Of a stretch of DNA of 64,000 nucleotides, positions 1 to 64,000 are shown piece by piece (position 1 is the first letter of the stretch; the number at the start of each line of letters is the position of its first letter). The notes beneath the pieces were generated by a model that saw nothing but the letters and a program-made list of their open reading frames with translations, had not been told where the DNA came from and did no database searches. The position numbers and the translations under genes are program-made. The DNA is from Pedobacter sp. SYSU D00535 (lineage in GTDB: Bacteria > Bacteroidota > Bacteroidia > Sphingobacteriales > Sphingobacteriaceae): NCBI RefSeq assembly GCF_017355855.1, contig NZ_JAFEWD010000013.1:62001-126000 (forward strand), written 5' to 3'.

Positions 1-53
1 TAACTCTTGTTTGAAGCAATAGCCCGGACAGCTTTGTGCGTTTCACATGCTTT

Positions 54-3000
54 TCAGGCCTTCTTCAGATCCTGCAAAAACTGACTTGGAGTTTTGCCAA
101 ATTCTTTTTTAAATGCTTTAGTAAAATACGACTGCGTCTGGATTCCTACCCGGTACATCACCTCCGTAAGCAAAACATCGTCGTGCGTCATAATCTCCAG
201 GGCTTTACGAAGGCGGATGGTACGGACAAACTCGCCTGTTGATTGCCCCGTAATGGATTTAATTTTCTGGTACAGCTTGGTGCGGCTCATCCCAATCTCC
301 CTGCAAAGAAAATCGATATCGAGGTCTGGGTTTACCAGTTGAGACTCAATAATTTTCAGTAATTTATCGATAAACTCTTTGTCTTTTGTAGAGTGCGCCA
401 GCTCCCTCACTTCTGCATGATGGTCCTGCGTATAATGGTCTCTTATTTTTTGCCTCTGGGCAAAAATGTTTTTGATAGTAAGCTGTAACAGCTGAATGCT
501 GACTGGCTTGGTGAAGTAGTAGTCCGAACCCGATTCAACTCCCTCAATTTCGGCTTCTGTACTGTTTTTTGCCGTCAGCATCAAGAAAGGGATGTGGCAA
601 ATCTCGATATCTTCCTTTACCCGCCGACAAAACTCGATTCCATTCATGCCCGGCATCATCACATCGCTTATAATCAAGTCGGGGAAGGTCTCTTTTGCTT
701 TCTCGATGCCAGCCATGCCGTTTGCCGCTTCGCTGATTTTATAGACAGCGCCAAGGGTGCCTTTTAAAAAGGACCTTAGTTCTTCATTGTCATCAACCAG
801 CAGGATGTGCTTTTGTTGATTACCTGAATCCTGATCCCAACTGCCTGGCTCTTCGGGGTCCTCCGGCAAGCTGATGACGCTCTCCAGCCGGGTGCCGGCT
901 TCGTGTTCATTTTGTATCCATCGCTCGTCCTCCGAGTAGTCATCATTTCCACATGGAAGAGAAATGACGATCTCTGTGCCCTCGTTCTTTTCACTCGAGA
1001 CCAAGATGCTACCTTTATGCAGCGTGGCAAGACTTTTCACGAAGGCGAGTCCAACCCCTGAACCCAAATGAGTGTCGGTGATCCTGTAATACCTTTCAAA
1101 AAGGTGATTGATCGAGTCTTTAGAAATTCCGATGCCGTTATCTGCCACCCGCAAGTGGATATACCTTTTCCCCGCGTAGCTGTTGGGGATGTTTAGGCGA
1201 TTTGTAAACGAGGGACTAAAGCTTCGCAGATCCGTAAATAGCTGTAACGTTATTCGTCCTCCTTCAGGGGTGTATTTCAGAGAATTATTGATGAGATTCA
1301 GGATGATCTTCTCCACTACATGGCGGTCAAACCAGATTTCTTCCGGTATTTCCTCTTTGATCACCTCAAACTGAATTTTTTTATCCGCAGCTGAGTCTCT
1401 GAACTCGTCAGCAATTTCGTCCAGGAACAGCGAGATATTCCCCTGCATTACCTTTAACTTCAATGCCCCCGCTTCCACTTTTCGGAAGTCCATCAGCTCG
1501 TTGATAAGATTCATCAGACGCAGTGTGTTACGGTGCATCGTCCTCAAATATTGTCCGATAGCAGGAGAGGTATTCTCTTGAAGGAGCTTCTCAAGAGGGC
1601 CCAGTATCAGCGACAGCGGAGTTCTGAACTCGTGCGAGATATTGGTAAAAAACAGCAATTGTGTTTGGTGAATCTCCTCTCGTTTCGCTTTCTCCAGCTC
1701 TTCTAATTCCAGCGTCCTCTTAAAGCGATAGGCCCGGTAGGCCGCTGCAAGTACAAGAATCAGTACGACGACGCGAAACCACCACGTTTCCCAAAAGGGA
1801 GGACTGATGATGAGGGTGACGGCCGTCCCCTTTTTATTCCAGAAGCCGTCGTTATTGGATGCAATCACCCTGAAGGTGTAATTGCCCGGATCGAGGTTCG
1901 TATAGGTAGCAGTATGTTTATTGCCCACGTAATTCCAGTCTTTCTCGAAGCCTTCCATCTTATAGGCATACTTGTTCTCTTCAGGCGAGATATAATTCAG
2001 TGCGGCAAAGTTGAATGAGAAGACCGATTGATCGTAGGAAAGCCTGATTTCCTTTGTTTGGCTGATGTGCCTGCTTAGCGGAGATCCTTCGGCACCGATC
2101 GGTACCGGTTTGTTCCCGATGCTGAAACTGGTGATGAACACAGGAGGGATGGCTCTGTTGTAACGGATGTGTCGGGGATGAAAGATATTTAATCCTTTGT
2201 ACCCCGAAAAATACAACTTACCGGCGTTGTCCCTTGCAGCAGCATTCATCAGGAATTCATTACCCTGCAATCCATCTTTTGGAGTAAAGCTTCTCACGGT
2301 TTTGCTGTCTGGGTTGAAGCAGCAGATCCCTTTATTAGTGCCCAGCCAGAGATTCCCCTCATTATCTTCCACAATGCTATTGATAACGTCGTTTGGCAGT
2401 CCGTCTTTTTGAGTAAAAACTTTGAACGTTCTCCTTTGCCTGTCCATCAGGTTAAGACCATTGGAGGTCCCTACCCAGAACCGGCCTCTGCGGTCTTCAT
2501 AAATGCTGATCACCGTATTGTGGCTCAGCGTGTTTAGATTGTCTTTTTCATGCCTGAAGTGGACGAAGCTGTTCGTTTTGGGGGAGTAGAGATCGAGACC
2601 CCCGCCACCCGTTCCAATCCAGATCCGTCCCGCCCGGTCCTCGAAAATCGTATAGATTAAGTCGCTGGCCGGGCTGCCTGGCTTCGTGGGGTTATGCTTG
2701 TAATTTGTAAATGTTTTGGTTCTGTGACTAAATCTGCTCACACCTGTATTCCAACCTCCAGACCAAATATCTTTGTTCTGATCCACCAGAACAGTGTTTA
2801 ACTCGTGGCCTCCGATGCTGTTACGTCCTTCCCTGGGAAGGAAGTGCGTGAAGGTGTGTTTCTTTTTGTCGAAAAATGCCATCCCACCCCGTCGGGTTGC
2901 TAAAACAAGGGTGTCTTTATTAAGCTCTTTAATAGAGTAGATGCCTACCTCAAACCGCTCGATGTTGGGGTTAGGGTAGTACGTAAATTTATTATTTTGC

Positions 3001-4187
3001 GGATTGTAGCTGTAGAGTCCGTTCTCTACCACCCCTAGCCACATAAGTCCGTCCTGGTCACGGGCCACAGACTCCACCCCGGGAAACTCTGCCTGAGGGA
3101 ACTTATTATACAGCGGGAATTTCAATAGCGAAGCACTATAGTAGTTCACTCCTCCGGCCCAGGTTCCTACCCAGACGTTTCCCTGTTGGTCTTTCAGCAG
3201 CGAGTGTATGGAATCGTGACTGAGGCTTGCCGGATCAGCAATGTTCGGCTGATAGGTAGTAAAGGATCCGCGTCGAGTATCAAAAACACAAAGGCCTCCG
3301 TTTTCTGTTCCAATCCAAAGCATCCCCGGTTCTACTTCAGTAATAGATCGGATATCGTTATGAGGCAAGGAATTGGTGGTTTGCGGGTTGCTGGCAAAGC
3401 CAGGGTCGGCCTTGTAAGTCGTGAAGGACGCCTTTCTGCCGTTATATAGAGCAAGTCCGCCTTCACTCATCCCCACCCATACTCTCCCTTTGCCATCCTG
3501 GAACAACTCGTGAATTACCCGGCTTTGAAGGGATTCCGGATCTCCCGGCCTTACAGGAAAAGATGTTAATTTCCCACTCTTCGGCTCAATCCTATAAAGG
3601 CCGATTTCGGTTCCCAGCCATAAAAAGCCCAAATTATCTTCCAGAAGCCTGTTTATCCTGATACTATTCAGGCGATTAGACCACCTGCTGAACTTCCTGG
3701 TCCTTTTGTCGAAGCGATAGAGCCCCTTGTTTGTGCCTATCCATAGTTGGCCTGTCTTATCTTCTATAATGTCTCTAACCTCGGTCGGCGTTCGATCAGG
3801 GTTATAGTGCTCGAACGTCTCTGTTTCGGGTGCAAAGCGGTCTATACCCTCGGCTGTTCCAATCCAGAGGTTTCCCCCTCTATCTTCAAAAACTTTATTG
3901 ATAAGGTTTTCGCTGATGCTGGATCTGTTTCCGATTTCATTTCTGTAGATACTGATGTTTTTGCCATCATACCTGTTGAGTCCGTCGCGTGTGCCGAACC
4001 AAAGGAAACCGAGGCGGTCCTGACAAATAGTTTGAACCGTATTGTTTGAAAGTCCCGACTCCGTTGTGATATGCTGAAACCTCAAGCGTTGTCTTTGCCC
4101 GTAAACATCCGGCCCCAGCACGAGTAGTTGAATTGTTAGGGATAATGCGAATACTAACTTATGAAAGCGGTTTCTTTCGACTGGCAT
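54..4187 (-). CDS. Hybrid two-component sensor kinase/response regulator (HTCS) of the galactan locus
   Basis: This is a one-protein two-component system that senses a glycan fragment in the periplasm and activates the adjacent Sus genes. The 1377 residues begin with a signal peptide. Beta-propeller repeats of the W-I-G-T type follow (about 40-720), then a Y_Y_Y domain and a membrane helix at about 803-819. The kinase part has an H-box with phospho-acceptor His852 (ISHEFRTPL) and an ATPase domain with N-box NLINNSLKY. A receiver domain carries phospho-acceptor Asp1175 (SDVMMPG), and an AraC-type helix-turn-helix closes the protein (about 1275-1377). All catalytic parts are intact. It is transcribed away from SusC, with 224 bases between the starts, the usual arrangement for such loci. 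The ligand is inferred from the neighbouring GH53. Confidence 0.96.
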   Translation of the reverse strand: MPVERNRFHKLVFALSLTIQLLVLGPDVYGQRQRLRFQHITTESGLSNNTVQTICQDRLGFLWFGTRDGLNRYDGKNISIYRNEIGNRSSISENLINKVFEDRGGNLWIGTAEGIDRFAPETETFEHYNPDRTPTEVRDIIEDKTGQLWIGTNKGLYRFDKRTRKFSRWSNRLNSIRINRLLEDNLGFLWLGTEIGLYRIEPKSGKLTSFPVRPGDPESLQSRVIHELFQDGKGRVWVGMSEGGLALYNGRKASFTTYKADPGFASNPQTTNSLPHNDIRSITEVEPGMLWIGTENGGLCVFDTRRGSFTTYQPNIADPASLSHDSIHSLLKDQQGNVWVGTWAGGVNYYSASLLKFPLYNKFPQAEFPGVESVARDQDGLMWLGVVENGLYSYNPQNNKFTYYPNPNIERFEVGIYSIKELNKDTLVLATRRGGMAFFDKKKHTFTHFLPREGRNSIGGHELNTVLVDQNKDIWSGGWNTGVSRFSHRTKTFTNYKHNPTKPGSPASDLIYTIFEDRAGRIWIGTGGGGLDLYSPKTNSFVHFRHEKDNLNTLSHNTVISIYEDRRGRFWVGTSNGLNLMDRQRRTFKVFTQKDGLPNDVINSIVEDNEGNLWLGTNKGICCFNPDSKTVRSFTPKDGLQGNEFLMNAAARDNAGKLYFSGYKGLNIFHPRHIRYNRAIPPVFITSFSIGNKPVPIGAEGSPLSRHISQTKEIRLSYDQSVFSFNFAALNYISPEENKYAYKMEGFEKDWNYVGNKHTATYTNLDPGNYTFRVIASNNDGFWNKKGTAVTLIISPPFWETWWFRVVVLILVLAAAYRAYRFKRTLELEELEKAKREEIHQTQLLFFTNISHEFRTPLSLILGPLEKLLQENTSPAIGQYLRTMHRNTLRLMNLINELMDFRKVEAGALKLKVMQGNISLFLDEIADEFRDSAADKKIQFEVIKEEIPEEIWFDRHVVEKIILNLINNSLKYTPEGGRITLQLFTDLRSFSPSFTNRLNIPNSYAGKRYIHLRVADNGIGISKDSINHLFERYYRITDTHLGSGVGLAFVKSLATLHKGSILVSSEKNEGTEIVISLPCGNDDYSEDERWIQNEHEAGTRLESVISLPEDPEEPGSWDQDSGNQQKHILLVDDNEELRSFLKGTLGAVYKISEAANGMAGIEKAKETFPDLIISDVMMPGMNGIEFCRRVKEDIEICHIPFLMLTAKNSTEAEIEGVESGSDYYFTKPVSIQLLQLTIKNIFAQRQKIRDHYTQDHHAEVRELAHSTKDKEFIDKLLKIIESQLVNPDLDIDFLCREIGMSRTKLYQKIKSITGQSTGEFVRTIRLRKALEIMTHDDVLLTEVMYRVGIQTQSYFTKAFKKEFGKTPSQFLQDLKKA

Positions 4188-4411
4188 TTACGATGGATAA
4201 CTGGAGGATATTTAAGGCAAATTAAACAAAATATTGCTCGTCCCCGCTCTCCCTGTTAAAAACCTGCGCTTTCCTTTATTATGTATGATAGAAACAAAAA
4301 AAAGAACGATAGAATAAGGCTAAAACCGCCTTAGCGTGGTTATTTGCAGGTGTAGTTTCCTGGTTCGCCAGCAACTCACAGAACCAATTTGATATACCTA
4401 ACTAATTATTT

Positions 4412-7408
4412 ATGTACAGTTTTACCAACTATTTCAAGAGTAATTGGCTTTTGCTTACGCTATTGCTCAGCATCGTTTGTATTGCTGATGTGTCAGCCCA
4501 GCAGATAGCAGTAAGAGGTGTTGTGACTTCAGCCTCCGACGGTACAACGCTGCCGGGCGTAAGCGTTAGGCTGAAGGGAGGCAATGCCGGAACTTCCACT
4601 GCAGCTGATGGAAGCTACCGTTTGAACGTGCCATCTAACGGCACTATAATTTTTACTTTCGTCGGATTTACCACTGCCGAAGTTCCCGTCGACGGACGAA
4701 GCGTTATTAATGTCCAGTTAAGAGAGGAGGCACAATCACTAAATGAAGTGGTGGTGGTAGGGTACGGAACCACGCGAAAAAGCGACCTGACCGGCTCTGT
4801 CGCGGTGGTAAGTTCCCGCGACTTTCAGAAGGGAAATATCACCACACCTGAACAACTTATTGTTGGTAAAGTTCCGGGGGTCTCCATAACTTCTAACAGT
4901 GGCCAGCCCGGGGCGGGCAGTACGATTCGCATTCGGGGTGGTTCATCCCTCAATGCCAGCAACGATCCCCTTATTGTGATAGACGGGGTTCCTTTGGAGA
5001 ATTCATCCGTATCAGGGGCGGCAAACCCTCTTAGTTTTATCAACCCCAATGATATTGAGTCATTTACTGTGTTGAAGGATGCCTCGGCTGCAGCTATCTA
5101 CGGCGCCCGGGCGGCAAATGGGGTTATTATCATCACTACCAAAAAGGGGGTGGATGACAGGTTAAGGGTCACATTTAATACGGTAAATTCGGTATCCGAC
5201 GTCGCCCGCTATGTAGATGTACTTAGCGCCGACCAGATCCGGACAATTGTAAATGAGCACGGGAGCGCAAATCTGAAGGCTCGTTTGGGGACAGCCAATA
5301 CTAACTGGCAAAAGGAGATCTATCAGGCGGCCTTCGGTACAGACAACAGTCTGGGTATCAGCGGGGGTATAAAAAATCTTCCCTATAGGCTCTCATTAGG
5401 CTATCAAAACCAGAGCGGCGTGCTGCGCACGGATAACCTGCAAAAGGGCTCCCTGGCGCTGGTGTTAAACCCGTCGTTCTTCGATAAGCATCTTAGCCTT
5501 AATGTGAACCTGAAGGGGAATATGCAACGCGCCCGTTTTGCAAACACTGCTGCTATTGGCGGTGCCGTAAGCTTTGATCCCACGCAGCCGATCAGAACGA
5601 ATAGTCCCCGCTTCGGTGGATACTTCGAACATCTTGACCCTACCATAGCTACCGGCCTGGCAAATTTACAGGGAAGAAACCCGCTGGGATTGCTTTATCA
5701 GCGCGAAGATATTGGTACTCCTGTCCGCAGCATCGGTAATATTCAGGTCGACTATAAGTTTCACTTTCTTCCTGAGCTCCGTGCCAATCTAAATTTGGGT
5801 TATGATATCGCCAGGGGTAAAGGAACGGTATTTGTAACGGACAGCGCCGCGGCGGAATACATTGTTGGCGGGGCCGGCGGATTGAATAATCGCTATCAGC
5901 AGAACAGGAACAACACGTTGCTCGACTTCTATCTCAACTACTCAAAAGAGATCAAATCAATAAAAAGTAGGGTAGATGTGACAACGGGCTATTCGTATAA
6001 CGACTTTAAAACTAAGTTTTTCAATTTTGCCAGCTACAATGCCAGAGGTGAGAAGTTTCCCAACTCTGATCCGATCTATCCCTATGACATTCCCCAGAAC
6101 CGGCTTATCTCTGTCTTTGGACGGGCGAATTATAGCTATGACGATAAGTATTTGCTCACAGCTACTTTGCGTCGCGATGGGTCTTCCCGCTTTGGTGCCG
6201 ATTATAAATATGGGCTGTTCCCGTCCCTTGCACTGGCCTGGACTATCGCCAATGAACCGTTTTTGAAACAGCAGGAGGTAATTTCGGATCTGAAGCTTCG
6301 GGTGGGCTATGGTGTGACCGGACAGCAGGAAGGAATTCCTAATTACGGCTACCTGGCAAGCTATAACTTAAGTCAGAATTCAGCCACCTACCAGTTCGGT
6401 AACACCTATTACCAGATGTACCGGCCCAGCGGCTATGTTTCTGATATCAGGTGGGAGGAAACTTCAACCACCAATATTGCTATCGACTACGGTTTTTTAA
6501 ATAATCGCATCAGTGGCAGTATCGAGTACTATTACAAGAAAACGAAGGATCTCCTGGCTAACGCGCCGCAGGCTGCTGGTACTAACTTCTCTGCAACAGC
6601 TTTCCAAAATATCGGGAACATGGAAAACAGGGGAGTGGAGTTTAGCATTACGGCCCAACCTATCAGGAGCACTGATTTTAGGTGGGATGCTTCCTTCAAT
6701 ATCACCTATAACAAGAACAAGATCACTAACCTCACACTTGTTCCGAATGACCCCAATTATCTGGGAGCTCCAACCGGAGGCATTGCCAGTGGAGTAGGCG
6801 GACAAACATCTCAGCTTCACGCAGTTGGTGGCAGCAGAAATACTTTTTACTTATTGAAGCAGGTATATGATGAATCTGGAAAACCGATCGATGGTGTATT
6901 CGAAGATTTAAACGGAGACGGTTTAATTACCCTTAATGACCGGTACTTAAGCAAAAGCGCCATGCCTGATTACTTCCTGGGCTACAGCAACAATATCACT
7001 TACAAAAAATGGAGCACCAGCTTTGTGCTGAGAGCAAACATCGGGAACTATGCTTACAATAATAATTATAGCGCAACGGGTACGTTGAGGCAGGTAACCG
7101 GCTCACCGGTGATATACAACGCGTCTGCAAATTACCTGGAGACTGGTTTCAGAGGCAGCGACTTCCAGATCCTCAGTGACTATTACCTGCAGAACGCATC
7201 CTTCCTCAAAATGGATAATTTGAGCCTTACCTACAACGCGGGTCAGCTATTCAACCAACGTGCAAATCTGCAGGTAAGTGGAATTGTTCAGAACGTTTTC
7301 ACCATCACGAAATATAAAGGGCTGGATCCCGAAGTTGGATCAGGGGTAGATGCTAATCTTTACCCGCGTCCACGCGTATTTTCCGTAGGCTTGAATTTAA
7401 GCTATTAA
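4412..7408 (+). CDS. SusC/RagA-family TonB-dependent outer-membrane transporter
   Basis: This is the outer-membrane barrel that imports oligosaccharides using TonB energy. It has 998 residues. A signal peptide ends near VSAQ (about residue 29). A carboxypeptidase-regulatory-like domain follows (about 33-110), then the SusC signature LNEVVVVGYGT and a plug domain with IRIRGGSSLNASNDPL and DASAAAIYGARAANGVI. The remainder is the 22-strand barrel, ending in an aromatic residue (LNLSY). Length and order are normal for SusC proteins that partner SusD. It opens the operon and sits 19 bases ahead of the SusD gene. Substrate inferred: beta-1,4-galacto-oligosaccharides, from the downstream GH53. Confidence 0.97.
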   Translation: MYSFTNYFKSNWLLLTLLLSIVCIADVSAQQIAVRGVVTSASDGTTLPGVSVRLKGGNAGTSTAADGSYRLNVPSNGTIIFTFVGFTTAEVPVDGRSVINVQLREEAQSLNEVVVVGYGTTRKSDLTGSVAVVSSRDFQKGNITTPEQLIVGKVPGVSITSNSGQPGAGSTIRIRGGSSLNASNDPLIVIDGVPLENSSVSGAANPLSFINPNDIESFTVLKDASAAAIYGARAANGVIIITTKKGVDDRLRVTFNTVNSVSDVARYVDVLSADQIRTIVNEHGSANLKARLGTANTNWQKEIYQAAFGTDNSLGISGGIKNLPYRLSLGYQNQSGVLRTDNLQKGSLALVLNPSFFDKHLSLNVNLKGNMQRARFANTAAIGGAVSFDPTQPIRTNSPRFGGYFEHLDPTIATGLANLQGRNPLGLLYQREDIGTPVRSIGNIQVDYKFHFLPELRANLNLGYDIARGKGTVFVTDSAAAEYIVGGAGGLNNRYQQNRNNTLLDFYLNYSKEIKSIKSRVDVTTGYSYNDFKTKFFNFASYNARGEKFPNSDPIYPYDIPQNRLISVFGRANYSYDDKYLLTATLRRDGSSRFGADYKYGLFPSLALAWTIANEPFLKQQEVISDLKLRVGYGVTGQQEGIPNYGYLASYNLSQNSATYQFGNTYYQMYRPSGYVSDIRWEETSTTNIAIDYGFLNNRISGSIEYYYKKTKDLLANAPQAAGTNFSATAFQNIGNMENRGVEFSITAQPIRSTDFRWDASFNITYNKNKITNLTLVPNDPNYLGAPTGGIASGVGGQTSQLHAVGGSRNTFYLLKQVYDESGKPIDGVFEDLNGDGLITLNDRYLSKSAMPDYFLGYSNNITYKKWSTSFVLRANIGNYAYNNNYSATGTLRQVTGSPVIYNASANYLETGFRGSDFQILSDYYLQNASFLKMDNLSLTYNAGQLFNQRANLQVSGIVQNVFTITKYKGLDPEVGSGVDANLYPRPRVFSVGLNLSY

Positions 7409-7427
7409 TCTTTAAGAATATACCAAC

Positions 7428-9029
7428 ATGAAACGCTATTCATATATCATAAGTGCAGTGCTCATCCTTCTGACGGTGGGTTCATGTACGAAGTTGGAAT
7501 TGAAACCAACCAATGACCTCGTAGCGGACGATGTCTATTCTACACCGCTCGGCTACAAACAGGCGCTGGCAAAAGTTTATGGAGCCTTTGCCCTTACAGG
7601 AAATGCTACCACAGGTAGCCAGGACATTCCGGTTGAAATCATCAGAGATGAGGGAAACTCCGACTTTCTACGATTATTCTGGAATCTGCAGGAGCTTACC
7701 ACCGATGAAGCCGCCTGGTCATGGCCGAATGATGCAGGTATACAGGGTCTGCATGAGATGCGCTGGTCTTCCATCAACGCAATTGCTAACGGCCTGTACT
7801 TTCGCTCTTTCTTCCAGATTACGCTTTGTAATGATTTCATCCGTCAGGCTTCGGATGAAAGTATCAGTAATAGAGGGATCAGTGGTGCCGAAGCCGACAA
7901 TATCAGAAGGTACCGGGCTGAAGCAAGATTCCTGAGAGCATTCCAATACTGGGTGTTGATGGATCTGTACGCAAATCCTCCATTCGTTACGGAGGAAAAC
8001 CAAATAGGCTCAGGCGAGTTACCGCGTCAAATCCAGCGCAAAGACTTGTTCAGCTACATCGAATCAGAATTGAAGGCGCTGGAAACGGAACTTGCGGAGC
8101 CCCGCACAAATGAGTATGGAAGAGCAGACAGGGCGGCTGCGTGGGCACTTTTGTCGCGGATGTATTTAAACGCCGAGGTGTATACGGGCACTGCAAGGTA
8201 TACAGATGCTATTACCTATTGTAATAAGATTATCGCGGCGGGTTATACTTTACATCCCAACTACCGGGAACTTATGCTCGCTGATAACCATCTGAACACA
8301 GACGAGAACATCTTCACCATCAACTACGATGCAACGTATACCCAGAATTATGGAGGTACTACTTACCTGGTTCATGGACCGGCTAATGTTCCGGCAGATA
8401 TAACCTGGTCCAGCGGCGACTGGGGCGGTCTGCGTTTTACAGAGAATTTTGTAAATCTTTTCGCCGATAAAAGTGGAAATACCGACAGAAGGGCGCAGTT
8501 CTATACAACCGGCCAGTCTCTTGAAATGACTGAACTATACCTCGAAACCGCCGGTTATTCAAGTACGAAGTTTAGAAACGTGACAAGGACAGGTGCGCCA
8601 GCTCCTCATATAGACCCTGAAAGGTTATTTTCAGATATCGACTTTCCTTTGTTCAGATTGGGAGAGATCTATCTGACCTATGCCGAGGCGGTTCTCAGGG
8701 GAGGATCCGGAGGAAACGCGAGTACGGCGTTGGGTTATATTAATGCCTTAAGAACCAGGGCTTATAACGGAAGTACTGCGGGCAATATTTCGGCATCACA
8801 GATGACGTTGGATTTTATCATTGACGAAAGAGGACGGGAGCTTTACTACGAAGCAATCAGGCGAACGGACTTGATCCGCTTCAATCGGTTTACGACAGCG
8901 GCGTACTTGTGGGCTTGGAAAGGCGGTGTTAGAAACGGAGCAGCGGTGTCGGATAAATTCAATGTGTTCCCGCTTCCGCCGACGGATCTGTCCTCAAATC
9001 CGCACTTGATCCAAAACAAAGATTATTGA
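7428..9029 (+). CDS. SusD/RagB-family glycan-binding lipoprotein
   Basis: This surface lipoprotein forms the lid of the SusC transporter and binds the incoming glycan. It has 533 residues with a lipobox TVGSC near residue 20. It shows TPR-like helices typical of RagB/SusD, for example RYRAEARFLRAFQYWVLMDL at about 164-183. The C-terminal SusD domain contains LFRLGEIYLTYAEA and ends with the usual FPLPPTDLSSNP...N-DY pattern. It follows SusC closely and precedes the SusE-like gene by 18 bases, so the three are very likely cotranscribed. Nothing looks broken. Confidence 0.96.
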   Translation: MKRYSYIISAVLILLTVGSCTKLELKPTNDLVADDVYSTPLGYKQALAKVYGAFALTGNATTGSQDIPVEIIRDEGNSDFLRLFWNLQELTTDEAAWSWPNDAGIQGLHEMRWSSINAIANGLYFRSFFQITLCNDFIRQASDESISNRGISGAEADNIRRYRAEARFLRAFQYWVLMDLYANPPFVTEENQIGSGELPRQIQRKDLFSYIESELKALETELAEPRTNEYGRADRAAAWALLSRMYLNAEVYTGTARYTDAITYCNKIIAAGYTLHPNYRELMLADNHLNTDENIFTINYDATYTQNYGGTTYLVHGPANVPADITWSSGDWGGLRFTENFVNLFADKSGNTDRRAQFYTTGQSLEMTELYLETAGYSSTKFRNVTRTGAPAPHIDPERLFSDIDFPLFRLGEIYLTYAEAVLRGGSGGNASTALGYINALRTRAYNGSTAGNISASQMTLDFIIDERGRELYYEAIRRTDLIRFNRFTTAAYLWAWKGGVRNGAAVSDKFNVFPLPPTDLSSNPHLIQNKDY

Positions 9030-9047
9030 TCGATTTATAGAGAAGAT

Positions 9048-10157
9048 ATGAAAAAGATATTCAGTACGTACCTGTTCATCGCTTTTGCAGCCTTCTTGCT
9101 GAGCAGCTGCGAAAGAGATATGGAACAAACTGTTCTTGTGACTCCCAGGGCTGTACCGGGCTTTACAAGCAGCGCAAGCAACGTGGTATTAAGCGCGGCT
9201 ACCGATGCTAATAACGTGGTTACTTTTAAATTTACGGCTCCTGATTATGGTGTCAGGGTTTCTCAGTCGCACACGCTGCAGTTTGCCCTGCCTTCTGACA
9301 CCACTGGTGCAAACGCCTGGGGGAAGGCTATTGAGGTGAAGCTGCCTACCGACAGTACTCAGAAAACATTTACCGGTAAGGATTTTAATTCCCTGCTGGT
9401 AAATCAGCTTAAACTGCCCACTGGAACTCAAAGCACTCTTGCAGTGCGCATAAAATCAGAAGTAAGCCAGCCAACCGGTGAAGCCAGTACCGTAGCGCCG
9501 GTATACTCAACCCTTACCATGACTGTCACTCCCTATCAGGCGGTGGTTATATACCCCGCTTTATTGGTACGCGGAGGCAACTCGTGGATCACACCGGCAG
9601 CCCGCACGAACGGCTTTGTACTTACCTCGCCCAATTTCAACAGTAAGTATGAGGGATACCTTTACTTGCCCAATGCTAATGGTTGGGGAGGCGATGCTTT
9701 CAAGCTTGAGTCGACCACTAACGGTAAGATCTATGGATGGGGAACCAGTGCTACCACCCTTTCGGAGGGAGGCGGTAATCTTTGGCTGACTCCTGCACCC
9801 GGATACCTGAAGGTAAATGCTGATCTCGACGCGATGACGATCAGTTATACGCCTGTTCAGTTTTATGTTTCCGGTGATTTCAATAACTGGAGCACTTCAG
9901 CTACACCTATGACCTACAATCAGGCAACAGGAAAGCTGGAGGCGAATAATGTCACGCTAACTGCCGGAAGTAAACTCGCTTTCACAGCCAACGGAGGCTG
10001 GGACCTCAGTTATAAGGTGGATAATGAAGGTAAAATAACGTTCTCAGGGCCTCCGGGATGGGGAGGAAATAACATCACCGTGCCCCGGTCAGGAACATTT
10101 AAAATTGTTCTCGATCTGAGTCAGGGAGCTGGCAAGTACACGTATTCCATAGAATAG
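9048..10157 (+). CDS. SusE/SusF-like surface glycan-binding lipoprotein
   Basis: This is a probable outer-membrane lipoprotein that holds polysaccharide at the cell surface. It has 369 residues. The signal peptide ends in the lipobox LLSSC (Cys at about 21). An N-terminal SusE-type immunoglobulin-like domain covers about 35-165. Two beta-sandwich modules follow. The last contains FYVSGDFNNWS at about 277-287, a pattern seen in SusE/SusF carbohydrate-binding domains, and repeated aromatic residues (GWGGDAF, GGWDLS) suit sugar binding. Its position directly after SusD supports the assignment. It is followed by a strong intrinsic terminator (10166-10208) that separates it from the GH53 gene. Family level is fairly sure; the exact ligand is inferred. 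Confidence 0.85.
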   Translation: MKKIFSTYLFIAFAAFLLSSCERDMEQTVLVTPRAVPGFTSSASNVVLSAATDANNVVTFKFTAPDYGVRVSQSHTLQFALPSDTTGANAWGKAIEVKLPTDSTQKTFTGKDFNSLLVNQLKLPTGTQSTLAVRIKSEVSQPTGEASTVAPVYSTLTMTVTPYQAVVIYPALLVRGGNSWITPAARTNGFVLTSPNFNSKYEGYLYLPNANGWGGDAFKLESTTNGKIYGWGTSATTLSEGGGNLWLTPAPGYLKVNADLDAMTISYTPVQFYVSGDFNNWSTSATPMTYNQATGKLEANNVTLTAGSKLAFTANGGWDLSYKVDNEGKITFSGPPGWGGNNITVPRSGTFKIVLDLSQGAGKYTYSIE

Positions 10158-10165
10158 TTTTACCA

Positions 10166-10208
10166 GGATGACTGTATTGGCCTCAGGCTGGTACAGTCAT
10201 CCTTTTTT
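10166..10208 (+). terminator. Intrinsic terminator or attenuator between SusE-like and GH53 genes
   Basis: A perfect 11-base stem, GGATGACTGTA (10166-10176) with TACAGTCATCC (10192-10202), encloses a 15-base loop and is followed by six T (10203-10208). It begins 8 bases after the SusE-like stop. It probably lowers transcription of the enzyme genes relative to susC-susD-susE. It also argues against a GH53 start at 10168, which would place this hairpin inside the coding region. Confidence 0.85.
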
Positions 10209-10221
10209 AACCAATGATAGT

Positions 10222-11262
10222 ATGTGCAAAATTTACAAGGTGATAGGGCTGGCGCTGTTGGTGGTTCTGACAAGCTGCAAGAAGAATAATATACCGACAG
10301 AGGAACCAGAGCCAGAACCTCCAGTACAAGAAACTGCTTTTGCGAAAGGGGCAGACGTGAGTTGGATAACCGAAATGGAGGCCTCAGGAGTGAAATTTTA
10401 CAATAACGCCGATACGGAGCAAAACTTGCTTCAGATTCTTAAGGACAAAGGAATGAATTCGATCCGTCTCCGCGTTTGGGTCAACCCGGCAGATGGCTGG
10501 AGTAATCCTTCCGATGTGCTGAATAAAGCCAAACGAGCCAAGGATATGGGTTTCAGACTTATGATCGATTTTCATTACAGCGACTCCTGGGCCGACCCTG
10601 GCCAGCAAACAAAGCCGGCTGCCTGGCAGGGACAAAATATTACAGGGTTGAAAACTTCGGTTTATAATCACACCAAGGAGGTGCTGACAAGTCTAAAAAA
10701 CAACGGCATCACTCCTGAATGGGTGCAGGTGGGAAATGAAACCAACAACGGGATGCTTTGGGAGGAGGGAAAAGCTTCCGTCAATATGAAGAATTTTGCG
10801 GAGCTGGTACTTTCTGGTTATAATGCTCTAAAGGAAGTGAGTCCTTCGTCCAAGGTGATCGTTCATCTTTCCAACGGGTATGATAATTCCTTGTTTCGAT
10901 GGATGTTCGATGGACTGAAAAATAACGGAGCCCAGTGGGATGTGATTGGCATGTCTTTATATCCAACCGCTTCTGACTGGCAGGCGAAAAATAATCAGTG
11001 CCTTAGCAATATGAACGACATGGTTGCCCGCTATGGTAAAGAAGTAATGATTACAGAGGTGGGGATGCCGATGTCTGAAGCTACAGCTGCAAAAGCGTTC
11101 ATCTCCGATCTGATTACCAAAGTAAAATCGCTTCCCAACCAGAAAGGGCTCGGCGTATTGTACTGGGAGCCCCAGGCTTACAATGGATGGAAGGGCTACC
11201 GCTTAGGCGCTTTTGACGACAGTGGACGGCCAACAGTAGCACTCGATGCTTTTAAGGATTAG
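10222..11262 (+). CDS. GH53 arabinogalactan endo-beta-1,4-galactanase, lipoprotein
   Basis: This enzyme cuts the beta-1,4-galactan backbone of type I arabinogalactan, giving short oligosaccharides for SusC/D. From ATG 10222 it has 346 residues. The signal peptide carries lipobox VLTSC, so the enzyme is probably anchored at the surface. GH53 hallmarks are present: KGADVSWITEME near the start, SIRLRVWVNP, the FHYSDSWADPGQQ segment, acid/base Glu173 in QVGNETNNG, and nucleophile Glu279 in MITEVGMP. I chose 10222 because an upstream in-frame ATG at 10168 lies within the terminator hairpin and would bury the lipoprotein signal. It sits between the SusE-like gene and a GH-A enzyme, as in known galactan loci. 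Confidence 0.94.
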   Translation: MCKIYKVIGLALLVVLTSCKKNNIPTEEPEPEPPVQETAFAKGADVSWITEMEASGVKFYNNADTEQNLLQILKDKGMNSIRLRVWVNPADGWSNPSDVLNKAKRAKDMGFRLMIDFHYSDSWADPGQQTKPAAWQGQNITGLKTSVYNHTKEVLTSLKNNGITPEWVQVGNETNNGMLWEEGKASVNMKNFAELVLSGYNALKEVSPSSKVIVHLSNGYDNSLFRWMFDGLKNNGAQWDVIGMSLYPTASDWQAKNNQCLSNMNDMVARYGKEVMITEVGMPMSEATAAKAFISDLITKVKSLPNQKGLGVLYWEPQAYNGWKGYRLGAFDDSGRPTVALDAFKD

Positions 11263-11296
11263 AGAGGACACACACACTATCAACTTGTTAAAAAAT

Positions 11297-13867
11297 ATGA
11301 GAAGAATTTTCAGTGCCCTGATGTTTGTATTTGTACTGTTGGGTTGGGCCAGCAGTACTTTTGCACAGGAAAACGCGGGGATTTATGTCGATAATAAAGG
11401 GACCATTCGCTGGAATGGAAGCAACAAGGAAGCTTCTTTTTTTGGAGTGAATTACACAGTTCCCTTTGCTTACGGGTACCGTTCGCATAAATTGTTGGGC
11501 ATCGACATTAAAACCGCTATGAAGCAGGACGTCTATCATATGGCCCGCCTTGGGCTGAACGCCTTCCGCGTCCATGTCTGGGATACTGAGATTACCGATT
11601 CTGCCGGCAACCTGCTCCAAAATGAACACTTACGTTTGTTTGACTTCCTGATTGCTGAATTGAAAAAGCGGAAGATCAAGATCCTGGTAACCCCCATTGC
11701 TTTCTGGGGAAATGGATATCCCGAGAGAGACGAAAAGACACCTGGCTTTTCTGCCAAATACGGCAAAGGTCCCTCTGTTGTGAAAGAAGAGGCAATAAAG
11801 GCCCAGGAGAATTATATGAAGCAGTTTTTCAGGCATGTAAACCCCTACACCAAACTGAGTTACAGGGATGATCCAGATATTATAGCGACCGAGATCAATA
11901 ACGAGCCTCATCACAGCGGTCCGAAAAGCGGCGCCAGTGACTATATTAATCGCCTTGCTGCTGCTATCAGGAGTACCGGCTGGACAAAGCCTGTTTTTTA
12001 TAACATCAGCGAATCTCCTTTTTATGCCGATGCCGTTGCTAACGCGAATATTAATGGCGTGAGTTTCCAGTGGTATCCAAGCGGCCTGGTAGCAAATCAA
12101 ACCCTCAAAGGTAACTACCTTCCTTACGTAGACAAATACACCATTCCTTTTGATACCATACCTGCCTTTGCAAATAAGGCAAGAATGGTGTACGAATTCG
12201 ATGCAGGAGATATTCTTCAGCCAGTAATGTATCCGGCAATGGCCAGAAGCTTTCGAACTGCCCGGTTTCAATGGGCAACCCAATTTGCGTATGATCCGAT
12301 GGCTACCGCGTATGCCAATACCGAGTACCAGACCCATTATTTGAATCTTGCTTATACGCCGGCAAAGGCAATCAGTTTCCTGATTGCCAGCAAAGCTTTT
12401 CACTCGGTTCCTCTAGGGAAAAGCTATGGAAGTTATCCTGCAAGCAACCAGTTCGGGAACTTTCGGATCGATTATAAATTGGGACTGAGCGAGATGAATG
12501 CAGAGCAAGAATTCTACTATTCTAATTCAACCAATTCGAAACCTTTGTCGGCATCAAAACTGAAGCATGTTGCAGGAGTAGGAAGCTCTTCGCTTGTTCA
12601 GTACAGTGGCTCTGGTGCTTATTTTTTGGACAAGCTGGAAAATGGTATCTGGCGCCTGGAGGTGATGCCGGATGCTGTTCAAATCCGGGATCCTTTTGAA
12701 AAAGCATCGCCTCAAAAGGAGGTCACTCGCATTGAATGGAAAAATCAGACCATGAAAATAGCTCTGCCTGATCTGGGAGCTATATTTGAGCTGAGGCCTC
12801 TTAATCCGAATAATCGATTTTCAACAACCGCTAGCAACTCACAATTTACGATAACCCCAGGTACCTACCTGGTAGTAAAAAAGGGTAAATCGGGCAAGGA
12901 CTTTTCCCGTTCGTCTAGCCTGGGAGTATTGGGTTTAAATGAATTTGTGGCTCCGGAGCCGGTAAGTAAAGAGGTGTTCCTTCGCCACGAGCCTTATGCA
13001 ACAGTAAGCAGTAATCAAGCCCTGCAGTTGAAGGCGTTGGTCGTGGGTGTTGGTGCGGAAAGCAAGGTGACCTTGTACATCAACCAATTGGGGGGAGAGT
13101 ACAAGACTATCGAGATGGAACCTGGAAAGAACAATGAATATAGGGCTCTATTACCGGCGGAATTCATCAAACCGGGACTTCTGAACTACCGCATTGCCGT
13201 GAAAAGTGGTGACGACTATAGAGTCTTCCCGGGCAACCATAAGGGAGATCCCTGGGCCTGGGATAATTATCAGCAGGAGACCTGGAAGACATTTGTTGCT
13301 CCTGCCGGGGGCACTCTGCAGCTTTATAACGCTACTGAGGACCAAAATATCCGGCTCATTCCAAGTTGGGACCGAAACATAAGCGTAAGTTATACCGCCT
13401 CGGATAAACCAAGTCAGCTGCTTTATTCTGTTTACACAACCAAGCCGCCCGCGCAAAACATCCTCGGTTTCCAGCATTTCATCGGAGATAAATTAGAGGG
13501 AAGGCAGGCTGATCTGTCTACGTTCACCCATCTACTGGTTAAGGCTAAAAGTACTACGGGAGAACCATGCAAACTTAAAATTGCATTGATAGATAAAGAT
13601 GGCCAGGCGTATTCGTTCCCACTTGACCTTAAAAATGATTTGACGGAAGTTCGTGTGCCACTTGCATCTCTTGTTCCAGACGCTGCGCTGCTCCTACCCA
13701 GGCCCTACCCAGGTTTCCATGCACTGTTATTTCAACCTTCTGTTGCCAACACGATGCAGCTGGCAGATCTGGAGAAGCTGGAAATAAGTGTGACAGGTGA
13801 TAAAACTGCATCTCAAAATGGGAAAGGGTTGGGTTTTGCGATTGAGTCAGTCTCCCTGAGTAAATAG
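11297..13867 (+). CDS. Secreted clan GH-A glycoside hydrolase, possibly GH147-type beta-galactosidase
   Basis: This is probably an exo- or oligosaccharide-cleaving enzyme that finishes galactan breakdown. It has 856 residues from ATG 11297, which gives a clean signal peptide (cleavage after SSTFAQ); a start at 11246 would overlap the GH53 gene. The N-terminal part (about 25-430) is a clan GH-A TIM barrel. I place the acid/base at Glu203 in ATEINNEPHH and the nucleophile at Glu300 in MVYEFDAGD. The rest is beta-rich, with a C-terminal module ending near 850 that resembles a carbohydrate-binding domain. Size, secretion and the GH53 neighbour suggest GH147 beta-galactosidase; an unclassified GH5-like enzyme is the alternative. 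Clan is fairly sure, family is not. Confidence 0.8.
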   Translation: MRRIFSALMFVFVLLGWASSTFAQENAGIYVDNKGTIRWNGSNKEASFFGVNYTVPFAYGYRSHKLLGIDIKTAMKQDVYHMARLGLNAFRVHVWDTEITDSAGNLLQNEHLRLFDFLIAELKKRKIKILVTPIAFWGNGYPERDEKTPGFSAKYGKGPSVVKEEAIKAQENYMKQFFRHVNPYTKLSYRDDPDIIATEINNEPHHSGPKSGASDYINRLAAAIRSTGWTKPVFYNISESPFYADAVANANINGVSFQWYPSGLVANQTLKGNYLPYVDKYTIPFDTIPAFANKARMVYEFDAGDILQPVMYPAMARSFRTARFQWATQFAYDPMATAYANTEYQTHYLNLAYTPAKAISFLIASKAFHSVPLGKSYGSYPASNQFGNFRIDYKLGLSEMNAEQEFYYSNSTNSKPLSASKLKHVAGVGSSSLVQYSGSGAYFLDKLENGIWRLEVMPDAVQIRDPFEKASPQKEVTRIEWKNQTMKIALPDLGAIFELRPLNPNNRFSTTASNSQFTITPGTYLVVKKGKSGKDFSRSSSLGVLGLNEFVAPEPVSKEVFLRHEPYATVSSNQALQLKALVVGVGAESKVTLYINQLGGEYKTIEMEPGKNNEYRALLPAEFIKPGLLNYRIAVKSGDDYRVFPGNHKGDPWAWDNYQQETWKTFVAPAGGTLQLYNATEDQNIRLIPSWDRNISVSYTASDKPSQLLYSVYTTKPPAQNILGFQHFIGDKLEGRQADLSTFTHLLVKAKSTTGEPCKLKIALIDKDGQAYSFPLDLKNDLTEVRVPLASLVPDAALLLPRPYPGFHALLFQPSVANTMQLADLEKLEISVTGDKTASQNGKGLGFAIESVSLSK

Positions 13868-13951
13868 AAGAATCAGAAAGGATAAAACGGAATCATCTGT
13901 TCAAAATCACCGGACGGCTGGCCTGTTCGAATCGCTGGACGGCTAGCTTAA

Positions 13952-13982
13952 GCCTTAGGAAGAAAGTTTTTCTTCCCAAGGC
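13952..13982 (+). terminator. Hairpin downstream of the galactan locus
   Basis: Arms GCCTTAGGAAGAAA (13952-13965) and TTTCTTCCCAAGGC (13969-13982) pair with one mismatch around a 3-base loop, 85 bases after the GH-A stop. The U tract after it is weak (CCGTTCTT). It probably ends or stabilises the locus transcript. Just before it, GGACGGCTGGC and GGACGGCTAGC form a short near-direct repeat (about 13912-13947) of unknown meaning. Confidence 0.5.
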
Positions 13983-14112
13983 CCGTTCTTATAAGTTGAC
14001 CAGAAGCTTCCGCAGGGAAGTTGAAGTTTAAATGTTTAGATACTGAATAGTTTTCCGGATCAGTAATAAAAGCGATTGATTCGCTAACTTTAAACGTCCA
14101 AATAAAACGCAT

Positions 14113-14829
14113 ATGAAAACGAAACGTATTCTGATTGTATTACTGATGGTGTTCTCCTTTTTTGATTCGTCTGCTCAATCGAACAGTACAGCCATCACAG
14201 GCGCCTGGCAAACAAAAGAGGCAGACAAAGAGCACGTATTAATTCTGCAAGACGGCTTTTTCTTCCATACTGCTTATAACAAGGAAAATAAACGATTCGT
14301 TTTCAGTCAGGGAGGAAGGTATACGCAAAATGCAGAGGATCTGACCGCCGAAATTTATTTCAGCACTGTAAATAGAGAAGAAGTTGGGAAGAAGTTCAAC
14401 GCTTCGGCATCGATCACCGGAACGACGCTGAGGCTGTTCGTGAATGGTCAAACTCTGACTTGGACACGGTTAGATGACGGCTCGGCTCCCCTGGCCGGCA
14501 CATGGCGCATCACTTCCCGCATGCAGGATGGAAAGCTGAGTCCAATTCATCAAACAGGTGCCCGCCAAACGTATAAGATTTTATCGGGAACCCGTTTTCA
14601 ATGGGCAGCCATCAATCCTGAAACGAAGGAGTTTTCAGGAACAGGCGGAGGGACTTATACCTTCCGGAACGGAAAATACACCGAGAATATCGAGTTTTTC
14701 TCCCGGGATAGCTCCCGCGTCGGCGCTTCTCTGACCTTTGATGGAAAACTGGAAAACGGCGAATGGCATCATAGCGGTTTAAGCTCGAAAGGGGCTAAAA
14801 TCTATGAGGTGTGGAGCCGGGTGAAATAG
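14113..14829 (+). CDS. Secreted protein with two lipocalin-like repeats, function unknown
   Basis: I do not recognise a named function. The 238 residues start with a signal peptide (cleavage near SSAQ, residue 22). Two similar halves follow: about 28-118 begins ITGAWQT and about 125-238 begins LAGTWRI. Each half has the order G-W, aromatic strand, GG-Y-T and a run ending in a charged strand. This resembles small lipocalin-like beta-barrels that are common in Bacteroidota. It stands alone, 245 bases after the galactan locus, with its own downstream hairpin. A role in binding a small hydrophobic ligand is only a guess from the fold. Confidence 0.75.
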   Translation: MKTKRILIVLLMVFSFFDSSAQSNSTAITGAWQTKEADKEHVLILQDGFFFHTAYNKENKRFVFSQGGRYTQNAEDLTAEIYFSTVNREEVGKKFNASASITGTTLRLFVNGQTLTWTRLDDGSAPLAGTWRITSRMQDGKLSPIHQTGARQTYKILSGTRFQWAAINPETKEFSGTGGGTYTFRNGKYTENIEFFSRDSSRVGASLTFDGKLENGEWHHSGLSSKGAKIYEVWSRVK

Positions 14830-15178
14830 CGTAAAAGGGAGTCTCGCAGGTATTATTCTTGTGGTTGTGGAGCCTCGGACAAATCCCCGGCATAGTTAGC
14901 TACCAGACTTATCGTAGGTCGACTCCGCTGTGGCTGAATTAGTTTCATCAAACTAACTAGGTCAGCTTTTCTTTTCCTTTTTTTCTCGTATTGCTCCGGG
15001 ATATGCACCTACAATTCCTACCAATTCAATAAAGGTAATTCGTGGCAACATCCTATAGGATTTGGTTAAGTTCTTATAAGGGAGGAGCTGGAGCTTCTCC
15101 TAACTTTATGAACTAACCGGTCTACTTTGTCTATCAGGAAACAAACATAAACTAACTCTAAAACTTAAATTTAAAATT
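14830..15178. other. Intergenic stretch with two hairpins, no gene seen
   Basis: There is no credible coding region. It contains the terminator-like hairpin at 14933-14970. It also contains an almost perfect palindrome, GGAGGAGCT-GG-AGCTTCTCC (15081-15100), 79 bases before the start at 15179, which would lie in that gene's leader. AT-rich sequence just before 15179 fits a promoter region, but no clear TAnnTTTG element is seen. Confidence 0.5.
14933..14970 (+). terminator. Probable terminator of the lipocalin-like gene
   Basis: TTAGTTT (14939-14945) and AAACTAA (14950-14956) pair perfectly around CATC. Outer bases GCTGA and TCAGC extend the stem across a bulge. TTTTCTTTTCC follows. It lies about 104 bases after the stop at 14829. 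Confidence 0.5.
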
Positions 15179-15571
15179 ATGAAAGCAAAAAAAGTGTTAC
15201 TAACTGTTGCTGTTGCATGCCTTTTTATGATTGTAGGTGTACAAAAAACATTAGCTCAGAACGTTCAGGTGGGAATTCTGCTTCCCTACAGCGGAAATTA
15301 TAATAATTGGACACTTACTTTTACTAACGAAAGCACTTACGAGGTTTTTTACTTTGAAACTGATGATTCAAATTTTACTTCACAGGTGTTGGGCTCCTTG
15401 CCTGCTGGCACTTATACGATTGAGTTTAATAGCGGGTATTTTCCTGCAGGCTTCGACTTTGGCGTGTGTGGAGATAACTACTACAAATTTACAGCCCGCA
15501 ATGATGCCTTTACCTGGTACCATGCTGTAATTGACTCTTCTACCTACATCCAAATCGATGAAGGATACTAG
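15179..15571 (+). CDS. Small secreted protein, function unknown
   Basis: The 130 residues have a clear signal peptide (MKAKKVLLTVAVACLFMIVG, cleavage near TLAQ). A compact beta-rich domain follows, rich in Tyr, Phe, Asn and Thr, including LPYSGNYNNWTLTFTNES, GSLPAGTYTIEF and a single Cys near VCGDNYYKF. The pattern of short strands with aromatic residues resembles small beta-sandwich secreted proteins, but I recognise no family. It is monocistronic: it has a 79-base leader after a palindrome and ends in a strong terminator at 15602-15630. Confidence 0.8.
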   Translation: MKAKKVLLTVAVACLFMIVGVQKTLAQNVQVGILLPYSGNYNNWTLTFTNESTYEVFYFETDDSNFTSQVLGSLPAGTYTIEFNSGYFPAGFDFGVCGDNYYKFTARNDAFTWYHAVIDSSTYIQIDEGY

Positions 15572-15876
15572 GAACGGATAGAATACCTGATCCTGATAGT
15601 GAACCGTAGCTTTAGCTGCGGTTTTTTTTTAAATACGCTCTACGGATTTTTAAGCCTATTGTGCGGCCGGTATTCTCTTCAGCGATTGAAGGAATAGAAT
15701 ATTAGCGCCTTTAATCGATTCTATTCCCGCCAGTTATGGATTCAAGAAGCTCACGACATTGTCTCATTAGTCACGCCATCTCCCGCAACTAGCCTCTTAA
15801 TTATTTGCGATCTTATGTTCGTCGTATTAACTTAGAGTTGTTTTCACCTTTAGAACTATAGCTAAATCAGCATCCT
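15572..15876. other. Intergenic stretch with a terminator and overlapping inverted repeats
   Basis: There is no gene. After the terminator at 15602 comes a second structure at 15684-15727. GGAATAGAAT (15691-15700) pairs with ATTCTATTCC (15718-15727). Alternatively GATTGAAGG (15684-15692) pairs with CCTTTAATC (15708-15716). The two pairings overlap in position and so exclude each other. Function unknown. Confidence 0.45.
15602..15630 (+). terminator. Intrinsic terminator after the small secreted protein
   Basis: Stem AACCGTAGC (15602-15610) and GCTGCGGTT (15615-15623) enclose a TTTA loop and run into a tract of T to 15630. It lies 31 bases after the stop. Confidence 0.9.
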
Positions 15877-16095
15877 ATGTCATTTCAAGCATACCTCGAC
15901 AATATCAAAAGCAAAACGGGTAAAGGTCCGGAAGATTTTAAACAGCTTGCTGAAGAGAAAGGCTTCCTAAAGGATGGAAAGCTCGTTCCGACCGTTAAAG
16001 CTACCGAAATCACTAACTGGCTAAAGGAAGATTTTTCACTTGGACATGGGCACGCAATGGCCATCTATGCAGTCTTCAAAGGTAAAACGGAGTAA
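15877..16095 (+). CDS. DUF4287-type small protein
   Basis: This 72-residue cytoplasmic protein matches the pattern of the DUF4287 family: SFQAYLDNIKSKTGKGPEDF at the start, LAEEKGF, VKATEITNWLKEDFSLGHGH and AIYAVFKG at the end. Stand-alone copies are common in soil bacteria, and the domain is also found beside DUF5655. No biochemical role is established. The gene stands alone and converges on the GH97 gene, with a strong hairpin at 16141-16181 between them. Confidence 0.85.
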   Translation: MSFQAYLDNIKSKTGKGPEDFKQLAEEKGFLKDGKLVPTVKATEITNWLKEDFSLGHGHAMAIYAVFKGKTE

Positions 16096-16136
16096 GCTGC
16101 TGTGGGATTTGCCTATCACGATGTACATCTCGTCAG

Positions 16137-16181
16137 AAAAGACAAGCAGGCCTATGGCTTCCAGCCGCAGGCTTGCTTGTC
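16137..16181 (-). terminator. Terminator of the GH97 gene, possibly bidirectional
   Basis: GACAAGCAGGCCT (16141-16153) pairs with AGGCTTGCTTGTC (16169-16181), with an inner GGCT-TCC-AGCC stem. Read on the minus strand it is followed by TTTT (16137-16140). It lies between two convergent genes. Confidence 0.75.
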
Positions 16182-16219
16182 CTATCATGAAAATTTGTTA
16201 GTCAGGTAAGGGAGTGCTT

Positions 16220-18166
16220 TTAAAAAATAACAGCACCACCACCGGGCATCAACCGTAGTTTCACTTTTCCGTTTTTGGGAACTCTTATTTTTTGTATAGC
16301 GGCATCACCGCCTTCTTTGTCGTATATCTGGTTCAACTCCCGGCCGGCAAGCATGGGCAGCGTCACTGTTAACTCTTTTACCTGCTTTTCTCCATTTGCC
16401 GCGGCAACATACCACTTATCACCTGATCTGCGGGCCAGTACCACATATTTGCCAGGATAACCGTCGATAAAGGCGGTCTCTTCCCAGGTGGTGGGAACTT
16501 GCTTCATGAAGTCGATCTCGAAAGCCGGAACGTCGCTCAGGTTATTGGGGGTGATCCCAAACATTTGAACCGGATTCTGAAATAGAACCGCTGTTGCCAA
16601 TTGGAAGGCGTCGCTGGTCAGGCGCTTATTTCTCGCTTGGTTGTTTTTGACCAGGTATTTGTTCAGCAGCGTTCCCCCAAACTCCATGCTCCCCACCGCA
16701 TTCCGGATAAAGGGATGCAAGGTCGCGTTGTATGCTTCCTCTTTTCGGGTACTTTCATTGAACACCAGCATCTCGGAGGCCAGTACTGCTTCGCTTCCTA
16801 CAAAATTGGGGTACATCCGTTCCCAGCCTCTTGGCAGGGTGGTACCATGAAAAATGATCATCAGACCGTAATCATTGGCATCGGAAAGGATATCTTCATA
16901 CAAACGCATCGTCTCTTGCTTATCGCCACCAAAGAAGTCCACTTTTAACCCCTTTACTCCCAGTTCACGCAGCCATTTCATTTCCTGTTTTCTGGCTACT
17001 GACGTGTTCATTTTATTACGCGGACCCTGCGGAGCATCATTAAAGCCACCATTAGAGTTATACCACAGGAACACATCTACGCCTTTAGTCTGGGCATACT
17101 TAATCAGCTCGCGCATCCGCTCCTTACCGATGTTTGAGTCCCATAATGCATCGATCAGAATATACTCGTATTTCAAATCAGCAGCCAGGTCGATGAATTT
17201 TACCTGGTCTGCATAATTCATACTGTTATCCTGCCAGATGATCCAACTCCAGGTAGACTTGCCGTATTTATACTTCTGGGAAGCCTCGTACAGGGGCTCT
17301 ACGACACTAAATGGAATGGTGGTTTCCACAATGGGCTTCAAATTGTCACTAACCGTGATGGTTCTCCAGGGCGTAACCCCCGGTAATGACAATGCGGCGC
17401 CTGTACTTCCGAATCCGTTATTGTGTTTCGGATTAGGATAAGCTACCGTGTAAACTCCGTCTTCTGACAGCTCGCTCAGATGGGACGCGCAGTACAAACT
17501 GCTTACGCCTGTTTCCGAAACCAGCACCCATCCGGTATTGCCCACCCCGAATAGTCCTGGGAAAATATATCCCTCCTTCGCAGGTTTTTCTTTGCGCATT
17601 GGTGCATCTGCCACGTAAGGGGTTTCATAACTGGGAGTGGTGCGGGCCCAGCCAGCCATTGGGTCCATCATGGTGGAGAGGAAGGTGATAGTAGCGGCAG
17701 GAAACTTAAATCCGGTTGCTTCTTTTTCTACCACACAAGCCAGGGTCTCCTTCCAGGATGGAAGTTCATATCGGAAGGCAATATCATTATTGCTCACTTG
17801 GAATACTACAGTGATCTTCTTACCCTGAGCGTTCTCCAGGTCCAGACTAAGCTTATTGGCAACATAGTGTACCTCGGCTGTCTTGATCCGATCCTGGGTG
17901 TATTTTTTATCGACAGTGCCTTCGGTCTTGCCCAGGTATTTCATACCCGAACTAAAGTCGCCTGCATTGGTTGTCAATCCGAGCGGTGAGTTTTCCAGCA
18001 TGGGCTTTCCTTTGTAGCTGACGGAATAAAAAGGCTTTCCATCACTAATCTGGAAACTAAGTCTTAATTGTTTGTCGGGACTGCTTACGGCCACTTCCTG
18101 TGCAAAGAGGCCTGTAAATGTCAGCCAAAGCAGGAAACTTAAAAATGATCGCTTCATGATACTCAT
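16220..18166 (-). CDS. GH97 glycoside hydrolase of the retaining, alpha-galactosidase type
   Basis: This is a periplasmic enzyme that removes alpha-linked sugars, probably galactose. It has 648 residues. A signal peptide starts at MKRSFLSF (the in-frame ATG three codons later, 18157, is an equally good start). The N-terminal beta-sandwich (about 25-280) contains the GH97 pattern DIAFRYELP. The TIM barrel follows with STWSWIIWQDNSMNY and LIDALWD. Asp410 in GLKVDFFGGD matches the nucleophile of retaining GH97 enzymes such as Bacteroides GH97b; inverting SusB-type enzymes use glutamates instead. A C-terminal beta domain closes the protein. It is divergent from an AraC regulator 294 bases away, a likely controller. 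GH97 is sure; the substrate is inferred. Confidence 0.93.
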   Translation of the reverse strand: MSIMKRSFLSFLLWLTFTGLFAQEVAVSSPDKQLRLSFQISDGKPFYSVSYKGKPMLENSPLGLTTNAGDFSSGMKYLGKTEGTVDKKYTQDRIKTAEVHYVANKLSLDLENAQGKKITVVFQVSNNDIAFRYELPSWKETLACVVEKEATGFKFPAATITFLSTMMDPMAGWARTTPSYETPYVADAPMRKEKPAKEGYIFPGLFGVGNTGWVLVSETGVSSLYCASHLSELSEDGVYTVAYPNPKHNNGFGSTGAALSLPGVTPWRTITVSDNLKPIVETTIPFSVVEPLYEASQKYKYGKSTWSWIIWQDNSMNYADQVKFIDLAADLKYEYILIDALWDSNIGKERMRELIKYAQTKGVDVFLWYNSNGGFNDAPQGPRNKMNTSVARKQEMKWLRELGVKGLKVDFFGGDKQETMRLYEDILSDANDYGLMIIFHGTTLPRGWERMYPNFVGSEAVLASEMLVFNESTRKEEAYNATLHPFIRNAVGSMEFGGTLLNKYLVKNNQARNKRLTSDAFQLATAVLFQNPVQMFGITPNNLSDVPAFEIDFMKQVPTTWEETAFIDGYPGKYVVLARRSGDKWYVAAANGEKQVKELTVTLPMLAGRELNQIYDKEGGDAAIQKIRVPKNGKVKLRLMPGGGAVIF

Positions 18167-18460
18167 CTAGCTGTATATTTTTTATGTTAGTTTGGTTTAT
18201 AACCGCGGATTTTCTGTAGTGCAAGTAGCAGAATAATTTGATTCGTGCCAAGCGCATTCGTTCAAATTCTATGCTCATTTGTTCAAATTTAGATACCGGT
18301 AGGGAATGCTCTATCTGTTTCCGCTTGACTGGGAGCTCGACCGCCATTGATGCGATTAGTATAGCTGTTCAGTTGCCTATTACTTCATTCTTTTTATTTA
18401 GATTTGGATATAGACCTCTCGTGATATCAACCAATAAAAAAAACTATACCAGCGGTAGAT

Positions 18461-19339
18461 ATGAAACCTTTATTTCATAAAGTTCCGGTAGGGCCGCAGA
18501 GCTCGTTCAGCATCAGGCATGATACAAGGCCTAACTTTGTAGGGATCTGGCATTATCATCCGGAGCTGGAACTGCACTATATTATCAGGGGGGAAGGGGT
18601 CCGGTTTATCGGGGATCGCATCAGCAACTTCTCTCCGGGGGAGATATCGCTTCTGGGCGAGAACCTTCCGCATACCTGGAGATCAAGCGATCAGTACTAC
18701 CAGCACAATCCGGAACTTGAAGTGGAGGTGATTGTTATTCACTTCCTGCCTGATTGTTTGGGTAAATACATGCTCAGCTTGCCAGAAGCCTACCTGCTAC
18801 CCAAGTTGTTTGAAAAGGCGAAAAGCGGAATGGATATCAAGGGCACTACCCGCGATAAAGTGGCAGCGTTAATGCTCGAGGCTTTGCATGCCACCAACCT
18901 TCGAAGGATCATTATCTTCCTTTCCATTTTGGAGGTGCTTTCTGAGACCGACGAATTTGCTCCCATCATCAGCGGCCAAAACGTGTTTTACCGATCCAAC
19001 GAGCAGGATGCGCTGCGCCTGAATAAAGTGTGCAACTACACACTGGCGAATTACAATAGGGAAATTACCCTCGATGAAATAGCCTCGATAAGTAACCTGA
19101 GCGTGACTTCTTTTTGTCGCTACTTTAAGCTAATGACCCGGAAGACCTATTACGATTTCCTGATAGAGATCCGAATCAGCCACGCTTGCCGGGCGCTGGT
19201 AGAAGATAAGTTACCTACAGAATTTATATGTTTTGACTGCGGTTTCAATAACGTGTCCAACTTTTACCGTCACTTCAAGAAGATCACCGGGCTTACTCCA
19301 CTAGAATACAAGCGTAAATACTTTAAGAAGGTTTCCTGA
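18461..19339 (+). CDS. AraC-family transcriptional regulator with cupin sensor domain
   Basis: This is a DNA-binding regulator of sugar genes. It has 292 residues. The N-terminal half (about 15-100) is a cupin-like sensor with WHYHPELELHYI and FSPGEISLLGENLPH. The C-terminal half (about 185-290) has two helix-turn-helix units: ITLDEIASISNLSVTSFCRY, then the AraC signature around CFDCGFNNVSNFYRHFKK and ITGLTPLEYKRKY. It is divergent from GH97 on one side. On the other it converges with the four-gene sugar operon ending at 19460, so it may control either or both. No operator was identified. Confidence 0.93.
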   Translation: MKPLFHKVPVGPQSSFSIRHDTRPNFVGIWHYHPELELHYIIRGEGVRFIGDRISNFSPGEISLLGENLPHTWRSSDQYYQHNPELEVEVIVIHFLPDCLGKYMLSLPEAYLLPKLFEKAKSGMDIKGTTRDKVAALMLEALHATNLRRIIIFLSILEVLSETDEFAPIISGQNVFYRSNEQDALRLNKVCNYTLANYNREITLDEIASISNLSVTSFCRYFKLMTRKTYYDFLIEIRISHACRALVEDKLPTEFICFDCGFNNVSNFYRHFKKITGLTPLEYKRKYFKKVS

Positions 19340-19414
19340 GCTTCTTTTGCATCGGGGTTCCAGTAGATGTGTAGTCGTTTTTCGGCTGCAGGAGCTTTTA
19401 TATGCAGGCGATTT

Positions 19415-19454
19415 GAACATAAGGGGTGAAAGTTCCTCTCACCCTTTTATGTTC
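19415..19454. terminator. Bidirectional terminator hairpin between convergent genes
   Basis: GAACATAAGGGGTGA (19415-19429) pairs with TCACCCTTTTATGTTC (19439-19454) with one bulge. It lies between the AraC stop (19339) and the stop of the minus-strand isomerase (19460). Confidence 0.75.
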
Positions 19455-19459
19455 ATCCA

Positions 19460-20284
19460 CTAACCAATCTTATATCGTTGTTTAAGTAAGTTTAGCATAT
19501 AAGCATTATTCGACCACTGGTCGGAAATAGGCTTTTGCGAATAGGGTAAATGTACCATATAGGGGTATGGGCCGAACTCGGGCGTGATGGTCACGACGCT
19601 ATCCTGCTCTGACCGCTTCCGTTCCACTACCTTATCCCACCATCTTAAATGGTGCTGCAGCGCTTCATCCCATTCGGGAGCAGCCGGGTTGGGAACTTGT
19701 GGGCCCTCCGGGTATCCTACGCGAGCATGAATATGCTCTGTCCGTTTGATCGCCAGGTCCATTGCTTCCTGCTGGTCTTCCAGAAACGATTCTGCCACGT
19801 TTACCCAGTGTGAAGCATCAAGGGTGATCTGCAAATCAGGAACGCGGCTGAGATAATCGAAGGTGATATGAGCGGCAAAAGGAAATTTGTTGCGGTGCGT
19901 CTCGTGGTATACTTGCACGCCAGACACCCTTGAATGCTCGTTAGCGCGGTCTATAAGCCTCTTATTCTGCTCGAATGAGAAGTAATCTTTACCAGTCTGC
20001 GAGTCAATCTTCAGTGCTTTATAGGGCCGGACCATGTCTAACCAGCCCGCATAATTATCAAAGTGACGGGAAAAATCCGCGTCATACGTTCCGTAATGCT
20101 GCGGAATAACTTCCAGTCCATACTTTTCAAACGCGTTCCAGGCTTCATCCAGCTCCTTTAGCTCAACGTCGTTCGGGATACCGTACTCGACACCATCATA
20201 GCCCTCAGCCTTTACCTTTTGGCAAAACAGCTCCCAGTTGATATGTTCACATCCCCATCTGGGGCAAAAAAATTTAAACTCCAA
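19460..20284 (-). CDS. Sugar phosphate isomerase/epimerase-like TIM barrel (distal copy)
   Basis: This 274-residue cytoplasmic protein is of the xylose-isomerase-like (AP-endonuclease family 2) barrel type. Features seen: FFCPRWGCEHINWELFCQKV at the start, EGYDGVEYGIP, VYHETHRNKFPF with a likely metal-binding Glu and His, LQITLDASHWVNVAE, and ARVGYPEGPQVPNP. These place metal ligands (Glu, Asp, His, Glu) where the family has them. It is the last gene of a minus-strand operon with PhyH, a second barrel and a Gfo/Idh oxidoreductase. In such settings the family isomerises, epimerises or beta-eliminates keto-sugars. The substrate cannot be read from sequence. Confidence 0.85.
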   Translation of the reverse strand: MEFKFFCPRWGCEHINWELFCQKVKAEGYDGVEYGIPNDVELKELDEAWNAFEKYGLEVIPQHYGTYDADFSRHFDNYAGWLDMVRPYKALKIDSQTGKDYFSFEQNKRLIDRANEHSRVSGVQVYHETHRNKFPFAAHITFDYLSRVPDLQITLDASHWVNVAESFLEDQQEAMDLAIKRTEHIHARVGYPEGPQVPNPAAPEWDEALQHHLRWWDKVVERKRSEQDSVVTITPEFGPYPYMVHLPYSQKPISDQWSNNAYMLNLLKQRYKIG

Positions 20285-20305
20285 GGTATTTGTTCGGGGT
20301 TAGGA

Positions 20306-21136
20306 TTATTTTACTTTCAGTGTGATCTCATCTTCTTTTTGAAGGAAGTCTCTGTCAGCAGACAAACCTCTTACTTCAGACGACATAATCGCATTATTTG
20401 GAACAGTTTGCACCGGCGTGATGCAGGAAGTGTTTTTCTCCCTGAACGGCTTATTATAGCTGAGGTTGTACGCGGATATCATAGACCAGCGGGGCTTATC
20501 GGAGCTATTCGCTTCAGACATGTGTAAGGTGTTGCTATGGAAGAACAATAAGTCTCCCGGTTCCAGCTCCACATGCACGCGCTCAAAGCGATTGAGTGCT
20601 TCATTCACAAAGTCCATGTCAGCGCCTTGTTGTTCACCTGCAAAACTGTGCTCAAAGCGGCCCGTCTTATGGGAGCCTTTCAGCACTTGCAGGCATCCGT
20701 TCTGAACCGTCGCCTCAGTAAGTGCAAGCATCACACTTATCATGGCATCAGGAAACAAAAAACCGTTCTTGTACCAATATCCATAATCCTGATGCCACTC
20801 CCATGCGCCGCCTACCTGTGGTTCTTTCTGCATCAGTTTGGAGTGGAAGTGACAAACTTCGCCCGGACCAAGGAGATCCTGTACGGATTGAACCAAAGCT
20901 TCACTACGGGTTAGCAAGCCATAGGCATCATCTCCCGGAGTGAACCAAAGGGTAAGCTTGGTTCGTTTACCGGATTGATCGTTAAAATCGAAGGCCTTGT
21001 TTTTTAGCACGTCGTCGCCAGTGGCGATGCCGTATAGCAAACTCACTTCCTCCTCGCTCAGGAAGTTTTTCACGATCAGGTAGCCGTCCCTGTTGTATTG
21101 TTCTTTCTGTTCGGAAGTTAACTTTAAGTCGTTCAT
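20306..21136 (-). CDS. Phytanoyl-CoA dioxygenase (PhyH) family protein
   Basis: This is a probable iron(II)/2-oxoglutarate-dependent oxygenase. It has 276 residues. LTSEQKEQYNRDGYLIVKNF is the standard PhyH opening. The metal triad is visible as HxD in WEWHQDYGYWYKNG and a distal His in FFHSNTLHMSEAN, with basic residues after it (KPRWS) that could hold 2-oxoglutarate. Bacterial PhyH proteins in sugar clusters hydroxylate varied small molecules, and the substrate here is unknown. It lies 21 bases from the following isomerase and 64 bases after the preceding barrel gene, so it is probably cotranscribed with both. Confidence 0.9.
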   Translation of the reverse strand: MNDLKLTSEQKEQYNRDGYLIVKNFLSEEEVSLLYGIATGDDVLKNKAFDFNDQSGKRTKLTLWFTPGDDAYGLLTRSEALVQSVQDLLGPGEVCHFHSKLMQKEPQVGGAWEWHQDYGYWYKNGFLFPDAMISVMLALTEATVQNGCLQVLKGSHKTGRFEHSFAGEQQGADMDFVNEALNRFERVHVELEPGDLLFFHSNTLHMSEANSSDKPRWSMISAYNLSYNKPFREKNTSCITPVQTVPNNAIMSSEVRGLSADRDFLQKEDEITLKVK

Positions 21137-21200
21137 AGTGTTAATTTTTTTAGGTAAGTATTCAAGGGAGTTACGAAAAAGACTGAGATGTTAGCGGATG

Positions 21201-22118
21201 CTAGGCACCAACTGCCTTCAACGCTTCATCTACAAAGCGTTTAGCCCGCGGTATGTCATCCTCGTCCAGGTGCTCGATAATAATGGGGATATTCGGGTGT
21301 TTTTTAGAGAGCAGCTTTAAATACAATTCGTAGTTCAACACGCCGAGGCCTGCAGCAGGAAGTTCTACATCTCCGGCACCCCGGAAAGTATGAGACTCTA
21401 CGGCATCGATAGCAGCATGCTTTTCTTCACTGCTTTCTGCCTGTTTGATGTCCTTCGCATGGGCGATCCTGATCTTGTCTTGTAAGGCATTGAAGATGCG
21501 ATAGAGCTCCCCATCCACATCCTTTATATTGGCTCCATTGAAATAGTTGGTAGGATCCATCAGCAGTCCTAATCCCGGATGATCTACCTCCCGGAATAAC
21601 CTTAGCAGCTGGTCCACACTGCCGATGACGTTGTTGACGTAGTTCTCTACGAGGAAGACCGCGTCGTGCTTATAGGCATATTCGGCCAACTCTTCAATTA
21701 CCGCCTTGATTTCCTGGAAAGCTTCTTCTGTCGCATTTTTTTCATGAAAAACCCAGTCGCTGCTTGGTTCGTAGGTCCCGGTTTCACTGATGACGTACGG
21801 AGTGCCAAATTCGCGTGCAAACTTCAAGAGTGTTTTCACATATTCTATATTCTTGCGCTTCTTTTCAGGATCGGGAGAAATAAGGTTGGTATATCCGGAA
21901 ATGGCGACAATCTCAATATTGGCATCGCGAAAAGCGTTACGTATGCTACGTGCCTTTTCTACGGTCAGCGTTTGTGGAAGTGTGTGCGGGTCGTTCAGGT
22001 CAAAGTCTTTAAAACTCAGATCAAGCTGAATGCAGTTAAATCCATCCTTTTTTACTTTAGCAATGGTTTCTGCCAAGGTGTATGGATAATATCCATTAAA
22101 AATTCCTACTGATATCAT
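21201..22118 (-). CDS. Sugar phosphate isomerase/epimerase-like TIM barrel (proximal copy)
   Basis: This 305-residue xylose-isomerase-like barrel opens with SVGIFNGYYPYTLAETIAKV and shows FNCIQLDLSF, IVAISGYTNLISPDPEKKR, VFLVENYVNNVIGS (metal-binding Glu), GLLMDPTNYFNG (Asp), IAHAKDIK (His) and PIIIEHLDEDDIPRAK (Glu). These are the usual metal ligands of the family. It differs from the distal barrel at 19460, so it is not a recent duplicate. It starts 5 bases after the stop of the Gfo/Idh gene, which is strong evidence for one transcript and linked steps. Exact reaction unknown. Confidence 0.88.
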   Translation of the reverse strand: MISVGIFNGYYPYTLAETIAKVKKDGFNCIQLDLSFKDFDLNDPHTLPQTLTVEKARSIRNAFRDANIEIVAISGYTNLISPDPEKKRKNIEYVKTLLKFAREFGTPYVISETGTYEPSSDWVFHEKNATEEAFQEIKAVIEELAEYAYKHDAVFLVENYVNNVIGSVDQLLRLFREVDHPGLGLLMDPTNYFNGANIKDVDGELYRIFNALQDKIRIAHAKDIKQAESSEEKHAAIDAVESHTFRGAGDVELPAAGLGVLNYELYLKLLSKKHPNIPIIIEHLDEDDIPRAKRFVDEALKAVGA

Positions 22119-22123
22119 TTGGC

Positions 22124-23233
22124 TTATTTAAGGGTTAGTAATGTTTCGGATAGTTTTACAGTTCGTTCTTCCTTGAGCGATAGATAAAGCGCTTCGATGG
22201 TTGCCATGGTATGCAGGTTGTCGCGACCGTTTATCTCCGGAAGCCTGTCCTCTTCAACCGCACAGAGCAATGAAGCCATGGTTCCTTCAAAAGCGTCGGG
22301 GAACCAAACAGTATCCCAGCTTGGCTCAATCCATTGGTCGGGATGCCTGCGACTCGTAAACTTCAAGGTGCTTAATCCTTTCTCCGGAAATTTTGGCCAT
22401 CCAATCTCGCCAATAGCCATTCCTTCTAATCCTTCTACCCGCCAGCGGATGTACATGTCCTTTTGCGTACCTTCTCCCTGCCAGGCCCAGACATCGTCCA
22501 GGCTTGTGGCCATCAGGCCACTGTTATACTGAAAAGTATACTGGGAAATACCATCGATATGAGGAAATTTAGTGCGGGGATCGCTGCGGCTTGTAGCCGT
22601 TACTTTTTCAGGATCGCCAAACAGGTAACGAAACGTATCGATGTGGTGAATTCCCATATTTAACATCTCCAGGCGATCGTACTGTTGCAGGAATTCCTGC
22701 CAATGTGGTATTGCCCGCATATCTATAGTCGCAAGAACGATCTCGCCCAGGTAATCATGCTCCAGCAGGGTTTTCAGTGCTCGTATTGACTGGTCGTACC
22801 GCATGTTGCTGTTAACCGCCAGTTTAACACCTGCCTGTTCACATAGCAGAACGATTTCATTTGCATCCTGAAGGTTCATCGCCAGCGGTTTCTGGCAAAG
22901 GATTCCCCTTATATGGTCGTTCTCTTGAACCGCCTCCCGTACTATTTCCAGTTGTTTGTCTGGCGGAACAGCAATATCAAGGATCTCAATGTTTTTATCC
23001 CTTATCAATTGCTGCCAGGAATCATACACGTTCGGAATGCCAAACTCTGTTGCGACTTCTTCTGCTCGGGCCTTGCTTTGGGAAGCAATCCCATAGGAAT
23101 TGAACCCTGCATTGCGATAAGCTACCTGATGGCAGCCTCTCACAATTGCTCCGGCACCAACGGTACCAATCCGCCAGTCTTTTCGCAAGGGCATTTGCGC
23201 CGCAATGTTCAGATCTAGTGTAAATTCTTGCAT
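22124..23233 (-). CDS. Gfo/Idh/MocA-family NAD(P)-dependent oxidoreductase
   Basis: This 369-residue protein probably oxidises a hydroxyl of a sugar, glycoside or cyclitol. The N-terminal Rossmann fold shows GTVGAGAIVRGCH (about 24-36) and the family motif region GILCQKPLAMN (Lys in the EKP-equivalent position). The C-terminal domain has MGIHHIDTFRYLFGD with the expected catalytic His, and later hydrophobic strands (YTFQYNSGLMATS). It is the first gene of the minus-strand operon and is preceded by about 535 bases without another gene, where its promoter must lie. With two TIM-barrel isomerases and a PhyH, a keto-sugar intermediate is a reasonable inference. Confidence 0.93.
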   Translation of the reverse strand: MQEFTLDLNIAAQMPLRKDWRIGTVGAGAIVRGCHQVAYRNAGFNSYGIASQSKARAEEVATEFGIPNVYDSWQQLIRDKNIEILDIAVPPDKQLEIVREAVQENDHIRGILCQKPLAMNLQDANEIVLLCEQAGVKLAVNSNMRYDQSIRALKTLLEHDYLGEIVLATIDMRAIPHWQEFLQQYDRLEMLNMGIHHIDTFRYLFGDPEKVTATSRSDPRTKFPHIDGISQYTFQYNSGLMATSLDDVWAWQGEGTQKDMYIRWRVEGLEGMAIGEIGWPKFPEKGLSTLKFTSRRHPDQWIEPSWDTVWFPDAFEGTMASLLCAVEEDRLPEINGRDNLHTMATIEALYLSLKEERTVKLSETLLTLK

Positions 23234-23768
23234 TGTTTACAATGGGTTTAATGGTTTGCTTAATATCTGCAACAAAGCCCCGCCACAGGTATTGATAATC
23301 AATAAGGTTGACTGGCCGTCGCTTTGAGGAGCATTGCTTTTACGCCTCCATCCCTTGATTTCTCATCGATGGAAGGACCGGTTATAATTTTCTTAGTTAG
23401 TTCGTTTAAATCAAATCTACTTAAGCAGGCAAAGTGTATTCTGTAGGATATTTACATGATATTGTAAAATACTATCTAAAAACGAGACTATTAATCAGAG
23501 GGAAGAAGGATCTTCCCTCCCTAGACTGATTGTCAGGAATAGATACGGTGGTTTAATACGATCATGCAGAAAACATCAAACGTGGGTGACAAGAAAGCCG
23601 TAGCAGGTAGCACTTTCATTCAAGTAAAGACACAGCTTAAGCAGGTGAGAGTAGTTTTAATCTTCTGTAACTCCAGGGTTCTGGCGATTTTTTGTCACTC
23701 AGCAATAAAACCAGGCGGCCTTGTAGCAAAACGGTCCTTTCACTCGTCATGCAGAGTAAACAATTTTG
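23234..23768. other. Intergenic region with a compound inverted repeat
   Basis: There is no credible gene. GAGGGAAG (23498-23505) and CTTCCCTC (23512-23519) form a perfect hairpin, flanked further out by AATCAG (23494) and CTGATT (about 23525-23530). It is not followed by a T run on either strand, so it looks more like an operator or RNA structure than a terminator. Promoters for the minus operon and the plus lipoprotein must lie in this region. Confidence 0.45.
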
Positions 23769-24905
23769 ATGAGATACTTTTTCCTTTTATGCGCCTTATT
23801 CGTTGCGCTTACCGGATGTAAGAAAGATAAAGAGCCTCTAAACGAGCAGGAAGCCAAAGAACTTCAGGTGCTGGGTTGGGCCCAAACCGGAGATAACAAT
23901 ATACTGCCCGCTTTGTGGACCGAACAGCGTCAATTAAACTTTTTGCCTATCCGCAACGACGCGCATTATAAAATGAACTTTGTGCATAAAGTTGATGGCG
24001 AGCATATCTATTTTGGGCTTGAGGATGTCCATTCTCCTGCTTCTTCTAAAGCCATTATGTGGAAGGGAACGGCCAAAACAATTCTTTCTGAAAAGACGCT
24101 CAATTTAGCTCAGCAGGAGCGGATTAACAGCTGGTCTGTAAATCCGATCACCAATGATATTTATATACTGGCAGCGGATTTAGGCAATTTTTATTACTAC
24201 ACGATCAGCAACGACGGGAACAGTGTAGCAAGAACTGCAATTAATGTCGGGGCCCATGGAATTCCTGTTTATATTCAGGCAATTGGTCCCGATATTCATC
24301 TGCTCACCGTGACTCAGGTTTACAGCGATCAGGTCACGGAGGGGAAAACGATCATCAGGCATTTGAAAAATGATGTGCTCTATGCGACCTACGAAATCGC
24401 TTTGAATGAAGAAGAATATTTGTGGAACAACCTTCAGATCGGCTCAGCCTATATTGAGAATAACCAATGTCATTTGCTGGCAGTTGCCGATCAATCTTTG
24501 GAATACTTTTATCTACAGCTTAGTAAAAACGCTCCGGTAGTACAACGGCCGTTTCAAACGGAAGGCTATACACCAGCTTTTGGTGCAGAAACAGGAAGTA
24601 TCAGTTCAGCGCAGGGGGTATTCGAGAATGGCCGCTTTTACGTAGCTGCGAAAAAGGATGCACGGGACCTGGCTTGTTTGGTAATTGATGTAAAGCCGGC
24701 TACGCCGACAACCAGCAAAGTAGTGCTGGAAGCACCTGCCGGGCATACTACTTATACGGCAACAAGAACTTACAAATACGGAGAGGATCTATACCTCAGC
24801 GGAGTGGCAAACGATTTTGGAGTTTACTGGAAGAACGGAAAGCTGGTTGTTCCGGATAAAAACGGTTTAAACATGTCGAGAATAGCGCATATAAGCTTTC
24901 AATAG
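23769..24905 (+). CDS. Lipoprotein of unknown function, possible beta-propeller
   Basis: The 378 residues begin at ATG 23769 (the codon before is TTG) with a lipoprotein signal: MRYFFLLCALFVALTGCKKD, Cys at about 17. The remainder is beta-rich with recurring aromatic strands, for example HIYFGLEDVHSPASSKAIMW, INSWSVNPITNDIYILAADL and DLYLSGVANDFGVYWKNGKL. This suggests a propeller of weakly conserved blades. I recognise no named family. It stands alone, convergent with the histidine kinase 57 bases downstream, with no strong hairpin between them. Confidence 0.82.
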   Translation: MRYFFLLCALFVALTGCKKDKEPLNEQEAKELQVLGWAQTGDNNILPALWTEQRQLNFLPIRNDAHYKMNFVHKVDGEHIYFGLEDVHSPASSKAIMWKGTAKTILSEKTLNLAQQERINSWSVNPITNDIYILAADLGNFYYYTISNDGNSVARTAINVGAHGIPVYIQAIGPDIHLLTVTQVYSDQVTEGKTIIRHLKNDVLYATYEIALNEEEYLWNNLQIGSAYIENNQCHLLAVADQSLEYFYLQLSKNAPVVQRPFQTEGYTPAFGAETGSISSAQGVFENGRFYVAAKKDARDLACLVIDVKPATPTTSKVVLEAPAGHTTYTATRTYKYGEDLYLSGVANDFGVYWKNGKLVVPDKNGLNMSRIAHISFQ

Positions 24906-24961
24906 TCCCCTGTATCGCATTTATAGAAAATGAAAAGAGGTTGAGGATGCTTGTCAGTCGA

Positions 24962-26782
24962 TCAGGCGGAGCGCTTTTCCAGTTCCGATTTTACCTCCTC
25001 AAGCCAGCTTGCCGCCTCAGCCTCTTCTTTGAAAAATCTTACCAGGACGTCCGACTTATTCATTTCGGAGGATTTGTATGCGGCCATATTGCTAAACTTG
25101 TCTTCCGATAAGACCCATGCGAAGTATTTTACCCCTGCCGCCGCCATCATCGGAAACCAAATATTGCCGCCATGGTCTGATGAATCACTCCAGTTCCCCT
25201 TCACCAACGAGTTGTCATTAAGTACATACTTCGACTGTGTCTTTTTAACGAAATCCAGGATGATCAAACCGGAAGTTTCTACCGTTTCCCGAGTCTGGTA
25301 ACCAAGCCATCTAACTTCCAGCCAGTTCTGCAGGGCATTGTAGCTGACCGATATAGAGTCATTTTTGAAGTAGCTGCTTCCATCGGTGTCTGCATTCGCT
25401 GCCGCTAAAGACGCGAGTGGGACAATGAAAGAAAACCGGGAACCTTCCCCTAATTTGCTCTCTGCCCACAAATTTCCGCCATGTTGCTTTAGGATATCTG
25501 ATGCAATGAACAGGCCCAGTCCCAGACCCTGAAATTTCATGGCAGAAGAGTCCACGCGGTAAAACCTATCAAAGACAGCTTGCAGGTGTTCCTCCGAAAT
25601 CCCTATTCCAAAATCCTGCACCGAAACAACTGATCTGCCATTCGCAATTTGTTGGCTGATGACGATATCGCGGCTAGCAGGTGAGTACTTGATCGCGTTA
25701 TCGATTAAGTTAATAATTACTTGCTCTAGCCTAAACCGATCTCCTTTCAATAGTGCATTTGGCTCATTTATTAGTTCAAACCGATGTTCGGGATGGGTTA
25801 GCGCAAAGGATTGAACCGTCTCTTCCATTAAATTGCTTAGATCAAAGGTCTCGAAGTGGTAGGTTTGTTTTCCTGTATTAATCTTCGAGATATCCAGTAG
25901 ATCATTAACCAGCCTGCTCAGTCGCTGAATGTTATTTTCGGAGCGATCGAGGAAGGCCTTAGCCTTTTCGGGTTTGTCGTACAGCGTTGATTTGGCCAGC
26001 TTTGTAAAGCCCTGAATATTAGTAATCGGCGTTTTTAGCTCGTGACTCGCAATCCCAATAAATTCATCTTTTTGCCGCTCCAATTTTACCCGAACGGTCA
26101 CATTTTTGATATGGGAAACGAGCGCATTAATTCCAGGTCTCTCCAAATAGTTGTATACGTCGCCTTCCAGCCAGATGACTTGCCCGTCTTTACGTTTAAA
26201 AGCCGCTCGGATTACGTCATGTGCATTAGGGCTTTTTAGCAGCAAATTCAGCTTTCCTGTAAACATTTCGAGGTATTCAGGCTCCACCAGTTTATCAAAT
26301 CCCAATTTGATGTATTCCTCCGGGGTATAGCCGGTCATCTCAAAAACCCGCGGGCTTACATAAGTGGCTTTCCCGCTTTTATCTCTTAACACGAGCAGGT
26401 CGCAGGCTTCTTCCAGCAATAGCTTCAACTTAGATTCGGCTTCCCGGCTTTTCTTCAGCGACTTCTTCAATGCATATCCCATCATCGACAAAAAGATATT
26501 TTGGGATGCAAAAATTAAGATATGAACCCACAGCCTTGGCGCAAAGGAAAAGGAATAGATGGGTTCCAGAAAGAGGTAAATAATGAGTAGGATACAGACA
26601 AAGTTCGTTATGAGTCCAATCAGCCAGCCGGAGTACCAGGTGGCAAAAATTACTACAGTAGTATAAAGTAGGAAGGGTGTTCGGTTTCCAAGCACCTCGG
26701 TCATGTTTACTTTAATGAGTGTTGTCAGTAGAATGAGAAGCAGGGGGACTAAATAAACGGATACCTTTTTGACGGACTTCAT
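24962..26782 (-). CDS. Membrane PAS sensor histidine kinase with extra C-terminal domain
   Basis: This 606-residue sensor autophosphorylates and presumably signals to an unlinked regulator. Four hydrophobic segments (about 8-25, 32-48, 50-72, 80-105) resemble the KdpD-type membrane domain. A PAS domain follows (about 120-235, including GKATYVSPRVFEMTGYTPEE). The H-box ASHELKTPITN has His247. The ATPase domain has N-box DNAIKYSP and G-boxes GIGISEEH and GLGLGLFIA. After the kinase ends (near 465) comes a separate domain of about 130 residues, SISVSYNALQNWLEVRWLGY to EAASWLEEVK, that resembles STAS/SpoIIAA-like proteins found free-standing in this phylum. No response regulator is adjacent. Confidence 0.93.
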   Translation of the reverse strand: MKSVKKVSVYLVPLLLILLTTLIKVNMTEVLGNRTPFLLYTTVVIFATWYSGWLIGLITNFVCILLIIYLFLEPIYSFSFAPRLWVHILIFASQNIFLSMMGYALKKSLKKSREAESKLKLLLEEACDLLVLRDKSGKATYVSPRVFEMTGYTPEEYIKLGFDKLVEPEYLEMFTGKLNLLLKSPNAHDVIRAAFKRKDGQVIWLEGDVYNYLERPGINALVSHIKNVTVRVKLERQKDEFIGIASHELKTPITNIQGFTKLAKSTLYDKPEKAKAFLDRSENNIQRLSRLVNDLLDISKINTGKQTYHFETFDLSNLMEETVQSFALTHPEHRFELINEPNALLKGDRFRLEQVIINLIDNAIKYSPASRDIVISQQIANGRSVVSVQDFGIGISEEHLQAVFDRFYRVDSSAMKFQGLGLGLFIASDILKQHGGNLWAESKLGEGSRFSFIVPLASLAAANADTDGSSYFKNDSISVSYNALQNWLEVRWLGYQTRETVETSGLIILDFVKKTQSKYVLNDNSLVKGNWSDSSDHGGNIWFPMMAAAGVKYFAWVLSEDKFSNMAAYKSSEMNKSDVLVRFFKEEAEAASWLEEVKSELEKRSA

Positions 26783-27035
26783 ATTTGCCGAAAAGTAATA
26801 ATTTTTGGCGAAACCGTGATGGTATTCAATCTGCTCCTTAAGCTTGTTTCAGGTGTTGTAAATTATGGTTTAAATTCTGTACGATATTTAACCCAAGTGG
26901 TTTATTTACAGTGTTCTTCTTTATGGTAGAGGAGAAATGCTTAGGGTTTCATTAAGTGAAGAAGTCAAAAGACGCTCGGCTATTGCTGCAGCCATCAAAA
27001 TATCTATTTTTGATCATCACTTCAATTTTGGATCT

Positions 27036-27389
27036 ATGGCTTATAACTCTGTACTTGCAGACCGCATAAGGGAATATCTGGCGGACTTTCCTGACCTGGA
27101 AATAGAAGAAAAGACCATGTTTGGTGGGGTCGCATTTTTGGTGAATGGCAAGATGTGTGTAAACGTGAGCGGAGAGGACCTGATGTGCCGTTTCGATGCG
27201 GCTTTGCAGGATGAAGTGGCAGAACGCCCGGGCTTTAGAACGATGATCATGAGAGGAAAGGAGCTGAAAGGTTATTGTTATGTCGATCCAACAGGTTTTA
27301 ACACTCAGAAGGAATTCGAGTACTGGCTGAAATTGTGTTTGGACTATAACGACCAGGCGAGCTCGTCAAAGAAGGGTGGACGTAAATAA
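27036..27389 (+). CDS. TfoX/Sxy N-terminal domain protein
   Basis: This 117-residue protein matches the TfoX N-terminal domain: ADRIREYLADFPDLEIEEKT, then MFGGVAFLVNGKMCVNVSG, and GRGKELKGYCYVDP-like spacing (MRGKELKGYCYVDPTG). In gammaproteobacteria the domain occurs in the competence regulator Sxy, but stand-alone versions elsewhere have no proven role. I start at ATG 27036 because the domain begins MAYNSVLADR. An in-frame ATG at 26937 would add 33 residues that are not part of the domain. The C-terminal tail is Lys/Ser rich (SSSKKGGRK). It is monocistronic. Confidence 0.85.
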   Translation: MAYNSVLADRIREYLADFPDLEIEEKTMFGGVAFLVNGKMCVNVSGEDLMCRFDAALQDEVAERPGFRTMIMRGKELKGYCYVDPTGFNTQKEFEYWLKLCLDYNDQASSSKKGGRK

Positions 27390-27648
27390 GGCCTCCCCTG
27401 ATCTAAACCAATATCAGTATCAGGCACTCACTTTGCACTTGATAACTCCAGCAAGACCACAAATTTTAGACTTGCCATCAGAGTCTTATCATTATCAGTT
27501 TAGTCGGCTTGTAGCCTCCAATAGTAGGTATTAACTGAAAGCGGCTCAGGTAATTAGGTTAAATGTCTTGATGGCATTATAAAAGTTTTTCCTATTTTTC
27601 GTTCTTCAGGCTACGCCAAAGAAACAGAGCATTAGCTACACAAAAACC

Positions 27649-30147
27649 ATGATACAAATTATCAAACGACCAATTTTAACCCTAGCCCTTAGTTTGCTTG
27701 CTGCCGCAAATCTTTCAGCCCAGCCAGGTTTCGGCAAGGCGGAAAAGATCAATGCCGATTGGCGCTTTCACCTCGGTGAAACAGACCTTAAAAAGACGAT
27801 AGAAGCGCGAGACAAATCATGGAGAACGGTGCAACTTCCGCACGACTGGACCGTGAAGCAGACCTATGACCCCTCGCTCGCCAGCGCCACCGGCTTTCTT
27901 CCCGGCGGTATAGGCTGGTATCAAAAAAATGTAAGCATCCCCAAAGAAGATGAGGGGAAGAAACTGTACCTCTATTTCGAAGGGGTGTATAACCGAAGCG
28001 AAGTCTTTGTAAACGGCCAGTCGGTGGGCAAACGTCCTAATGGCTACATTTCCTTTAGCTACGATATTACTCCCCATATCAAATATGGAGCAGAAAACCA
28101 GATCGCTGTCCGGGTAGATCACAGTCAGGATGCGGATTCACGTTGGTACACCGGCTCAGGTATTTACCGGGATGTGTACCTGGTTAAAGCAAATCCCCTT
28201 CACCTCGAACAATGGGGCGTTTATGCCTATCCTGAAGTAAAGGGTAACAAGGGAGTTCTGCACGTACAAACAGCCTTAACTAACGAGTCGTCCTCCGGTG
28301 CTCCCCTATCTGTGGTTACTGAGCTGTTGGACAAAGACGGTTCGGTGTTGGCCAAAAAAACGAACAAAGTAACGCTGGGCCAGAACAGCAGACAGGAGAT
28401 CAAGACTGAACTTTCAGTGAACAACCCCAGATTGTGGAGCTTAGAAACACCTCACCTTTACAGGTTACGCACTTCTGTTATTCAAAACAATCAGCTAATT
28501 GACAGTACCACAGTGGTTACCGGTTTCCGCACCTTTAAGTTCGATCCCAACAAGGGATTTGCATTGAACAGTAAACAGATGAAGGTGAAAGGGGTATGTA
28601 TCCATCACGACTCAGGGGTGCTGGGTGCAGAAGTGTACCCGGAAGTGTGGCGGCGTCGTTTACTAACATTGAAATCCCTTGGGGTAAATGCGGTCCGCAC
28701 GAGCCATAATCCGCAAGCTACCTCTTTATACGAGCTGTGTGACGAACTGGGATTATTGGTGATGAACGAAGCTTTTGATGAGTGGGAATTTCCGAAGCGT
28801 AAATGGCTGGAGGGCTGGAATGTAGGAACTCCGGGATATCAGGGATCTTTCGACTTCTTCAAAGAATGGGGAGAACGGGATTTGGCGGACATGGTTAAAA
28901 GAGACCGCAACCATCTCTCGATCTTCGCCTGGAGCATTGGCAATGAGGTAGATTATCCAAACGATCCATACTCGCATCCGGTGCTGGATGGCAGTCGCGA
29001 GGGAGGCTTTACGCAGCCGATCTTTGGAGGCTACAAAGAGGATGCACCTGATGCGATGCGCTTAGGTGACATTGCCAAACGACTTGCAGCTGTGGTCAGA
29101 AAATACGATCAGAGTCGGCCGGTGACTGCTGGTTTGGCTGGAGTAGCCATGTCGAACGAGACAGCGTATCCTTCTGCACTTGATATTGCAGGCTACAACT
29201 ACACTGAAAGCCGTTACATCGAAGACCACAAGCGCTACCCTAAACGGGTTATCTACGGAAGTGAGAACCGTCATGATTTTGGCGCCTGGAAAGCCGTGGT
29301 GGATAACGAGCATATTTTCGGGCAGTTCTTATGGACCGGGATCGACTACCTGGGTGAATCGGGCCGATGGCCATCACGTGGATTCTATTCGGGACTACTT
29401 GATTTTGCCGGTTTTATTAAACCGAGAGGCTATTTCCGCCAGTCCCTTTGGGCCGACAAGCCTGTTGCTTATATCGGTACCTACCCCTTGATGGGAGGAG
29501 CCGCTGCCAGCGATGCCTGGTCTGTGCTCGAGTCAGAGCAGCGACCCCAACGAAATCAGGCGCCTTCCATGGATGCCTGGCCCGTCTGGAATTATCAAAG
29601 CGGCCAGATGATCCGGGTAATGGGCTACAGCAATGCTGCAAAAGCGCGTTTGGAGCTAAATGGAAAGGTTGTAGGTCAGATGAAAGACTATGACCAGAAA
29701 ACGGGCATTTACTATTGGGATATCCCTTATGAGGCGGGCAAACTTGAGTTAGTAGGCATGGATGCGAAAGGAAAGGAGACAGTGCGTCACCAGCTCCAGT
29801 CCAGCAAACGTTCTCATGCCATAAAAGCTCTTCAGGGCGAACAGTTACAAGTTAAAGCAGTAGACGGCGTAGCGCAAATCGAATTGCAGTTAGTTGATGA
29901 GGACGGTATTCCCGTAGCAATGGCCGATGATGAGATCACTTGTGAAATCGCGGGAAATGCAAGGTTACTGGGTATGGAAGCGGGAAATAATGCAGATATG
30001 GGCGACTATACCGACAACAAGCAGCGTGCTTTCCACGGAAAGATGATGGTCTACCTTCAATCGAAGGGTAAAACCGGCGAAGAAGTAATGGTACGATTCA
30101 GCGGACCATGGCTGAAGCCGGCGATTCTTAAGATCAAACTGTTATAG
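27649..30147 (+). CDS. GH2 beta-galactosidase-like enzyme, periplasmic
   Basis: This enzyme probably releases galactose (or a related sugar) from the non-reducing end of imported oligosaccharides. It has 832 residues with a signal peptide (cleavage near LSAQ). Domain order: sugar-binding jelly roll (about 28-195, with HDWTVKQTYDP), immunoglobulin-like domain, and TIM barrel (about 305-600) with acid/base Glu433 in SIGNEVDYP and nucleophile Glu539 in IYGSENRHD. The C-terminal beta domains include a DUF4982-like module (about 620-690). GH2 plus GH53 is the pairing known from Bacteroides galactan loci, but here GH2 lies 14 kb away. A 3' hairpin (about 30157-30207) follows. The family is sure; the substrate is inferred. 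Confidence 0.95.
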   Translation: MIQIIKRPILTLALSLLAAANLSAQPGFGKAEKINADWRFHLGETDLKKTIEARDKSWRTVQLPHDWTVKQTYDPSLASATGFLPGGIGWYQKNVSIPKEDEGKKLYLYFEGVYNRSEVFVNGQSVGKRPNGYISFSYDITPHIKYGAENQIAVRVDHSQDADSRWYTGSGIYRDVYLVKANPLHLEQWGVYAYPEVKGNKGVLHVQTALTNESSSGAPLSVVTELLDKDGSVLAKKTNKVTLGQNSRQEIKTELSVNNPRLWSLETPHLYRLRTSVIQNNQLIDSTTVVTGFRTFKFDPNKGFALNSKQMKVKGVCIHHDSGVLGAEVYPEVWRRRLLTLKSLGVNAVRTSHNPQATSLYELCDELGLLVMNEAFDEWEFPKRKWLEGWNVGTPGYQGSFDFFKEWGERDLADMVKRDRNHLSIFAWSIGNEVDYPNDPYSHPVLDGSREGGFTQPIFGGYKEDAPDAMRLGDIAKRLAAVVRKYDQSRPVTAGLAGVAMSNETAYPSALDIAGYNYTESRYIEDHKRYPKRVIYGSENRHDFGAWKAVVDNEHIFGQFLWTGIDYLGESGRWPSRGFYSGLLDFAGFIKPRGYFRQSLWADKPVAYIGTYPLMGGAAASDAWSVLESEQRPQRNQAPSMDAWPVWNYQSGQMIRVMGYSNAAKARLELNGKVVGQMKDYDQKTGIYYWDIPYEAGKLELVGMDAKGKETVRHQLQSSKRSHAIKALQGEQLQVKAVDGVAQIELQLVDEDGIPVAMADDEITCEIAGNARLLGMEAGNNADMGDYTDNKQRAFHGKMMVYLQSKGKTGEEVMVRFSGPWLKPAILKIKLL

Positions 30148-30156
30148 AAACCCTTG

Positions 30157-30207
30157 ATCAAAGCGGGGGTAGACCAAGCTGGTTGTTTTGTCCACCGCTG
30201 CTTTGAT
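30157..30207 (+). terminator. Weak hairpin after GH2
   Basis: ATCAAAGC (30157-30164) pairs with GCTTTGAT (30200-30207), with partial inner pairing of GCGGGGGTAGAC and GTCCACCGC. The tail TGCTTTCT is a poor U tract, so this is tentative. Confidence 0.4.
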
Positions 30208-30249
30208 TGCTTTCTACCAGAAGAAGAAGAACTTTAAACATACAACCCT

Positions 30250-30795
30250 ATGAAAAAACTCCTAATATTTATCCATGGCGCAGGTGATGAGGGATACGAG
30301 GCAGATGCGGAACTAGTTGCTTCGTTAAGGCAAACATTGGGAGAAGAATATGAAGTCCGCTACCCCAAATTGACTACAGACGAAAGCCGTTCCGATTTCG
30401 GTTGGCCGGAACAAATTCAGACCCAGCTTGACGCGATGGAGGAGGAGTTCGTTTTAGTCGGGCACTCATTGGGCGCGTCATTTATACTCAAGTGTCTTTC
30501 CGAAAGGACCATTAAAAAAGCGATTCGAGGTGTTTTTTTGATTGCTGCACCATTTTGGGCTGGGGAGGAAGATTGGAAGCAGGGGCTTAAACTGCAGGAG
30601 GGCTTCGCTTCGAGGCTACCTGTAAATGTACCTGTTTTTCTTTATCACAGCCGCGACGATGAAGAGGTGCCTTTTTCACACCTGGAGACTTATGCGCAGA
30701 AGTTACCACATGCAACCGTGCGGGAGGTCGAAAAGGGTGGTCACCAGCTGAATAATGATCTAAGCCTGATAGCAGCAGATATTAAATCTTTATGA
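30250..30795 (+). CDS. Small alpha/beta hydrolase (RBBP9/YdeN type)
   Basis: This 181-residue cytoplasmic serine hydrolase has the oxyanion region FIHGAGDEGYEAD, the nucleophile elbow LVGHSLGASFI (Ser near 76), an acid in YHSRDDEEVPFSH and the catalytic His in KGGHQLNND. The short length without a lid domain fits the RBBP9/YdeN group, whose substrates are mostly unknown. It follows GH2 by 102 bases across a weak hairpin and converges with the SGNH hydrolase gene 57 bases downstream. Confidence 0.88.
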   Translation: MKKLLIFIHGAGDEGYEADAELVASLRQTLGEEYEVRYPKLTTDESRSDFGWPEQIQTQLDAMEEEFVLVGHSLGASFILKCLSERTIKKAIRGVFLIAAPFWAGEEDWKQGLKLQEGFASRLPVNVPVFLYHSRDDEEVPFSHLETYAQKLPHATVREVEKGGHQLNNDLSLIAADIKSL

Positions 30796-30852
30796 AAAAC
30801 GGGTGCGTTGTTCCTCGCTTAAGTTGCTGCGGTTCGCCTTCGAGTTGACCTT

Positions 30853-31680
30853 TTAGTACTTTTTCATCACCTTCACCAGCATTTTGGAAATCACAGCCAT
30901 TCCTTTGTCTGAGGGGTGGAGACCATCATAGGTAAGGTCAATTGCTTCTACAGGATAAGGATAGTCGTCCGTTTCAGGGTTGAAAGGGATATCGATAAAT
31001 GCTGGGTATTTGAAGTTCTTATATTCTCCGGTGGTCGGGTCTTTCAATCGCTTGAATTTCACCATTCGTTTCAGGTTCATTCCGCTTTTGTAATACAGAT
31101 CCACCACGTCAAACTTTTCAATTTTTGCAATTTCCAGAATGGCATCCGCGTATTCAGACAAAAAGCGGCCGTTTCGGGGAGCATAGGAGCCTTTAGCATT
31201 GTTTTTAAAGTTTTTCATAGAGACAAAATCGACCCGTTGCATTGGGGTGATTAAGAGGATTTTAGCATTGGAGTTCAATTTTCGGATTTTGTCTACCATC
31301 AAGCGGTAGGAGCCGTACAGGGTTTTAGCGCCGGTATTGCCCCGGTAATCGTCGAGGCTACCAATAGGAACAGAGCTGTTCCAGTCGTTAGTCCCATAAT
31401 AAATCGTGTAAATATCTGCTTTTTCAATACCCTGCTTGTCGAAAGCATTCGCCATTCTGGAAGCTGTCCAGCCGCTATGGCCGTAGTTCTTGAACCTAAT
31501 ATGCCGAAGCTTTTCAGTCACCCGCGTCATATATCCTTTAGTGATTCTGTTCCCGGTTTCTGCAAGATGGTCATTCAGATAAGTGATGGAATCGCCGATT
31601 GCCATCCAGCTCAATATACTACGTTCTGTAAAGGAGGTGAAGAGAAGGAGGGCAGAGATCGCAACTATTGCTCTTTTCAT
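30853..31680 (-). CDS. Secreted SGNH/GDSL-family esterase
   Basis: This 275-residue protein has an N-terminal signal (MKRAIVAISALLLFTSF). The SGNH blocks are visible: block I WMAIGDSITYLN (Ser), block II Gly in KNYGHSGWTAS, block III YYGTNDWN (Asn), and block V DGLHPSDKGM (Asp and His). Members deacylate carbohydrates or lipids, and in a pectin setting a sugar acetyl esterase is possible but unproven. The middle region (about 175-240) with RFKRLKDPTTGEYKNFKYPA is longer than in minimal SGNH enzymes. It is the only gene of its unit. Confidence 0.9.
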   Translation of the reverse strand: MKRAIVAISALLLFTSFTERSILSWMAIGDSITYLNDHLAETGNRITKGYMTRVTEKLRHIRFKNYGHSGWTASRMANAFDKQGIEKADIYTIYYGTNDWNSSVPIGSLDDYRGNTGAKTLYGSYRLMVDKIRKLNSNAKILLITPMQRVDFVSMKNFKNNAKGSYAPRNGRFLSEYADAILEIAKIEKFDVVDLYYKSGMNLKRMVKFKRLKDPTTGEYKNFKYPAFIDIPFNPETDDYPYPVEAIDLTYDGLHPSDKGMAVISKMLVKVMKKY

Positions 31681-31764
31681 TTTTCAAATATAGCAGAGGA
31701 GGTGTTTCAAGGGAAGTAGTGGTGCCAATAGAAGAAAGAATTCCCAGAAAAGCGCTACTCCCAC

Positions 31765-32295
31765 CTACGGCTTTTCAAATGTTCCATCAAGTTGCGCCTG
31801 GGCAATCACACGGCCTTTCATCGCTTCAAGAAGCTGATCTTTGGTCATGTCGGATGTGTCCAGAACACTATCCAGAGCAAAAATCTTGAAGACATAAGTA
31901 TGGGTGCCATTGGGAGGGCAAGGACCATTGTAGCCTGTCGATCCCCAGCTATTTACCCCGTCCTTAGCTTTAACATCTGCAGCGGCACTGCCTTTTGGCA
32001 ACAGCGTTAAATTTGCCGGTATATTGTAGATTACCCAATGCACCCAGGTGCCCTTGGGTGCGTCGGGATCGTCCATGATGATTGCAAAGCTTTTTGTGCC
32101 CTTAGGAACGTTGCTCCAACTAAGAGCCGGCAATATATCTTTCCCAACACATGTGTACTCGGCGGGGATCGCTTTACCATGTTCAAAGGCTGCACTGCTT
32201 AACTTAAATTTCTCCTGCGCCCTTAGGGTAGAGGCAAAGGTGATAAGGACAAGGCTTAAGAGAAAGTACTTGTTAGTAAAGGTTTTCTGGTTCAT
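31765..32295 (-). CDS. YbhB/YbcL-family PEBP-like protein, secreted
   Basis: This 176-residue protein has a signal peptide (cleavage near LRAQ) and the phosphatidylethanolamine-binding-protein fold of the bacterial YbhB/YbcL group. Visible are the ligand-site segments FAIIMDDPDAPKGTWVHWV and GPCPPNGTHTYVFKIFALD, plus the N-terminal IPAEYTCVGKDILPALSW. The family is often annotated as a Raf kinase inhibitor homologue, but in bacteria the function is unknown. Length is normal. It lies 84 bases from the SGNH gene on the same strand, so they could share a transcript. Confidence 0.93.
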   Translation of the reverse strand: MNQKTFTNKYFLLSLVLITFASTLRAQEKFKLSSAAFEHGKAIPAEYTCVGKDILPALSWSNVPKGTKSFAIIMDDPDAPKGTWVHWVIYNIPANLTLLPKGSAAADVKAKDGVNSWGSTGYNGPCPPNGTHTYVFKIFALDSVLDTSDMTKDQLLEAMKGRVIAQAQLDGTFEKP

Positions 32296-32548
32296 AACTT
32301 AAAGTTTACTGGTTAATTTTATCTAGTAGGATCTGCAATACCTTTTATCTAGTCCCGACTAGCCGGCCTAAGATCATATATTTCCTCTCTGCGTCCTTGC
32401 GCCATGTTTATAAATGTAATAGAAAGAATCGATACAACCTAGCCGGCAGCATCAGAGACTGATCCGGCCTGAATTCTTTCCCTTCACCTCACTGGAGGAA
32501 TCAGGAACGCCTTTTGCATACTCCCTGCATCGCGCATTCTTGAACAAC

Positions 32549-33967
32549 ATGGATATGGATTTGAAGGAATCAGTACAGACACCCGAATTGACTAAAAAAC
32601 TACTCCCCATTATTCTGGCGACTGCCATCTTCATGCAAATGCTCGATTCGACCATTTTGAACACGTCGCTGCCCGCAATCGCCAGGGATTTGAACGAATC
32701 GCCCCTCGACATGCAGAATGCCATTATCAGCTATGTACTTACCCTGGCTGTGTTCATGCCCGTTAGCGGATTCCTTTCGGATAAATTCGGTACCAAGAAA
32801 GTCTTTATTTTTTCCTTAATCTTATTTGGTGCAGGCTCGCTCATCTGCTCGCTGGCGCAGAGCCTCCCACAATTGGTTGTTGCAAGAATGATACAGGGCC
32901 TGGGTGGTAGTTTGATGACTCCCGTCGGGAAATTAGCACTCATCAGAACTTTTCCCAAGCATGAGTTGCTCAGGGCTATGAATTTTGCCATTATTCCAGC
33001 ATTAATCGGACCTGTTCTCGGGCCGCTGGTAGGGGGCTATATGGTGGACTATTTATCCTGGCACTGGATTTTTCTAATCAATATCCCGATCGCTCTCTTA
33101 GGTATTGCCCTAAGTTTGCGGTTCATGCCCGACTACAAGTCCCAGATCATCGATTTTGATCTGAAGGGTTTCCTGATCTTTGCCGCTGCCTCCTTGCTGC
33201 TCTCCATTGCCCTGGAGCTGTTTGGCAATACGGTGCATGTAACGCCGGTCTTAGTAATGTTGTTATCCGGATTTCTGATGTTGTATTTTTACTACCGCCA
33301 CGCTTCCAGTGACGATAACCCTATTTTTCCGTTGAGCCTGTTCCAGGTAAGGACCTTCAGGGTAGGAATTTTAGGTAATCTCGCTACACGACTAGGCATC
33401 AGCTCTATTCCCTTGTTACTACCCATGATGATCCAGATTGCCTATGGCCGGTCCGCTGTAACTTCTGGTTGGATTGTTGCTCCGATGGCTATCACCGCCA
33501 TGTTTGGAAAATCTGCCGTCATCAAAATTCTGAACAGGTTTGGCTACCGGGGTACGTTAATGACTAATACATTCATCATCGGTATACTAATTTGTAGTAT
33601 GGCAATACCTCCGGCCCATTCTTCTATTTACTGGTACATGCCTATCATCGCCATTCTTGGCTTCTTCAACTCCATCCAGTTTACTGCCATGAACACCATC
33701 TCTATTGCCGACTTGCGACAGTACCATACCAGTAGTGGGAATTCACTCGTTTCCGTGAATCAGCAGTTAGCCATCGGTTTCGGTGTTGCTTTCGGATTGA
33801 TTGTGCTGAAAATCTTTGAGGGGGATGTGAAGTTAATTCATAACGACATTCATAACGCATTCCGATATACTTTTTTGGTAGTCGGTATCTTGACTATCCT
33901 GTCCGGATTAATCTTTAGAAGGCTGCATTTTAAGGATGGTGATAATATGAAGAGTGATGGGAGATAA
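32549..33967 (+). CDS. MFS drug efflux transporter, DHA2 (EmrB/QacA-like) family
   Basis: This inner-membrane proton-driven exporter has 472 residues from ATG 32549 (an upstream TTG at 32540 is less likely). About 14 hydrophobic segments fit DHA2 topology. Motifs include LDSTILNTSLPAIARDL in helix 1, GFLSDKFGTKKVF (motif A) after helix 2, and RMIQGLGGSLMTPVGKL with GPLVGGYMVDYLSWHWIF (motif C region). There is no adjacent membrane-fusion protein or regulator, so it probably acts alone. Substrate not predictable. Confidence 0.92.
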   Translation: MDMDLKESVQTPELTKKLLPIILATAIFMQMLDSTILNTSLPAIARDLNESPLDMQNAIISYVLTLAVFMPVSGFLSDKFGTKKVFIFSLILFGAGSLICSLAQSLPQLVVARMIQGLGGSLMTPVGKLALIRTFPKHELLRAMNFAIIPALIGPVLGPLVGGYMVDYLSWHWIFLINIPIALLGIALSLRFMPDYKSQIIDFDLKGFLIFAAASLLLSIALELFGNTVHVTPVLVMLLSGFLMLYFYYRHASSDDNPIFPLSLFQVRTFRVGILGNLATRLGISSIPLLLPMMIQIAYGRSAVTSGWIVAPMAITAMFGKSAVIKILNRFGYRGTLMTNTFIIGILICSMAIPPAHSSIYWYMPIIAILGFFNSIQFTAMNTISIADLRQYHTSSGNSLVSVNQQLAIGFGVAFGLIVLKIFEGDVKLIHNDIHNAFRYTFLVVGILTILSGLIFRRLHFKDGDNMKSDGR

Positions 33968-34134
33968 GGCGCTTCCCCATAAACAGGAATTAATCGATTC
34001 GGAAAGTATAGTGGCGGAATAGCAATATTAGTTCATGCTACCCTGTAGGGTTTTCTGGCAGCTGAAGGCAACAATGAAACAAAAAGAAATAGTTGGAGGT
34101 TGTTGAAAGACAGATTGCTTGACACCTTAAGAAC

Positions 34135-34470
34135 ATGAAAGAAGAAAATAAAGGGCAGAAGTATTTAACGGGAGAGGAAATCAGTAGTTTGCTGGGTTCG
34201 GTTCGGAAATCAGGATTACGATACACAGTGGATTTGTACCTGCTGGATTATATCAAATGCTGTTTGCTGGAAGATGGGCAGTTGAACAACAACATACAAA
34301 AGCTTCAGCATGCTTTGAACTACATTGAGAATAGTGAAGCAAGGAAAGATGTTGAGCAGGTAATCAGTAGTCTTCAGTGCGTGCAGAAGGAGTATAATGA
34401 ATACCTGGAGGATACTGGAATACTTGCTAAGGGAGACTATCCGCCTCCCAGAGGGGAAGATGAGATCTGA
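34135..34470 (+). CDS. Hypothetical small helical protein
   Basis: The 111 residues have no signal peptide or membrane segment. They are predicted by eye to be mostly helical and charged: QKYLTGEEISSLLGSVRKSG, YTVDLYLLDYIKCCLLEDGQ, IQKLQHALNYIENSEARKDV. The C-terminus is Pro-rich (YPPPRGEDEI). I do not recognise the family. It is a single gene after the MFS gene, 167 bases away, and the codon use looks normal for the window, so I take it as real but uncertain. Confidence 0.6.
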   Translation: MKEENKGQKYLTGEEISSLLGSVRKSGLRYTVDLYLLDYIKCCLLEDGQLNNNIQKLQHALNYIENSEARKDVEQVISSLQCVQKEYNEYLEDTGILAKGDYPPPRGEDEI

Positions 34471-34649
34471 TCTCCAATAAAAGCAACTATCCCGGTGGCG
34501 TCGGGTGAATAAAACGGGAAGCTTATGGGAAAGGTTAGGCTGACCAGGCTGATATCGAATTGCTCCTTGTGATAATGAGAAATGTTCTAAGTTGCTGCCG
34601 ATAAGATGATGTTAAGGACTTACAAGCCATAGCGAAACAAACCTCTATT

Positions 34650-35399
34650 TTACGGATTTACCCTTCTTAGCATTTCTTCGATAGCAACTTTTACAAGGTT
34701 CGGTTCGGTAATCTGCGGGAAGTGACCGCTGTTGTTCGCCCGAATTTGCTTCGAATAGGGAGAGAGCTCCAATAATTTTTCCTGATAATGCAAATGAATT
34801 TGGAAGCTACGTTGTGGCACAAAGGGCAACTTCTTTGTTCCTGTCACTACAGTAATGGGGATTGCAGGAAAAGGGCTGCTTTTGTCGATCTCCGCGATGG
34901 TATCTTCGTAGTGCTCGTCTTCCGAGTATTTATAGGGGTCAAACAGCTTTTCGACCCGTTTTAAGCCTTCAACGGCTCGTGTAATCAAAGCAGGGGGCTT
35001 CAACGCCGTTTGTGCTGTTTTTTCCTCTGGGTGGGTGCTATCCACAAACACAATTCCCGCAACTTCTGTCGGATGTATCCTCGCAAAAAGGTTAGCAAAC
35101 AATCCGCCAAGAGAATGTGCAACTAAGATGTAAGGCGGTTCTATAGCTAAAGTCTCTAACAAATCCTGCACTAAGCTTAATACCCTGCTCCCGGTATGAG
35201 GCAGATCTATTCTGGAGGTTTTACCAATGCCGAACCTGTTAAATAGCAGGGTAGTGTGGGAATGAGAAAGCTGTTTGACCACAGGATCCCAGCTGTCTAA
35301 AGGCATCCTAAAGCCGTTAAAAAAGACGAGGGCCGGGTTTCCTGATCCTACCAATGAATACTCAATGGTAAGGCCATTCTTAACTATAGTAGAATTCAT
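34650..35399 (-). CDS. Alpha/beta hydrolase
   Basis: This 249-residue cytoplasmic hydrolase has the oxyanion-hole segment PALVFFNGFRMPLDSWDPV, the nucleophile elbow ILVAHSLGGLFANLFA (Ser near 95), an acid in FVDSTHPEE or later, and the catalytic His in ANNSGHFPQITEPN. A cap region of about 60 residues lies between strands 6 and 7. This is the standard lipase/esterase-like fold, and no substrate can be assigned. It stands alone and is divergent from the pectate lyase gene 248 bases away. Confidence 0.9.
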   Translation of the reverse strand: MNSTIVKNGLTIEYSLVGSGNPALVFFNGFRMPLDSWDPVVKQLSHSHTTLLFNRFGIGKTSRIDLPHTGSRVLSLVQDLLETLAIEPPYILVAHSLGGLFANLFARIHPTEVAGIVFVDSTHPEEKTAQTALKPPALITRAVEGLKRVEKLFDPYKYSEDEHYEDTIAEIDKSSPFPAIPITVVTGTKKLPFVPQRSFQIHLHYQEKLLELSPYSKQIRANNSGHFPQITEPNLVKVAIEEMLRRVNP

Positions 35400-35647
35400 A
35401 AGAGTTTTAGCTAAGATTAATTTCCAAGCTATTTGTTACCCGACAATGCAGCTAGAAAAACACTTCTTTATGATCCCCGAAACTATAGGATATTCAAAGT
35501 TTCTAGTAGAGAAAGAGCGGCGTACCGCCGGTCGTATCCAATTAATTTGTCTTGTTAAACGTAATTGTTACACTCATTTCAAACCACTTTAATATACATT
35601 TAGCAGTGATTATAAACTAATGATAATATTTTATCAAGAATTAACCG

Positions 35648-37165
35648 ATGATGAGAAGATCCTATAAAATTTTCAGCGCTAGCTTGCTTTTGCTTGCTTC
35701 TTTAGGTCCAGGTCTGGACGTACTCGCACAAAATGGACAACCCGAAGCCGGACAAATTCCTCCGCATCCTCCGCGGTTGCCCGAAGCTGTAATCCCTGCA
35801 TTTCCCGGGGCATGGGGAGGCGGTATGTTTACCACAGGAGGCCGTGGAGGAAGAGTTATCGCTGTTACTAATTTGAACGATAGCGGTCCTGGTAGCCTCC
35901 GCGCTGCTTTAGAGACAAAAGGACCACGTATTGTGGTATTCCGCGTCGCGGGCACGCTAAAAGTTGCGAATGATTTAAATATCAATCATCCAGATATTAC
36001 TATTGCTGGTCAATCCGCCCCTGGTGATGGTATCTGTATTGCTGGTACACTTAATATTAATACGTACAATGTAATTATCCGGCACCTGCGGGTACGCCGT
36101 GGAGTCCCCACCGGTGGGCAGGGTGATGATAATATCGGGGGATACCCACAACATCATGTGATTATCGACCATTGTTCTACAAGCTGGGGAATGGATGAAA
36201 ATATGTCGATGTATAGAACCATGCGACCGTCCTTAGATGGAAAGACACAAATAAAAGATCCGGCAGAGCATGTGACGATACAATGGTCCATTTCCAGCGA
36301 AGCTTTGGATGCCCGAGGGCATGCCTTCGGCGGAACCTGGGGAGGAAATCCTTCTACATTCCATCACAACTTGTTTGCCAGCAATACTGCGCGCAACCCT
36401 TCCATTGGAATGTCAGGTCCTTTTGACTTCCGGAACAATGTTGTCTTCAACTGGCGTCATCGTTCTGTAGATGGTGGCGATGAAACTTCTGAGATCAACC
36501 TCATCAATAACTATTTTAAACCAGGGCCTGCTACCAATGAAAACATGCGGGGAGTGTTTGCGCGTATCGAACAGCGGAGCATGTACTCCCCTGGAAGTGC
36601 GTGGAAAGAAGGAGATTGGTATCCTAAAGCAGCTAATCGCCCCGGAAAGTGGTATGTGGCGGGCAATATTATGCATGGCAACCAGGAAGCAACCAACAAT
36701 AACTGGGCTGGTATGCGTGGACCCGAGAATCTGGCCCGTGTAAATACGCCCTTTGTAGGTTGGCCAGTTGCACCGCATCAAACAGCGCAGGCAGCTTTTG
36801 AGTCTGTACTGGCAAAAGCAGGTGCTACCTTACCGAAGCGTGATGCGGTGGATACTCGTGTTACAGAAATGGTGCGTACAGGAAAACCGATGACAGCAAC
36901 CGGTATCATTAAAGATATATCTGAAGTGGGAGGTTATCCGAACTTAACATTCAATCCGGCGCAAGTGCCTGTTGATAGCGATAACGATGGTATGCCTGAT
37001 CAATGGGAAATTAAATATAAGCTTGATCCGAAAAACGTGAAAGACGGCGCTCTGGATACCGATGGAGATGGTTATACTAACGTGGAAGAATTCCTTAATG
37101 GTACCAATCCTCAGGAAAAGATCAATTACCGAAATCTGGGGAATAACATCGATACAATCAGTTAG
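35648..37165 (+). CDS. Secreted pectate lyase (PL1-like) with calcium-binding tail
   Basis: This enzyme cleaves de-esterified homogalacturonan by beta-elimination. It has 505 residues with a signal peptide (cleavage near VLAQ). The parallel beta-helix begins AFPGAWGGGMFTTGGRGG and shows VTNLNDSGPGSLRAAL, IVVFRVAGTL, ITIAGQSAPGDGI, HVIIDHCSTSWGMDEN and a basic RNPSIGMSGPFDFRNNVVFN segment, as in Bacteroidota PL1 enzymes. The C-terminus (about 440-495) has thrombospondin-3/EF-like repeats, DSDNDGMPDQWE and DTDGDGYTNVEEF, that would bind calcium, a cofactor of pectate lyases. It is a lone gene with its own terminator, not packaged with SusC/D. Tandem ATGs at 35648 and 35651 are both possible starts. 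Confidence 0.92.
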   Translation: MMRRSYKIFSASLLLLASLGPGLDVLAQNGQPEAGQIPPHPPRLPEAVIPAFPGAWGGGMFTTGGRGGRVIAVTNLNDSGPGSLRAALETKGPRIVVFRVAGTLKVANDLNINHPDITIAGQSAPGDGICIAGTLNINTYNVIIRHLRVRRGVPTGGQGDDNIGGYPQHHVIIDHCSTSWGMDENMSMYRTMRPSLDGKTQIKDPAEHVTIQWSISSEALDARGHAFGGTWGGNPSTFHHNLFASNTARNPSIGMSGPFDFRNNVVFNWRHRSVDGGDETSEINLINNYFKPGPATNENMRGVFARIEQRSMYSPGSAWKEGDWYPKAANRPGKWYVAGNIMHGNQEATNNNWAGMRGPENLARVNTPFVGWPVAPHQTAQAAFESVLAKAGATLPKRDAVDTRVTEMVRTGKPMTATGIIKDISEVGGYPNLTFNPAQVPVDSDNDGMPDQWEIKYKLDPKNVKDGALDTDGDGYTNVEEFLNGTNPQEKINYRNLGNNIDTIS

Positions 37166-37223
37166 CACGCCGATGAAGTAAGCCAGACGAAAGCCCTAGA
37201 AGGGGAACGGTGGCCTTTAAAGA

Positions 37224-37260
37224 ACAAAGCCCAGTCTCGAAAGAGGTTGGGCTTTTGTTT
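37224..37260 (+). terminator. Terminator of the pectate lyase gene
   Basis: ACAAAGCCCAGTCTC (37224-37238) pairs with GAGGTTGGGCTTTTGT (37243-37258) around a GAAA tetraloop, followed by T residues. It is located 59 bases after the stop. Confidence 0.85.
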
Positions 37261-37303
37261 TAGTCTCGTATCAGCTAACGTGGGAAAGCGCTCTTGGAGC
37301 TTG

Positions 37304-38257
37304 TCATCCACGTTTTGACGACTTTCCCTTGATTGGGGCTCTGCTCTTCACGTTTTTGCCTGGATTCTTTGAAGGACGTTTGCTTTTTCCATGTGCCCCT
37401 GCCGGCTTATCACTTTTGCTGAAGCTTTTCGTAGCCGGCCTCGATCTTCCCTGTTTAGCTGTACCTGCTGAACTCTTACCAGGCTGCTGCCGATCTGTTT
37501 TCTTTGCAGAGCCCGTGGGTTTCGAAGCCTCTTCCGTAGTTTTAGAGTTCTTTATGAGCCTAAAGATTCCTGCCTTTTCTTCTTCGGTTAACTCCCGCCA
37601 TTCGCCTAAAGGCAAACCCTTAAGACTGATATTCATTATTCTTGTGCGCTCCAGTTTGGTAACCTGGTATCCGAAGTGTTCGCACATCCTTCTTATCTGC
37701 CTGTTTAAACCCTGAATTAGTATTATCCGGAATACAAAGGTACTTTCTTTGGTGACGGTGCACTTTCTGGTCATGATCCCCAGAATAGGAACGCCAACAG
37801 CCATTGATTCAATAAAATGATCGGTGATCGGCTTGTCTACAGTGACGAGATACTCTTTTTCATGGTTATTGCCGGCTCTGAGGATCTTGTTGACAATGTC
37901 GCCATTACTGGTAAGAAAAATCAGTCCCTGCGAGTCCTTGTCCAGGCGACCGATAGGAAAGATGCGTTCGCTGTGATTGACATAACTTACAATGTTGTTT
38001 TTTACGTTTTCTTCGGTTGTGCTTGTTACTCCTACAGGTTTGTTGAAGGCAATAAAAATTGCGTCCTCTGATCTTCTGGGTTCTATGAGGTTTCCATTTA
38101 CAACCACACGATCGCTGGGTGATACCTGATCCCCGATTTTTGCTTTCTTGCCGTTAATAGATACGTTTCCGTTCTCAATGTATTTGTCTGCCTGCCTGCG
38201 CGAGCATAGCCCGCTTTCGCTGATGTATTTATTTAAACGGATGGTGCCTTCGCTCAT
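37304..38257 (-). CDS. rluF: 23S rRNA pseudouridine synthase, RluF-like, with basic tail
   Basis: This enzyme converts a uridine of 23S rRNA (U2604 in E. coli) to pseudouridine. It has 317 residues. An S4 RNA-binding domain (about 5-60) contains [20 protein letters not shown]. The catalytic domain has [12 protein letters not shown] and the active-site Asp in [18 protein letters not shown], then [18 protein letters not shown]. These match the RsuA/RluF group. After the catalytic core ends (near 230) there is a tail of about 85 residues made almost entirely of Lys, Ser, Ala, Gly, Pro and Arg. Such disordered basic tails are frequent in Bacteroidota RNA enzymes and probably bind RNA. RluF is preferred over RluB/RsuA from general pattern only. 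Confidence 0.88.
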
Positions 38258-38416
38258 TGGAATCGAGATGGATTATTTTCAAATGTAAGCAAGTCCAGCA
38301 TGTAAAGCTATATGAATAACATATCGTCTGATCAGTTGAGTAGATGTTCGCTCTTCCTCGAGTAGTTATCCGATCTGTTTTCGAGGGCGAAAGTGACCGG
38401 GATATTCAATGCTGGA

Positions 38417-38785
38417 TTAAGCGGTATGTGCCGTTCTGTCGTCAAAATAGAGCTTGATCATCGGTTGATTATCTTCCGGATAGCTGAGGGCATCTTCTGC
38501 CATTACCACAATAGAGTCCTCGTGATTAAAAAAAATAGGGAGTCCGAAGTAGAAGGATCCTCCGTTCTTAAAAGGTTCCTGGAAGTGAGTTGCCGGCGGA
38601 GACAGCTGCGTCTCCTTTATGCCCTTAACCAGGAAACCAATCATGTATTTAGGAATAAAGATCATCGACTTTTCAGGAAGCTGTTCAGGATAATGGGTGA
38701 AGAACAATTTTACCGTCTCGTTCACAGCGATCAATAATCCGGCAACGTCTCCCGGAGCAATAACGTTTTGATAGACCTTACTCAT
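38417..38785 (-). CDS. Conserved-looking hypothetical protein
   Basis: The 122 residues have no signal peptide. The segments VAGLLIAVNETVKLFFTHYP, MIFIPKYMIGFLVKGIKETQ, FKNGGSFYFGLPIFF and SIVVMAEDALSYP suggest an alpha/beta fold with several hydrophobic strands. I do not recognise the family. Coding character is convincing (full-length frame, normal codon use, plausible start), and the reverse frame across it is a poor protein. It is a single gene between RluF and the cold-shock gene, on the same strand as both. Confidence 0.6.
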   Translation of the reverse strand: MSKVYQNVIAPGDVAGLLIAVNETVKLFFTHYPEQLPEKSMIFIPKYMIGFLVKGIKETQLSPPATHFQEPFKNGGSFYFGLPIFFNHEDSIVVMAEDALSYPEDNQPMIKLYFDDRTAHTA

Positions 38786-39096
38786 GCATCAAAAGTAGTT
38801 AAACCATTTGCACAATCAGAAAGCCAGTTTGGATCTGTTACTAGATGCTAGGGATGGTCTAGGGAAGCAGAAACCCGGGCGAAAAGGCAGCTTATGGATG
38901 CGGGCTATGGAAGTCTATATCGCTAGAAAGATCAGACAGGGAACTAGGGGCGTTCAATTTTCGGTCTCAAACCGTTTAGGTGGCCACAACAATACCAAGT
39001 CTCCTGCGGCGACAAGGAGATGCAGCTTTGTTAAGAACATTGACACAAGCAATAGCACACGCGGCCCCGCGTGCGCCAGCCTGGTACCATGATTAC
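38786..39096. other. Intergenic stretch, no supported gene
   Basis: A 94-residue plus-strand frame at 38808-39092 is not protein-like (Arg/Ser rich, no domain), so I do not call it. A GC-rich perfect hairpin, CACGCGG (39058-39064) with CCGCGTG (39067-39073), lies 24 bases beyond the stop of the cold-shock gene and may end that transcript. Confidence 0.5.
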
Positions 39097-39549
39097 CTAG
39101 GCTTTTTTAACTTTTATAGCGTTTAGTCCTTTAAGACCCTGCTCGGTTTCAAACGTGACACTATTGCCCTCTTTGATCGGGTCGATGAGTCCGTTAATAT
39201 GAACAAAGATACTTTCCTGTGTTTGCTGGTCTCTGATAAATCCGAAGCCCTTAGACTCATTGAACATCGTCACAGTACCTTTTCTAACGGTATCGTGAGG
39301 TATCGGTTCTTGTCTGGCCACGCCAATTTGTATATCCTCAGAGTTGATTTCTTTCTTCTTCTTGCTCAGATCAGGAGGAGTGGAGGTGATATTTCCGTTC
39401 TCATCTACATAGGCAAACATTTCCTCTAGGCTTTTTCCTTTATCAGAATTAGCTTTACGGTCTTCGGCCTTCTCTTTCTTGTCTTTAGCTTTCTTTAATC
39501 TTTTTTTCTCTTTTTCTTTCTTACTGAATGTTTCTGTTGATCTTGCCAT
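39097..39549 (-). CDS. Cold-shock domain protein with lysine-rich N-terminal extension
   Basis: This is an RNA-binding protein and probable RNA chaperone. It has 150 residues. The C-terminal cold-shock domain (about 88-150) starts KGTVTMFNESKGFGFI, with RNP1-like GFGFIRD and RNP2-like SIFVHING, and ends FETEQGLKGLNAIKVKK. The first 45 residues are highly charged, a run of Lys, Glu, Asp and Arg, likely a helical or disordered arm. A linker with EEMFAYVDENGNITSTPPDL follows. This arrangement recurs in Bacteroidota cold-shock proteins. Confidence 0.92.
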   Translation of the reverse strand: MARSTETFSKKEKEKKRLKKAKDKKEKAEDRKANSDKGKSLEEMFAYVDENGNITSTPPDLSKKKKEINSEDIQIGVARQEPIPHDTVRKGTVTMFNESKGFGFIRDQQTQESIFVHINGLIDPIKEGNSVTFETEQGLKGLNAIKVKKA

Positions 39550-39698
39550 AGTTTAATTAATACGCATCGTTAGACGCGCGTGATGTAGTTTTTATTTTAT
39601 ATAGTGGTAAACCGCTTACCCCTTGATGTTTTCCGCGCAATTTGCGGGCCAGTCTCACCCTTAATTCTCCTGCACTTAAGCTGTTTTAAATCCCAAAC

Positions 39699-40250
39699 TC
39701 AAACTTTCAAACAAGTTGTCTGCTTAACAATAGTATCGATCCACTGCTGCTGCTTTTCAACACTAAAATGTCGGGCCGGGGTCTCCAGTTTACAAATCCG
39801 GATGCCTTTTTGCTTACAGTGTGCTGCTATCACAGCCATTTGTACCTTGAGGTTAGGAATACCATTGAAGGTTTTCCGGGTAAAGTATACTGATTTCAGT
39901 GCAGGCAGCGAGTCGATGATCGAAATAATGTCATTCCATTGCTGTACATGCGTATCGACAAATGCATCGTCTGTGTTAGTTTCTTCACCTTCCGGTACTT
40001 CAAGTGCATCAATAAGATCAGCGAAGCCGATCTTGCGTTTCTGCATGAAATGTTGCTTTTCACTTAATGGAGCCTCTTTCAAAGACTGCCCTTTCCAGCA
40101 AATAGGCAATAAATGCCACAGGTAATTCCGGGGTCTTCCGTAGAAGAAATCGGTATCCTCTTCACCCTCAGGGACAAAAGTGCCGAGGATCAAAATTTCG
40201 GTGCCCTCGTGGGGTAAAATATGCTTGAATTTATGGGCGACTTTTGGCAT
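39699..40250 (-). CDS. Uracil-DNA glycosylase superfamily protein
   Basis: This is a probable base-excision repair or related nucleic-acid enzyme. It has 183 residues. The opening EILILGTFVPEGEEDTDFFY followed by GRPRNYLWHLLP matches the active-site region of the mismatch-specific/deoxyinosine-type UDG superfamily, where a G-x-x-P motif and FYxxPRNxFW are conserved. Motif 2 is less clear, possibly LETPARHF near residue 159. Adjacent genes encode a J-domain/KTSC fusion (7 bases upstream) and the cold-shock protein. The superfamily is likely; the base specificity is unknown. Confidence 0.75.
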   Translation of the reverse strand: MPKVAHKFKHILPHEGTEILILGTFVPEGEEDTDFFYGRPRNYLWHLLPICWKGQSLKEAPLSEKQHFMQKRKIGFADLIDALEVPEGEETNTDDAFVDTHVQQWNDIISIIDSLPALKSVYFTRKTFNGIPNLKVQMAVIAAHCKQKGIRICKLETPARHFSVEKQQQWIDTIVKQTTCLKV

Positions 40251-40256
40251 AAATAC

Positions 40257-40733
40257 TTAAGCTGTAGCTGCTAATCTGGATGTACTTCTGTAAAGATAAC
40301 TACCGGAAATATGTCTTCTGAAAAAACGTCCGGGAGAATCCGCATTAATGAACTTTACATATACATTTTTAGGCAAATTAAAATACTCATATTCGTTGCC
40401 ATCTGCAAAGCTTATTGTTAGCGTTTGTGCTCGGTATTGGAAATCAAGAATAGCAGAAGCAATGGTAAGGGCATATGCTGAAGCTGTTTTTTCTTTCGTT
40501 TCCGGAGCGATGCTTACCAGGAAATGATAAGCTTCGATGATTGACTTGCTCTTTTCTTCAGCCGCAGCCTTACTTTCTTCACTATCCTGGAACTTATCCG
40601 GATGCCAATTTTTCATCAATTGGCGATAAATTGTTTTTAACTCCTGCAATCCTGCGTCGTCTGCTACTCCAAACAGCTTTCTGTAATCGGTAATCTTTTT
40701 CAATGATTTTATTAAAAGAAGGGAACCAGGCAA
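40257..40733 (-). CDS. J-domain/KTSC-domain fusion protein
   Basis: The 158 residues join two modules. Residues about 13-70 form a DnaJ-like J domain: YRKLFGVADDAGLQELKTIY, then LMKNWHPDKF with the diagnostic His-Pro-Asp that stimulates DnaK ATPase, then IIEAYHFLVS. Residues about 90-150 form a KTSC domain: SAILDFQYRAQTLTISFADG, YEYFNLPKNVYVKFINADSP, GRFFRRHISGSYLY. KTSC is a small domain of unknown role, often next to RNA or DNA enzymes. The product may target DnaK to a nucleic-acid client, which is an inference only. It runs into the UDG-like gene with a gap of 6 bases. Confidence 0.88.
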   Translation of the reverse strand: MPGSLLLIKSLKKITDYRKLFGVADDAGLQELKTIYRQLMKNWHPDKFQDSEESKAAAEEKSKSIIEAYHFLVSIAPETKEKTASAYALTIASAILDFQYRAQTLTISFADGNEYEYFNLPKNVYVKFINADSPGRFFRRHISGSYLYRSTSRLAATA

Positions 40734-41042
40734 AAGCCTGTTTTGTTGTTTAAACCTCTGAATCCTTTTTGGTTCAGGAGTTTGCGAAGGTACGGTTTTA
40801 AAAGTTAACCTGCAGAACGCGTTGTAACTATTTGAGTTTATTGCATTCTTTTGATCTTCAGCAAATAGTTAGTCTGGAAACAAAGAATTAATAATAATCC
40901 ATCTTTCAATGTATCAAAGGCACCTATTATGAATTAGTGCAGCCGATTTCCGGCATCAGATACTAAACATGACGGGCTGTCGAAGAACCCGCTATTGTTA
41001 ATTGCGGGGGATTAAAAGCAAATTCGGCGCCAATAGGCGTCT
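40734..41042. other. Intergenic stretch with a 10-base inverted repeat
   Basis: There is no gene. TAACTATTTG (40825-40834) and CAAATAGTTA (40862-40871) are perfect complements 27 bases apart. Closer to the BLUF gene, CCCGC and GCGGG plus GGCGCC elements (about 40980-41040) could form a weak terminator for it on the minus strand. Confidence 0.45.
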
Positions 41043-41465
41043 TTAACGGTTGTTGTTAATGAAATCTACCAGTAAAGTCTTCACCTGGTCCAGACTGTCG
41101 TTACCGTTGTTTTCGACCTGCTTTCGAAGATTAAGATAGCCTTCAATCTGCTCAAATTCCGCTTTACTGCTTGCTCTGAAGCCCATAGACCAATCTTCAA
41201 AACTACGGCCGGAAATACCACGCTGTTGAAGAATTATCAAGTCCGTATGCCGCGGGTCAGTTTTAATTTTATCATAAACCTTCAACACATTTTCTTCTAA
41301 ACCCTCCAGAACTTGAAGAATATTGCCGTCACAATAGATCAGTACTCCCGAAACTCCCATTTTCGAATTGTTGGCGCGGCTTACCGTTAGTATGTCTTTT
41401 AATTCCTCAGAGCTTAATGCCTCGGTTGCATTACTCAAATAAACAATCGTAAATAATTGGTCCAT
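41043..41465 (-). CDS. Short BLUF-domain blue-light photoreceptor
   Basis: This is a flavin-binding light sensor of 140 residues made of one BLUF domain and a short C-terminal tail. The photochemical residues are all present: Tyr9 in FTIVYLS, Asn33 in SRANNSKMGVSGVL, Gln51 in ILQVLEG, and Trp92/Met94 in FEDWSMGF. It therefore should photocycle with FAD. Short BLUF proteins act by contacting a separate partner, and no effector domain or obvious partner is encoded next to it. The neighbour, 77 bases away on the same strand and upstream in transcription, is an NmrA-like reductase. Confidence 0.93.
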   Translation of the reverse strand: MDQLFTIVYLSNATEALSSEELKDILTVSRANNSKMGVSGVLIYCDGNILQVLEGLEENVLKVYDKIKTDPRHTDLIILQQRGISGRSFEDWSMGFRASSKAEFEQIEGYLNLRKQVENNGNDSLDQVKTLLVDFINNNR

Positions 41466-41542
41466 ACCCGATTCAACGAGGAGTAGTTGAAAAGGTTACT
41501 TTTTTGTTGCTGGTCTTCGATCTGCTTCACACTCCATCTCCT

Positions 41543-42412
41543 TTACTGCTTCAATTGTTGCTCTAAAAACGATGCGAGAGTTGTGGGAAGTTTAATGGTT
41601 TCGCTGGCATATTCCGGGACCGTTTTGTTGTCGATAACCGCTTGGGTCATGTCTACCAGATTTCTTGCCGAATTTTCAGAAAAACCCACAGACAACAGTG
41701 TTTCGCTCCACTTTTCTTTCGGTATTGATTGAGCCGTGACATTTCTATTAAGTAATGTCGAAAGGGTGTTCGCGACATCGGCCGCACTGTATTTTTGAGG
41801 TCCCGTTAGTTCAAAAAGTTTTTGGTGGGTCGAAGTTGAAGGGGTAATCATTTTCTCCGCAATGAACTTCGCCAAATCGAGGGGCGAATTCATCTCGATT
41901 TTCAAACCAGCAGGGAAAAAAGATGGTAGCAGGCCGTATTGTTTAACCGTTTCCAGGTAACCTAACCAGTTACTGAAATAATAGGATGGCCGCACAATTA
42001 TTATTTCTGCATCTACGTCTCTAACACCCTCTTCTAATAGTTTAGACATCACTAGATTACCCGTGTTTCCGTCGGCATGTGCACCTACAGAAGAAAGGCC
42101 TATCACTTTTTTAATTCCTGCGGCTTGAATAGCTAGTTTATAGTTATCTACGATTTGTTGCGTTTCACCGATGATGTCATGGGAAGCCGGATTTTCAGGT
42201 GTTAAAATAAAAACAGTTGTTCCGCCTTTAAATGCCTCCATAAGCTGTCGAGCATCAAAAAGGTCGGCTATCCTGGTCTCGATAGTCCTGTCCCGCAGTT
42301 TTTTTGGATTCCTCACCACTGCTCTTACCGGGTGACCTTTTCTTTTAATTTCATTGATGAGATAGGAGCCTACCTGCCCGGTAGCCCCGAGAACTATATT
42401 CAGGTTTTCCAT
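41543..42412 (-). CDS. NmrA-like NAD(P)-binding oxidoreductase
   Basis: This is an atypical short-chain reductase or redox sensor. It has 289 residues from ATG 42412. An ATG seven codons earlier (42433) is possible, but the fold begins directly at NLNIVLGATGQVGSYLI. The dinucleotide motif GATGQVG is followed by basic VRNPKKLRD (NADP preference), VIGLSSVGAHADGNTGN and VRPSYYFSNWLGY. There is no YxxxK catalytic pair, as usual for NmrA-like proteins such as QOR2-type quinone reductases. A kinase remnant lies just beyond its start on the other strand. Confidence 0.9.
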   Translation of the reverse strand: MENLNIVLGATGQVGSYLINEIKRKGHPVRAVVRNPKKLRDRTIETRIADLFDARQLMEAFKGGTTVFILTPENPASHDIIGETQQIVDNYKLAIQAAGIKKVIGLSSVGAHADGNTGNLVMSKLLEEGVRDVDAEIIIVRPSYYFSNWLGYLETVKQYGLLPSFFPAGLKIEMNSPLDLAKFIAEKMITPSTSTHQKLFELTGPQKYSAADVANTLSTLLNRNVTAQSIPKEKWSETLLSVGFSENSARNLVDMTQAVIDNKTVPEYASETIKLPTTLASFLEQQLKQ

Positions 42413-42606
42413 GTGCAAAAGTTTACACAGCAAAGGTGCGGTGCCAAGGTGACAGCCCTATGTCAACAGCTTAAGCAAAGGTGGAAAGTTTTACTATCAG
42501 CTCTTTGTAGAACCCTTGCTGAAATTGCACCGGGAAGCATTGGGAATAAATTGAATATACAGGGAGCCTCAAACTCATTCCCTGCTTTGTTTAGTGCAGC
42601 GATAAA

Positions 42607-42890
42607 ATGCGGGTAGACCATCGAAGAAAGTATGAAAACGAGTTGCTGAGAAAGAAATTGGAGACTGAGGCTGAGAAACATATGAAAGAACAGCATTGAA
42701 CGAGGTCGCCTTTGATCAAGCTCATCTGGTCAGAGCTCCCCTGGCTAATGTTCTGGGACTGGTTTCGCTCATAGAGCAAATGGAAATGTCTGATGAGCTG
42801 AGGAACGTTGTGTCAATGTTACGGCAAAGTTCCGAGCAGCTCGACAAGGAGGTCAGATCGATTGTGAAAAAAGCAAACCGCGGGCAGTAA
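42607..42890 (+). pseudogene. Frameshifted remnant of a PAS/histidine kinase
   Basis: ATG 42607 opens a frame of 30 codons rich in Glu, Lys and Arg (RKYENELLRKKLETEAEKHM) that looks like the coiled linker after a PAS domain. It stops at 42697-42699. The next frame, entered by a one-base shift near 42695, continues LNEVAFDQAHLVRAPLANVL, which matches a kinase H-box region with the His of AHLVRAPL, and ends after 64 codons. PAS, the dimer end and the ATPase domain are all missing. I read it as a decayed kinase fragment; a functional mini-protein is unlikely. Confidence 0.7.
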
Positions 42891-42992
42891 TACACCCGCT
42901 ACAGGACGGTACGGCTTTGAAGTCGGGCAGTATCAAGTCGCAGAAGAAATACAGCGACTGCCAGCAGGATAAGTGTGATAGATCTTTATTCC

Positions 42993-43133
42993 TCAGAAAG
43001 CATAGCCGAAGGCGATATAGGGCCAATAGGGGATAAAACTATCTTTTGTAAAAATTGGCGATACACCGGCCCTGAATAGCAGACCTCCGCTTATTGGTTG
43101 CTTTCTGTAACCCAATGTCATTGTGCCATACAC
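42993..43133 (-). pseudogene. C-terminal fragment of an outer-membrane beta-barrel protein
   Basis: A 46-codon stretch on the minus strand, ending in TGA at 42993-42995, reads with alternating polar and hydrophobic residues: GYRKQPISGGLLFRAGVSP, then IFTKDSFIPYWPYIAFGYAF. The terminal Phe and the strand pattern match the last strands of an outer-membrane barrel. It has no start codon and abuts the stop of the AraC fragment in the same frame, so it is a remnant. Confidence 0.6.
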
Positions 43134-43213
43134 TTACTCGTTCACTGCCTCTTTGTTGTACTTGTTTTTATACTCGAGGGGCGACAATCCAGTTATCTTT
43201 CTGAATACTTTTA
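43134..43213 (-). pseudogene. C-terminal fragment of an AraC-type regulator
   Basis: About 26 codons on the minus strand read LKVFRKITGLSPLEYKNKYN before a TAA at 43134-43136. This is the second helix-turn-helix end of an AraC protein, as in the intact regulator at 18461 (ITGLTPLEYKRKY). The homology stops abruptly at about 43213 and there is no start. Confidence 0.7.
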
Positions 43214-43216
43214 GAT

Positions 43217-43303
43217 CGCAGAACCTACTTCGTACCACCCAATGCCAGAGAGGGTGGTCTTAATGATCAGTTGATTGAGAAGTGGAAGCTTCCGGTTAAA
43301 TAG
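43217..43303 (+). pseudogene. Short C-terminal-like tail, family not recognised
   Basis: A plus-strand frame reads TYFVPPNAREGGLNDQLIEK, then WKLPVK and a stop at 43301. It looks like the end of a protein but has no start and begins exactly where the AraC fragment breaks off. It may be a third remnant or chance. Confidence 0.3.
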
Positions 43304-43404
43304 GAGGAATGCGGATTTGCTAAAGGTTCTGACAAAACAATAAGTGGAATAGAAATCATGTAACTGTGCATAGTAGTTCACAGATTAATTCAGATATTTA
43401 ACTC

Positions 43405-44253
43405 ATGAAATTAACCAGAACCGTATCGATTTTTGTGCTCGCCGCCGTTTTCAGCCTTTCAGCCTTTTCGCAAAAACAGGTGGACTTTCGGATGAAGTTT
43501 TTACCCAATAAAACGTACACCACCGAGATGGTGAACGATATGAAAATGGAGATGGACTTTCTCGGTGATACCGCAAAACGGAATCAAATGTTATCGAATG
43601 GGCTAGAGCTTCCCATGCAAATGGACATGCTTCAGGAGATGAGCCTTTCTACCCAAACCGGCCAACTAACTGCTGACAGGCGGATTCCACTGACCATCAG
43701 CTACAATAAGATGGATGTAACAATGAACATGCAGGGAAAGGAAATGAAACAACCGAATCAGTTTAGCGGTCTGAAGATTAAGGGTTATGCCACCGAAAGC
43801 GGCAAATTGAGTGTTGAAGCGATAGAGGGCAGTTCTTCTGCTGAGATGAAAGAGGCGATAGAGAAAATGGTTTCTCAGTTGCTAAATGCTGTTCAGTTTC
43901 CCGATAAACCGATGAAGCAGGGAGATACTTTTACCCAGGAGTTGCCCATGATTGTACCAGCCGGAGCCAACAGCTTGAACCTGGTGGTTAAGATTAATTA
44001 TACCTTGAAAGAAGTCAAAGAAAAGCAGGCTTTTTTTGACTATACCCAGGCTATTACTTTGGATATGAAAGCAGAGCAGGCTAATTCGACTGCAACAGGC
44101 TCTGGTACTGGTAAAATGATCTATGATATTCCTTTAAATTATATTACAGATACTACTAGCGACATGATTTTAAACATGAGCATGGCCGTGGGAGATGTAA
44201 AAATGAAAATAAATGCGACCGCTAAGTCTACGGTTAAAGCAAAGGTTCTGTAA
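43405..44253 (+). CDS. Secreted DUF6263-like protein
   Basis: The 282 residues start with a signal peptide (cleavage near SAFSQ). The body is beta-rich with many Met residues: VDFRMKFLPNKTYTTEMVND, KMEMDFLGD, LPMQMDMLQEMSLST, and later KGYATESGKLSVEAIEGSSS and a C-terminal IPLNYITDTTSDMILNMSMA. This resembles proteins annotated DUF6263 in Bacteroidota, function unknown. It stands alone after the remnant region. The family name is from memory of the pattern, so it is moderate confidence; a secreted protein is sure. Confidence 0.75.
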   Translation: MKLTRTVSIFVLAAVFSLSAFSQKQVDFRMKFLPNKTYTTEMVNDMKMEMDFLGDTAKRNQMLSNGLELPMQMDMLQEMSLSTQTGQLTADRRIPLTISYNKMDVTMNMQGKEMKQPNQFSGLKIKGYATESGKLSVEAIEGSSSAEMKEAIEKMVSQLLNAVQFPDKPMKQGDTFTQELPMIVPAGANSLNLVVKINYTLKEVKEKQAFFDYTQAITLDMKAEQANSTATGSGTGKMIYDIPLNYITDTTSDMILNMSMAVGDVKMKINATAKSTVKAKVL

Positions 44254-44428
44254 CACAAGCATCTCGTCTTAACTCCATATCTGGTACTATACCTGCAAAT
44301 ATAAAACCATTTGGTTACATAATTATGCAGCCAAAAAAATTAGAATAAGGAGGCTGGTAAACGAGTAAATTTACTTTAAATCGAATCAAGGTTATAGACG
44401 GCATGCAGGCTTATCAACCTATTTTACT

Positions 44429-44797
44429 ATGATCGAGGAACTTCATAATTTCTATTTTAAAAAGGAAGAACCGGTGAGGAGTTGCCTGCTTGCCTTGCGA
44501 ACCTTGATTCTGGATCAGGACATGAACATTACAGAAACTCGAAAGTATGGGATGCCATGTTTTTGCTATCGTGGAAAGCACTTTTGCTATTTGTGGACCG
44601 ATAAAAACACCGGGGAACCCTATGTTCTGATGGTGGAGGGGAAGTATCTTGAAGATCCGGAGTTGGAACAAGGGAGCCGCTCGCGGATGAAAATTTTGAG
44701 AGTTAATTCGAAAACAGATTTACATTTTAAAACTATCGTCCGGATTTTGCAATCATCACTCGATCTATACAGAAAGGGAATCGTGAAGATAAAGTAA
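44429..44797 (+). CDS. DUF1801-domain protein
   Basis: This 122-residue cytoplasmic protein matches the DUF1801 (YdhG-like) pattern: EELHNFYFKKEEPVRSCLLA, ILDQDMNITETRKYGMPCFC, FCYLWTDKNTGEPYVLMVEG, and DLHFKTIVRILQSSLDLYRK. The family has a small alpha/beta fold and no established activity. It is a single gene. Residues CFCYRGKHFCY give an unusually cysteine-rich middle, which could be a variation or a metal-binding feature. Confidence 0.85.
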   Translation: MIEELHNFYFKKEEPVRSCLLALRTLILDQDMNITETRKYGMPCFCYRGKHFCYLWTDKNTGEPYVLMVEGKYLEDPELEQGSRSRMKILRVNSKTDLHFKTIVRILQSSLDLYRKGIVKIK

Positions 44798-44991
44798 CGT
44801 TATTTCTGTTTGCAATGTCCTCAACCCAAGGGGAAGCTTTTTGATTGTTAAAGTATTTCTTATTCGAAAAAGACTCCTTTTTGAAACAGCAAGGCCGTGG
44901 AAGCTGTTCCATGAGCAATTGATACAGGATGGCAAGCTGAGCTCTACACCTTGCCCATCGCCAATCGTGTGGAACATTAAACATTAGATCT

Positions 44992-46788
44992 GTGAAGAAT
45001 TTTTTTCGTAGGATAATTACCCCCTACTGCTTGTTAAGTTTCTTTTTATTCGCTTTTGCCGCCGATACCATGGGGCAGGCAGAATTGCTATCAAATGATA
45101 CCAGCAGTTCTGCTAATGCTGAGCCTGCCTGGTTACCCGATTCCCTCGGTCGCCGCACTCCCAGGGGAGCGGTAGAGGGTTTTATTGCAGCGGTAGCTTC
45201 AGAAAACTATGCCCGGGCTTCTATGTACCTGCGAATCGATTCTGCATTAAAAAGAAATCAGAACAGGGAGGCACTGGCTCGTTCTCTTCAACGACTGCTC
45301 GATAACAGCGGGCATATCCTGCCTTATTCAATGATTAGTGATGATCCTGCAGGAGCAGATGACGACAATCTGGGTCCCAGCCTCGAGAAGGTGGGAACAG
45401 CCTCTATAAACAACGAGGAATTTGATATCTTACTGGAAAAAACACAAGACACGACGGGTGCGCCAGTTTGGCTGGTCTCCTCAGAAACTATCCAGCGAGT
45501 ACCTCTTCTAGTGGAGGAAGCTCCTATAGCTCCGTTCATCGATCGTATTTCACCACCCGTTCTCGATCGAACTAAATGGGGAGGGGTGCCAGTTTCTCAT
45601 TGGCTGGGCGCCATTCTGCTATTGCTTATCGCTTATCTTTTAGCCTGGGGCATTACCCATCTTGCACTCTTTCTAATTCCTTTTTTTTATCCCAAAGCCA
45701 AAGTTGAACCAACTGCAGGCATTATTAAAGCCTTTGCGCTCCCTATAAGGATTTATATCACGATTTGGTTGTTTTCCGCAGGGATGCAAGAGTCCGGGAT
45801 CTCCATTATTTTACGTCAGGGATCAAGCAACATTATGGTAATTGTGGCCATCATTGCTGTAATGCTGTTGCTGTGGCAGCTACTCGGGGTCACTACCCGA
45901 TTCTTCGAGCGACGCCTATCACACCATCAAAATCAGGCGGGCGTCTCCGCTATACTTTTTTTACGAAGGACAGCAAAAGTAGCACTGATCGTTTTGGCTA
46001 TTATTCTTGTGCTCGACACACTGGGTTTTGACGTGACTACAGGCTTAGCGGCCCTGGGGATAGGTGGTATTGCCCTGGCTTTGGGAGCACAGAAAACTGT
46101 AGAAAACTTTGTCGGGAGTGTTACACTCATTGCCGACCAGCCCATCAGGGTGGGCGACTATTGCAAGGTTGGAGATATATCCGGTACTGTTGAACAAATT
46201 GGGATGCGATCTACCCGTATCCGCACCATTAATCGCACGATGGTAACCATTCCCAACGGAGATTTTTCGTCCGAGAAAATTGAGACCTTTGCTACGCGTG
46301 ATCAGTTCCTGTTCAATCCCAGCTTCAGGCTGCGATTTGAAACCAACCCCGAACAAATCCGCTACCTGCTGGTGGAATTGCGTAGCATTTTGTACGCTCA
46401 TCCTAAGGTAGACCCTTCCCCCGCCCGGGTGCGTTTTGTGGAAATTGGAGCGGATGCGCTGAAGCTGGAAGTTTATGCGTACATCAAGGCGCTTGATTTC
46501 GACGAGTTTCTCGAGATTCAGGAAGATTTGCTTTTACGGATGATGGACGTAGTAGGTGCCAGCGGAACTGCCTTTGCTCTGCCCTCGCAGCTTGTTTACC
46601 TGAGCCGGGATGAGGAGCTGCCGGAAGAAAGAAAGGCCGAAGTCGAAGCCCAGGTGGAGAAATGGCGCGCTGCCGGAGAAATCCAGATACCAAAGTTTGA
46701 TCCTGACCGAATTGACGAGTTGAAGGGCTCACTTGAGTATCCTGCAAAAGGATCTGCACAGGGCAAGGGTAAGCAATCGAATATTTGA
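44992..46788 (+). CDS. MscS-family mechanosensitive channel
   Basis: This inner-membrane channel releases solutes when membrane tension rises. It has 598 residues and starts with GTG at 44992, giving a signal peptide (cleavage near TMGQ). A periplasmic N-terminal domain (about 45-190) with GRRTPRGAVEGFIAAVASEN precedes hydrophobic segments at about 200-225, 245-265, 280-300 and 325-350. The MscS pore helix reads GLAALGIGGIALALGAQKTV. The beta domain follows with ADQPIRVGDYCKVGDISG and MVTIPNGDFSSE. A charged C-terminal tail of about 70 residues ends the protein. It converges with the TetR gene across a 13-base hairpin. Confidence 0.94.
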   Translation: MKNFFRRIITPYCLLSFFLFAFAADTMGQAELLSNDTSSSANAEPAWLPDSLGRRTPRGAVEGFIAAVASENYARASMYLRIDSALKRNQNREALARSLQRLLDNSGHILPYSMISDDPAGADDDNLGPSLEKVGTASINNEEFDILLEKTQDTTGAPVWLVSSETIQRVPLLVEEAPIAPFIDRISPPVLDRTKWGGVPVSHWLGAILLLLIAYLLAWGITHLALFLIPFFYPKAKVEPTAGIIKAFALPIRIYITIWLFSAGMQESGISIILRQGSSNIMVIVAIIAVMLLLWQLLGVTTRFFERRLSHHQNQAGVSAILFLRRTAKVALIVLAIILVLDTLGFDVTTGLAALGIGGIALALGAQKTVENFVGSVTLIADQPIRVGDYCKVGDISGTVEQIGMRSTRIRTINRTMVTIPNGDFSSEKIETFATRDQFLFNPSFRLRFETNPEQIRYLLVELRSILYAHPKVDPSPARVRFVEIGADALKLEVYAYIKALDFDEFLEIQEDLLLRMMDVVGASGTAFALPSQLVYLSRDEELPEERKAEVEAQVEKWRAAGEIQIPKFDPDRIDELKGSLEYPAKGSAQGKGKQSNI

Positions 46789-46809
46789 TTAGGAAGACTC
46801 ATACGAACT

Positions 46810-46844
46810 CTCAGTGAATAAAAACGATTGCTTTATTCACTGAG
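46810..46844. terminator. Bidirectional terminator hairpin between MscS and TetR genes
   Basis: CTCAGTGAATAAA (46810-46822) and TTTATTCACTGAG (46832-46844) are perfect 13-base complements around a 9-base loop. They lie 21 bases after the MscS stop and 9 bases before the TetR stop on the other strand. Confidence 0.75.
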
Positions 46845-46853
46845 AAGTTGTCT

Positions 46854-47435
46854 CTAGTCCAGAACAGACAAAGCAAGTTCGACGGTAGCAGATAAGGAAG
46901 CTTTGGTAGGGTTTACTTTTGACGAGACTTTCAGGCCGTTGAAGAACGTAACCAGATAGGCGGCAGTAGCCTGGATATCTTTACTGCTGTTAATCTCCCC
47001 TGATTCTTGACCTCGTTTCAAATACTCAGTCAAAATGGCTTCAAAGTTTACTTTATTCAGGGATAGAAGGCTTCCAATTTCCTCGTCGCTAGGCATCAGT
47101 TCTGTTGAGGTATTTACCACCAGGCAGCCTTTGCGCTCAGGGTCCGCAACTGCCTGCTCAATAGCTATGCTAAACAAGGTCCGGATACCTTCCTTTACCG
47201 AGGAGGAGGTGCTAAGTAGCGCGTTCAGCGCCCGGGTGTTTTCCTCGACGTATCTACTGACGGCTTTTTGAAACAGCTGCTTCTTGCCTCCGAACGTATC
47301 ATACAAGCTGGCTCTGTTGATACCCAGGTGCTTAACTATATCATCAATCGAAGTTGCATTGTAGCCCTGGCACCAGAAAATGTGTACCGCTTTCTGCAAT
47401 ACTTCGTCCTCGTCGAATTGCTTATTTCTTGCCAT
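46854..47435 (-). CDS. TetR/AcrR-family transcriptional repressor
   Basis: This 193-residue DNA-binding repressor has an N-terminal helix-turn-helix (about 8-50): DEDEVLQKAVHIFWCQGYNA, SIDDIVKHLGINRASLYDTF, GGKKQLFQKAV. The C-terminal ligand domain resembles the YdhM/NemR group that responds to electrophiles or quinones (ERKGCLVVNTSTELMPSDEE, with a Cys in GCLVVN). It is cotranscribed or closely spaced with the SDR gene upstream (48 bases apart, same strand). It likely binds the duplicated palindromes at 48240-48284, so it would repress the SDR and, by readthrough, itself. Confidence 0.93.
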   Translation of the reverse strand: MARNKQFDEDEVLQKAVHIFWCQGYNATSIDDIVKHLGINRASLYDTFGGKKQLFQKAVSRYVEENTRALNALLSTSSSVKEGIRTLFSIAIEQAVADPERKGCLVVNTSTELMPSDEEIGSLLSLNKVNFEAILTEYLKRGQESGEINSSKDIQATAAYLVTFFNGLKVSSKVNPTKASLSATVELALSVLD

Positions 47436-47483
47436 TCCGCTCCTGTAAATGTCTCAAAAATACACTTTAGAACTATAAGTGCA

Positions 47484-48233
47484 TCAGGTTTTAATGAGCA
47501 TCCCACCATCAATATTAAACTCGCCCCCCGTTATGAAGCTGGCAGAACTGGAAGCAAGGAAGGTCACTAATTCAGCTATGTCCGTTGGCTCTCCCAGTTT
47601 ACCGAGGGGGATTTGAGATTTTGCATGATCTTTTATAAGTGCGGTCTGCTCCTCAGGAAAACCGAGTTTCTGAAAGATAGGCGTACTTGTTGGTCCGGGA
47701 TTAACAGCGTTGATTCGTATATTCCTTTTCGAAAGCTCGATAGCGGCGGTTCTCACGTAACTGTTCAGGGCGGCCTTCGATGCTGAATAAATAGCCAAAT
47801 TGGGTGATCCGGTGTATGCAGCGATAGAAGATAGAGCAATTATTGCCGCTCCATCTTTTAAAACTGGTAGAAATTTTTCGGTAGTGAACACAGCGCCTTT
47901 AAAATTGATATCCATTAGGTCGTCGAAGTTTTGCTCGCTAATTGCACCTACCGGTTCAAGCACGAAAATTCCCGCATTTACAAACAATACATCAACCTGT
48001 CCATAGGCTCCCTGCACCTGTTCTACAAGGCTGTCCAGTTGCGAAAGGTCGGCCACATCCGCGACCACACCATTAACTCCCAATTTGGAGGCTGCCTCCT
48101 CAACCTTCTCGGCAGAGCGTCCTGTAATAATAACCTGGGCGCCTTGCTCCTTAAACGCCTTGGCCGTTGCGAACCCGATGCCGCTATTGCCACCTGTGAT
48201 AACTACGGTTTGTCCTTGAAATCTTTTCATCAT
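47484..48233 (-). CDS. Short-chain dehydrogenase/reductase (classical SDR)
   Basis: This NAD(P)-dependent oxidoreductase has 249 residues from ATG 48233. Motifs are VVITGGNSGIGFATAKAF (dinucleotide site), VDVLFVNAGIF, IIALSSIAAYTG (catalytic Ser), YSASKAALNSYVRTAA (Tyr and Lys) and a C-terminal ASFITGGEFNIDGGM. I reject the longer start at 48284, because those extra codons read straight through both operator palindromes. It is probably controlled by the TetR protein encoded next to it, a common pairing in this phylum. Substrate unknown, perhaps a quinone or aldehyde. Confidence 0.94.
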   Translation of the reverse strand: MMKRFQGQTVVITGGNSGIGFATAKAFKEQGAQVIITGRSAEKVEEAASKLGVNGVVADVADLSQLDSLVEQVQGAYGQVDVLFVNAGIFVLEPVGAISEQNFDDLMDINFKGAVFTTEKFLPVLKDGAAIIALSSIAAYTGSPNLAIYSASKAALNSYVRTAAIELSKRNIRINAVNPGPTSTPIFQKLGFPEEQTALIKDHAKSQIPLGKLGEPTDIAELVTFLASSSASFITGGEFNIDGGMLIKT

Positions 48234-48239
48234 GTAATA

Positions 48240-48284
48240 TTGGAATGATTGTTCCAAAAGTACAAATTGGAATGATTGTTCCAA
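48240..48284. promoter_or_regulatory. Tandem palindromic operator, probable TetR binding sites
   Basis: The 18-base sequence TTGGAATGATTGTTCCAA occurs twice, identically, at 48240-48257 and 48267-48284, with centres 27 bases apart. The outer six bases of each copy are a perfect inverted repeat (TTGGAA and TTCCAA). The pair lies just upstream of the SDR start at 48233, where a repressor would block transcription. The TetR encoded at 46854 is the obvious candidate. Confidence 0.8.
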
Positions 48285-48399
48285 AATTATTTCGCCTTAT
48301 TTATGATATAGGAGAACCTAATGAAAGAGATAGAGTGAAGACATCAGGTGAGCAACGATGTTATTACACATCATTCTCCGACGATACTTTCTCATTTTA

Positions 48400-48407
48400 T
48401 AAATTTG
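48400..48407 (+). promoter_or_regulatory. Candidate -7 promoter element of the GH28 gene
   Basis: TAAATTTG matches the Bacteroidota -7 consensus TAnnTTTG and lies 64 bases before the ATG at 48471. No clear -33 TTTG is seen at the right distance, so this is weak. Confidence 0.3.
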
Positions 48408-48470
48408 GCCGATATTTAGCAACGGAATTAAAAATATTCCTTAACCAATTTAGACAAGAAGAAGAACTTA

Positions 48471-49829
48471 ATGATTACGCAAAAACTGAGGCTTGCACTG
48501 CTGCTTATTGTTTCCATTACGCTGAACTTTACAGCTTTGGCAAAGGAAGTATTTCCGGATGGAACACCGATACCAGAATGGTTCCGCCAAAACAAACCGA
48601 CGGACATCAACAAATTGGGGAAACACTACCGGATCACAGATTTCAACGTTGTTAACGACAGTACCGTTATCCAGACGAAACTTCTGCAGGCTGTGATCGA
48701 CAGAGCGCATGAGAACGGCGGTGGCGTAGTGATTATTCCAAAAGGAACTTTTCTTAGCGGCTCGCTGTTTTTCAAAAAGGGTACGCATTTGCATCTGGAA
48801 GAAGGCGGCCGTCTGAAAGGCAGCGATGATATCAGCAACTTTCCCCTGGTGATGACGCGTATGGAGGGGCAAACCCTGAAATACTTTGCTGCACTGGTAA
48901 ATGCGGATGGCCTTGACGGCTTTACAATATCCGGCAAAGGAACTATTGATGGCAATGGACTGCGCTACTGGAGGTCTTTCTGGCTTAGACGCGCTTTTAA
49001 TCCAAATTGTACTAATATGGATGAGATGAGACCCAGGCTTGTGTATATATCCAATTGTAAAAATGTTCAGCTTTCGGGAGTGAGGTTGATAAACTCCCCA
49101 TTTTGGACTACACATTTGTATAAATCAGAAAATGTAAAGCTCTTGGACCTGTACATTTACTCGCCTAAAGAACCCGTAAAAGCTCCGAGTACGGACGCTG
49201 TTGATATTGATGCCTGTAAGAATGTTCTGATTAAAAACTGCTATATGTCTGTAAACGATGACGCTGTAGCGCTTAAAGGCGGTAAAGGTCCTCGTGCCGA
49301 TAAGGATCCTAATAACGGAGCTAATCATAATATTATCATTGAAGACTGCACTTATGGATTCTGTCATGGTGCGCTGACTTTCGGAAGTGAGTCGCTCCAC
49401 GATCGCAATATTATTCTGAGACGCATCAAAGTGAACCATGCGGAGCGCCTGCTTTGGCTGAAGATGCGGCCGGACACTCCTCAAAATTACGAGTATGTGT
49501 TGGTAGAAGACATCGAAGGCCACGATATTGGCAACTTCATTTTCATTCGGCCCTGGACCCAGTTCTTCGACCTGAAAGGAGAGGAAGTATCAGGAACATC
49601 AACAAGTCACCATATTACTATGCGTAATATAAAGTTGGATTGCGAAAACTTTTTTAACGTGGGAGCGGCGAAAGAAGTCAAGCCTTCTAAAGGCTTCGGT
49701 TACAAGTTATCAGACTTTAGGTTCGAGAACATCGACGTGACGGCGAAAAAGTTTGTAGATATAAACACGTCTATTATAGATAACTTCCAACTAAAGAACG
49801 TGGTTGTGAACAAGAAGAAAGTCTTCTAG
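48471..49829 (+). CDS. GH28 polygalacturonase-like pectin hydrolase, secreted
   Basis: This enzyme probably hydrolyses galacturonan or rhamnogalacturonan. It has 452 residues with a signal peptide (cleavage near TALAK). The right-handed beta-helix carries the GH28 catalytic set: Asp242 in PSTDAVDID, Asp263/Asp264 in SVNDDAVALKGG, His299 in FCHGALTFGSE and a basic WLKMRP segment. The usual NTD is STD here and the usual RIK is KMR, so the substrate is probably not plain polygalacturonan. The N-terminal part contains VIIPKGTFLSGSLFFKKGTH, typical of the family. It is a single gene followed by a terminator. Confidence 0.92.
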   Translation: MITQKLRLALLLIVSITLNFTALAKEVFPDGTPIPEWFRQNKPTDINKLGKHYRITDFNVVNDSTVIQTKLLQAVIDRAHENGGGVVIIPKGTFLSGSLFFKKGTHLHLEEGGRLKGSDDISNFPLVMTRMEGQTLKYFAALVNADGLDGFTISGKGTIDGNGLRYWRSFWLRRAFNPNCTNMDEMRPRLVYISNCKNVQLSGVRLINSPFWTTHLYKSENVKLLDLYIYSPKEPVKAPSTDAVDIDACKNVLIKNCYMSVNDDAVALKGGKGPRADKDPNNGANHNIIIEDCTYGFCHGALTFGSESLHDRNIILRRIKVNHAERLLWLKMRPDTPQNYEYVLVEDIEGHDIGNFIFIRPWTQFFDLKGEEVSGTSTSHHITMRNIKLDCENFFNVGAAKEVKPSKGFGYKLSDFRFENIDVTAKKFVDINTSIIDNFQLKNVVVNKKKVF

Positions 49830-49868
49830 GAACGGCTAACCAGTAGAGGATAGAGATCTTACTATACA

Positions 49869-49901
49869 GGTCGTGGCCTAGTGCTGCGACCTTTTCTTTT
49901 T
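49869..49901 (+). terminator. Intrinsic terminator of the GH28 gene
   Basis: GGTCGTGGC (49869-49877) pairs with GCTGCGACC (49883-49891), using two G-U pairs, around CTAGT. TTTTCTTTTT (49892-49901) follows. Confidence 0.85.
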
Positions 49902-49943
49902 ACAATCTTTTTCTTTTACTTCCTTGTTAAACAAAGAAAAACT

Positions 49944-50120
49944 ATGAAAAAGATATGATTTGTAATGCTTTCCCATAACTACCGTCTGAAGAAAGAACAG
50001 TATCCTGCAACAATTGCCGCAGGGCTTGCAAGAGATTACTCGAGGCCTGGGATGGTTACCTACGAGGTGGATTTGGACGGGAAGCCGGATTATAAGCTAG
50101 TGCTTTTGTCAGCCAAGTAG
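49944..50120 (+). pseudogene. Short PepSY-like remnant with an early stop
   Basis: ATG 49944 reads MKKI and then TGA at 49956-49958. The same frame goes on from ATG 49965 for 51 codons to a stop at 50118: RLKKEQYPATIAAGLARDYS, RPGMVTYEVDLDGKPDYKLV, LLSAK. The second part resembles the end of the PepSY-like secreted proteins of Bacteroidota (strand ending in a polar -x-Y-x-L-V motif), with most of the protein missing. The 51-codon frame could be translated by itself, but I think it is a relic. Confidence 0.45.
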
Positions 50121-50180
50121 AGTACCTGTTGGATTTTAAATACAAAAAGGCGTGCGTAAACAGGCACCCATAAATAACGA

Positions 50181-51215
50181 ATGAATACGAAAACGCTTGC
50201 AGGCTTAGGAGGCATCTCTGCTTTTCTTAAAAAAATCGGGTTTGATTACTTTATCGCAGGTATTCTGGTGATGATTCTGCTGGCCCGCTTGTGGCCCGAG
50301 GGAGGGCTGGAAACTTCGCCTTTGGCTCTGCCCCAGATTGCAAGCTGGGGAGTAACACTTATTTTCTTTTTTTACGGACTGCGCTTGAGTAAAGCCAAAC
50401 TGGTGTCAGGCCTGACGAACTGGAAGCTGCATATTCTGGTACAACTGAGCACATTTCTGCTGTTTCCGCTACTGATTCTACTGGTAAAGCCGTTTTTCAG
50501 AGGGGATGAATATTTATGGCTTGGAACCTTCTTTCTCGCAAGTCTTCCATCCACGGTCTCCTCTTCCGTGGTGATGGTTTCTGTAGCAGGTGGTAACCTG
50601 CCGGGTGCTATTTTCAACGCAAGTATTTCAGGGATACTTGGTATTTTCCTCACTCCAGTCTGGATGAGTATCGCTCTACAGCAAGAGAACGGCGCCAGCA
50701 ACCTCCCTGACGTTATCACTAAACTGACTGTTCAGGTGCTGATCCCCGTTATACTCGGGTTTCTGTTGAATAAAAAGTGGGGTGGGTTTGCTGAGCGAAA
50801 CAAACAACGTTTAAAGTACTATGATCAGAGCATTATTCTCATCATCGTATACACGTCTTTTGCAGAATCCTTCTCCCAGAATCTTTTTGAAAACCTGAAG
50901 TTTCATGAACTCCTCTTTCTTGCTGTCGCGATGGCTGGGCTGTTTTTCCTGGTGTTTTATCTTATTTCGGTACTGTCGAGGCTGCTCAAATTTTCTCAGG
51001 AAGATCGTATTACCGCTATTTTTTGCGGTTCCAAGAAGTCGCTTGTTCATGGGACAGTGATGTCGAAAGCCTTGTTTAGCGACAGTAACGCTACGGGGCT
51101 GGTGTTGCTCCCGCTGATGCTGTATCATGCTATGCAACTTTGCTTTGCGGCCATCATCGCTCAAAGGTGGTCCAGAGGCTCTAAGGAGGTGTCGCCTCAA
51201 GCTCAGTCGAAGTAG
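50181..51215 (+). CDS. SBF-like (YfeH-type) bile acid:sodium symporter family protein
   Basis: This 344-residue inner-membrane transporter has about ten hydrophobic segments. It matches the SBF-like/YfeH subgroup: GFDYFIAGILVMILLARLWP, ASWGVTLIFFFYGLRLSKAK, ASLPSTVSSSVVMVSVAGGN, LPGAIFNASISGILGIFLTP, and later ITAIFCGSKKSLVHGTVMSK. The broken helices with polar GN and PST motifs are those that bind sodium and substrate in the fold. The natural substrate of YfeH proteins is unknown. It is followed by a bidirectional terminator. Confidence 0.92.
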   Translation: MNTKTLAGLGGISAFLKKIGFDYFIAGILVMILLARLWPEGGLETSPLALPQIASWGVTLIFFFYGLRLSKAKLVSGLTNWKLHILVQLSTFLLFPLLILLVKPFFRGDEYLWLGTFFLASLPSTVSSSVVMVSVAGGNLPGAIFNASISGILGIFLTPVWMSIALQQENGASNLPDVITKLTVQVLIPVILGFLLNKKWGGFAERNKQRLKYYDQSIILIIVYTSFAESFSQNLFENLKFHELLFLAVAMAGLFFLVFYLISVLSRLLKFSQEDRITAIFCGSKKSLVHGTVMSKALFSDSNATGLVLLPLMLYHAMQLCFAAIIAQRWSRGSKEVSPQAQSK

Positions 51216-51261
51216 AGTTGTTCGTCGGATAGATTCTTACTATTAGCAGTGAGAGTGAAAA

Positions 51262-51286
51262 AAAGGCGCACCGAAGGTGCGCCTTT
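51262..51286. terminator. Bidirectional terminator
   Basis: AAAGGCGCACC (51262-51272) and GGTGCGCCTTT (51276-51286) are perfect complements around GAA. A-rich sequence before and T-rich sequence after serve both convergent genes (stops at 51215 and 51301). Confidence 0.9.
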
Positions 51287-51300
51287 AAGTATTCCTAGGA

Positions 51301-51822
51301 TTATTTGTTCGGCACGATCCACAGATAAATCATCTTTCCATCTACTTCCCGTGTTTGGTCTGGCTTCCAGTCGCCCATATCAAAAGCGTGAGATACGATC
51401 CTGGACCCAGGTTTTAATTGCTTCAGCAATAGTGGCCTAAGCTGCATGTTTACGCTGGGTAGCAGGTAGAGGGTGACTACTGATGCCTGCCTCAGGTCTG
51501 TCTTGAACAAATCTCCCTCCACAAATCTTACCTTATCAGTCACGTTTGCTTCTTTCGCGTTTTGGTTTGCTTCTTTAATTCGCTCGGGATTGTTGTCGAC
51601 GCCCGTACCCCTGGTTCCGTAGGTTTTTGCCGCAGTGATGACTATACGTCCGTCTCCGCACCCCAGGTCAAACAGCACGTCGTTGCTTGTTACTTTTGCA
51701 AGTTTAAGCATGGCGTCCACCACATTTTGCGGGGTGGGGACATAGGGAACCTGGGCCAGAGCATCTGCTTTTGCAAAGATCAGTAACAGAACGGTCGCAA
51801 ATAGAATTTTTGATGTTTTCAT
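51301..51822 (-). CDS. Class I SAM-dependent methyltransferase with signal peptide
   Basis: The 173 residues have a signal peptide (MKTSKILFATVLLLIFAKAD, cleavage near ALAQ). A Rossmann-type methyltransferase core follows: VLFDLGCGDGRIVITAAKTY (SAM-binding), TGVDNNPERIKEAN (acidic loop), VRFVEGDLF and VVTLYLLPSVNMQLRPLL. A signal peptide on such a fold is unusual, because SAM is cytoplasmic, but this type recurs in Bacteroidota. It may stay membrane-attached or its start may be misread. It follows the APC permease by 7 bases on the same strand, so they probably share a transcript. Confidence 0.88.
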   Translation of the reverse strand: MKTSKILFATVLLLIFAKADALAQVPYVPTPQNVVDAMLKLAKVTSNDVLFDLGCGDGRIVITAAKTYGTRGTGVDNNPERIKEANQNAKEANVTDKVRFVEGDLFKTDLRQASVVTLYLLPSVNMQLRPLLLKQLKPGSRIVSHAFDMGDWKPDQTREVDGKMIYLWIVPNK

Positions 51823-51829
51823 GGTATTA

Positions 51830-53224
51830 TTATTTATCAGGTAAATGATTTGGTTTTTCCTTTGACTCTCTTTGCTTCAGGAACAGGTAGTAAACCGGCA
51901 GCCCGGCAAGCAGTACAGCGAGTCCTACCAGGGCGCCCAAGCCAGTATAAACAATGCTCGAGTAAAGTAGATAGGCGCTGGTGAGGCAGAATATAAGCGG
52001 AGTAAGGGGATATAAAGGGACTTTGAATGGCCTTTCTCTTCCGGGTTCTTTACGGCGCAACACAAACACCGACAGTCCTACCAATAAGAAGAAAAACCAG
52101 AAAACAGGTGCCGTATATTCTACGATTGTTTCGAAACCGTCACGGGTAAAAAAGCCGAGACTTACCAATGCGAGGGATATGATTCCCTGAATCAAAAAAG
52201 CATTAACAGGCGTTGAGTTCTGATAGTTCCAGTTCCCCAGCCACGAGAAGGCTTTGAAGTCGCGGCCAACAGCATAATTGGTGCGGGCACCAGTGAAAAT
52301 CGTTGCATTTGCAGAGGTTAAGGCGGAGACGGCAACAAGAACTCCCAATAGCAAAGCCCCTCTATTTCCGAAACTCCCTCTCATTACTTCGGTGCCCACT
52401 GCTTCACTTTTTGCCATTGCTGCAAGCCCGAGGCTATTTACATAGGCAACGTTTATAAGAAGATAGATGATGGTGATAGCAATAATGCCTATGATCAGCG
52501 CCCATACCATCTGTTTGCTGCCTGCCTTCATTTCAGACGACAAATAGGCTGCTTCGTTCCAACCGCCAAAGGTTAGCAGAACTACCACCATTGCCATGCC
52601 TATTGAGTTTTCCGTAGTCGCCCCGCTGACACCTTGTGCCTGGGTGGAGGTATCAGCATAAAAAAGGCCCGCTACTGTTACCAATAGCAGGCCAGCTACT
52701 TCGAGGCTGGTCAAAAGCTTCTGCGTTCCGCTCCCAAATTGTACCCCTAACACGTTAATGAGTGTAAGGAGAATAATTGCAAGAGCAGCGTAAGCAATAG
52801 AAGAATAGGTGCCAATATTGAAAACCTGAGAGGCATAGTCGCCAAAAATGAAGGCGAGTAAGGCTATAGATCCGGTTTGGATAATTGCTATACGAGCCCA
52901 AGCAAAAAAGAATGCGGGATCTTTGCCGTATGCTTTTGAAATAAAGTGATAGTCGCCGCCGGTGTTTGGAAAAGCGGTTGTGAGCTCAGCATAGCACAAG
53001 GCCCCAATGAGTGAGATCACTCCTCCAGCAATCCAGACAGAGAAAAAAACAGTTTCGTCGGCCGAGTTGGCAGCTACAAGGGAGGGTGTACGAAAAATTC
53101 CCGCTCCAATTACAATCCCTATGATTAATGCAATGGCATCGGTTAAGCCTAACTTTTTTTTAGGTTCTATAGGTAGGCTGTCGACTGCTTCGGCAAATGC
53201 CTTGGCTTTACTATCCTCAGTCAT
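51830..53224 (-). CDS. APC-family amino acid permease
   Basis: This inner-membrane amino acid/polyamine transporter has 464 residues with about 12 hydrophobic segments. The family pattern is clear: LGLTDAIALIIGIVIGAGIF (helix 1 with the GxG break), ALCYAELTTAFPNTGGDYHF, FGGWNEAAYLSSEM in helix 6, and ANATIFTGARTNYAVGRD. It resembles the LAT-like group. Substrate unknown. It is first in a two-gene unit with the methyltransferase, and 405 bases without a gene lie upstream. Confidence 0.93.
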   Translation of the reverse strand: MTEDSKAKAFAEAVDSLPIEPKKKLGLTDAIALIIGIVIGAGIFRTPSLVAANSADETVFFSVWIAGGVISLIGALCYAELTTAFPNTGGDYHFISKAYGKDPAFFFAWARIAIIQTGSIALLAFIFGDYASQVFNIGTYSSIAYAALAIILLTLINVLGVQFGSGTQKLLTSLEVAGLLLVTVAGLFYADTSTQAQGVSGATTENSIGMAMVVVLLTFGGWNEAAYLSSEMKAGSKQMVWALIIGIIAITIIYLLINVAYVNSLGLAAMAKSEAVGTEVMRGSFGNRGALLLGVLVAVSALTSANATIFTGARTNYAVGRDFKAFSWLGNWNYQNSTPVNAFLIQGIISLALVSLGFFTRDGFETIVEYTAPVFWFFFLLVGLSVFVLRRKEPGRERPFKVPLYPLTPLIFCLTSAYLLYSSIVYTGLGALVGLAVLLAGLPVYYLFLKQRESKEKPNHLPDK

Positions 53225-53629
53225 AGCTGAATTTTAAGGTATAAGTTAAACCCCGGGAACCCGTCACGGTTTTTTAATTGCTATATTCTTTTTTAAATTC
53301 TGTTCGGTCGTTCAACCGATTGGCTTCGAATGTGTTGGCCCGAATAAGAAAGGCTGCCGAAGCAGGGCGTTAAAGTATCATTTTTATGAAGGCTGAAGTA
53401 TGTGAAAAAACTGCCCTATAGATATTTGTTAACGATTTTTTTTCTTTCTATACGCTACATCAAGTTGCCTAAGGAGGCTCAAATAGCTATAATTTTTCCT
53501 AATCATCATTTTTCTTTGTAATAAATCTATTTATCCCCTCATCATCCGAGAAAAAATTAAGATAATAGTGGGACTATTCCTTCCTTGATTGATAGAGTTT
53601 GAGTTTAACCTGATTATAAAAAGTTGCAT
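53225..53629. other. Divergent intergenic region, no gene seen
   Basis: It contains the promoters for the APC permease (minus) and the LuxR regulator (plus). It is AT-rich near 53400-53600. I see no strong repeat, RNA gene or clear TAnnTTTG/TTTG promoter pair. Confidence 0.4.
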
Positions 53630-54310
53630 ATGGATACAACTTATCGCCTTTCTGCAGAATTGATTGAAAAAATCGACCGGTTCGCACCGGAAGCAGAACG
53701 GATGCCCGGGGTGGTAATTATTCACAAGGTAGGCGATTTTCCGGTGGTATATATGTCTTCTAATGGTTTAAAAATGCTCGGTGTGACCCTGAATGAGCTA
53801 CAGGAAATGGGTACTGAGTATTACAGCCGCTTTTTCAATATTGAGGATATGAGTGACTTCATTCCAAAGATGAACCACATGCTTCAAAGCAGGGATCCGG
53901 AGGCTACGTTTACCTTTTTCCAGCAGGTGAAGTTCCATGATCGCAAAGAATGGGTCTGGCATGTTGCGAGTACCCGCATCTTTACTTTCGATTCGCAGGG
54001 AAATCCGGAACTAACGGTAACTGTTGCAGTGCCTATCGATCAGATGAAACACATCGCTGCCAAAGCGGAACGGCTGCTCAGGGAAAACTTGTTTCTGAAA
54101 GAGAATTACCAGCGATTTTCTACACTCGGTGAACGCGAGAAAGAGGTGCTGGCCCTTGTGGCTCAGGGTAAAAGTTCAAAAGAAATCGCCTGCGATCTTC
54201 ATATTTCCACGGAAACCATCAACACCCACCGCCGGAATATCAAACGCAAATTGAATATCACCACCAATTTTGATTTTACTGAATATGCCCGGGCGTTTGA
54301 CTTGATTTGA
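53630..54310 (+). CDS. PAS-LuxR transcriptional regulator
   Basis: The 226 residues start at ATG 53630; a TTG two codons earlier (53624) is less likely. The N-terminal PAS-like domain (about 25-140) contains VVYMSSNGLKMLGVTLNELQ, EYYSRFFNIEDM and KEWVWHVASTRIFTFDSQGN. The C-terminal LuxR helix-turn-helix (about 165-220) reads LGEREKEVLALVAQGKSSKE, IACDLHISTETINTHRRNIK. The combination is common in Bacteroidota. No kinase is adjacent, so PAS may sense a small ligand directly. It is divergent from the permease, which could be its target. Confidence 0.92.
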   Translation: MDTTYRLSAELIEKIDRFAPEAERMPGVVIIHKVGDFPVVYMSSNGLKMLGVTLNELQEMGTEYYSRFFNIEDMSDFIPKMNHMLQSRDPEATFTFFQQVKFHDRKEWVWHVASTRIFTFDSQGNPELTVTVAVPIDQMKHIAAKAERLLRENLFLKENYQRFSTLGEREKEVLALVAQGKSSKEIACDLHISTETINTHRRNIKRKLNITTNFDFTEYARAFDLI

Positions 54311-54362
54311 GGATGGAAGCGGGAAGGTCCGGACCCGCCCCCGCTCTATTTGGCTCGATGTG

Positions 54363-54800
54363 TCATTTTACCACTCCGTCAACCCAGTCTCCTATCAGCT
54401 TGAGGGCTGAAGGAGCGAACGTTTCTTCGATTCTCGCCTACTCCTCGAAATTTCCGGTAACGCTGGTTTGGAACAAGTGATTCAAACCCTCGAGCTCTTT
54501 CACTGTCACCTGCGTATTTCCCCCCTTTCTGATTGCTTGTTCTATTGCCCTCAGGTTTTCTTTGCTACGAACTTGTACGTCATTACTTCCATTTAAGGCC
54601 AGCACCGGGCACTTTACTTTTTCCAGATAGGGTTGAGGATTGAAGCTGATAAAATACCGGAACCAAGGCTGCGCCAGCACTGTTGCTACTGGTTTTAAAT
54701 CCATGCCTGCTGAAGCCCGATTCTGCTTAGCAACGGCTGCCAGCGCCTTGTCTCCATACTCCACCGAAGCTCGCTTTGTCCTCCGGCAGCTTTGCCTCAT
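54363..54800 (-). pseudogene. Broken alpha/beta hydrolase, C-terminal part with in-frame stop
   Basis: A minus-strand frame from about 54800 reads as the cap and C-terminal half of an alpha/beta hydrolase: YLEKVKCPVLALNGSNDVQV (acid strand with Asp) and VKELEGLNHLFQTSVTGNFE (catalytic His). A TAG at 54438-54440 interrupts it. The same frame then continues ARIEETFAPSALKLIGDWVD and stops at 54363, which is the natural end of this family. The serine nucleophile half is missing altogether. A single base change (TAC or TAT to TAG) explains the stop. Non-functional. Confidence 0.8.
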
Positions 54801-54889
54801 CGCTGCTTCTGGGCAATGGTAGCAGGAGAGATGATTGCATCGACATCCCTGCGATGTGTAGCTGGAAAAAGTGCTAGTTTTGCTTTATT

Positions 54890-55450
54890 ATGATCATTAG
54901 GAAAGCAAGCTGCCACGATGCTGCTCCTATTGCTGCATGTCTCCTGCTGGCCATGGAGGAGATCATTTACAAATTGACCGGCCTCAACGACCGGCGGCAA
55001 GCAGAGAGATTTTTATACCACTTTGCGATGAAGGAAGGCAACCAGTATTCTTTCGAGAACTGCTGGGTTGCGGAACGAGGAACAGAAGTAGTAGCTGCGG
55101 TGAACGTGTATGACGGGGCCCTCCTGCGTTCACTACGGCAGCCCATTCTTGACTATCTGAAAAGTGAGTTTAACAGGGATGCACAGCCTGAGGATGAAAC
55201 AGCAGCCGGCGAGTTTTACATTGATTCGCTGGGCGTAAAACAGGGGTATCAGGGAAAAGGCATTGGAACGGAGATGCTGAAGTTTCTGACGGATGAGTTT
55301 GTGACAAGACGACATCAAACGCTCGGCTTATTGGTAGACCCGGGAAACCAATCGGCTAGGAGCTTATACCAGAAGCTTGGCTTCCGGCTTCGGGATCACC
55401 TGACGTTTATGGGGAAAGAAATGGAGCACCTTCAGTTAGAGCCGTTTTAA
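54890..55450 (+). CDS. GNAT-family N-acetyltransferase
   Basis: This 186-residue enzyme transfers an acetyl group from acetyl-CoA to an amine. The opening is IIRKASCHDAAPIAACLLLA. The acetyl-CoA site is GVKQGYQGKGIGTEML (Q-x-x-G-x-G), preceded by the strand EFYIDSLGV, and the C-terminal NQSARSLYQKLGFRLRDHLT is typical of the fold. An insert of about 55 residues before the core (LTGLNDRRQAERFLYHFAMK) is longer than in minimal GNATs. Substrate unknown. It is transcribed away from the broken hydrolase. Confidence 0.92.
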   Translation: MIIRKASCHDAAPIAACLLLAMEEIIYKLTGLNDRRQAERFLYHFAMKEGNQYSFENCWVAERGTEVVAAVNVYDGALLRSLRQPILDYLKSEFNRDAQPEDETAAGEFYIDSLGVKQGYQGKGIGTEMLKFLTDEFVTRRHQTLGLLVDPGNQSARSLYQKLGFRLRDHLTFMGKEMEHLQLEPF

Positions 55451-55826
55451 TTAGCCGCTCATACACTGTAAAAAAAGGAGAAGTGTTTTCTATTGCTCTG
55501 GATAGAAAGATCAACAGCGGTGACCGATTGTACACACTGGTGGATGCATAAGCTGCGAATCGTACAATTCGGCAAAAGTGCAGAGGTTGTTTCGTTGTGT
55601 TGAGGCTGATTTTTGCGACAGCGCATCTTGCGTAAAGATGGGAAAGCTACGCTGGTAGGGGAAAAACTAAAAAGGAATGTTTACTCTGCTCTTGTTTTTC
55701 CGACGAGTATGAGAGTAATCTAACTGCTGCCCGGAATTGTCCTGTTAATTGTTCAGGATGAAGCTGAGAGGCGGCGGTTGAATTTTGCTCCAGTAACTCT
55801 TGACTGATTGCAGAGCAACATGCTTT
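55451..55826. other. Intergenic stretch, no supported gene
   Basis: Short open stretches (about 32 codons from 55460, about 36 codons around 55620-55730) show no recognised motif and lack good starts. They could be decayed sequence. No strong hairpin. Confidence 0.4.
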
Positions 55827-56579
55827 TCAGGGAGCTTTTTCAGTAAGGTACTTCCAATAGCGGCGGGGCACATGTCTCAAATGCAGTTTCATGTTCTTTC
55901 GTTCCTTGATGTTTACATGCTCAAAATAATCTTTCCAAAGCGTTTGATAAGCGGCTTCATCTTCCGAAAAAATGGACGATGCTTCTGTTCCCGAGGAGCC
56001 GCGTTCCAATTGGATTTCTTCTACTTCTTCAAGGTCGTAGAAAATCCCGTACTTGCGGCGCAGATCGTAGATTAGCCACTTTTGGTCTGCATATCGTTTT
56101 TCAAAATGGGAACGCAGGATGGGGAGGACGTTAAAGTCGGGTTCAATAGTTGCGTAATAGATGCCGTCCGTAGTTAGCTGGAACCGCACAAATGCTTCCA
56201 TGCGATGCTTCTCCCTGTAAACCATTTTAGCTACCTGACTTACCCTTAAAACGGAGGCCTTAGTAAAAGCCTTTTCAACTCCTTCCCAGGCGAAGGCCAG
56301 ACGGATATATTCAAAAAGCGTATTCTCTATCATCGGTATTTCTGACAGGAAACAGTGGTAGAGCTGGCGCAGCGCTTGTCCAGACAGCCTTTTTTGAAGA
56401 CCACTCCAGACCCGTCTCGCCTTTGCTTCCTCGGTAATAATAGTTATCGGCGTGTCTAAAAGACTCGCCTGAAAGCGAAGTTCCGAAGAAATTTGCAGTT
56501 CGGTGAGTTTTCTTTCATAGGCCTCGAACACGCAGCTTAAAAAGCCCGGCCAGGTTCCGTCGTAAACAAGAATGGTCAT
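55827..56579 (-). CDS. TIGR03915-type DNA metabolism protein, partner of radical SAM enzyme
   Basis: This 250-residue protein is the usual partner of the radical SAM protein in the same operon. Markers: start ILVYDGTWPGFLSCVFEAYE, AFTKASVLRVSQVAKMVYRE, HRMEAFVRFQLTTDGIYYAT, and FEKRYADQKWLIYDLRRKYG near the C-terminal half, ending in a basic HLRHVPRRYWKYL. The pair is widely annotated as putative DNA modification or repair. No activity is proven. Its start overlaps the preceding stop by one base, which supports coupled translation. Confidence 0.9.
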   Translation of the reverse strand: MTILVYDGTWPGFLSCVFEAYERKLTELQISSELRFQASLLDTPITIITEEAKARRVWSGLQKRLSGQALRQLYHCFLSEIPMIENTLFEYIRLAFAWEGVEKAFTKASVLRVSQVAKMVYREKHRMEAFVRFQLTTDGIYYATIEPDFNVLPILRSHFEKRYADQKWLIYDLRRKYGIFYDLEEVEEIQLERGSSGTEASSIFSEDEAAYQTLWKDYFEHVNIKERKNMKLHLRHVPRRYWKYLTEKAP

Positions 56580-57832
56580 TAAAATAGCTGTAGTTGTGTT
56601 ACGGCGGCAGAAAAGGTTTTCTTGTCTGAGCCCGAAAGAATAAAATGTCTTATTTGTTTCGCCGATAAATCACGACGCTCAAAATAAGAACTATTGCAGG
56701 TGATGAAAAACCGGGCTCGATTCAGTGCTACTCCCAGCTTCTTGAGATGTTCCCAGTTGAGGCGTTGGAAGCGACGGGCCTCCACAATCTTTTTAGCGGA
56801 AAGCATACCTATGCCTGGTACTCTCAGGATTAAATGCAGATCGGCGCGGTTGATATCAACAGGAAACTGGTTCAAATTAGATAAAGCCCAGCCCAGTTTA
56901 GGGTCGATATCCATGTCGAGGTTGGGTTGCTGATTATGTACGAGTTCATTCACCTGAAAGCCGTAGAATCTCAGGAGCCAGTCGGCCTGATACAAACGGT
57001 TTTCCCGGAGGCGGGGCACAGAGGTTCCGAGTCCCGGCAGGCGATGGTCGTTGGAGACGGGTACATAACCTGAATAATAGACCCGTTTCAGGTTGAAATT
57101 CTTATAGAGACTGTTTGCCGTAAACATGATGTCCTTGTCCGTCTCCTGCGTGGCACCAATGATCATCTGGCTGCTTTGGCCGGCAGGTGCAAACAGCGGG
57201 GCCTTTTTAAATAACTTTTTTTCCGATTGCCGAAGGATGATTTCATTTTTCAAAAAGTTCATCGGTTGAATCATATCTTTCCGGTCCTTTTCGGGAGCCA
57301 ATAGCTTCAGGCCCTGCTCTGTTGGCACTTCAATGTTTACGCTCAGGCGATCAGCATACAGGCCAGCCTCTTTCATCAGTTCGTCGCTGGCGCCGGGGAT
57401 GGACTTTAAGTGGATATACCCGTTGAAGTTATGTTCGGTACGCAGTTTCTTAGCTACGCGCACCAGACGCTCCATTGTGTAGTCGGCGTCTTTGAAAATG
57501 CCGGAGCTTAAAAACAGTCCTTCAATGTAGTTTCTGCGGTAGAAATTGATGGTAAGATCCACCACCTCCTGCACGGTAAAGGCAGTTCGTTTAATGTCGT
57601 TGCTCTTTCTGGTGACGCAGTACGCGCAGTCGTATATGCAGAAGTTCGTGAGCAGGATTTTAAGAAGGGATACGCAACGACCATCTTCGGTATAAGTATG
57701 ACAAATCCCGTTTCCCGTATCACCCAATCCCTTGTTGGTGTTCTTTCGCGTGCTTCCGCTCGAGGAGCAGGAGACATCATATTTGGCAGCGTCCGCCAGT
57801 ATTTGCAGCTTCTCTCTTATTCGATCCCACAT
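56579..57832 (-). CDS. Radical SAM protein, putative DNA modification/repair (TIGR03916 type)
   Basis: This 417-residue radical SAM enzyme carries a CxxxCxxC cluster motif in NFCIYDCAYCVTRKSND (about 77-93) that binds a 4Fe-4S cluster. The barrel shows LFLSSGIF and YIHLKSIPGASDELMKEAGL. A C-terminal helix-hairpin-helix-like segment (about 325-350, LRVPGIGMLSAKKIVEARRF) should contact DNA. The N-terminus has the family opening KLQILADAAKYDVSCSSSGS. Related systems link it to uracil-DNA glycosylase-like proteins, and one such protein is encoded at 39699 in this window. It is the first gene of a two-gene operon. Confidence 0.93.
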   Translation of the reverse strand: MWDRIREKLQILADAAKYDVSCSSSGSTRKNTNKGLGDTGNGICHTYTEDGRCVSLLKILLTNFCIYDCAYCVTRKSNDIKRTAFTVQEVVDLTINFYRRNYIEGLFLSSGIFKDADYTMERLVRVAKKLRTEHNFNGYIHLKSIPGASDELMKEAGLYADRLSVNIEVPTEQGLKLLAPEKDRKDMIQPMNFLKNEIILRQSEKKLFKKAPLFAPAGQSSQMIIGATQETDKDIMFTANSLYKNFNLKRVYYSGYVPVSNDHRLPGLGTSVPRLRENRLYQADWLLRFYGFQVNELVHNQQPNLDMDIDPKLGWALSNLNQFPVDINRADLHLILRVPGIGMLSAKKIVEARRFQRLNWEHLKKLGVALNRARFFITCNSSYFERRDLSAKQIRHFILSGSDKKTFSAAVTQLQLF

Positions 57833-58295
57833 AATTCAAATTTACTAATTTTTTTAGTATTTCGCGCCGGCTTTTAATTTTTATTAAGCATGGCTTGAAG
57901 GTTAAGCGGACGTTGGGGAAAGGCAGGACCTAAGGAGATTCATCGAAGTGGTGACGTTCTAATGTAAACCCGATGGTAGCGAAAAGCCCGGAGCCAATAG
58001 GGTAGTGAGCTCGCCGGCGAGGACTTGCAGCGGACAGCGGGACTGCAGGTGATGAGTGTGCCGAAGCTGGTTTCCAAAAACATTTCTTTGAACTGCCAAT
58101 GGCGATGCTACTCTCCACTTTCTTCTTCTGACCCAGCACTGTCTTTCGACACAACATACTACAAGATTTGGTCAAAATCCTACAATATCGTTTCGTTCTA
58201 TCCGCCTAGTTTTGGATGAAGCGGCAGTCGCCCTGAGTCGTTTTCCCGAAAAACCAATATCGCGGAACCTGACGAGGAGTAAAACTAACTAGTTA
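57833..58295. other. Divergent intergenic region, no supported gene
   Basis: It carries the promoters of the radical SAM operon (minus) and the first pectinesterase gene (plus). A minus-strand 81-codon frame at 57930 is low-complexity and not called. Around 58155-58190 a GATTTGGTCAAAATC segment is nearly palindromic and lies about 130 bases before the pectinesterase start, a possible regulator site. Confidence 0.4.
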
Positions 58296-59573
58296 ATGAT
58301 ATTAAATCCTTTTTCTCGAATGGTCACCTTTATGAACATTGTCCGATTTTTTTGTCTGTCCCTATTTCTCATTGCTGAGGTGCAGGCTCACTCGCTCCCA
58401 GGCATATCCACTATTGATACGTTGAAGCCGGACGTGGTGGTGGCACAGGATGGCTCGGGACTTTTCAAGACTATCGGAGAGGCCCTTTTATACGTTACGA
58501 ACTCCTCCAGCCACCGGGTAATCATTTATATTAAGGACGGGATCTACACCGAGAAAGTAAGTATCCATCGGCCTAATGTTACCTTGGTGGGACAAAGCCG
58601 GAAGGGGACGCGCATTGCCTATTCCATTCCCGCCGGAAATGAGAGTATCTCCAGAGGGGTCTTGAATATCTTCGGAAATGGCGTGGTATTGGAGAATTTG
58701 ACAGTGGAAAACACGTATCCTCATCGTCGACACACCTTTGCGCTTTACGGTCGCGGCTCTTTTGTGCTGACAAAAAACTGTGATTTTATTGCAAAAGGGA
58801 ACGATACCGTGGCCCTCTGGGCAGAAGGTGGCGGGTATTACTATCACGATAACTGCCATTTTGAGGGGAATATCGACTTCTTGTGTCCCCGCGGCTGGTG
58901 CTATGTCAATAACTCAACTTTCTACGAGGTGGATACGCGGGCGGCTTTGTGGCATGACGGCGGGAAAGATCCAAACAAGAAGCTGGTTATCAAAAATTCC
59001 AAATTTGATGGAGCGCGAAAGTATGCGCTAGGCCGCTATCCCCGGGATTCCCAGTTTTATCTTATCAGCTGTCACTTTTCCGACAGTACCGAAAACATTA
59101 TCGATACGAATGCTCCTGCAGCACGGAACGAAGAATTTCAGTGGGGGCGACGGGTGTTTTTTTATGATTGCGACAGGGCCGGAGGGAATACACCCTGGTT
59201 GAAGGATAATCTCCACACCGCTGCCGGAGCTCCAAAGGCGAAAGACATCACTGCAAAATGGACATTTGATGGTGTCTGGGATCCCGAATCTACGGCCGCT
59301 CCTCAAATTAAGGACGTTAAAACGGAGGCGCCTTATCGGGTGGTTCAGGTTGTATTTTCAGAACCCGTTACCGTTCGTGGTTTACCCGTAATTATTACCC
59401 GAAAAGGAAAGACTTTAAAGTGGACGAAGACCAACGGCTCTAATGTGATCACTTTTTCTGCCCTGGACGCAGGAGACGCACCATTGAAAATAGACGTTCA
59501 GAAGGGATCGATTTTTGCTTCTTCAGCCTCCACGTCCATCCGTTATGCTAACCTTCGCTTTCCCAAAAAATAA
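58296..59573 (+). CDS. CE8 pectinesterase-fold protein, first tandem copy
   Basis: This is a secreted protein with the pectin methylesterase beta-helix. It has 425 residues. The signal peptide is best placed from the third Met (58332, MNIVRFFCLSLFLIAEVQA); 58296 is the first ATG. Family motifs are present: VVVAQDGSGLFKTIGEAL, VIIYIKDGIYTEKVSIHRPN and VTLVGQSRKGTRI. Asp170 sits in GNDTVALW where CE8 has GYQDTLY, and Asp194 in EGNIDFLC where it has GTVDFIFG. Both active-site Gln residues (QAVAL, QDT) are replaced by His and Asn, and LGRPW becomes LGRYPRD. So the fold and acids are kept but the oxyanion hole is altered. A C-terminal Ig-like part follows (about 335-425). Confidence 0.85.
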   Translation: MILNPFSRMVTFMNIVRFFCLSLFLIAEVQAHSLPGISTIDTLKPDVVVAQDGSGLFKTIGEALLYVTNSSSHRVIIYIKDGIYTEKVSIHRPNVTLVGQSRKGTRIAYSIPAGNESISRGVLNIFGNGVVLENLTVENTYPHRRHTFALYGRGSFVLTKNCDFIAKGNDTVALWAEGGGYYYHDNCHFEGNIDFLCPRGWCYVNNSTFYEVDTRAALWHDGGKDPNKKLVIKNSKFDGARKYALGRYPRDSQFYLISCHFSDSTENIIDTNAPAARNEEFQWGRRVFFYDCDRAGGNTPWLKDNLHTAAGAPKAKDITAKWTFDGVWDPESTAAPQIKDVKTEAPYRVVQVVFSEPVTVRGLPVIITRKGKTLKWTKTNGSNVITFSALDAGDAPLKIDVQKGSIFASSASTSIRYANLRFPKK

Positions 59574-59584
59574 GGTTCAAAATT

Positions 59585-60871
59585 ATGTCAGCCATCATCT
59601 CATCAAAATTCGAAAAACCGGCAGTGAAATTCCTTGCTTCGGCTTTTACGCTGTTGTTTTTACTTGTATTTCCGTTTTTTTCTTCTGGGCATTCCGGCTC
59701 CCGAGAGAAAGGACTAGTGGCGCAGGAAGAACTTAGTCCGGATATCGTTGTGGCCCGTGATGGTTCCGGAAATTTTACCACTGTAGGTGATGCACTCGCT
59801 TCGCTGAACACGGCATCTACTCAGCGGATCGTAATTTTTATCAAGGAGGGAATTTACCACGAGCGGGTGGTGATCAACCGGCCCAACGTAACGCTGGTAG
59901 GGGAGAGCCGAAAAGGTACCAGGATACAGTTTCATCTGGCTTCAGGAAGCCCTTACCGGGGAGTGCTGAATATCATGTCAGACGGCGTGGTGCTCAAAAA
60001 TCTGACCGTCGCTAATGTCTTCCCGACAAGGCGACATACGTTTACCCTTTATGGTCTGGGTTCTAAAGTCGTAACGGTTGATTGTGATTTTGTCTCCAAC
60101 GGGAATGATACGGTAGCATTATGGAACGAAGCCGGCGGCATGTTCTATCACGCCAACTGTCATTTCGAGGGAAATGCCGACTTTCTTTGTCCGCATGGTT
60201 GGTGCTATATTACCAACTCCACTATTTTCGAAGTAGGGCCTCATGCACCGCTGTGGCACGACGGGAGTAAAAATCCGAACCAGAAGTTTGTCATCACGAA
60301 TTCTAAAATCACAGGAGCCACAGCCTATCCTTTAGGCAAGTATCCAAGGGACCACCAGTTCTATCTTATTAACGCTGTTTTTTCGGCGAATACGAAAGAC
60401 ATAAGAGATGACAATGCTTCGGAAACTCCCTCGGACCGGTTTAAGTACGGACGCCGGGTGTTCTTTCATAACAGTCACAAGCTGGGAGGCGATTCAGCAT
60501 GGCACGCCAATAATCTTCACACTGCCCCTGCAGCACCAAGGCCAGAGGACATTACTGCAAAATGGACCTTTGATGGGATGTGGGATCCTGAACGAACGGA
60601 TCAGCCGAAGGTTACTAAGGTGGAGATCGGGAAAACCTACCGTACCGTTGATGTTACCTTTTCTGAGCCCTTAACTGTTCGCGGCAACCCCGTGCTTAGA
60701 ACGAAGGCCGGCAAGGAGTTGAGATGGACGGGCATTAACGGGTCTGCTGTGTTGCGTTTTGCTTTGCTCGGGAAGGGTGACTCGGTAGATCGAATTGAAC
60801 TGGTCAATGGAGCCATCTTCGCATCAGAGCCAACAGTGAAAACCCGCCACGCGGATTTAAAATTAAAGTAA
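59585..60871 (+). CDS. CE8 pectinesterase-fold protein, second tandem copy
   Basis: This is a close paralogue of the gene 11 bases upstream. It has 428 residues with its own signal peptide (LASAFTLLFLLVFPFF). Motifs are in the same order: VVARDGSGNFTTVGDALASL, VIFIKEGIYHERVVINRPNV, TLVGESRKGTRIQF, Asp175 in GNDTVALW, and Asp199 in EGNADFLCPHGWCYI. The same Gln losses and LGKYPRD replacement occur in both, so the altered active site predates the duplication. The C-terminal Ig-like part reads VTFSEPLTVRGNPVLRTKAG. The short spacing indicates one transcript. It may act on a different ester of pectin or a related polymer. Confidence 0.85.
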   Translation: MSAIISSKFEKPAVKFLASAFTLLFLLVFPFFSSGHSGSREKGLVAQEELSPDIVVARDGSGNFTTVGDALASLNTASTQRIVIFIKEGIYHERVVINRPNVTLVGESRKGTRIQFHLASGSPYRGVLNIMSDGVVLKNLTVANVFPTRRHTFTLYGLGSKVVTVDCDFVSNGNDTVALWNEAGGMFYHANCHFEGNADFLCPHGWCYITNSTIFEVGPHAPLWHDGSKNPNQKFVITNSKITGATAYPLGKYPRDHQFYLINAVFSANTKDIRDDNASETPSDRFKYGRRVFFHNSHKLGGDSAWHANNLHTAPAAPRPEDITAKWTFDGMWDPERTDQPKVTKVEIGKTYRTVDVTFSEPLTVRGNPVLRTKAGKELRWTGINGSAVLRFALLGKGDSVDRIELVNGAIFASEPTVKTRHADLKLK

Positions 60872-60895
60872 TCAGCGGGGGGATGGTCTTCCCCC

Positions 60896-61960
60896 CTAAT
60901 CCTTTCTGGCCTTTCTCCGTTCCTTGTTTTCCCGCTTTATCCTCTCCCGAACACCATGTTCTACTTCCGTACCTGCTTTCATGGGTTCGTGAAGTGACCC
61001 ACTCGTTGGCGGCGCCGGAGGAGCCGTTTTGATTTGGTAGCGATGCATGATATTGGCCGAAATCCGCTCGGTTAGATGAGGGAAAATATGATGGGAGATC
61101 CAGGCGGCTCTGGCTTTCCAGCCCACCGGCAACTCTTTCCTCGGACGGATTGAAACCCTCATCACCGCGTTTACTACCTTGTGTGCCGGATCCATTGCAG
61201 CCATCCGTGGGGTTCCTCCGCTGTAGTTGGCAGCGTGGGGCCAGAACGGAGTGTCCACGGCCCAGGGTTCCACCGTAACCACTTTTATCTTCTTGTGACC
61301 ATTCAGCCGCAGCTCCTGATTGATCGCCTGCCCTAAATGCCTTACGCCGGCTTTGCTTGCTGCATAGGATGCATGGTAGGCCAGCGGATTTTCACTTTCA
61401 ATAGATCCCATGTTGATCAGGGTTCCATAGCCCTGCGCCCGGAACTGTTTCACTGCCGCCATCGAGCCGTAGATAAATCCTTTTAAATTGATGTCTATAA
61501 GCCGCGAATGGTCTTCTAAGGGAATGTCCCAGAATCTTCCGATTGCTCCAACTCCGGCCATGTTCACCCACACGTCTATTTTGCCATATTGCTTAAGCAA
61601 TTGATCCATTAAAGCTTGTACATCTTCCGGTTTGCTGATGTCTGTTGTCACCACTAAAGCGGTTCCTCCCGTCGACCTGATGTTTTTTGCTATTTCTTCC
61701 AGTAAGTCCGTCCTCCTGGCTGCCAGCACTACATTGGCTTTGTATCTGCCAAGTTCTTCGGCAACTCCCCGTCCGAAGCCACTTGAAGCGCCTACAATCA
61801 CAAACGTTTTTCCCTGCATCTTTTTTTGTCCCGATGGTCCGAGACGAGAAGTTGAACAGGCGGTGGCGAATATTAGGATGAAGATCAGGATTGCTGATGT
61901 TGAAATGGCGACTCTAAAGTTTCTCTGCGTTATGGTTTTTTTGACAGTGTGTAGGTTCAT
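60896..61960 (-). CDS. Membrane-anchored short-chain dehydrogenase/reductase
   Basis: The 354 residues have an N-terminal hydrophobic segment (about 17-34, VAISTSAILIFILIFATACS) that anchors the protein or marks it for export. An SDR domain follows: FVIVGASSGFGRGVAEELG (dinucleotide motif), VTTDISKPEDVQALMDQL, MGSIESENPLAYHASYAASK (Ser, Tyr and Lys catalytic residues). The C-terminal third (about 245-330) has a basic extension with RPRKELPVGWKARAAWISHH, and the very end is Arg/Lys rich. It is a single gene converging with the pectinesterase pair. Substrate unknown. Confidence 0.9.
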   Translation of the reverse strand: MNLHTVKKTITQRNFRVAISTSAILIFILIFATACSTSRLGPSGQKKMQGKTFVIVGASSGFGRGVAEELGRYKANVVLAARRTDLLEEIAKNIRSTGGTALVVTTDISKPEDVQALMDQLLKQYGKIDVWVNMAGVGAIGRFWDIPLEDHSRLIDINLKGFIYGSMAAVKQFRAQGYGTLINMGSIESENPLAYHASYAASKAGVRHLGQAINQELRLNGHKKIKVVTVEPWAVDTPFWPHAANYSGGTPRMAAMDPAHKVVNAVMRVSIRPRKELPVGWKARAAWISHHIFPHLTERISANIMHRYQIKTAPPAPPTSGSLHEPMKAGTEVEHGVRERIKRENKERRKARKD

Positions 61961-62146
61961 AATGAGCGAGTTACAGGTAGTTGTTCTGGATGTTTTACAG
62001 TAACTGACTGGTTGGGGATTGGTTTTTAGAAGTTTAAATTCGCGTAGTTCTATCGCTCCGATTCAGTGAGAAGTCACCTTTCTGCATTGCCTGCTCCTCC
62101 TGAATTTGTCAGATCAATAAATTTTATCATTTTTACATGCACTTGC

Positions 62147-62647
62147 ATGAGCCCTCTCCACACCTTTACAGCACTTGATTTTGAAACTGCCCAGGGCAAA
62201 CGTCACAGCATATGCCAGATCGGGATGGTACTTGTTGAGAACCACCGGATTGTGGATCGCTTTTCTGTCCTGGTGAAACCTCCTGATAATTTCTACTCTT
62301 ACCATAACACCCTGGTGCATGGTATAAGTGCAGAAACCACCCGAAATTCGCCTAATTTCGCGCAAGTCTGGCCCCATATACGGGGCTATATCGCCGATCA
62401 GAATCTGGTTGCTCACAATAGTGCATTTGATGTTAGCTGCCTGCAGCAGACGCTGGCCTATTATCGATTGACAGTGCCAGAGTTTCGCGCTCATTGTACC
62501 TATAAGATTTACGGGCAGAAGTTAGACCGGCTTTGCGCCGATCACGGTATAAAGCTGCAACATCACGATGCCCTTTCTGATGCAACGGCTTGCGCCCGGC
62601 TGTTTATCCTGCACCAGCAGAAAATACAATCTTTGCACCAGGTGTAG
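62147..62647 (+). CDS. DEDDh-family 3'-5' exonuclease
   Basis: This 166-residue exonuclease is of the DnaQ/epsilon-like type. I start at ATG 62147 (MSPLHTFTALDFETAQG) because the fold begins there; an in-frame ATG at 62066 would add 27 residues with no domain. The four catalytic acids and His are visible: Asp11 and Glu13 in ALDFETA, an Asp in AHNSAFDVSCL, and His plus Asp in LQHHDALSDATACARL. Stand-alone members trim DNA or RNA ends, and the partner is unknown. A typical Bacteroidota repair or proofreading role is inferred. Confidence 0.92.
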   Translation: MSPLHTFTALDFETAQGKRHSICQIGMVLVENHRIVDRFSVLVKPPDNFYSYHNTLVHGISAETTRNSPNFAQVWPHIRGYIADQNLVAHNSAFDVSCLQQTLAYYRLTVPEFRAHCTYKIYGQKLDRLCADHGIKLQHHDALSDATACARLFILHQQKIQSLHQV

Positions 62648-62740
62648 TTATTGCTGAAGCCGAAACACAGGGAGCGACCTCATTCGTGAATTTCTGTTAA
62701 AAACCGCTATTTCCCCTCCTTTATTCCTAGCTTTATCATC

Positions 62741-63457
62741 ATGAATGGGAGGCTTTTAAAGTTGATTCTGTTTTCGCTAGCAAGCTGTCTCTTCAGTGCC
62801 ACCGCCCTTGGACAAACGCTTCAGGGAGTGGTGTTCCAAAAGGGAACAGGAAGCAGGATTTCGGGAGCGGTAGTGATCAATTTGAGGAGTAATCATAAAA
62901 TGAGCACAGACGGCCTGGGTACTTTCAACATTCCTGCCTTTCTGGGGGATACCCTCGAAATCAGGGCGATCGGCTTTCTAACCCAGAAGCGCGTAGTACA
63001 AAACTTCTCCGTTCTTTTTGTTCACCTGCAGACGGGTAATGAATTGTCGGAAGTAATTATTTACGGCAAGAACCTGAAACAAGAACTGCAGGAGGTAGAA
63101 GACCAGTTCAGAAGCAAGGGAATTTACTACAAAGGCAAGCCCCCGCTGGCACTCTTATCGCCTTTCGGCGGAAGTCCCTTAACGTTCTTTCATGAACTTT
63201 TGAGCAAGGACGGAAAGCGGGCCCGGCGTTTCAGTAAATACGCAGAGCGGGAGCTCGAATATTATGAAATTGCTTCCCGATTTAACGACCGTGTTATCAA
63301 AAGTACTGTTCCTATCAAAGTTGAAGAATTAGAAGATTTTAAGACAGCTTATCTACCAAGCCTCGAGCAGCTGAGGTCATGGAACGATTTTGATTTGCTG
63401 AATTATCTTAAACGCTCATACGAGGAGTTCAAAAAAGACCGTGCTGCAAGTAAATAA
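62741..63457 (+). CDS. Secreted protein with carboxypeptidase-regulatory-like domain
   Basis: The 238 residues start with a signal peptide (cleavage near ALGQ). A CarboxypepD_reg-like beta-sandwich (about 25-105) has GVVFQKGTGSRISGAVVINL, STDGLGTFNIPAFLGDTLEI and IGFLTQKRVV, the same module found at the start of SusC proteins. The C-terminal half (about 115-238) is charged and helical (FHELLSKDGKRARRFSKYAE). There is no barrel, so it is not a transporter. The whole arrangement is common in Bacteroidota without assigned function. It is a single gene. Confidence 0.88.
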   Translation: MNGRLLKLILFSLASCLFSATALGQTLQGVVFQKGTGSRISGAVVINLRSNHKMSTDGLGTFNIPAFLGDTLEIRAIGFLTQKRVVQNFSVLFVHLQTGNELSEVIIYGKNLKQELQEVEDQFRSKGIYYKGKPPLALLSPFGGSPLTFFHELLSKDGKRARRFSKYAERELEYYEIASRFNDRVIKSTVPIKVEELEDFKTAYLPSLEQLRSWNDFDLLNYLKRSYEEFKKDRAASK

Positions 63458-63543
63458 CTGCGCTCTTCCTGTAATATTCAGTCCATACACTCCTGCTGAC
63501 ATACTGTTGTCATTAGCTCTTTGAACTTTGCTGCAAACCCAAT

Positions 63544-64000
63544 ATGATGATAACAGAACCAATCGAAGAATTTTATGTTGTCGGACTTAGCGTCCGTACC
63601 ACCAATGAAAATAATCAAGCAGCTAGGGACATCCCAGAACTGTGGTCGAGGTTTTTTTCAGAGAACGTACTTGCAGGTATTCCTAATCGCTCCGGCGATG
63701 CGGTTTATAGCTTGTACACCGAGTATGAACTCGATTTCACTAAACCTTATACCTGTATCATTGGCTGCCGTGTAAATAGCATTGCCGATATCCTGCTCAT
63801 TTTGCCGTTGCCAAAATACCTCAGGGAGGTTTTACAAAGTTTACCGCAAAAGGAAATCTGAATGAAGGGATTGTCTTTCAGGAATGGACCAAAATTTGGA
63901 ATATGGATTTTCCCAGGAAATACACCGCAGATTTCGAAGTGTACGGCGAGCGGGCGCAGAACCCGGAAGCCGCCGAAGTTGATATCTTTATTGCTGTTAA
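63544..64000 (+). pseudogene. Frameshifted GyrI-like effector-binding domain protein, cut by window end
   Basis: The start reads as a GyrI-like (AraC effector-binding) domain: YVVGLSVRTTNENNQAARDI, PELWSRFFSENVLAGIPNRS, YTEYELDFTKPYTCIIGCRV. After about 83 codons the frame reads unrelated sequence and stops at 63861. Adding one C to CC at 63792-63793 restores IPAHFAVAKIPQGGFTKFTA, KGNLNEGIVFQEWTKIWN and RAQNPEAAEVDIFIAV, a textbook end of this domain, open to the window edge. Either a real mutation or a base-call error in a C run. Stand-alone members bind small ligands. Confidence 0.85.

Follow-up and report, generated by a model that had tools for sequence, protein, structure and literature searches.

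In this study, two identical copies of an 18-base palindrome were found at the candidate promoter of a two-gene unit encoding a short-chain dehydrogenase/reductase (SDR) and a TetR-family regulator. Judged by their recurrence in related loci, they very probably represent operators, O1 and O2, of the TetR encoded by the same unit, each taking one dimer, which would occlude its own promoter until an inducer releases it. The window, that is, the whole stretch of 64,000 nucleotides analysed, holds just two exact copies of TTGGAATGATTGTTCCAA, one at 48240-48257 and the other at 48267-48284, their centres 27 bp apart, and the two identical 18-mers described in an earlier sequence-only reading of this DNA are therefore really there. 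On the minus strand, which is the coding strand of the operon, each copy reads TTGGAACAATCATTCCAA, an imperfect palindrome with 6-bp arms, TTGGAA and TTCCAA, flanking six bases. The likeness of the copies goes slightly beyond the 18-mer, as they agree at 24 of 26 positions from five bases before it to three bases after it on the minus strand, and poorly farther out. The features concerned are as follows.

48282-48289, minus strand: second TAnnTTTG-like box, TAATTTTG, before the distal copy and overlapping the -33 TTTG
48267-48284, minus strand: distal operator copy, O1, farther from the SDR gene; a -33-like TTTG includes its first TTG (48284-48282), and paired sites occur in relatives
48255-48262, minus strand: putative -7 box of the Bacteroidota type, TACTTTTG, lying 19 bases downstream of the distal copy's TTG
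48240-48257, minus strand: proximal operator copy, O2, 6 bp before the SDR ATG, overlapping the last bases of the -7 box as well as the expected transcription start
47484-48233, minus strand: SDR-family oxidoreductase, first gene, 249 aa, with ATG at 48233, a second ATG at 48230 and the stop codon at 47486-47484
47455-47462, minus strand: TAnnTTTG box TATTTTTG in the 48-bp gap between SDR and tetR, a consensus match with no operator beside it
46854-47435, minus strand: TetR-family repressor, second gene, 193 aa, CifR-like, with Cys104 invariant in aligned relatives

Throughout the 4.89-Mb genome, this pair comprises the only exact copies of TTGGAATGATTGTTCCAA, and the next best matches listed have three mismatches. 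When up to three mismatches were allowed in the window, the two copies were again the sole matches, while 100 dinucleotide shuffles gave a mean of 0.06 and in no case (0/100) two matches. Tandem Repeats Finder reported no array at the paired palindromes. The core GGAAYRNNYRTTCC, searched without mismatches, occurs at 10 places in the genome compared with 5 for the reversed pattern, and because of the latter count the eight places outside this locus were not taken as a further regulon.

Read along the minus strand, the sites come first, followed by the SDR, a 48-bp gap and tetR, and the two genes probably form an autoregulated operon, with two like palindromes over a promoter that is assigned by consensus. 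The sequence-only reading had put the sites next to the TetR gene; it is the SDR gene that lies between them, and tetR comes second in the operon. Scoring above the Pfam cut-offs of adh_short and adh_short_C2, the SDR belongs to the classical short-chain dehydrogenases, and the alcohol dehydrogenase entries 4bmn and 4bms are among its best matches of known structure. It is noted that tetR may also possess its own promoter, at TATTTTTG. With respect to the SDR start, the proposed position 48233 is still the best, but the argument offered for it, a longer ATG, has to be given up, since no in-frame ATG exists upstream of 48233 back to the stop at 48299. The only ATG, GTG or TTG codons in that frame are TTG 48257 and TTG 48284, which are the first codons of the two sites. 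The start at 48233 is preferred because it is an ATG, with the second one following at 48230, because homologous SDRs align from there, and because the -7 box ends at 48255, which by consensus would place the transcription start near 48250.

To describe the conservation of the sites, we gathered 110 related tetR loci, our own included, of which 30 came from one search (30 of its 42 matches, the best being taken first and one for each genome) and 80 from an alignment query (the best 80 of at least 502 confirmed matches); both sets were chosen as closest to this TetR and are biased to near relatives rather than a random sample. Twenty loci were dropped, comprising 16 without an SDR match, three in which over 400 bp separate the SDR from tetR and one with another strand or order, leaving 90 with a same-strand SDR directly before tetR and, after removal of one duplicate, 89 distinct loci including our own. 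A pair was defined as two GGAAYnnnnRTTCC cores 22-45 bp apart upstream of the SDR, each with at most two mismatches in its 10 core positions. Such pairs were detected in 68 of the 89 loci, compared with a mean of 0.25/89 in shuffled upstream DNA and 2/89 in SDR gene bodies; at no more than one mismatch the count was 60/89, against a mean of 0 in 20 shuffles and 0/89 in gene bodies. At least one site was present in 86/89 loci at two mismatches (13.45/89 in shuffles) and in 85/89 at one mismatch (1.05/89 in shuffles). Leaving out this locus, a pair lies in the same place in 67 of the 88 other distinct loci, which bears out the suggestion of a TetR-type operator, and two dimers, as also suggested before, would be the simplest reading of paired sites. 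The pair accompanies tetR even where the SDR is only about 30% identical, and it is also present in L064 and L070, in which tblastn finds no SDR. A further site is found in the SDR-tetR gap in 43/89 loci; the gap of our own locus harbors no operator.

The spacings of the 68 pairs were 27 bp (1, this locus), 30 (1), 31 (1), 32 (6), 33 (21), 34 (16), 35 (17) and 36 (5). In three-site loci the pair chosen depends on the rule, so a few spacings are open to choice: another pairing rule with longer upstream DNA gave 33 instead of 35 in L025 and 33 instead of 36 in L096, along with 32 in L040, 30 in L068 and 37 in L087, and 27 in none. Genome searches gave a comparable picture. Across 395 genomes of the class at E 1e-48, the nearest tetR was found in four other genomes, all four with two sites 33-34 bp apart, and no tetR orthologs were detected in two other genomes of the genus at E 1e-25. 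When the two sites were searched as one pattern, with the gap fixed at 9 bp and no more than three mismatches, our own was the only one of 395 genomes of the phylum to match, the spacings of the relatives being different. A query of genome contigs with the single TetR confirmed no relative, but the alignment query did find relatives.

The 21 of 88 other loci without a pair comprise 18 with at least one site (two mismatches allowed) and three without any (L011, L012 and L020). In L012 the tetR match contains three internal stop codons and no operator-like site lies upstream, as expected for a decayed copy. Fourteen of the 21 are titled Flavobacterium and have one site before the SDR, namely L087 and the 13 loci L095, L097, L098, L102-L104, L110, L111, L113, L114 and L116-L118. 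We also observed that these 13 display a perfect palindrome, ACGGAACGATCGTTCCGT, before the SDR, about five bases before a TATCTTTG box, with another site before tetR. L021 and L115 carry a variant palindrome of the GAAAY/GTTTC type upstream of the SDR, possibly indicating a shifted operator specificity. A search of six odd loci for palindromes with exact 7-bp arms found none, and a comparison of recognition-helix letters with operator type was set aside, too few cases being different. As a separate observation, six loci labelled as other phyla (L039, labelled as a Sphingopyxis MAG, and L045, L069, L070, L079 and L080) carry this SDR-tetR type or its tetR; L039 is likely a misbinned contig, as it forms a short branch inside a mostly Flavobacteriaceae clade.

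The promoter elements at this locus were identified as consensus matches. For Bacteroidota, the consensus described in the excerpted text of PMC7366714 consists of TTTG near -33 and TAnnTTTG near -7, and according to the same excerpt no -33 motif was detected in Flavobacterium johnsoniae. Here, TTTG at 48285-48282 is followed after 19 bases by TACTTTTG at 48262-48255, in agreement with a primary-sigma promoter, and the first TTG of each palindrome belongs to a box of this TTTG-N19-TACTTTTG arrangement. As the TTG of the -33 element and the TTG ending the -7 box are each the first three bases of a site, the operators and the boxes are spaced alike, at 27 bp. Of the 68 pairs, 54 (53/67 without this locus) have a TAnnTTTG box between their two sites, with its last G falling anywhere from five bases before the proximal site to the third base of that site, and in 32 of the 54 the first TTG of the distal site is the TTG located 17-23 bases from the box. 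So in the commonest design O1 appears to cover the -33 element and O2 the start, with the -7 box between them, and this locus would be a compressed version of it. The conserved pair together with its -7 box strongly supports the palindromes as predicted operators of this TetR. Mechanistically, one repressor dimer would sit on O1 (48267-48284), covering the -33 region, and one on O2 (48240-48257), across the last bases of the -7 box and the transcription start. The bound repressor would then exclude RNA polymerase and keep SDR and tetR expression low by autoregulation, until it is freed from the DNA by a small molecule, for which an electrophile or an SDR substrate is the likeliest candidate.

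Comparatively, this locus is an outlier among the 68 pairs, being the only one with a 27-bp spacing and the only one with identical copies; those of the others differ at 1-10 of 18 positions, most often at five. Its proximal site also lies closest to the ATG, at 6 bp compared with 9-67 bp elsewhere. Identity by independent drift was estimated at about 0.0004-0.001 per pair, or 0.03-0.07 over 68 pairs, figures taken from 35 of the 67 other pairs, which were typed by hand and are not a random draw. The identity of the copies favours local duplication over independent drift, though it does not prove it, and the pair is probably a compact form of the ancestral 30-36-bp pair that originated when a 27-bp unit was duplicated locally. 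With 30-36-bp pairs present on each main side of the midpoint-rooted TetR tree (112 rows), the 27-bp form seems to be derived. In this tree, our TetR row lies outside a supported clade of 52 rows (100/98) that holds all 28 other rows of the same family, and groups among Flavobacteriaceae, Saprospiraceae and other rows in a poorly resolved part. In that part, the SDR shares 59-66% identity with our own at many loci, most of them from Flavobacteriaceae or MAG records. The tree position and the SDR identities fit a horizontal transfer, which may have brought the unit into this genome. The assignment of this DNA to Sphingobacteriaceae was drawn from a single locus of its family, L010, which over 3 kb shares 87% identity with Pedobacter fastidiosus (L107).

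On B-DNA, 27 bp would correspond to about 2.6 turns, which would place the two dimers on roughly opposite faces, while the 30-36 bp of the relatives would amount to about 2.9-3.4 turns; direct contact between dimers would therefore be less likely here than in the relatives, and the tight switching put forward in the sequence-only reading is a conjecture for this pair. With some hesitation, we propose a repeated fusion of promoter and operator, in which the TTG that opens the operator also ends a sigma-factor box. The 27-bp spacing would then be set by the distance between -33 and -7 and not by dimer contact, and a local 27-bp duplication would have replaced the ancestral 30-36-bp pair, moving the dimers about half a helical turn apart.

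The same observations bear on a somewhat more doubtful explanation, namely that two promoter-operator modules were duplicated as tandem promoters, TAATTTTG and TACTTTTG, each shut by one dimer at its own start. A TAnnTTTG sequence does precede both copies, the likeness of the copies extends into their flanks, no other pair among the 68 has identical copies, and the low drift estimate points the same way; TAATTTTG could indeed be a duplicated -7 box. However, since the TTG is shared by operator and box, a TAnnTTTG before each copy needs few extra bases. The distal TTTG, at its 19-base spacing, suits a -33 element as well, and the absence of an array reported by Tandem Repeats Finder also speaks against the tandem modules.

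That the palindromes serve another regulator and not the product of the adjacent tetR is improbable. Nothing specific points to one, though 11 candidate TetR stretches were noticed in this genome, so other TetR-type genes may exist; only this TetR among the 11 passed E 1e-30. Moreover, in many Bacteroidota records the sites occur alongside genes related to this tetR, even at loci whose SDRs differ markedly, and the frequent additional site in the gap directly before tetR argues in the same direction. Still less credible, to a degree that makes it negligible in our judgement, is that the sites have no regulatory function and simply belong to the coding frame of the SDR or repeat by chance. No stop codon interrupts the frame that runs from TTG 48284 across the two copies into the SDR, 27 is a multiple of three, and an open frame through both sites is displayed by 15 of the 67 other pairs as well. 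Nevertheless, a TTG start would lie upstream of the expected transcription start, an in-frame stop occurs between the distal site and the SDR start in 52 of the 68 pairs, and the spacings of 31, 32, 34 and 35 bp among relatives obey no frame rule, while a chance repeat is contradicted by conservation far above that of shuffles. We therefore retain the operators of the operon-encoded TetR as the preferred reading.

The regulator itself is consistent with this reading. Its N-terminal helix-turn-helix domain was recognized by PF00440 with 49.4 bits (cut-off 24) and its C-terminal part by TetR_C_13 with 30.0 bits (cut-off 27); assignment to AcuR (NF051457) was rejected, the score being 55.4 bits against a curated cut-off of 247. 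An AlphaFold2 model (pLDDT 92.6) displays the all-helical TetR fold, and the 50 fold matches shown, all with Z above 16, are annotated almost without exception as TetR-type regulators. By sequence, the nearest protein of known structure is CifR (E 3.6e-24, about 29% identity), and the model most resembles CifR entries in complex with a 26-bp operator, with TM 0.85-0.87 for five of the six chains listed; the best fold alignment with CifR gave Z 21.5 (range 21.4-21.5), rmsd 2.6 and 192 aligned residues. CifR structure entries exist with and without C107S, and Cys104 of our TetR aligns with C107 and is invariant in 29/29 and 45/45 aligned rows. Thus, among solved structures, sequence and fold are both closest to CifR and the C107-equivalent cysteine is present. 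The other expectation for a CifR ortholog, an adjacent Cif-type epoxide hydrolase operon, is not borne out, as the partner is the SDR, with a GH28 gene beyond the operators. The invariant cysteine fits electrophile sensing, which it may serve in this protein, though it does not show it. From the kinship with CifR and the invariant Cys104, electrophiles in general, and epoxides first, would be reasonable inducer candidates, while the quinones and aldehydes named in the sequence-only reading are a guess.

With reference to known systems, CifR reportedly uses two binding sites, as a paper title has it. CifR differs from our TetR in its partner, an epoxide hydrolase operon with divergent genes, instead of an SDR in a same-strand operon. 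In Pseudomonas aeruginosa, CifR represses an operon and is released from DNA by certain epoxides, according to the excerpt of PMC8244358. The Tn10 TetR, as far as the excerpts of PMC9736018 and PMC3511530 describe it, acts at tetO1 and tetO2, two 15-bp operators with 11 bp between them. It thereby resembles our locus in having two palindromic operators in one control region, and differs in its divergent tetA/tetR genes, in the length (15 bp) and sequence of its operators, and in having a drug as ligand and efflux as target. For SCO7222 of Streptomyces coelicolor, the excerpt of PMC3511530 gives three operators with half-sites TGGAACG/CGTTCCA inside the footprints, which are close to the TGGAAC/TTCCA arms found here when the operators are compared; on the same excerpt, it is unlike our locus in having three copies, arms one base closer and a divergent monooxygenase gene. 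NemR of Escherichia coli has a fold close to that of our TetR (4yze, Z 20.4), with an identity of only 17-19%. It is a cysteine-based sensor of electrophiles and hypochlorous acid, and its operator and targets differ from those of this locus. The title of entry 6zui names a hypochlorous acid biosensor of this TetR fold.

Double operators are textbook for TetR itself, to go by the excerpted sources, so this kind of arrangement is already known. What the analysis contributes is a conserved operator for the CifR-like group and a compact variant of it at an unusual spacing. Searches of the open-licence literature on such operators found, among the papers listed, none describing an operator of the GGAAYnnnnRTTCC type, and the operator letter strings gave no match in open-licence papers. 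This study provides a testable operator core, GGAAYnnnnRTTCC, mostly paired, for CifR-like repressors, most records being Bacteroidota. The natural range of spacings, 27 and then 30-36 bp, gives a means of examining whether two TetR-type dimers must share a face of the DNA, and the locus suggests an inducible promoter for Bacteroidota.

The gene that diverges from the operon, starting at 48471, encodes a GH28 protein scoring above the NCBIfam cut-off for BT4153 rhamnogalacturonidase, and it has a box of its own.

48400-48407, plus strand: TAnnTTTG box TAAATTTG upstream of the GH28 gene, about 115 bp from the operators

Owing to this separate box and its distance from the sites, direct repression of the GH28 gene by the TetR is unlikely. 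In the same region, a near-repeat, AGGAGAACCTAATGA and AGAAGAACTTAATGA, was noticed on the plus strand at 48310-48324 and 48460-48474; both look like a ribosome site with a start codon, the first leading into a very short frame and the second into the GH28 gene.
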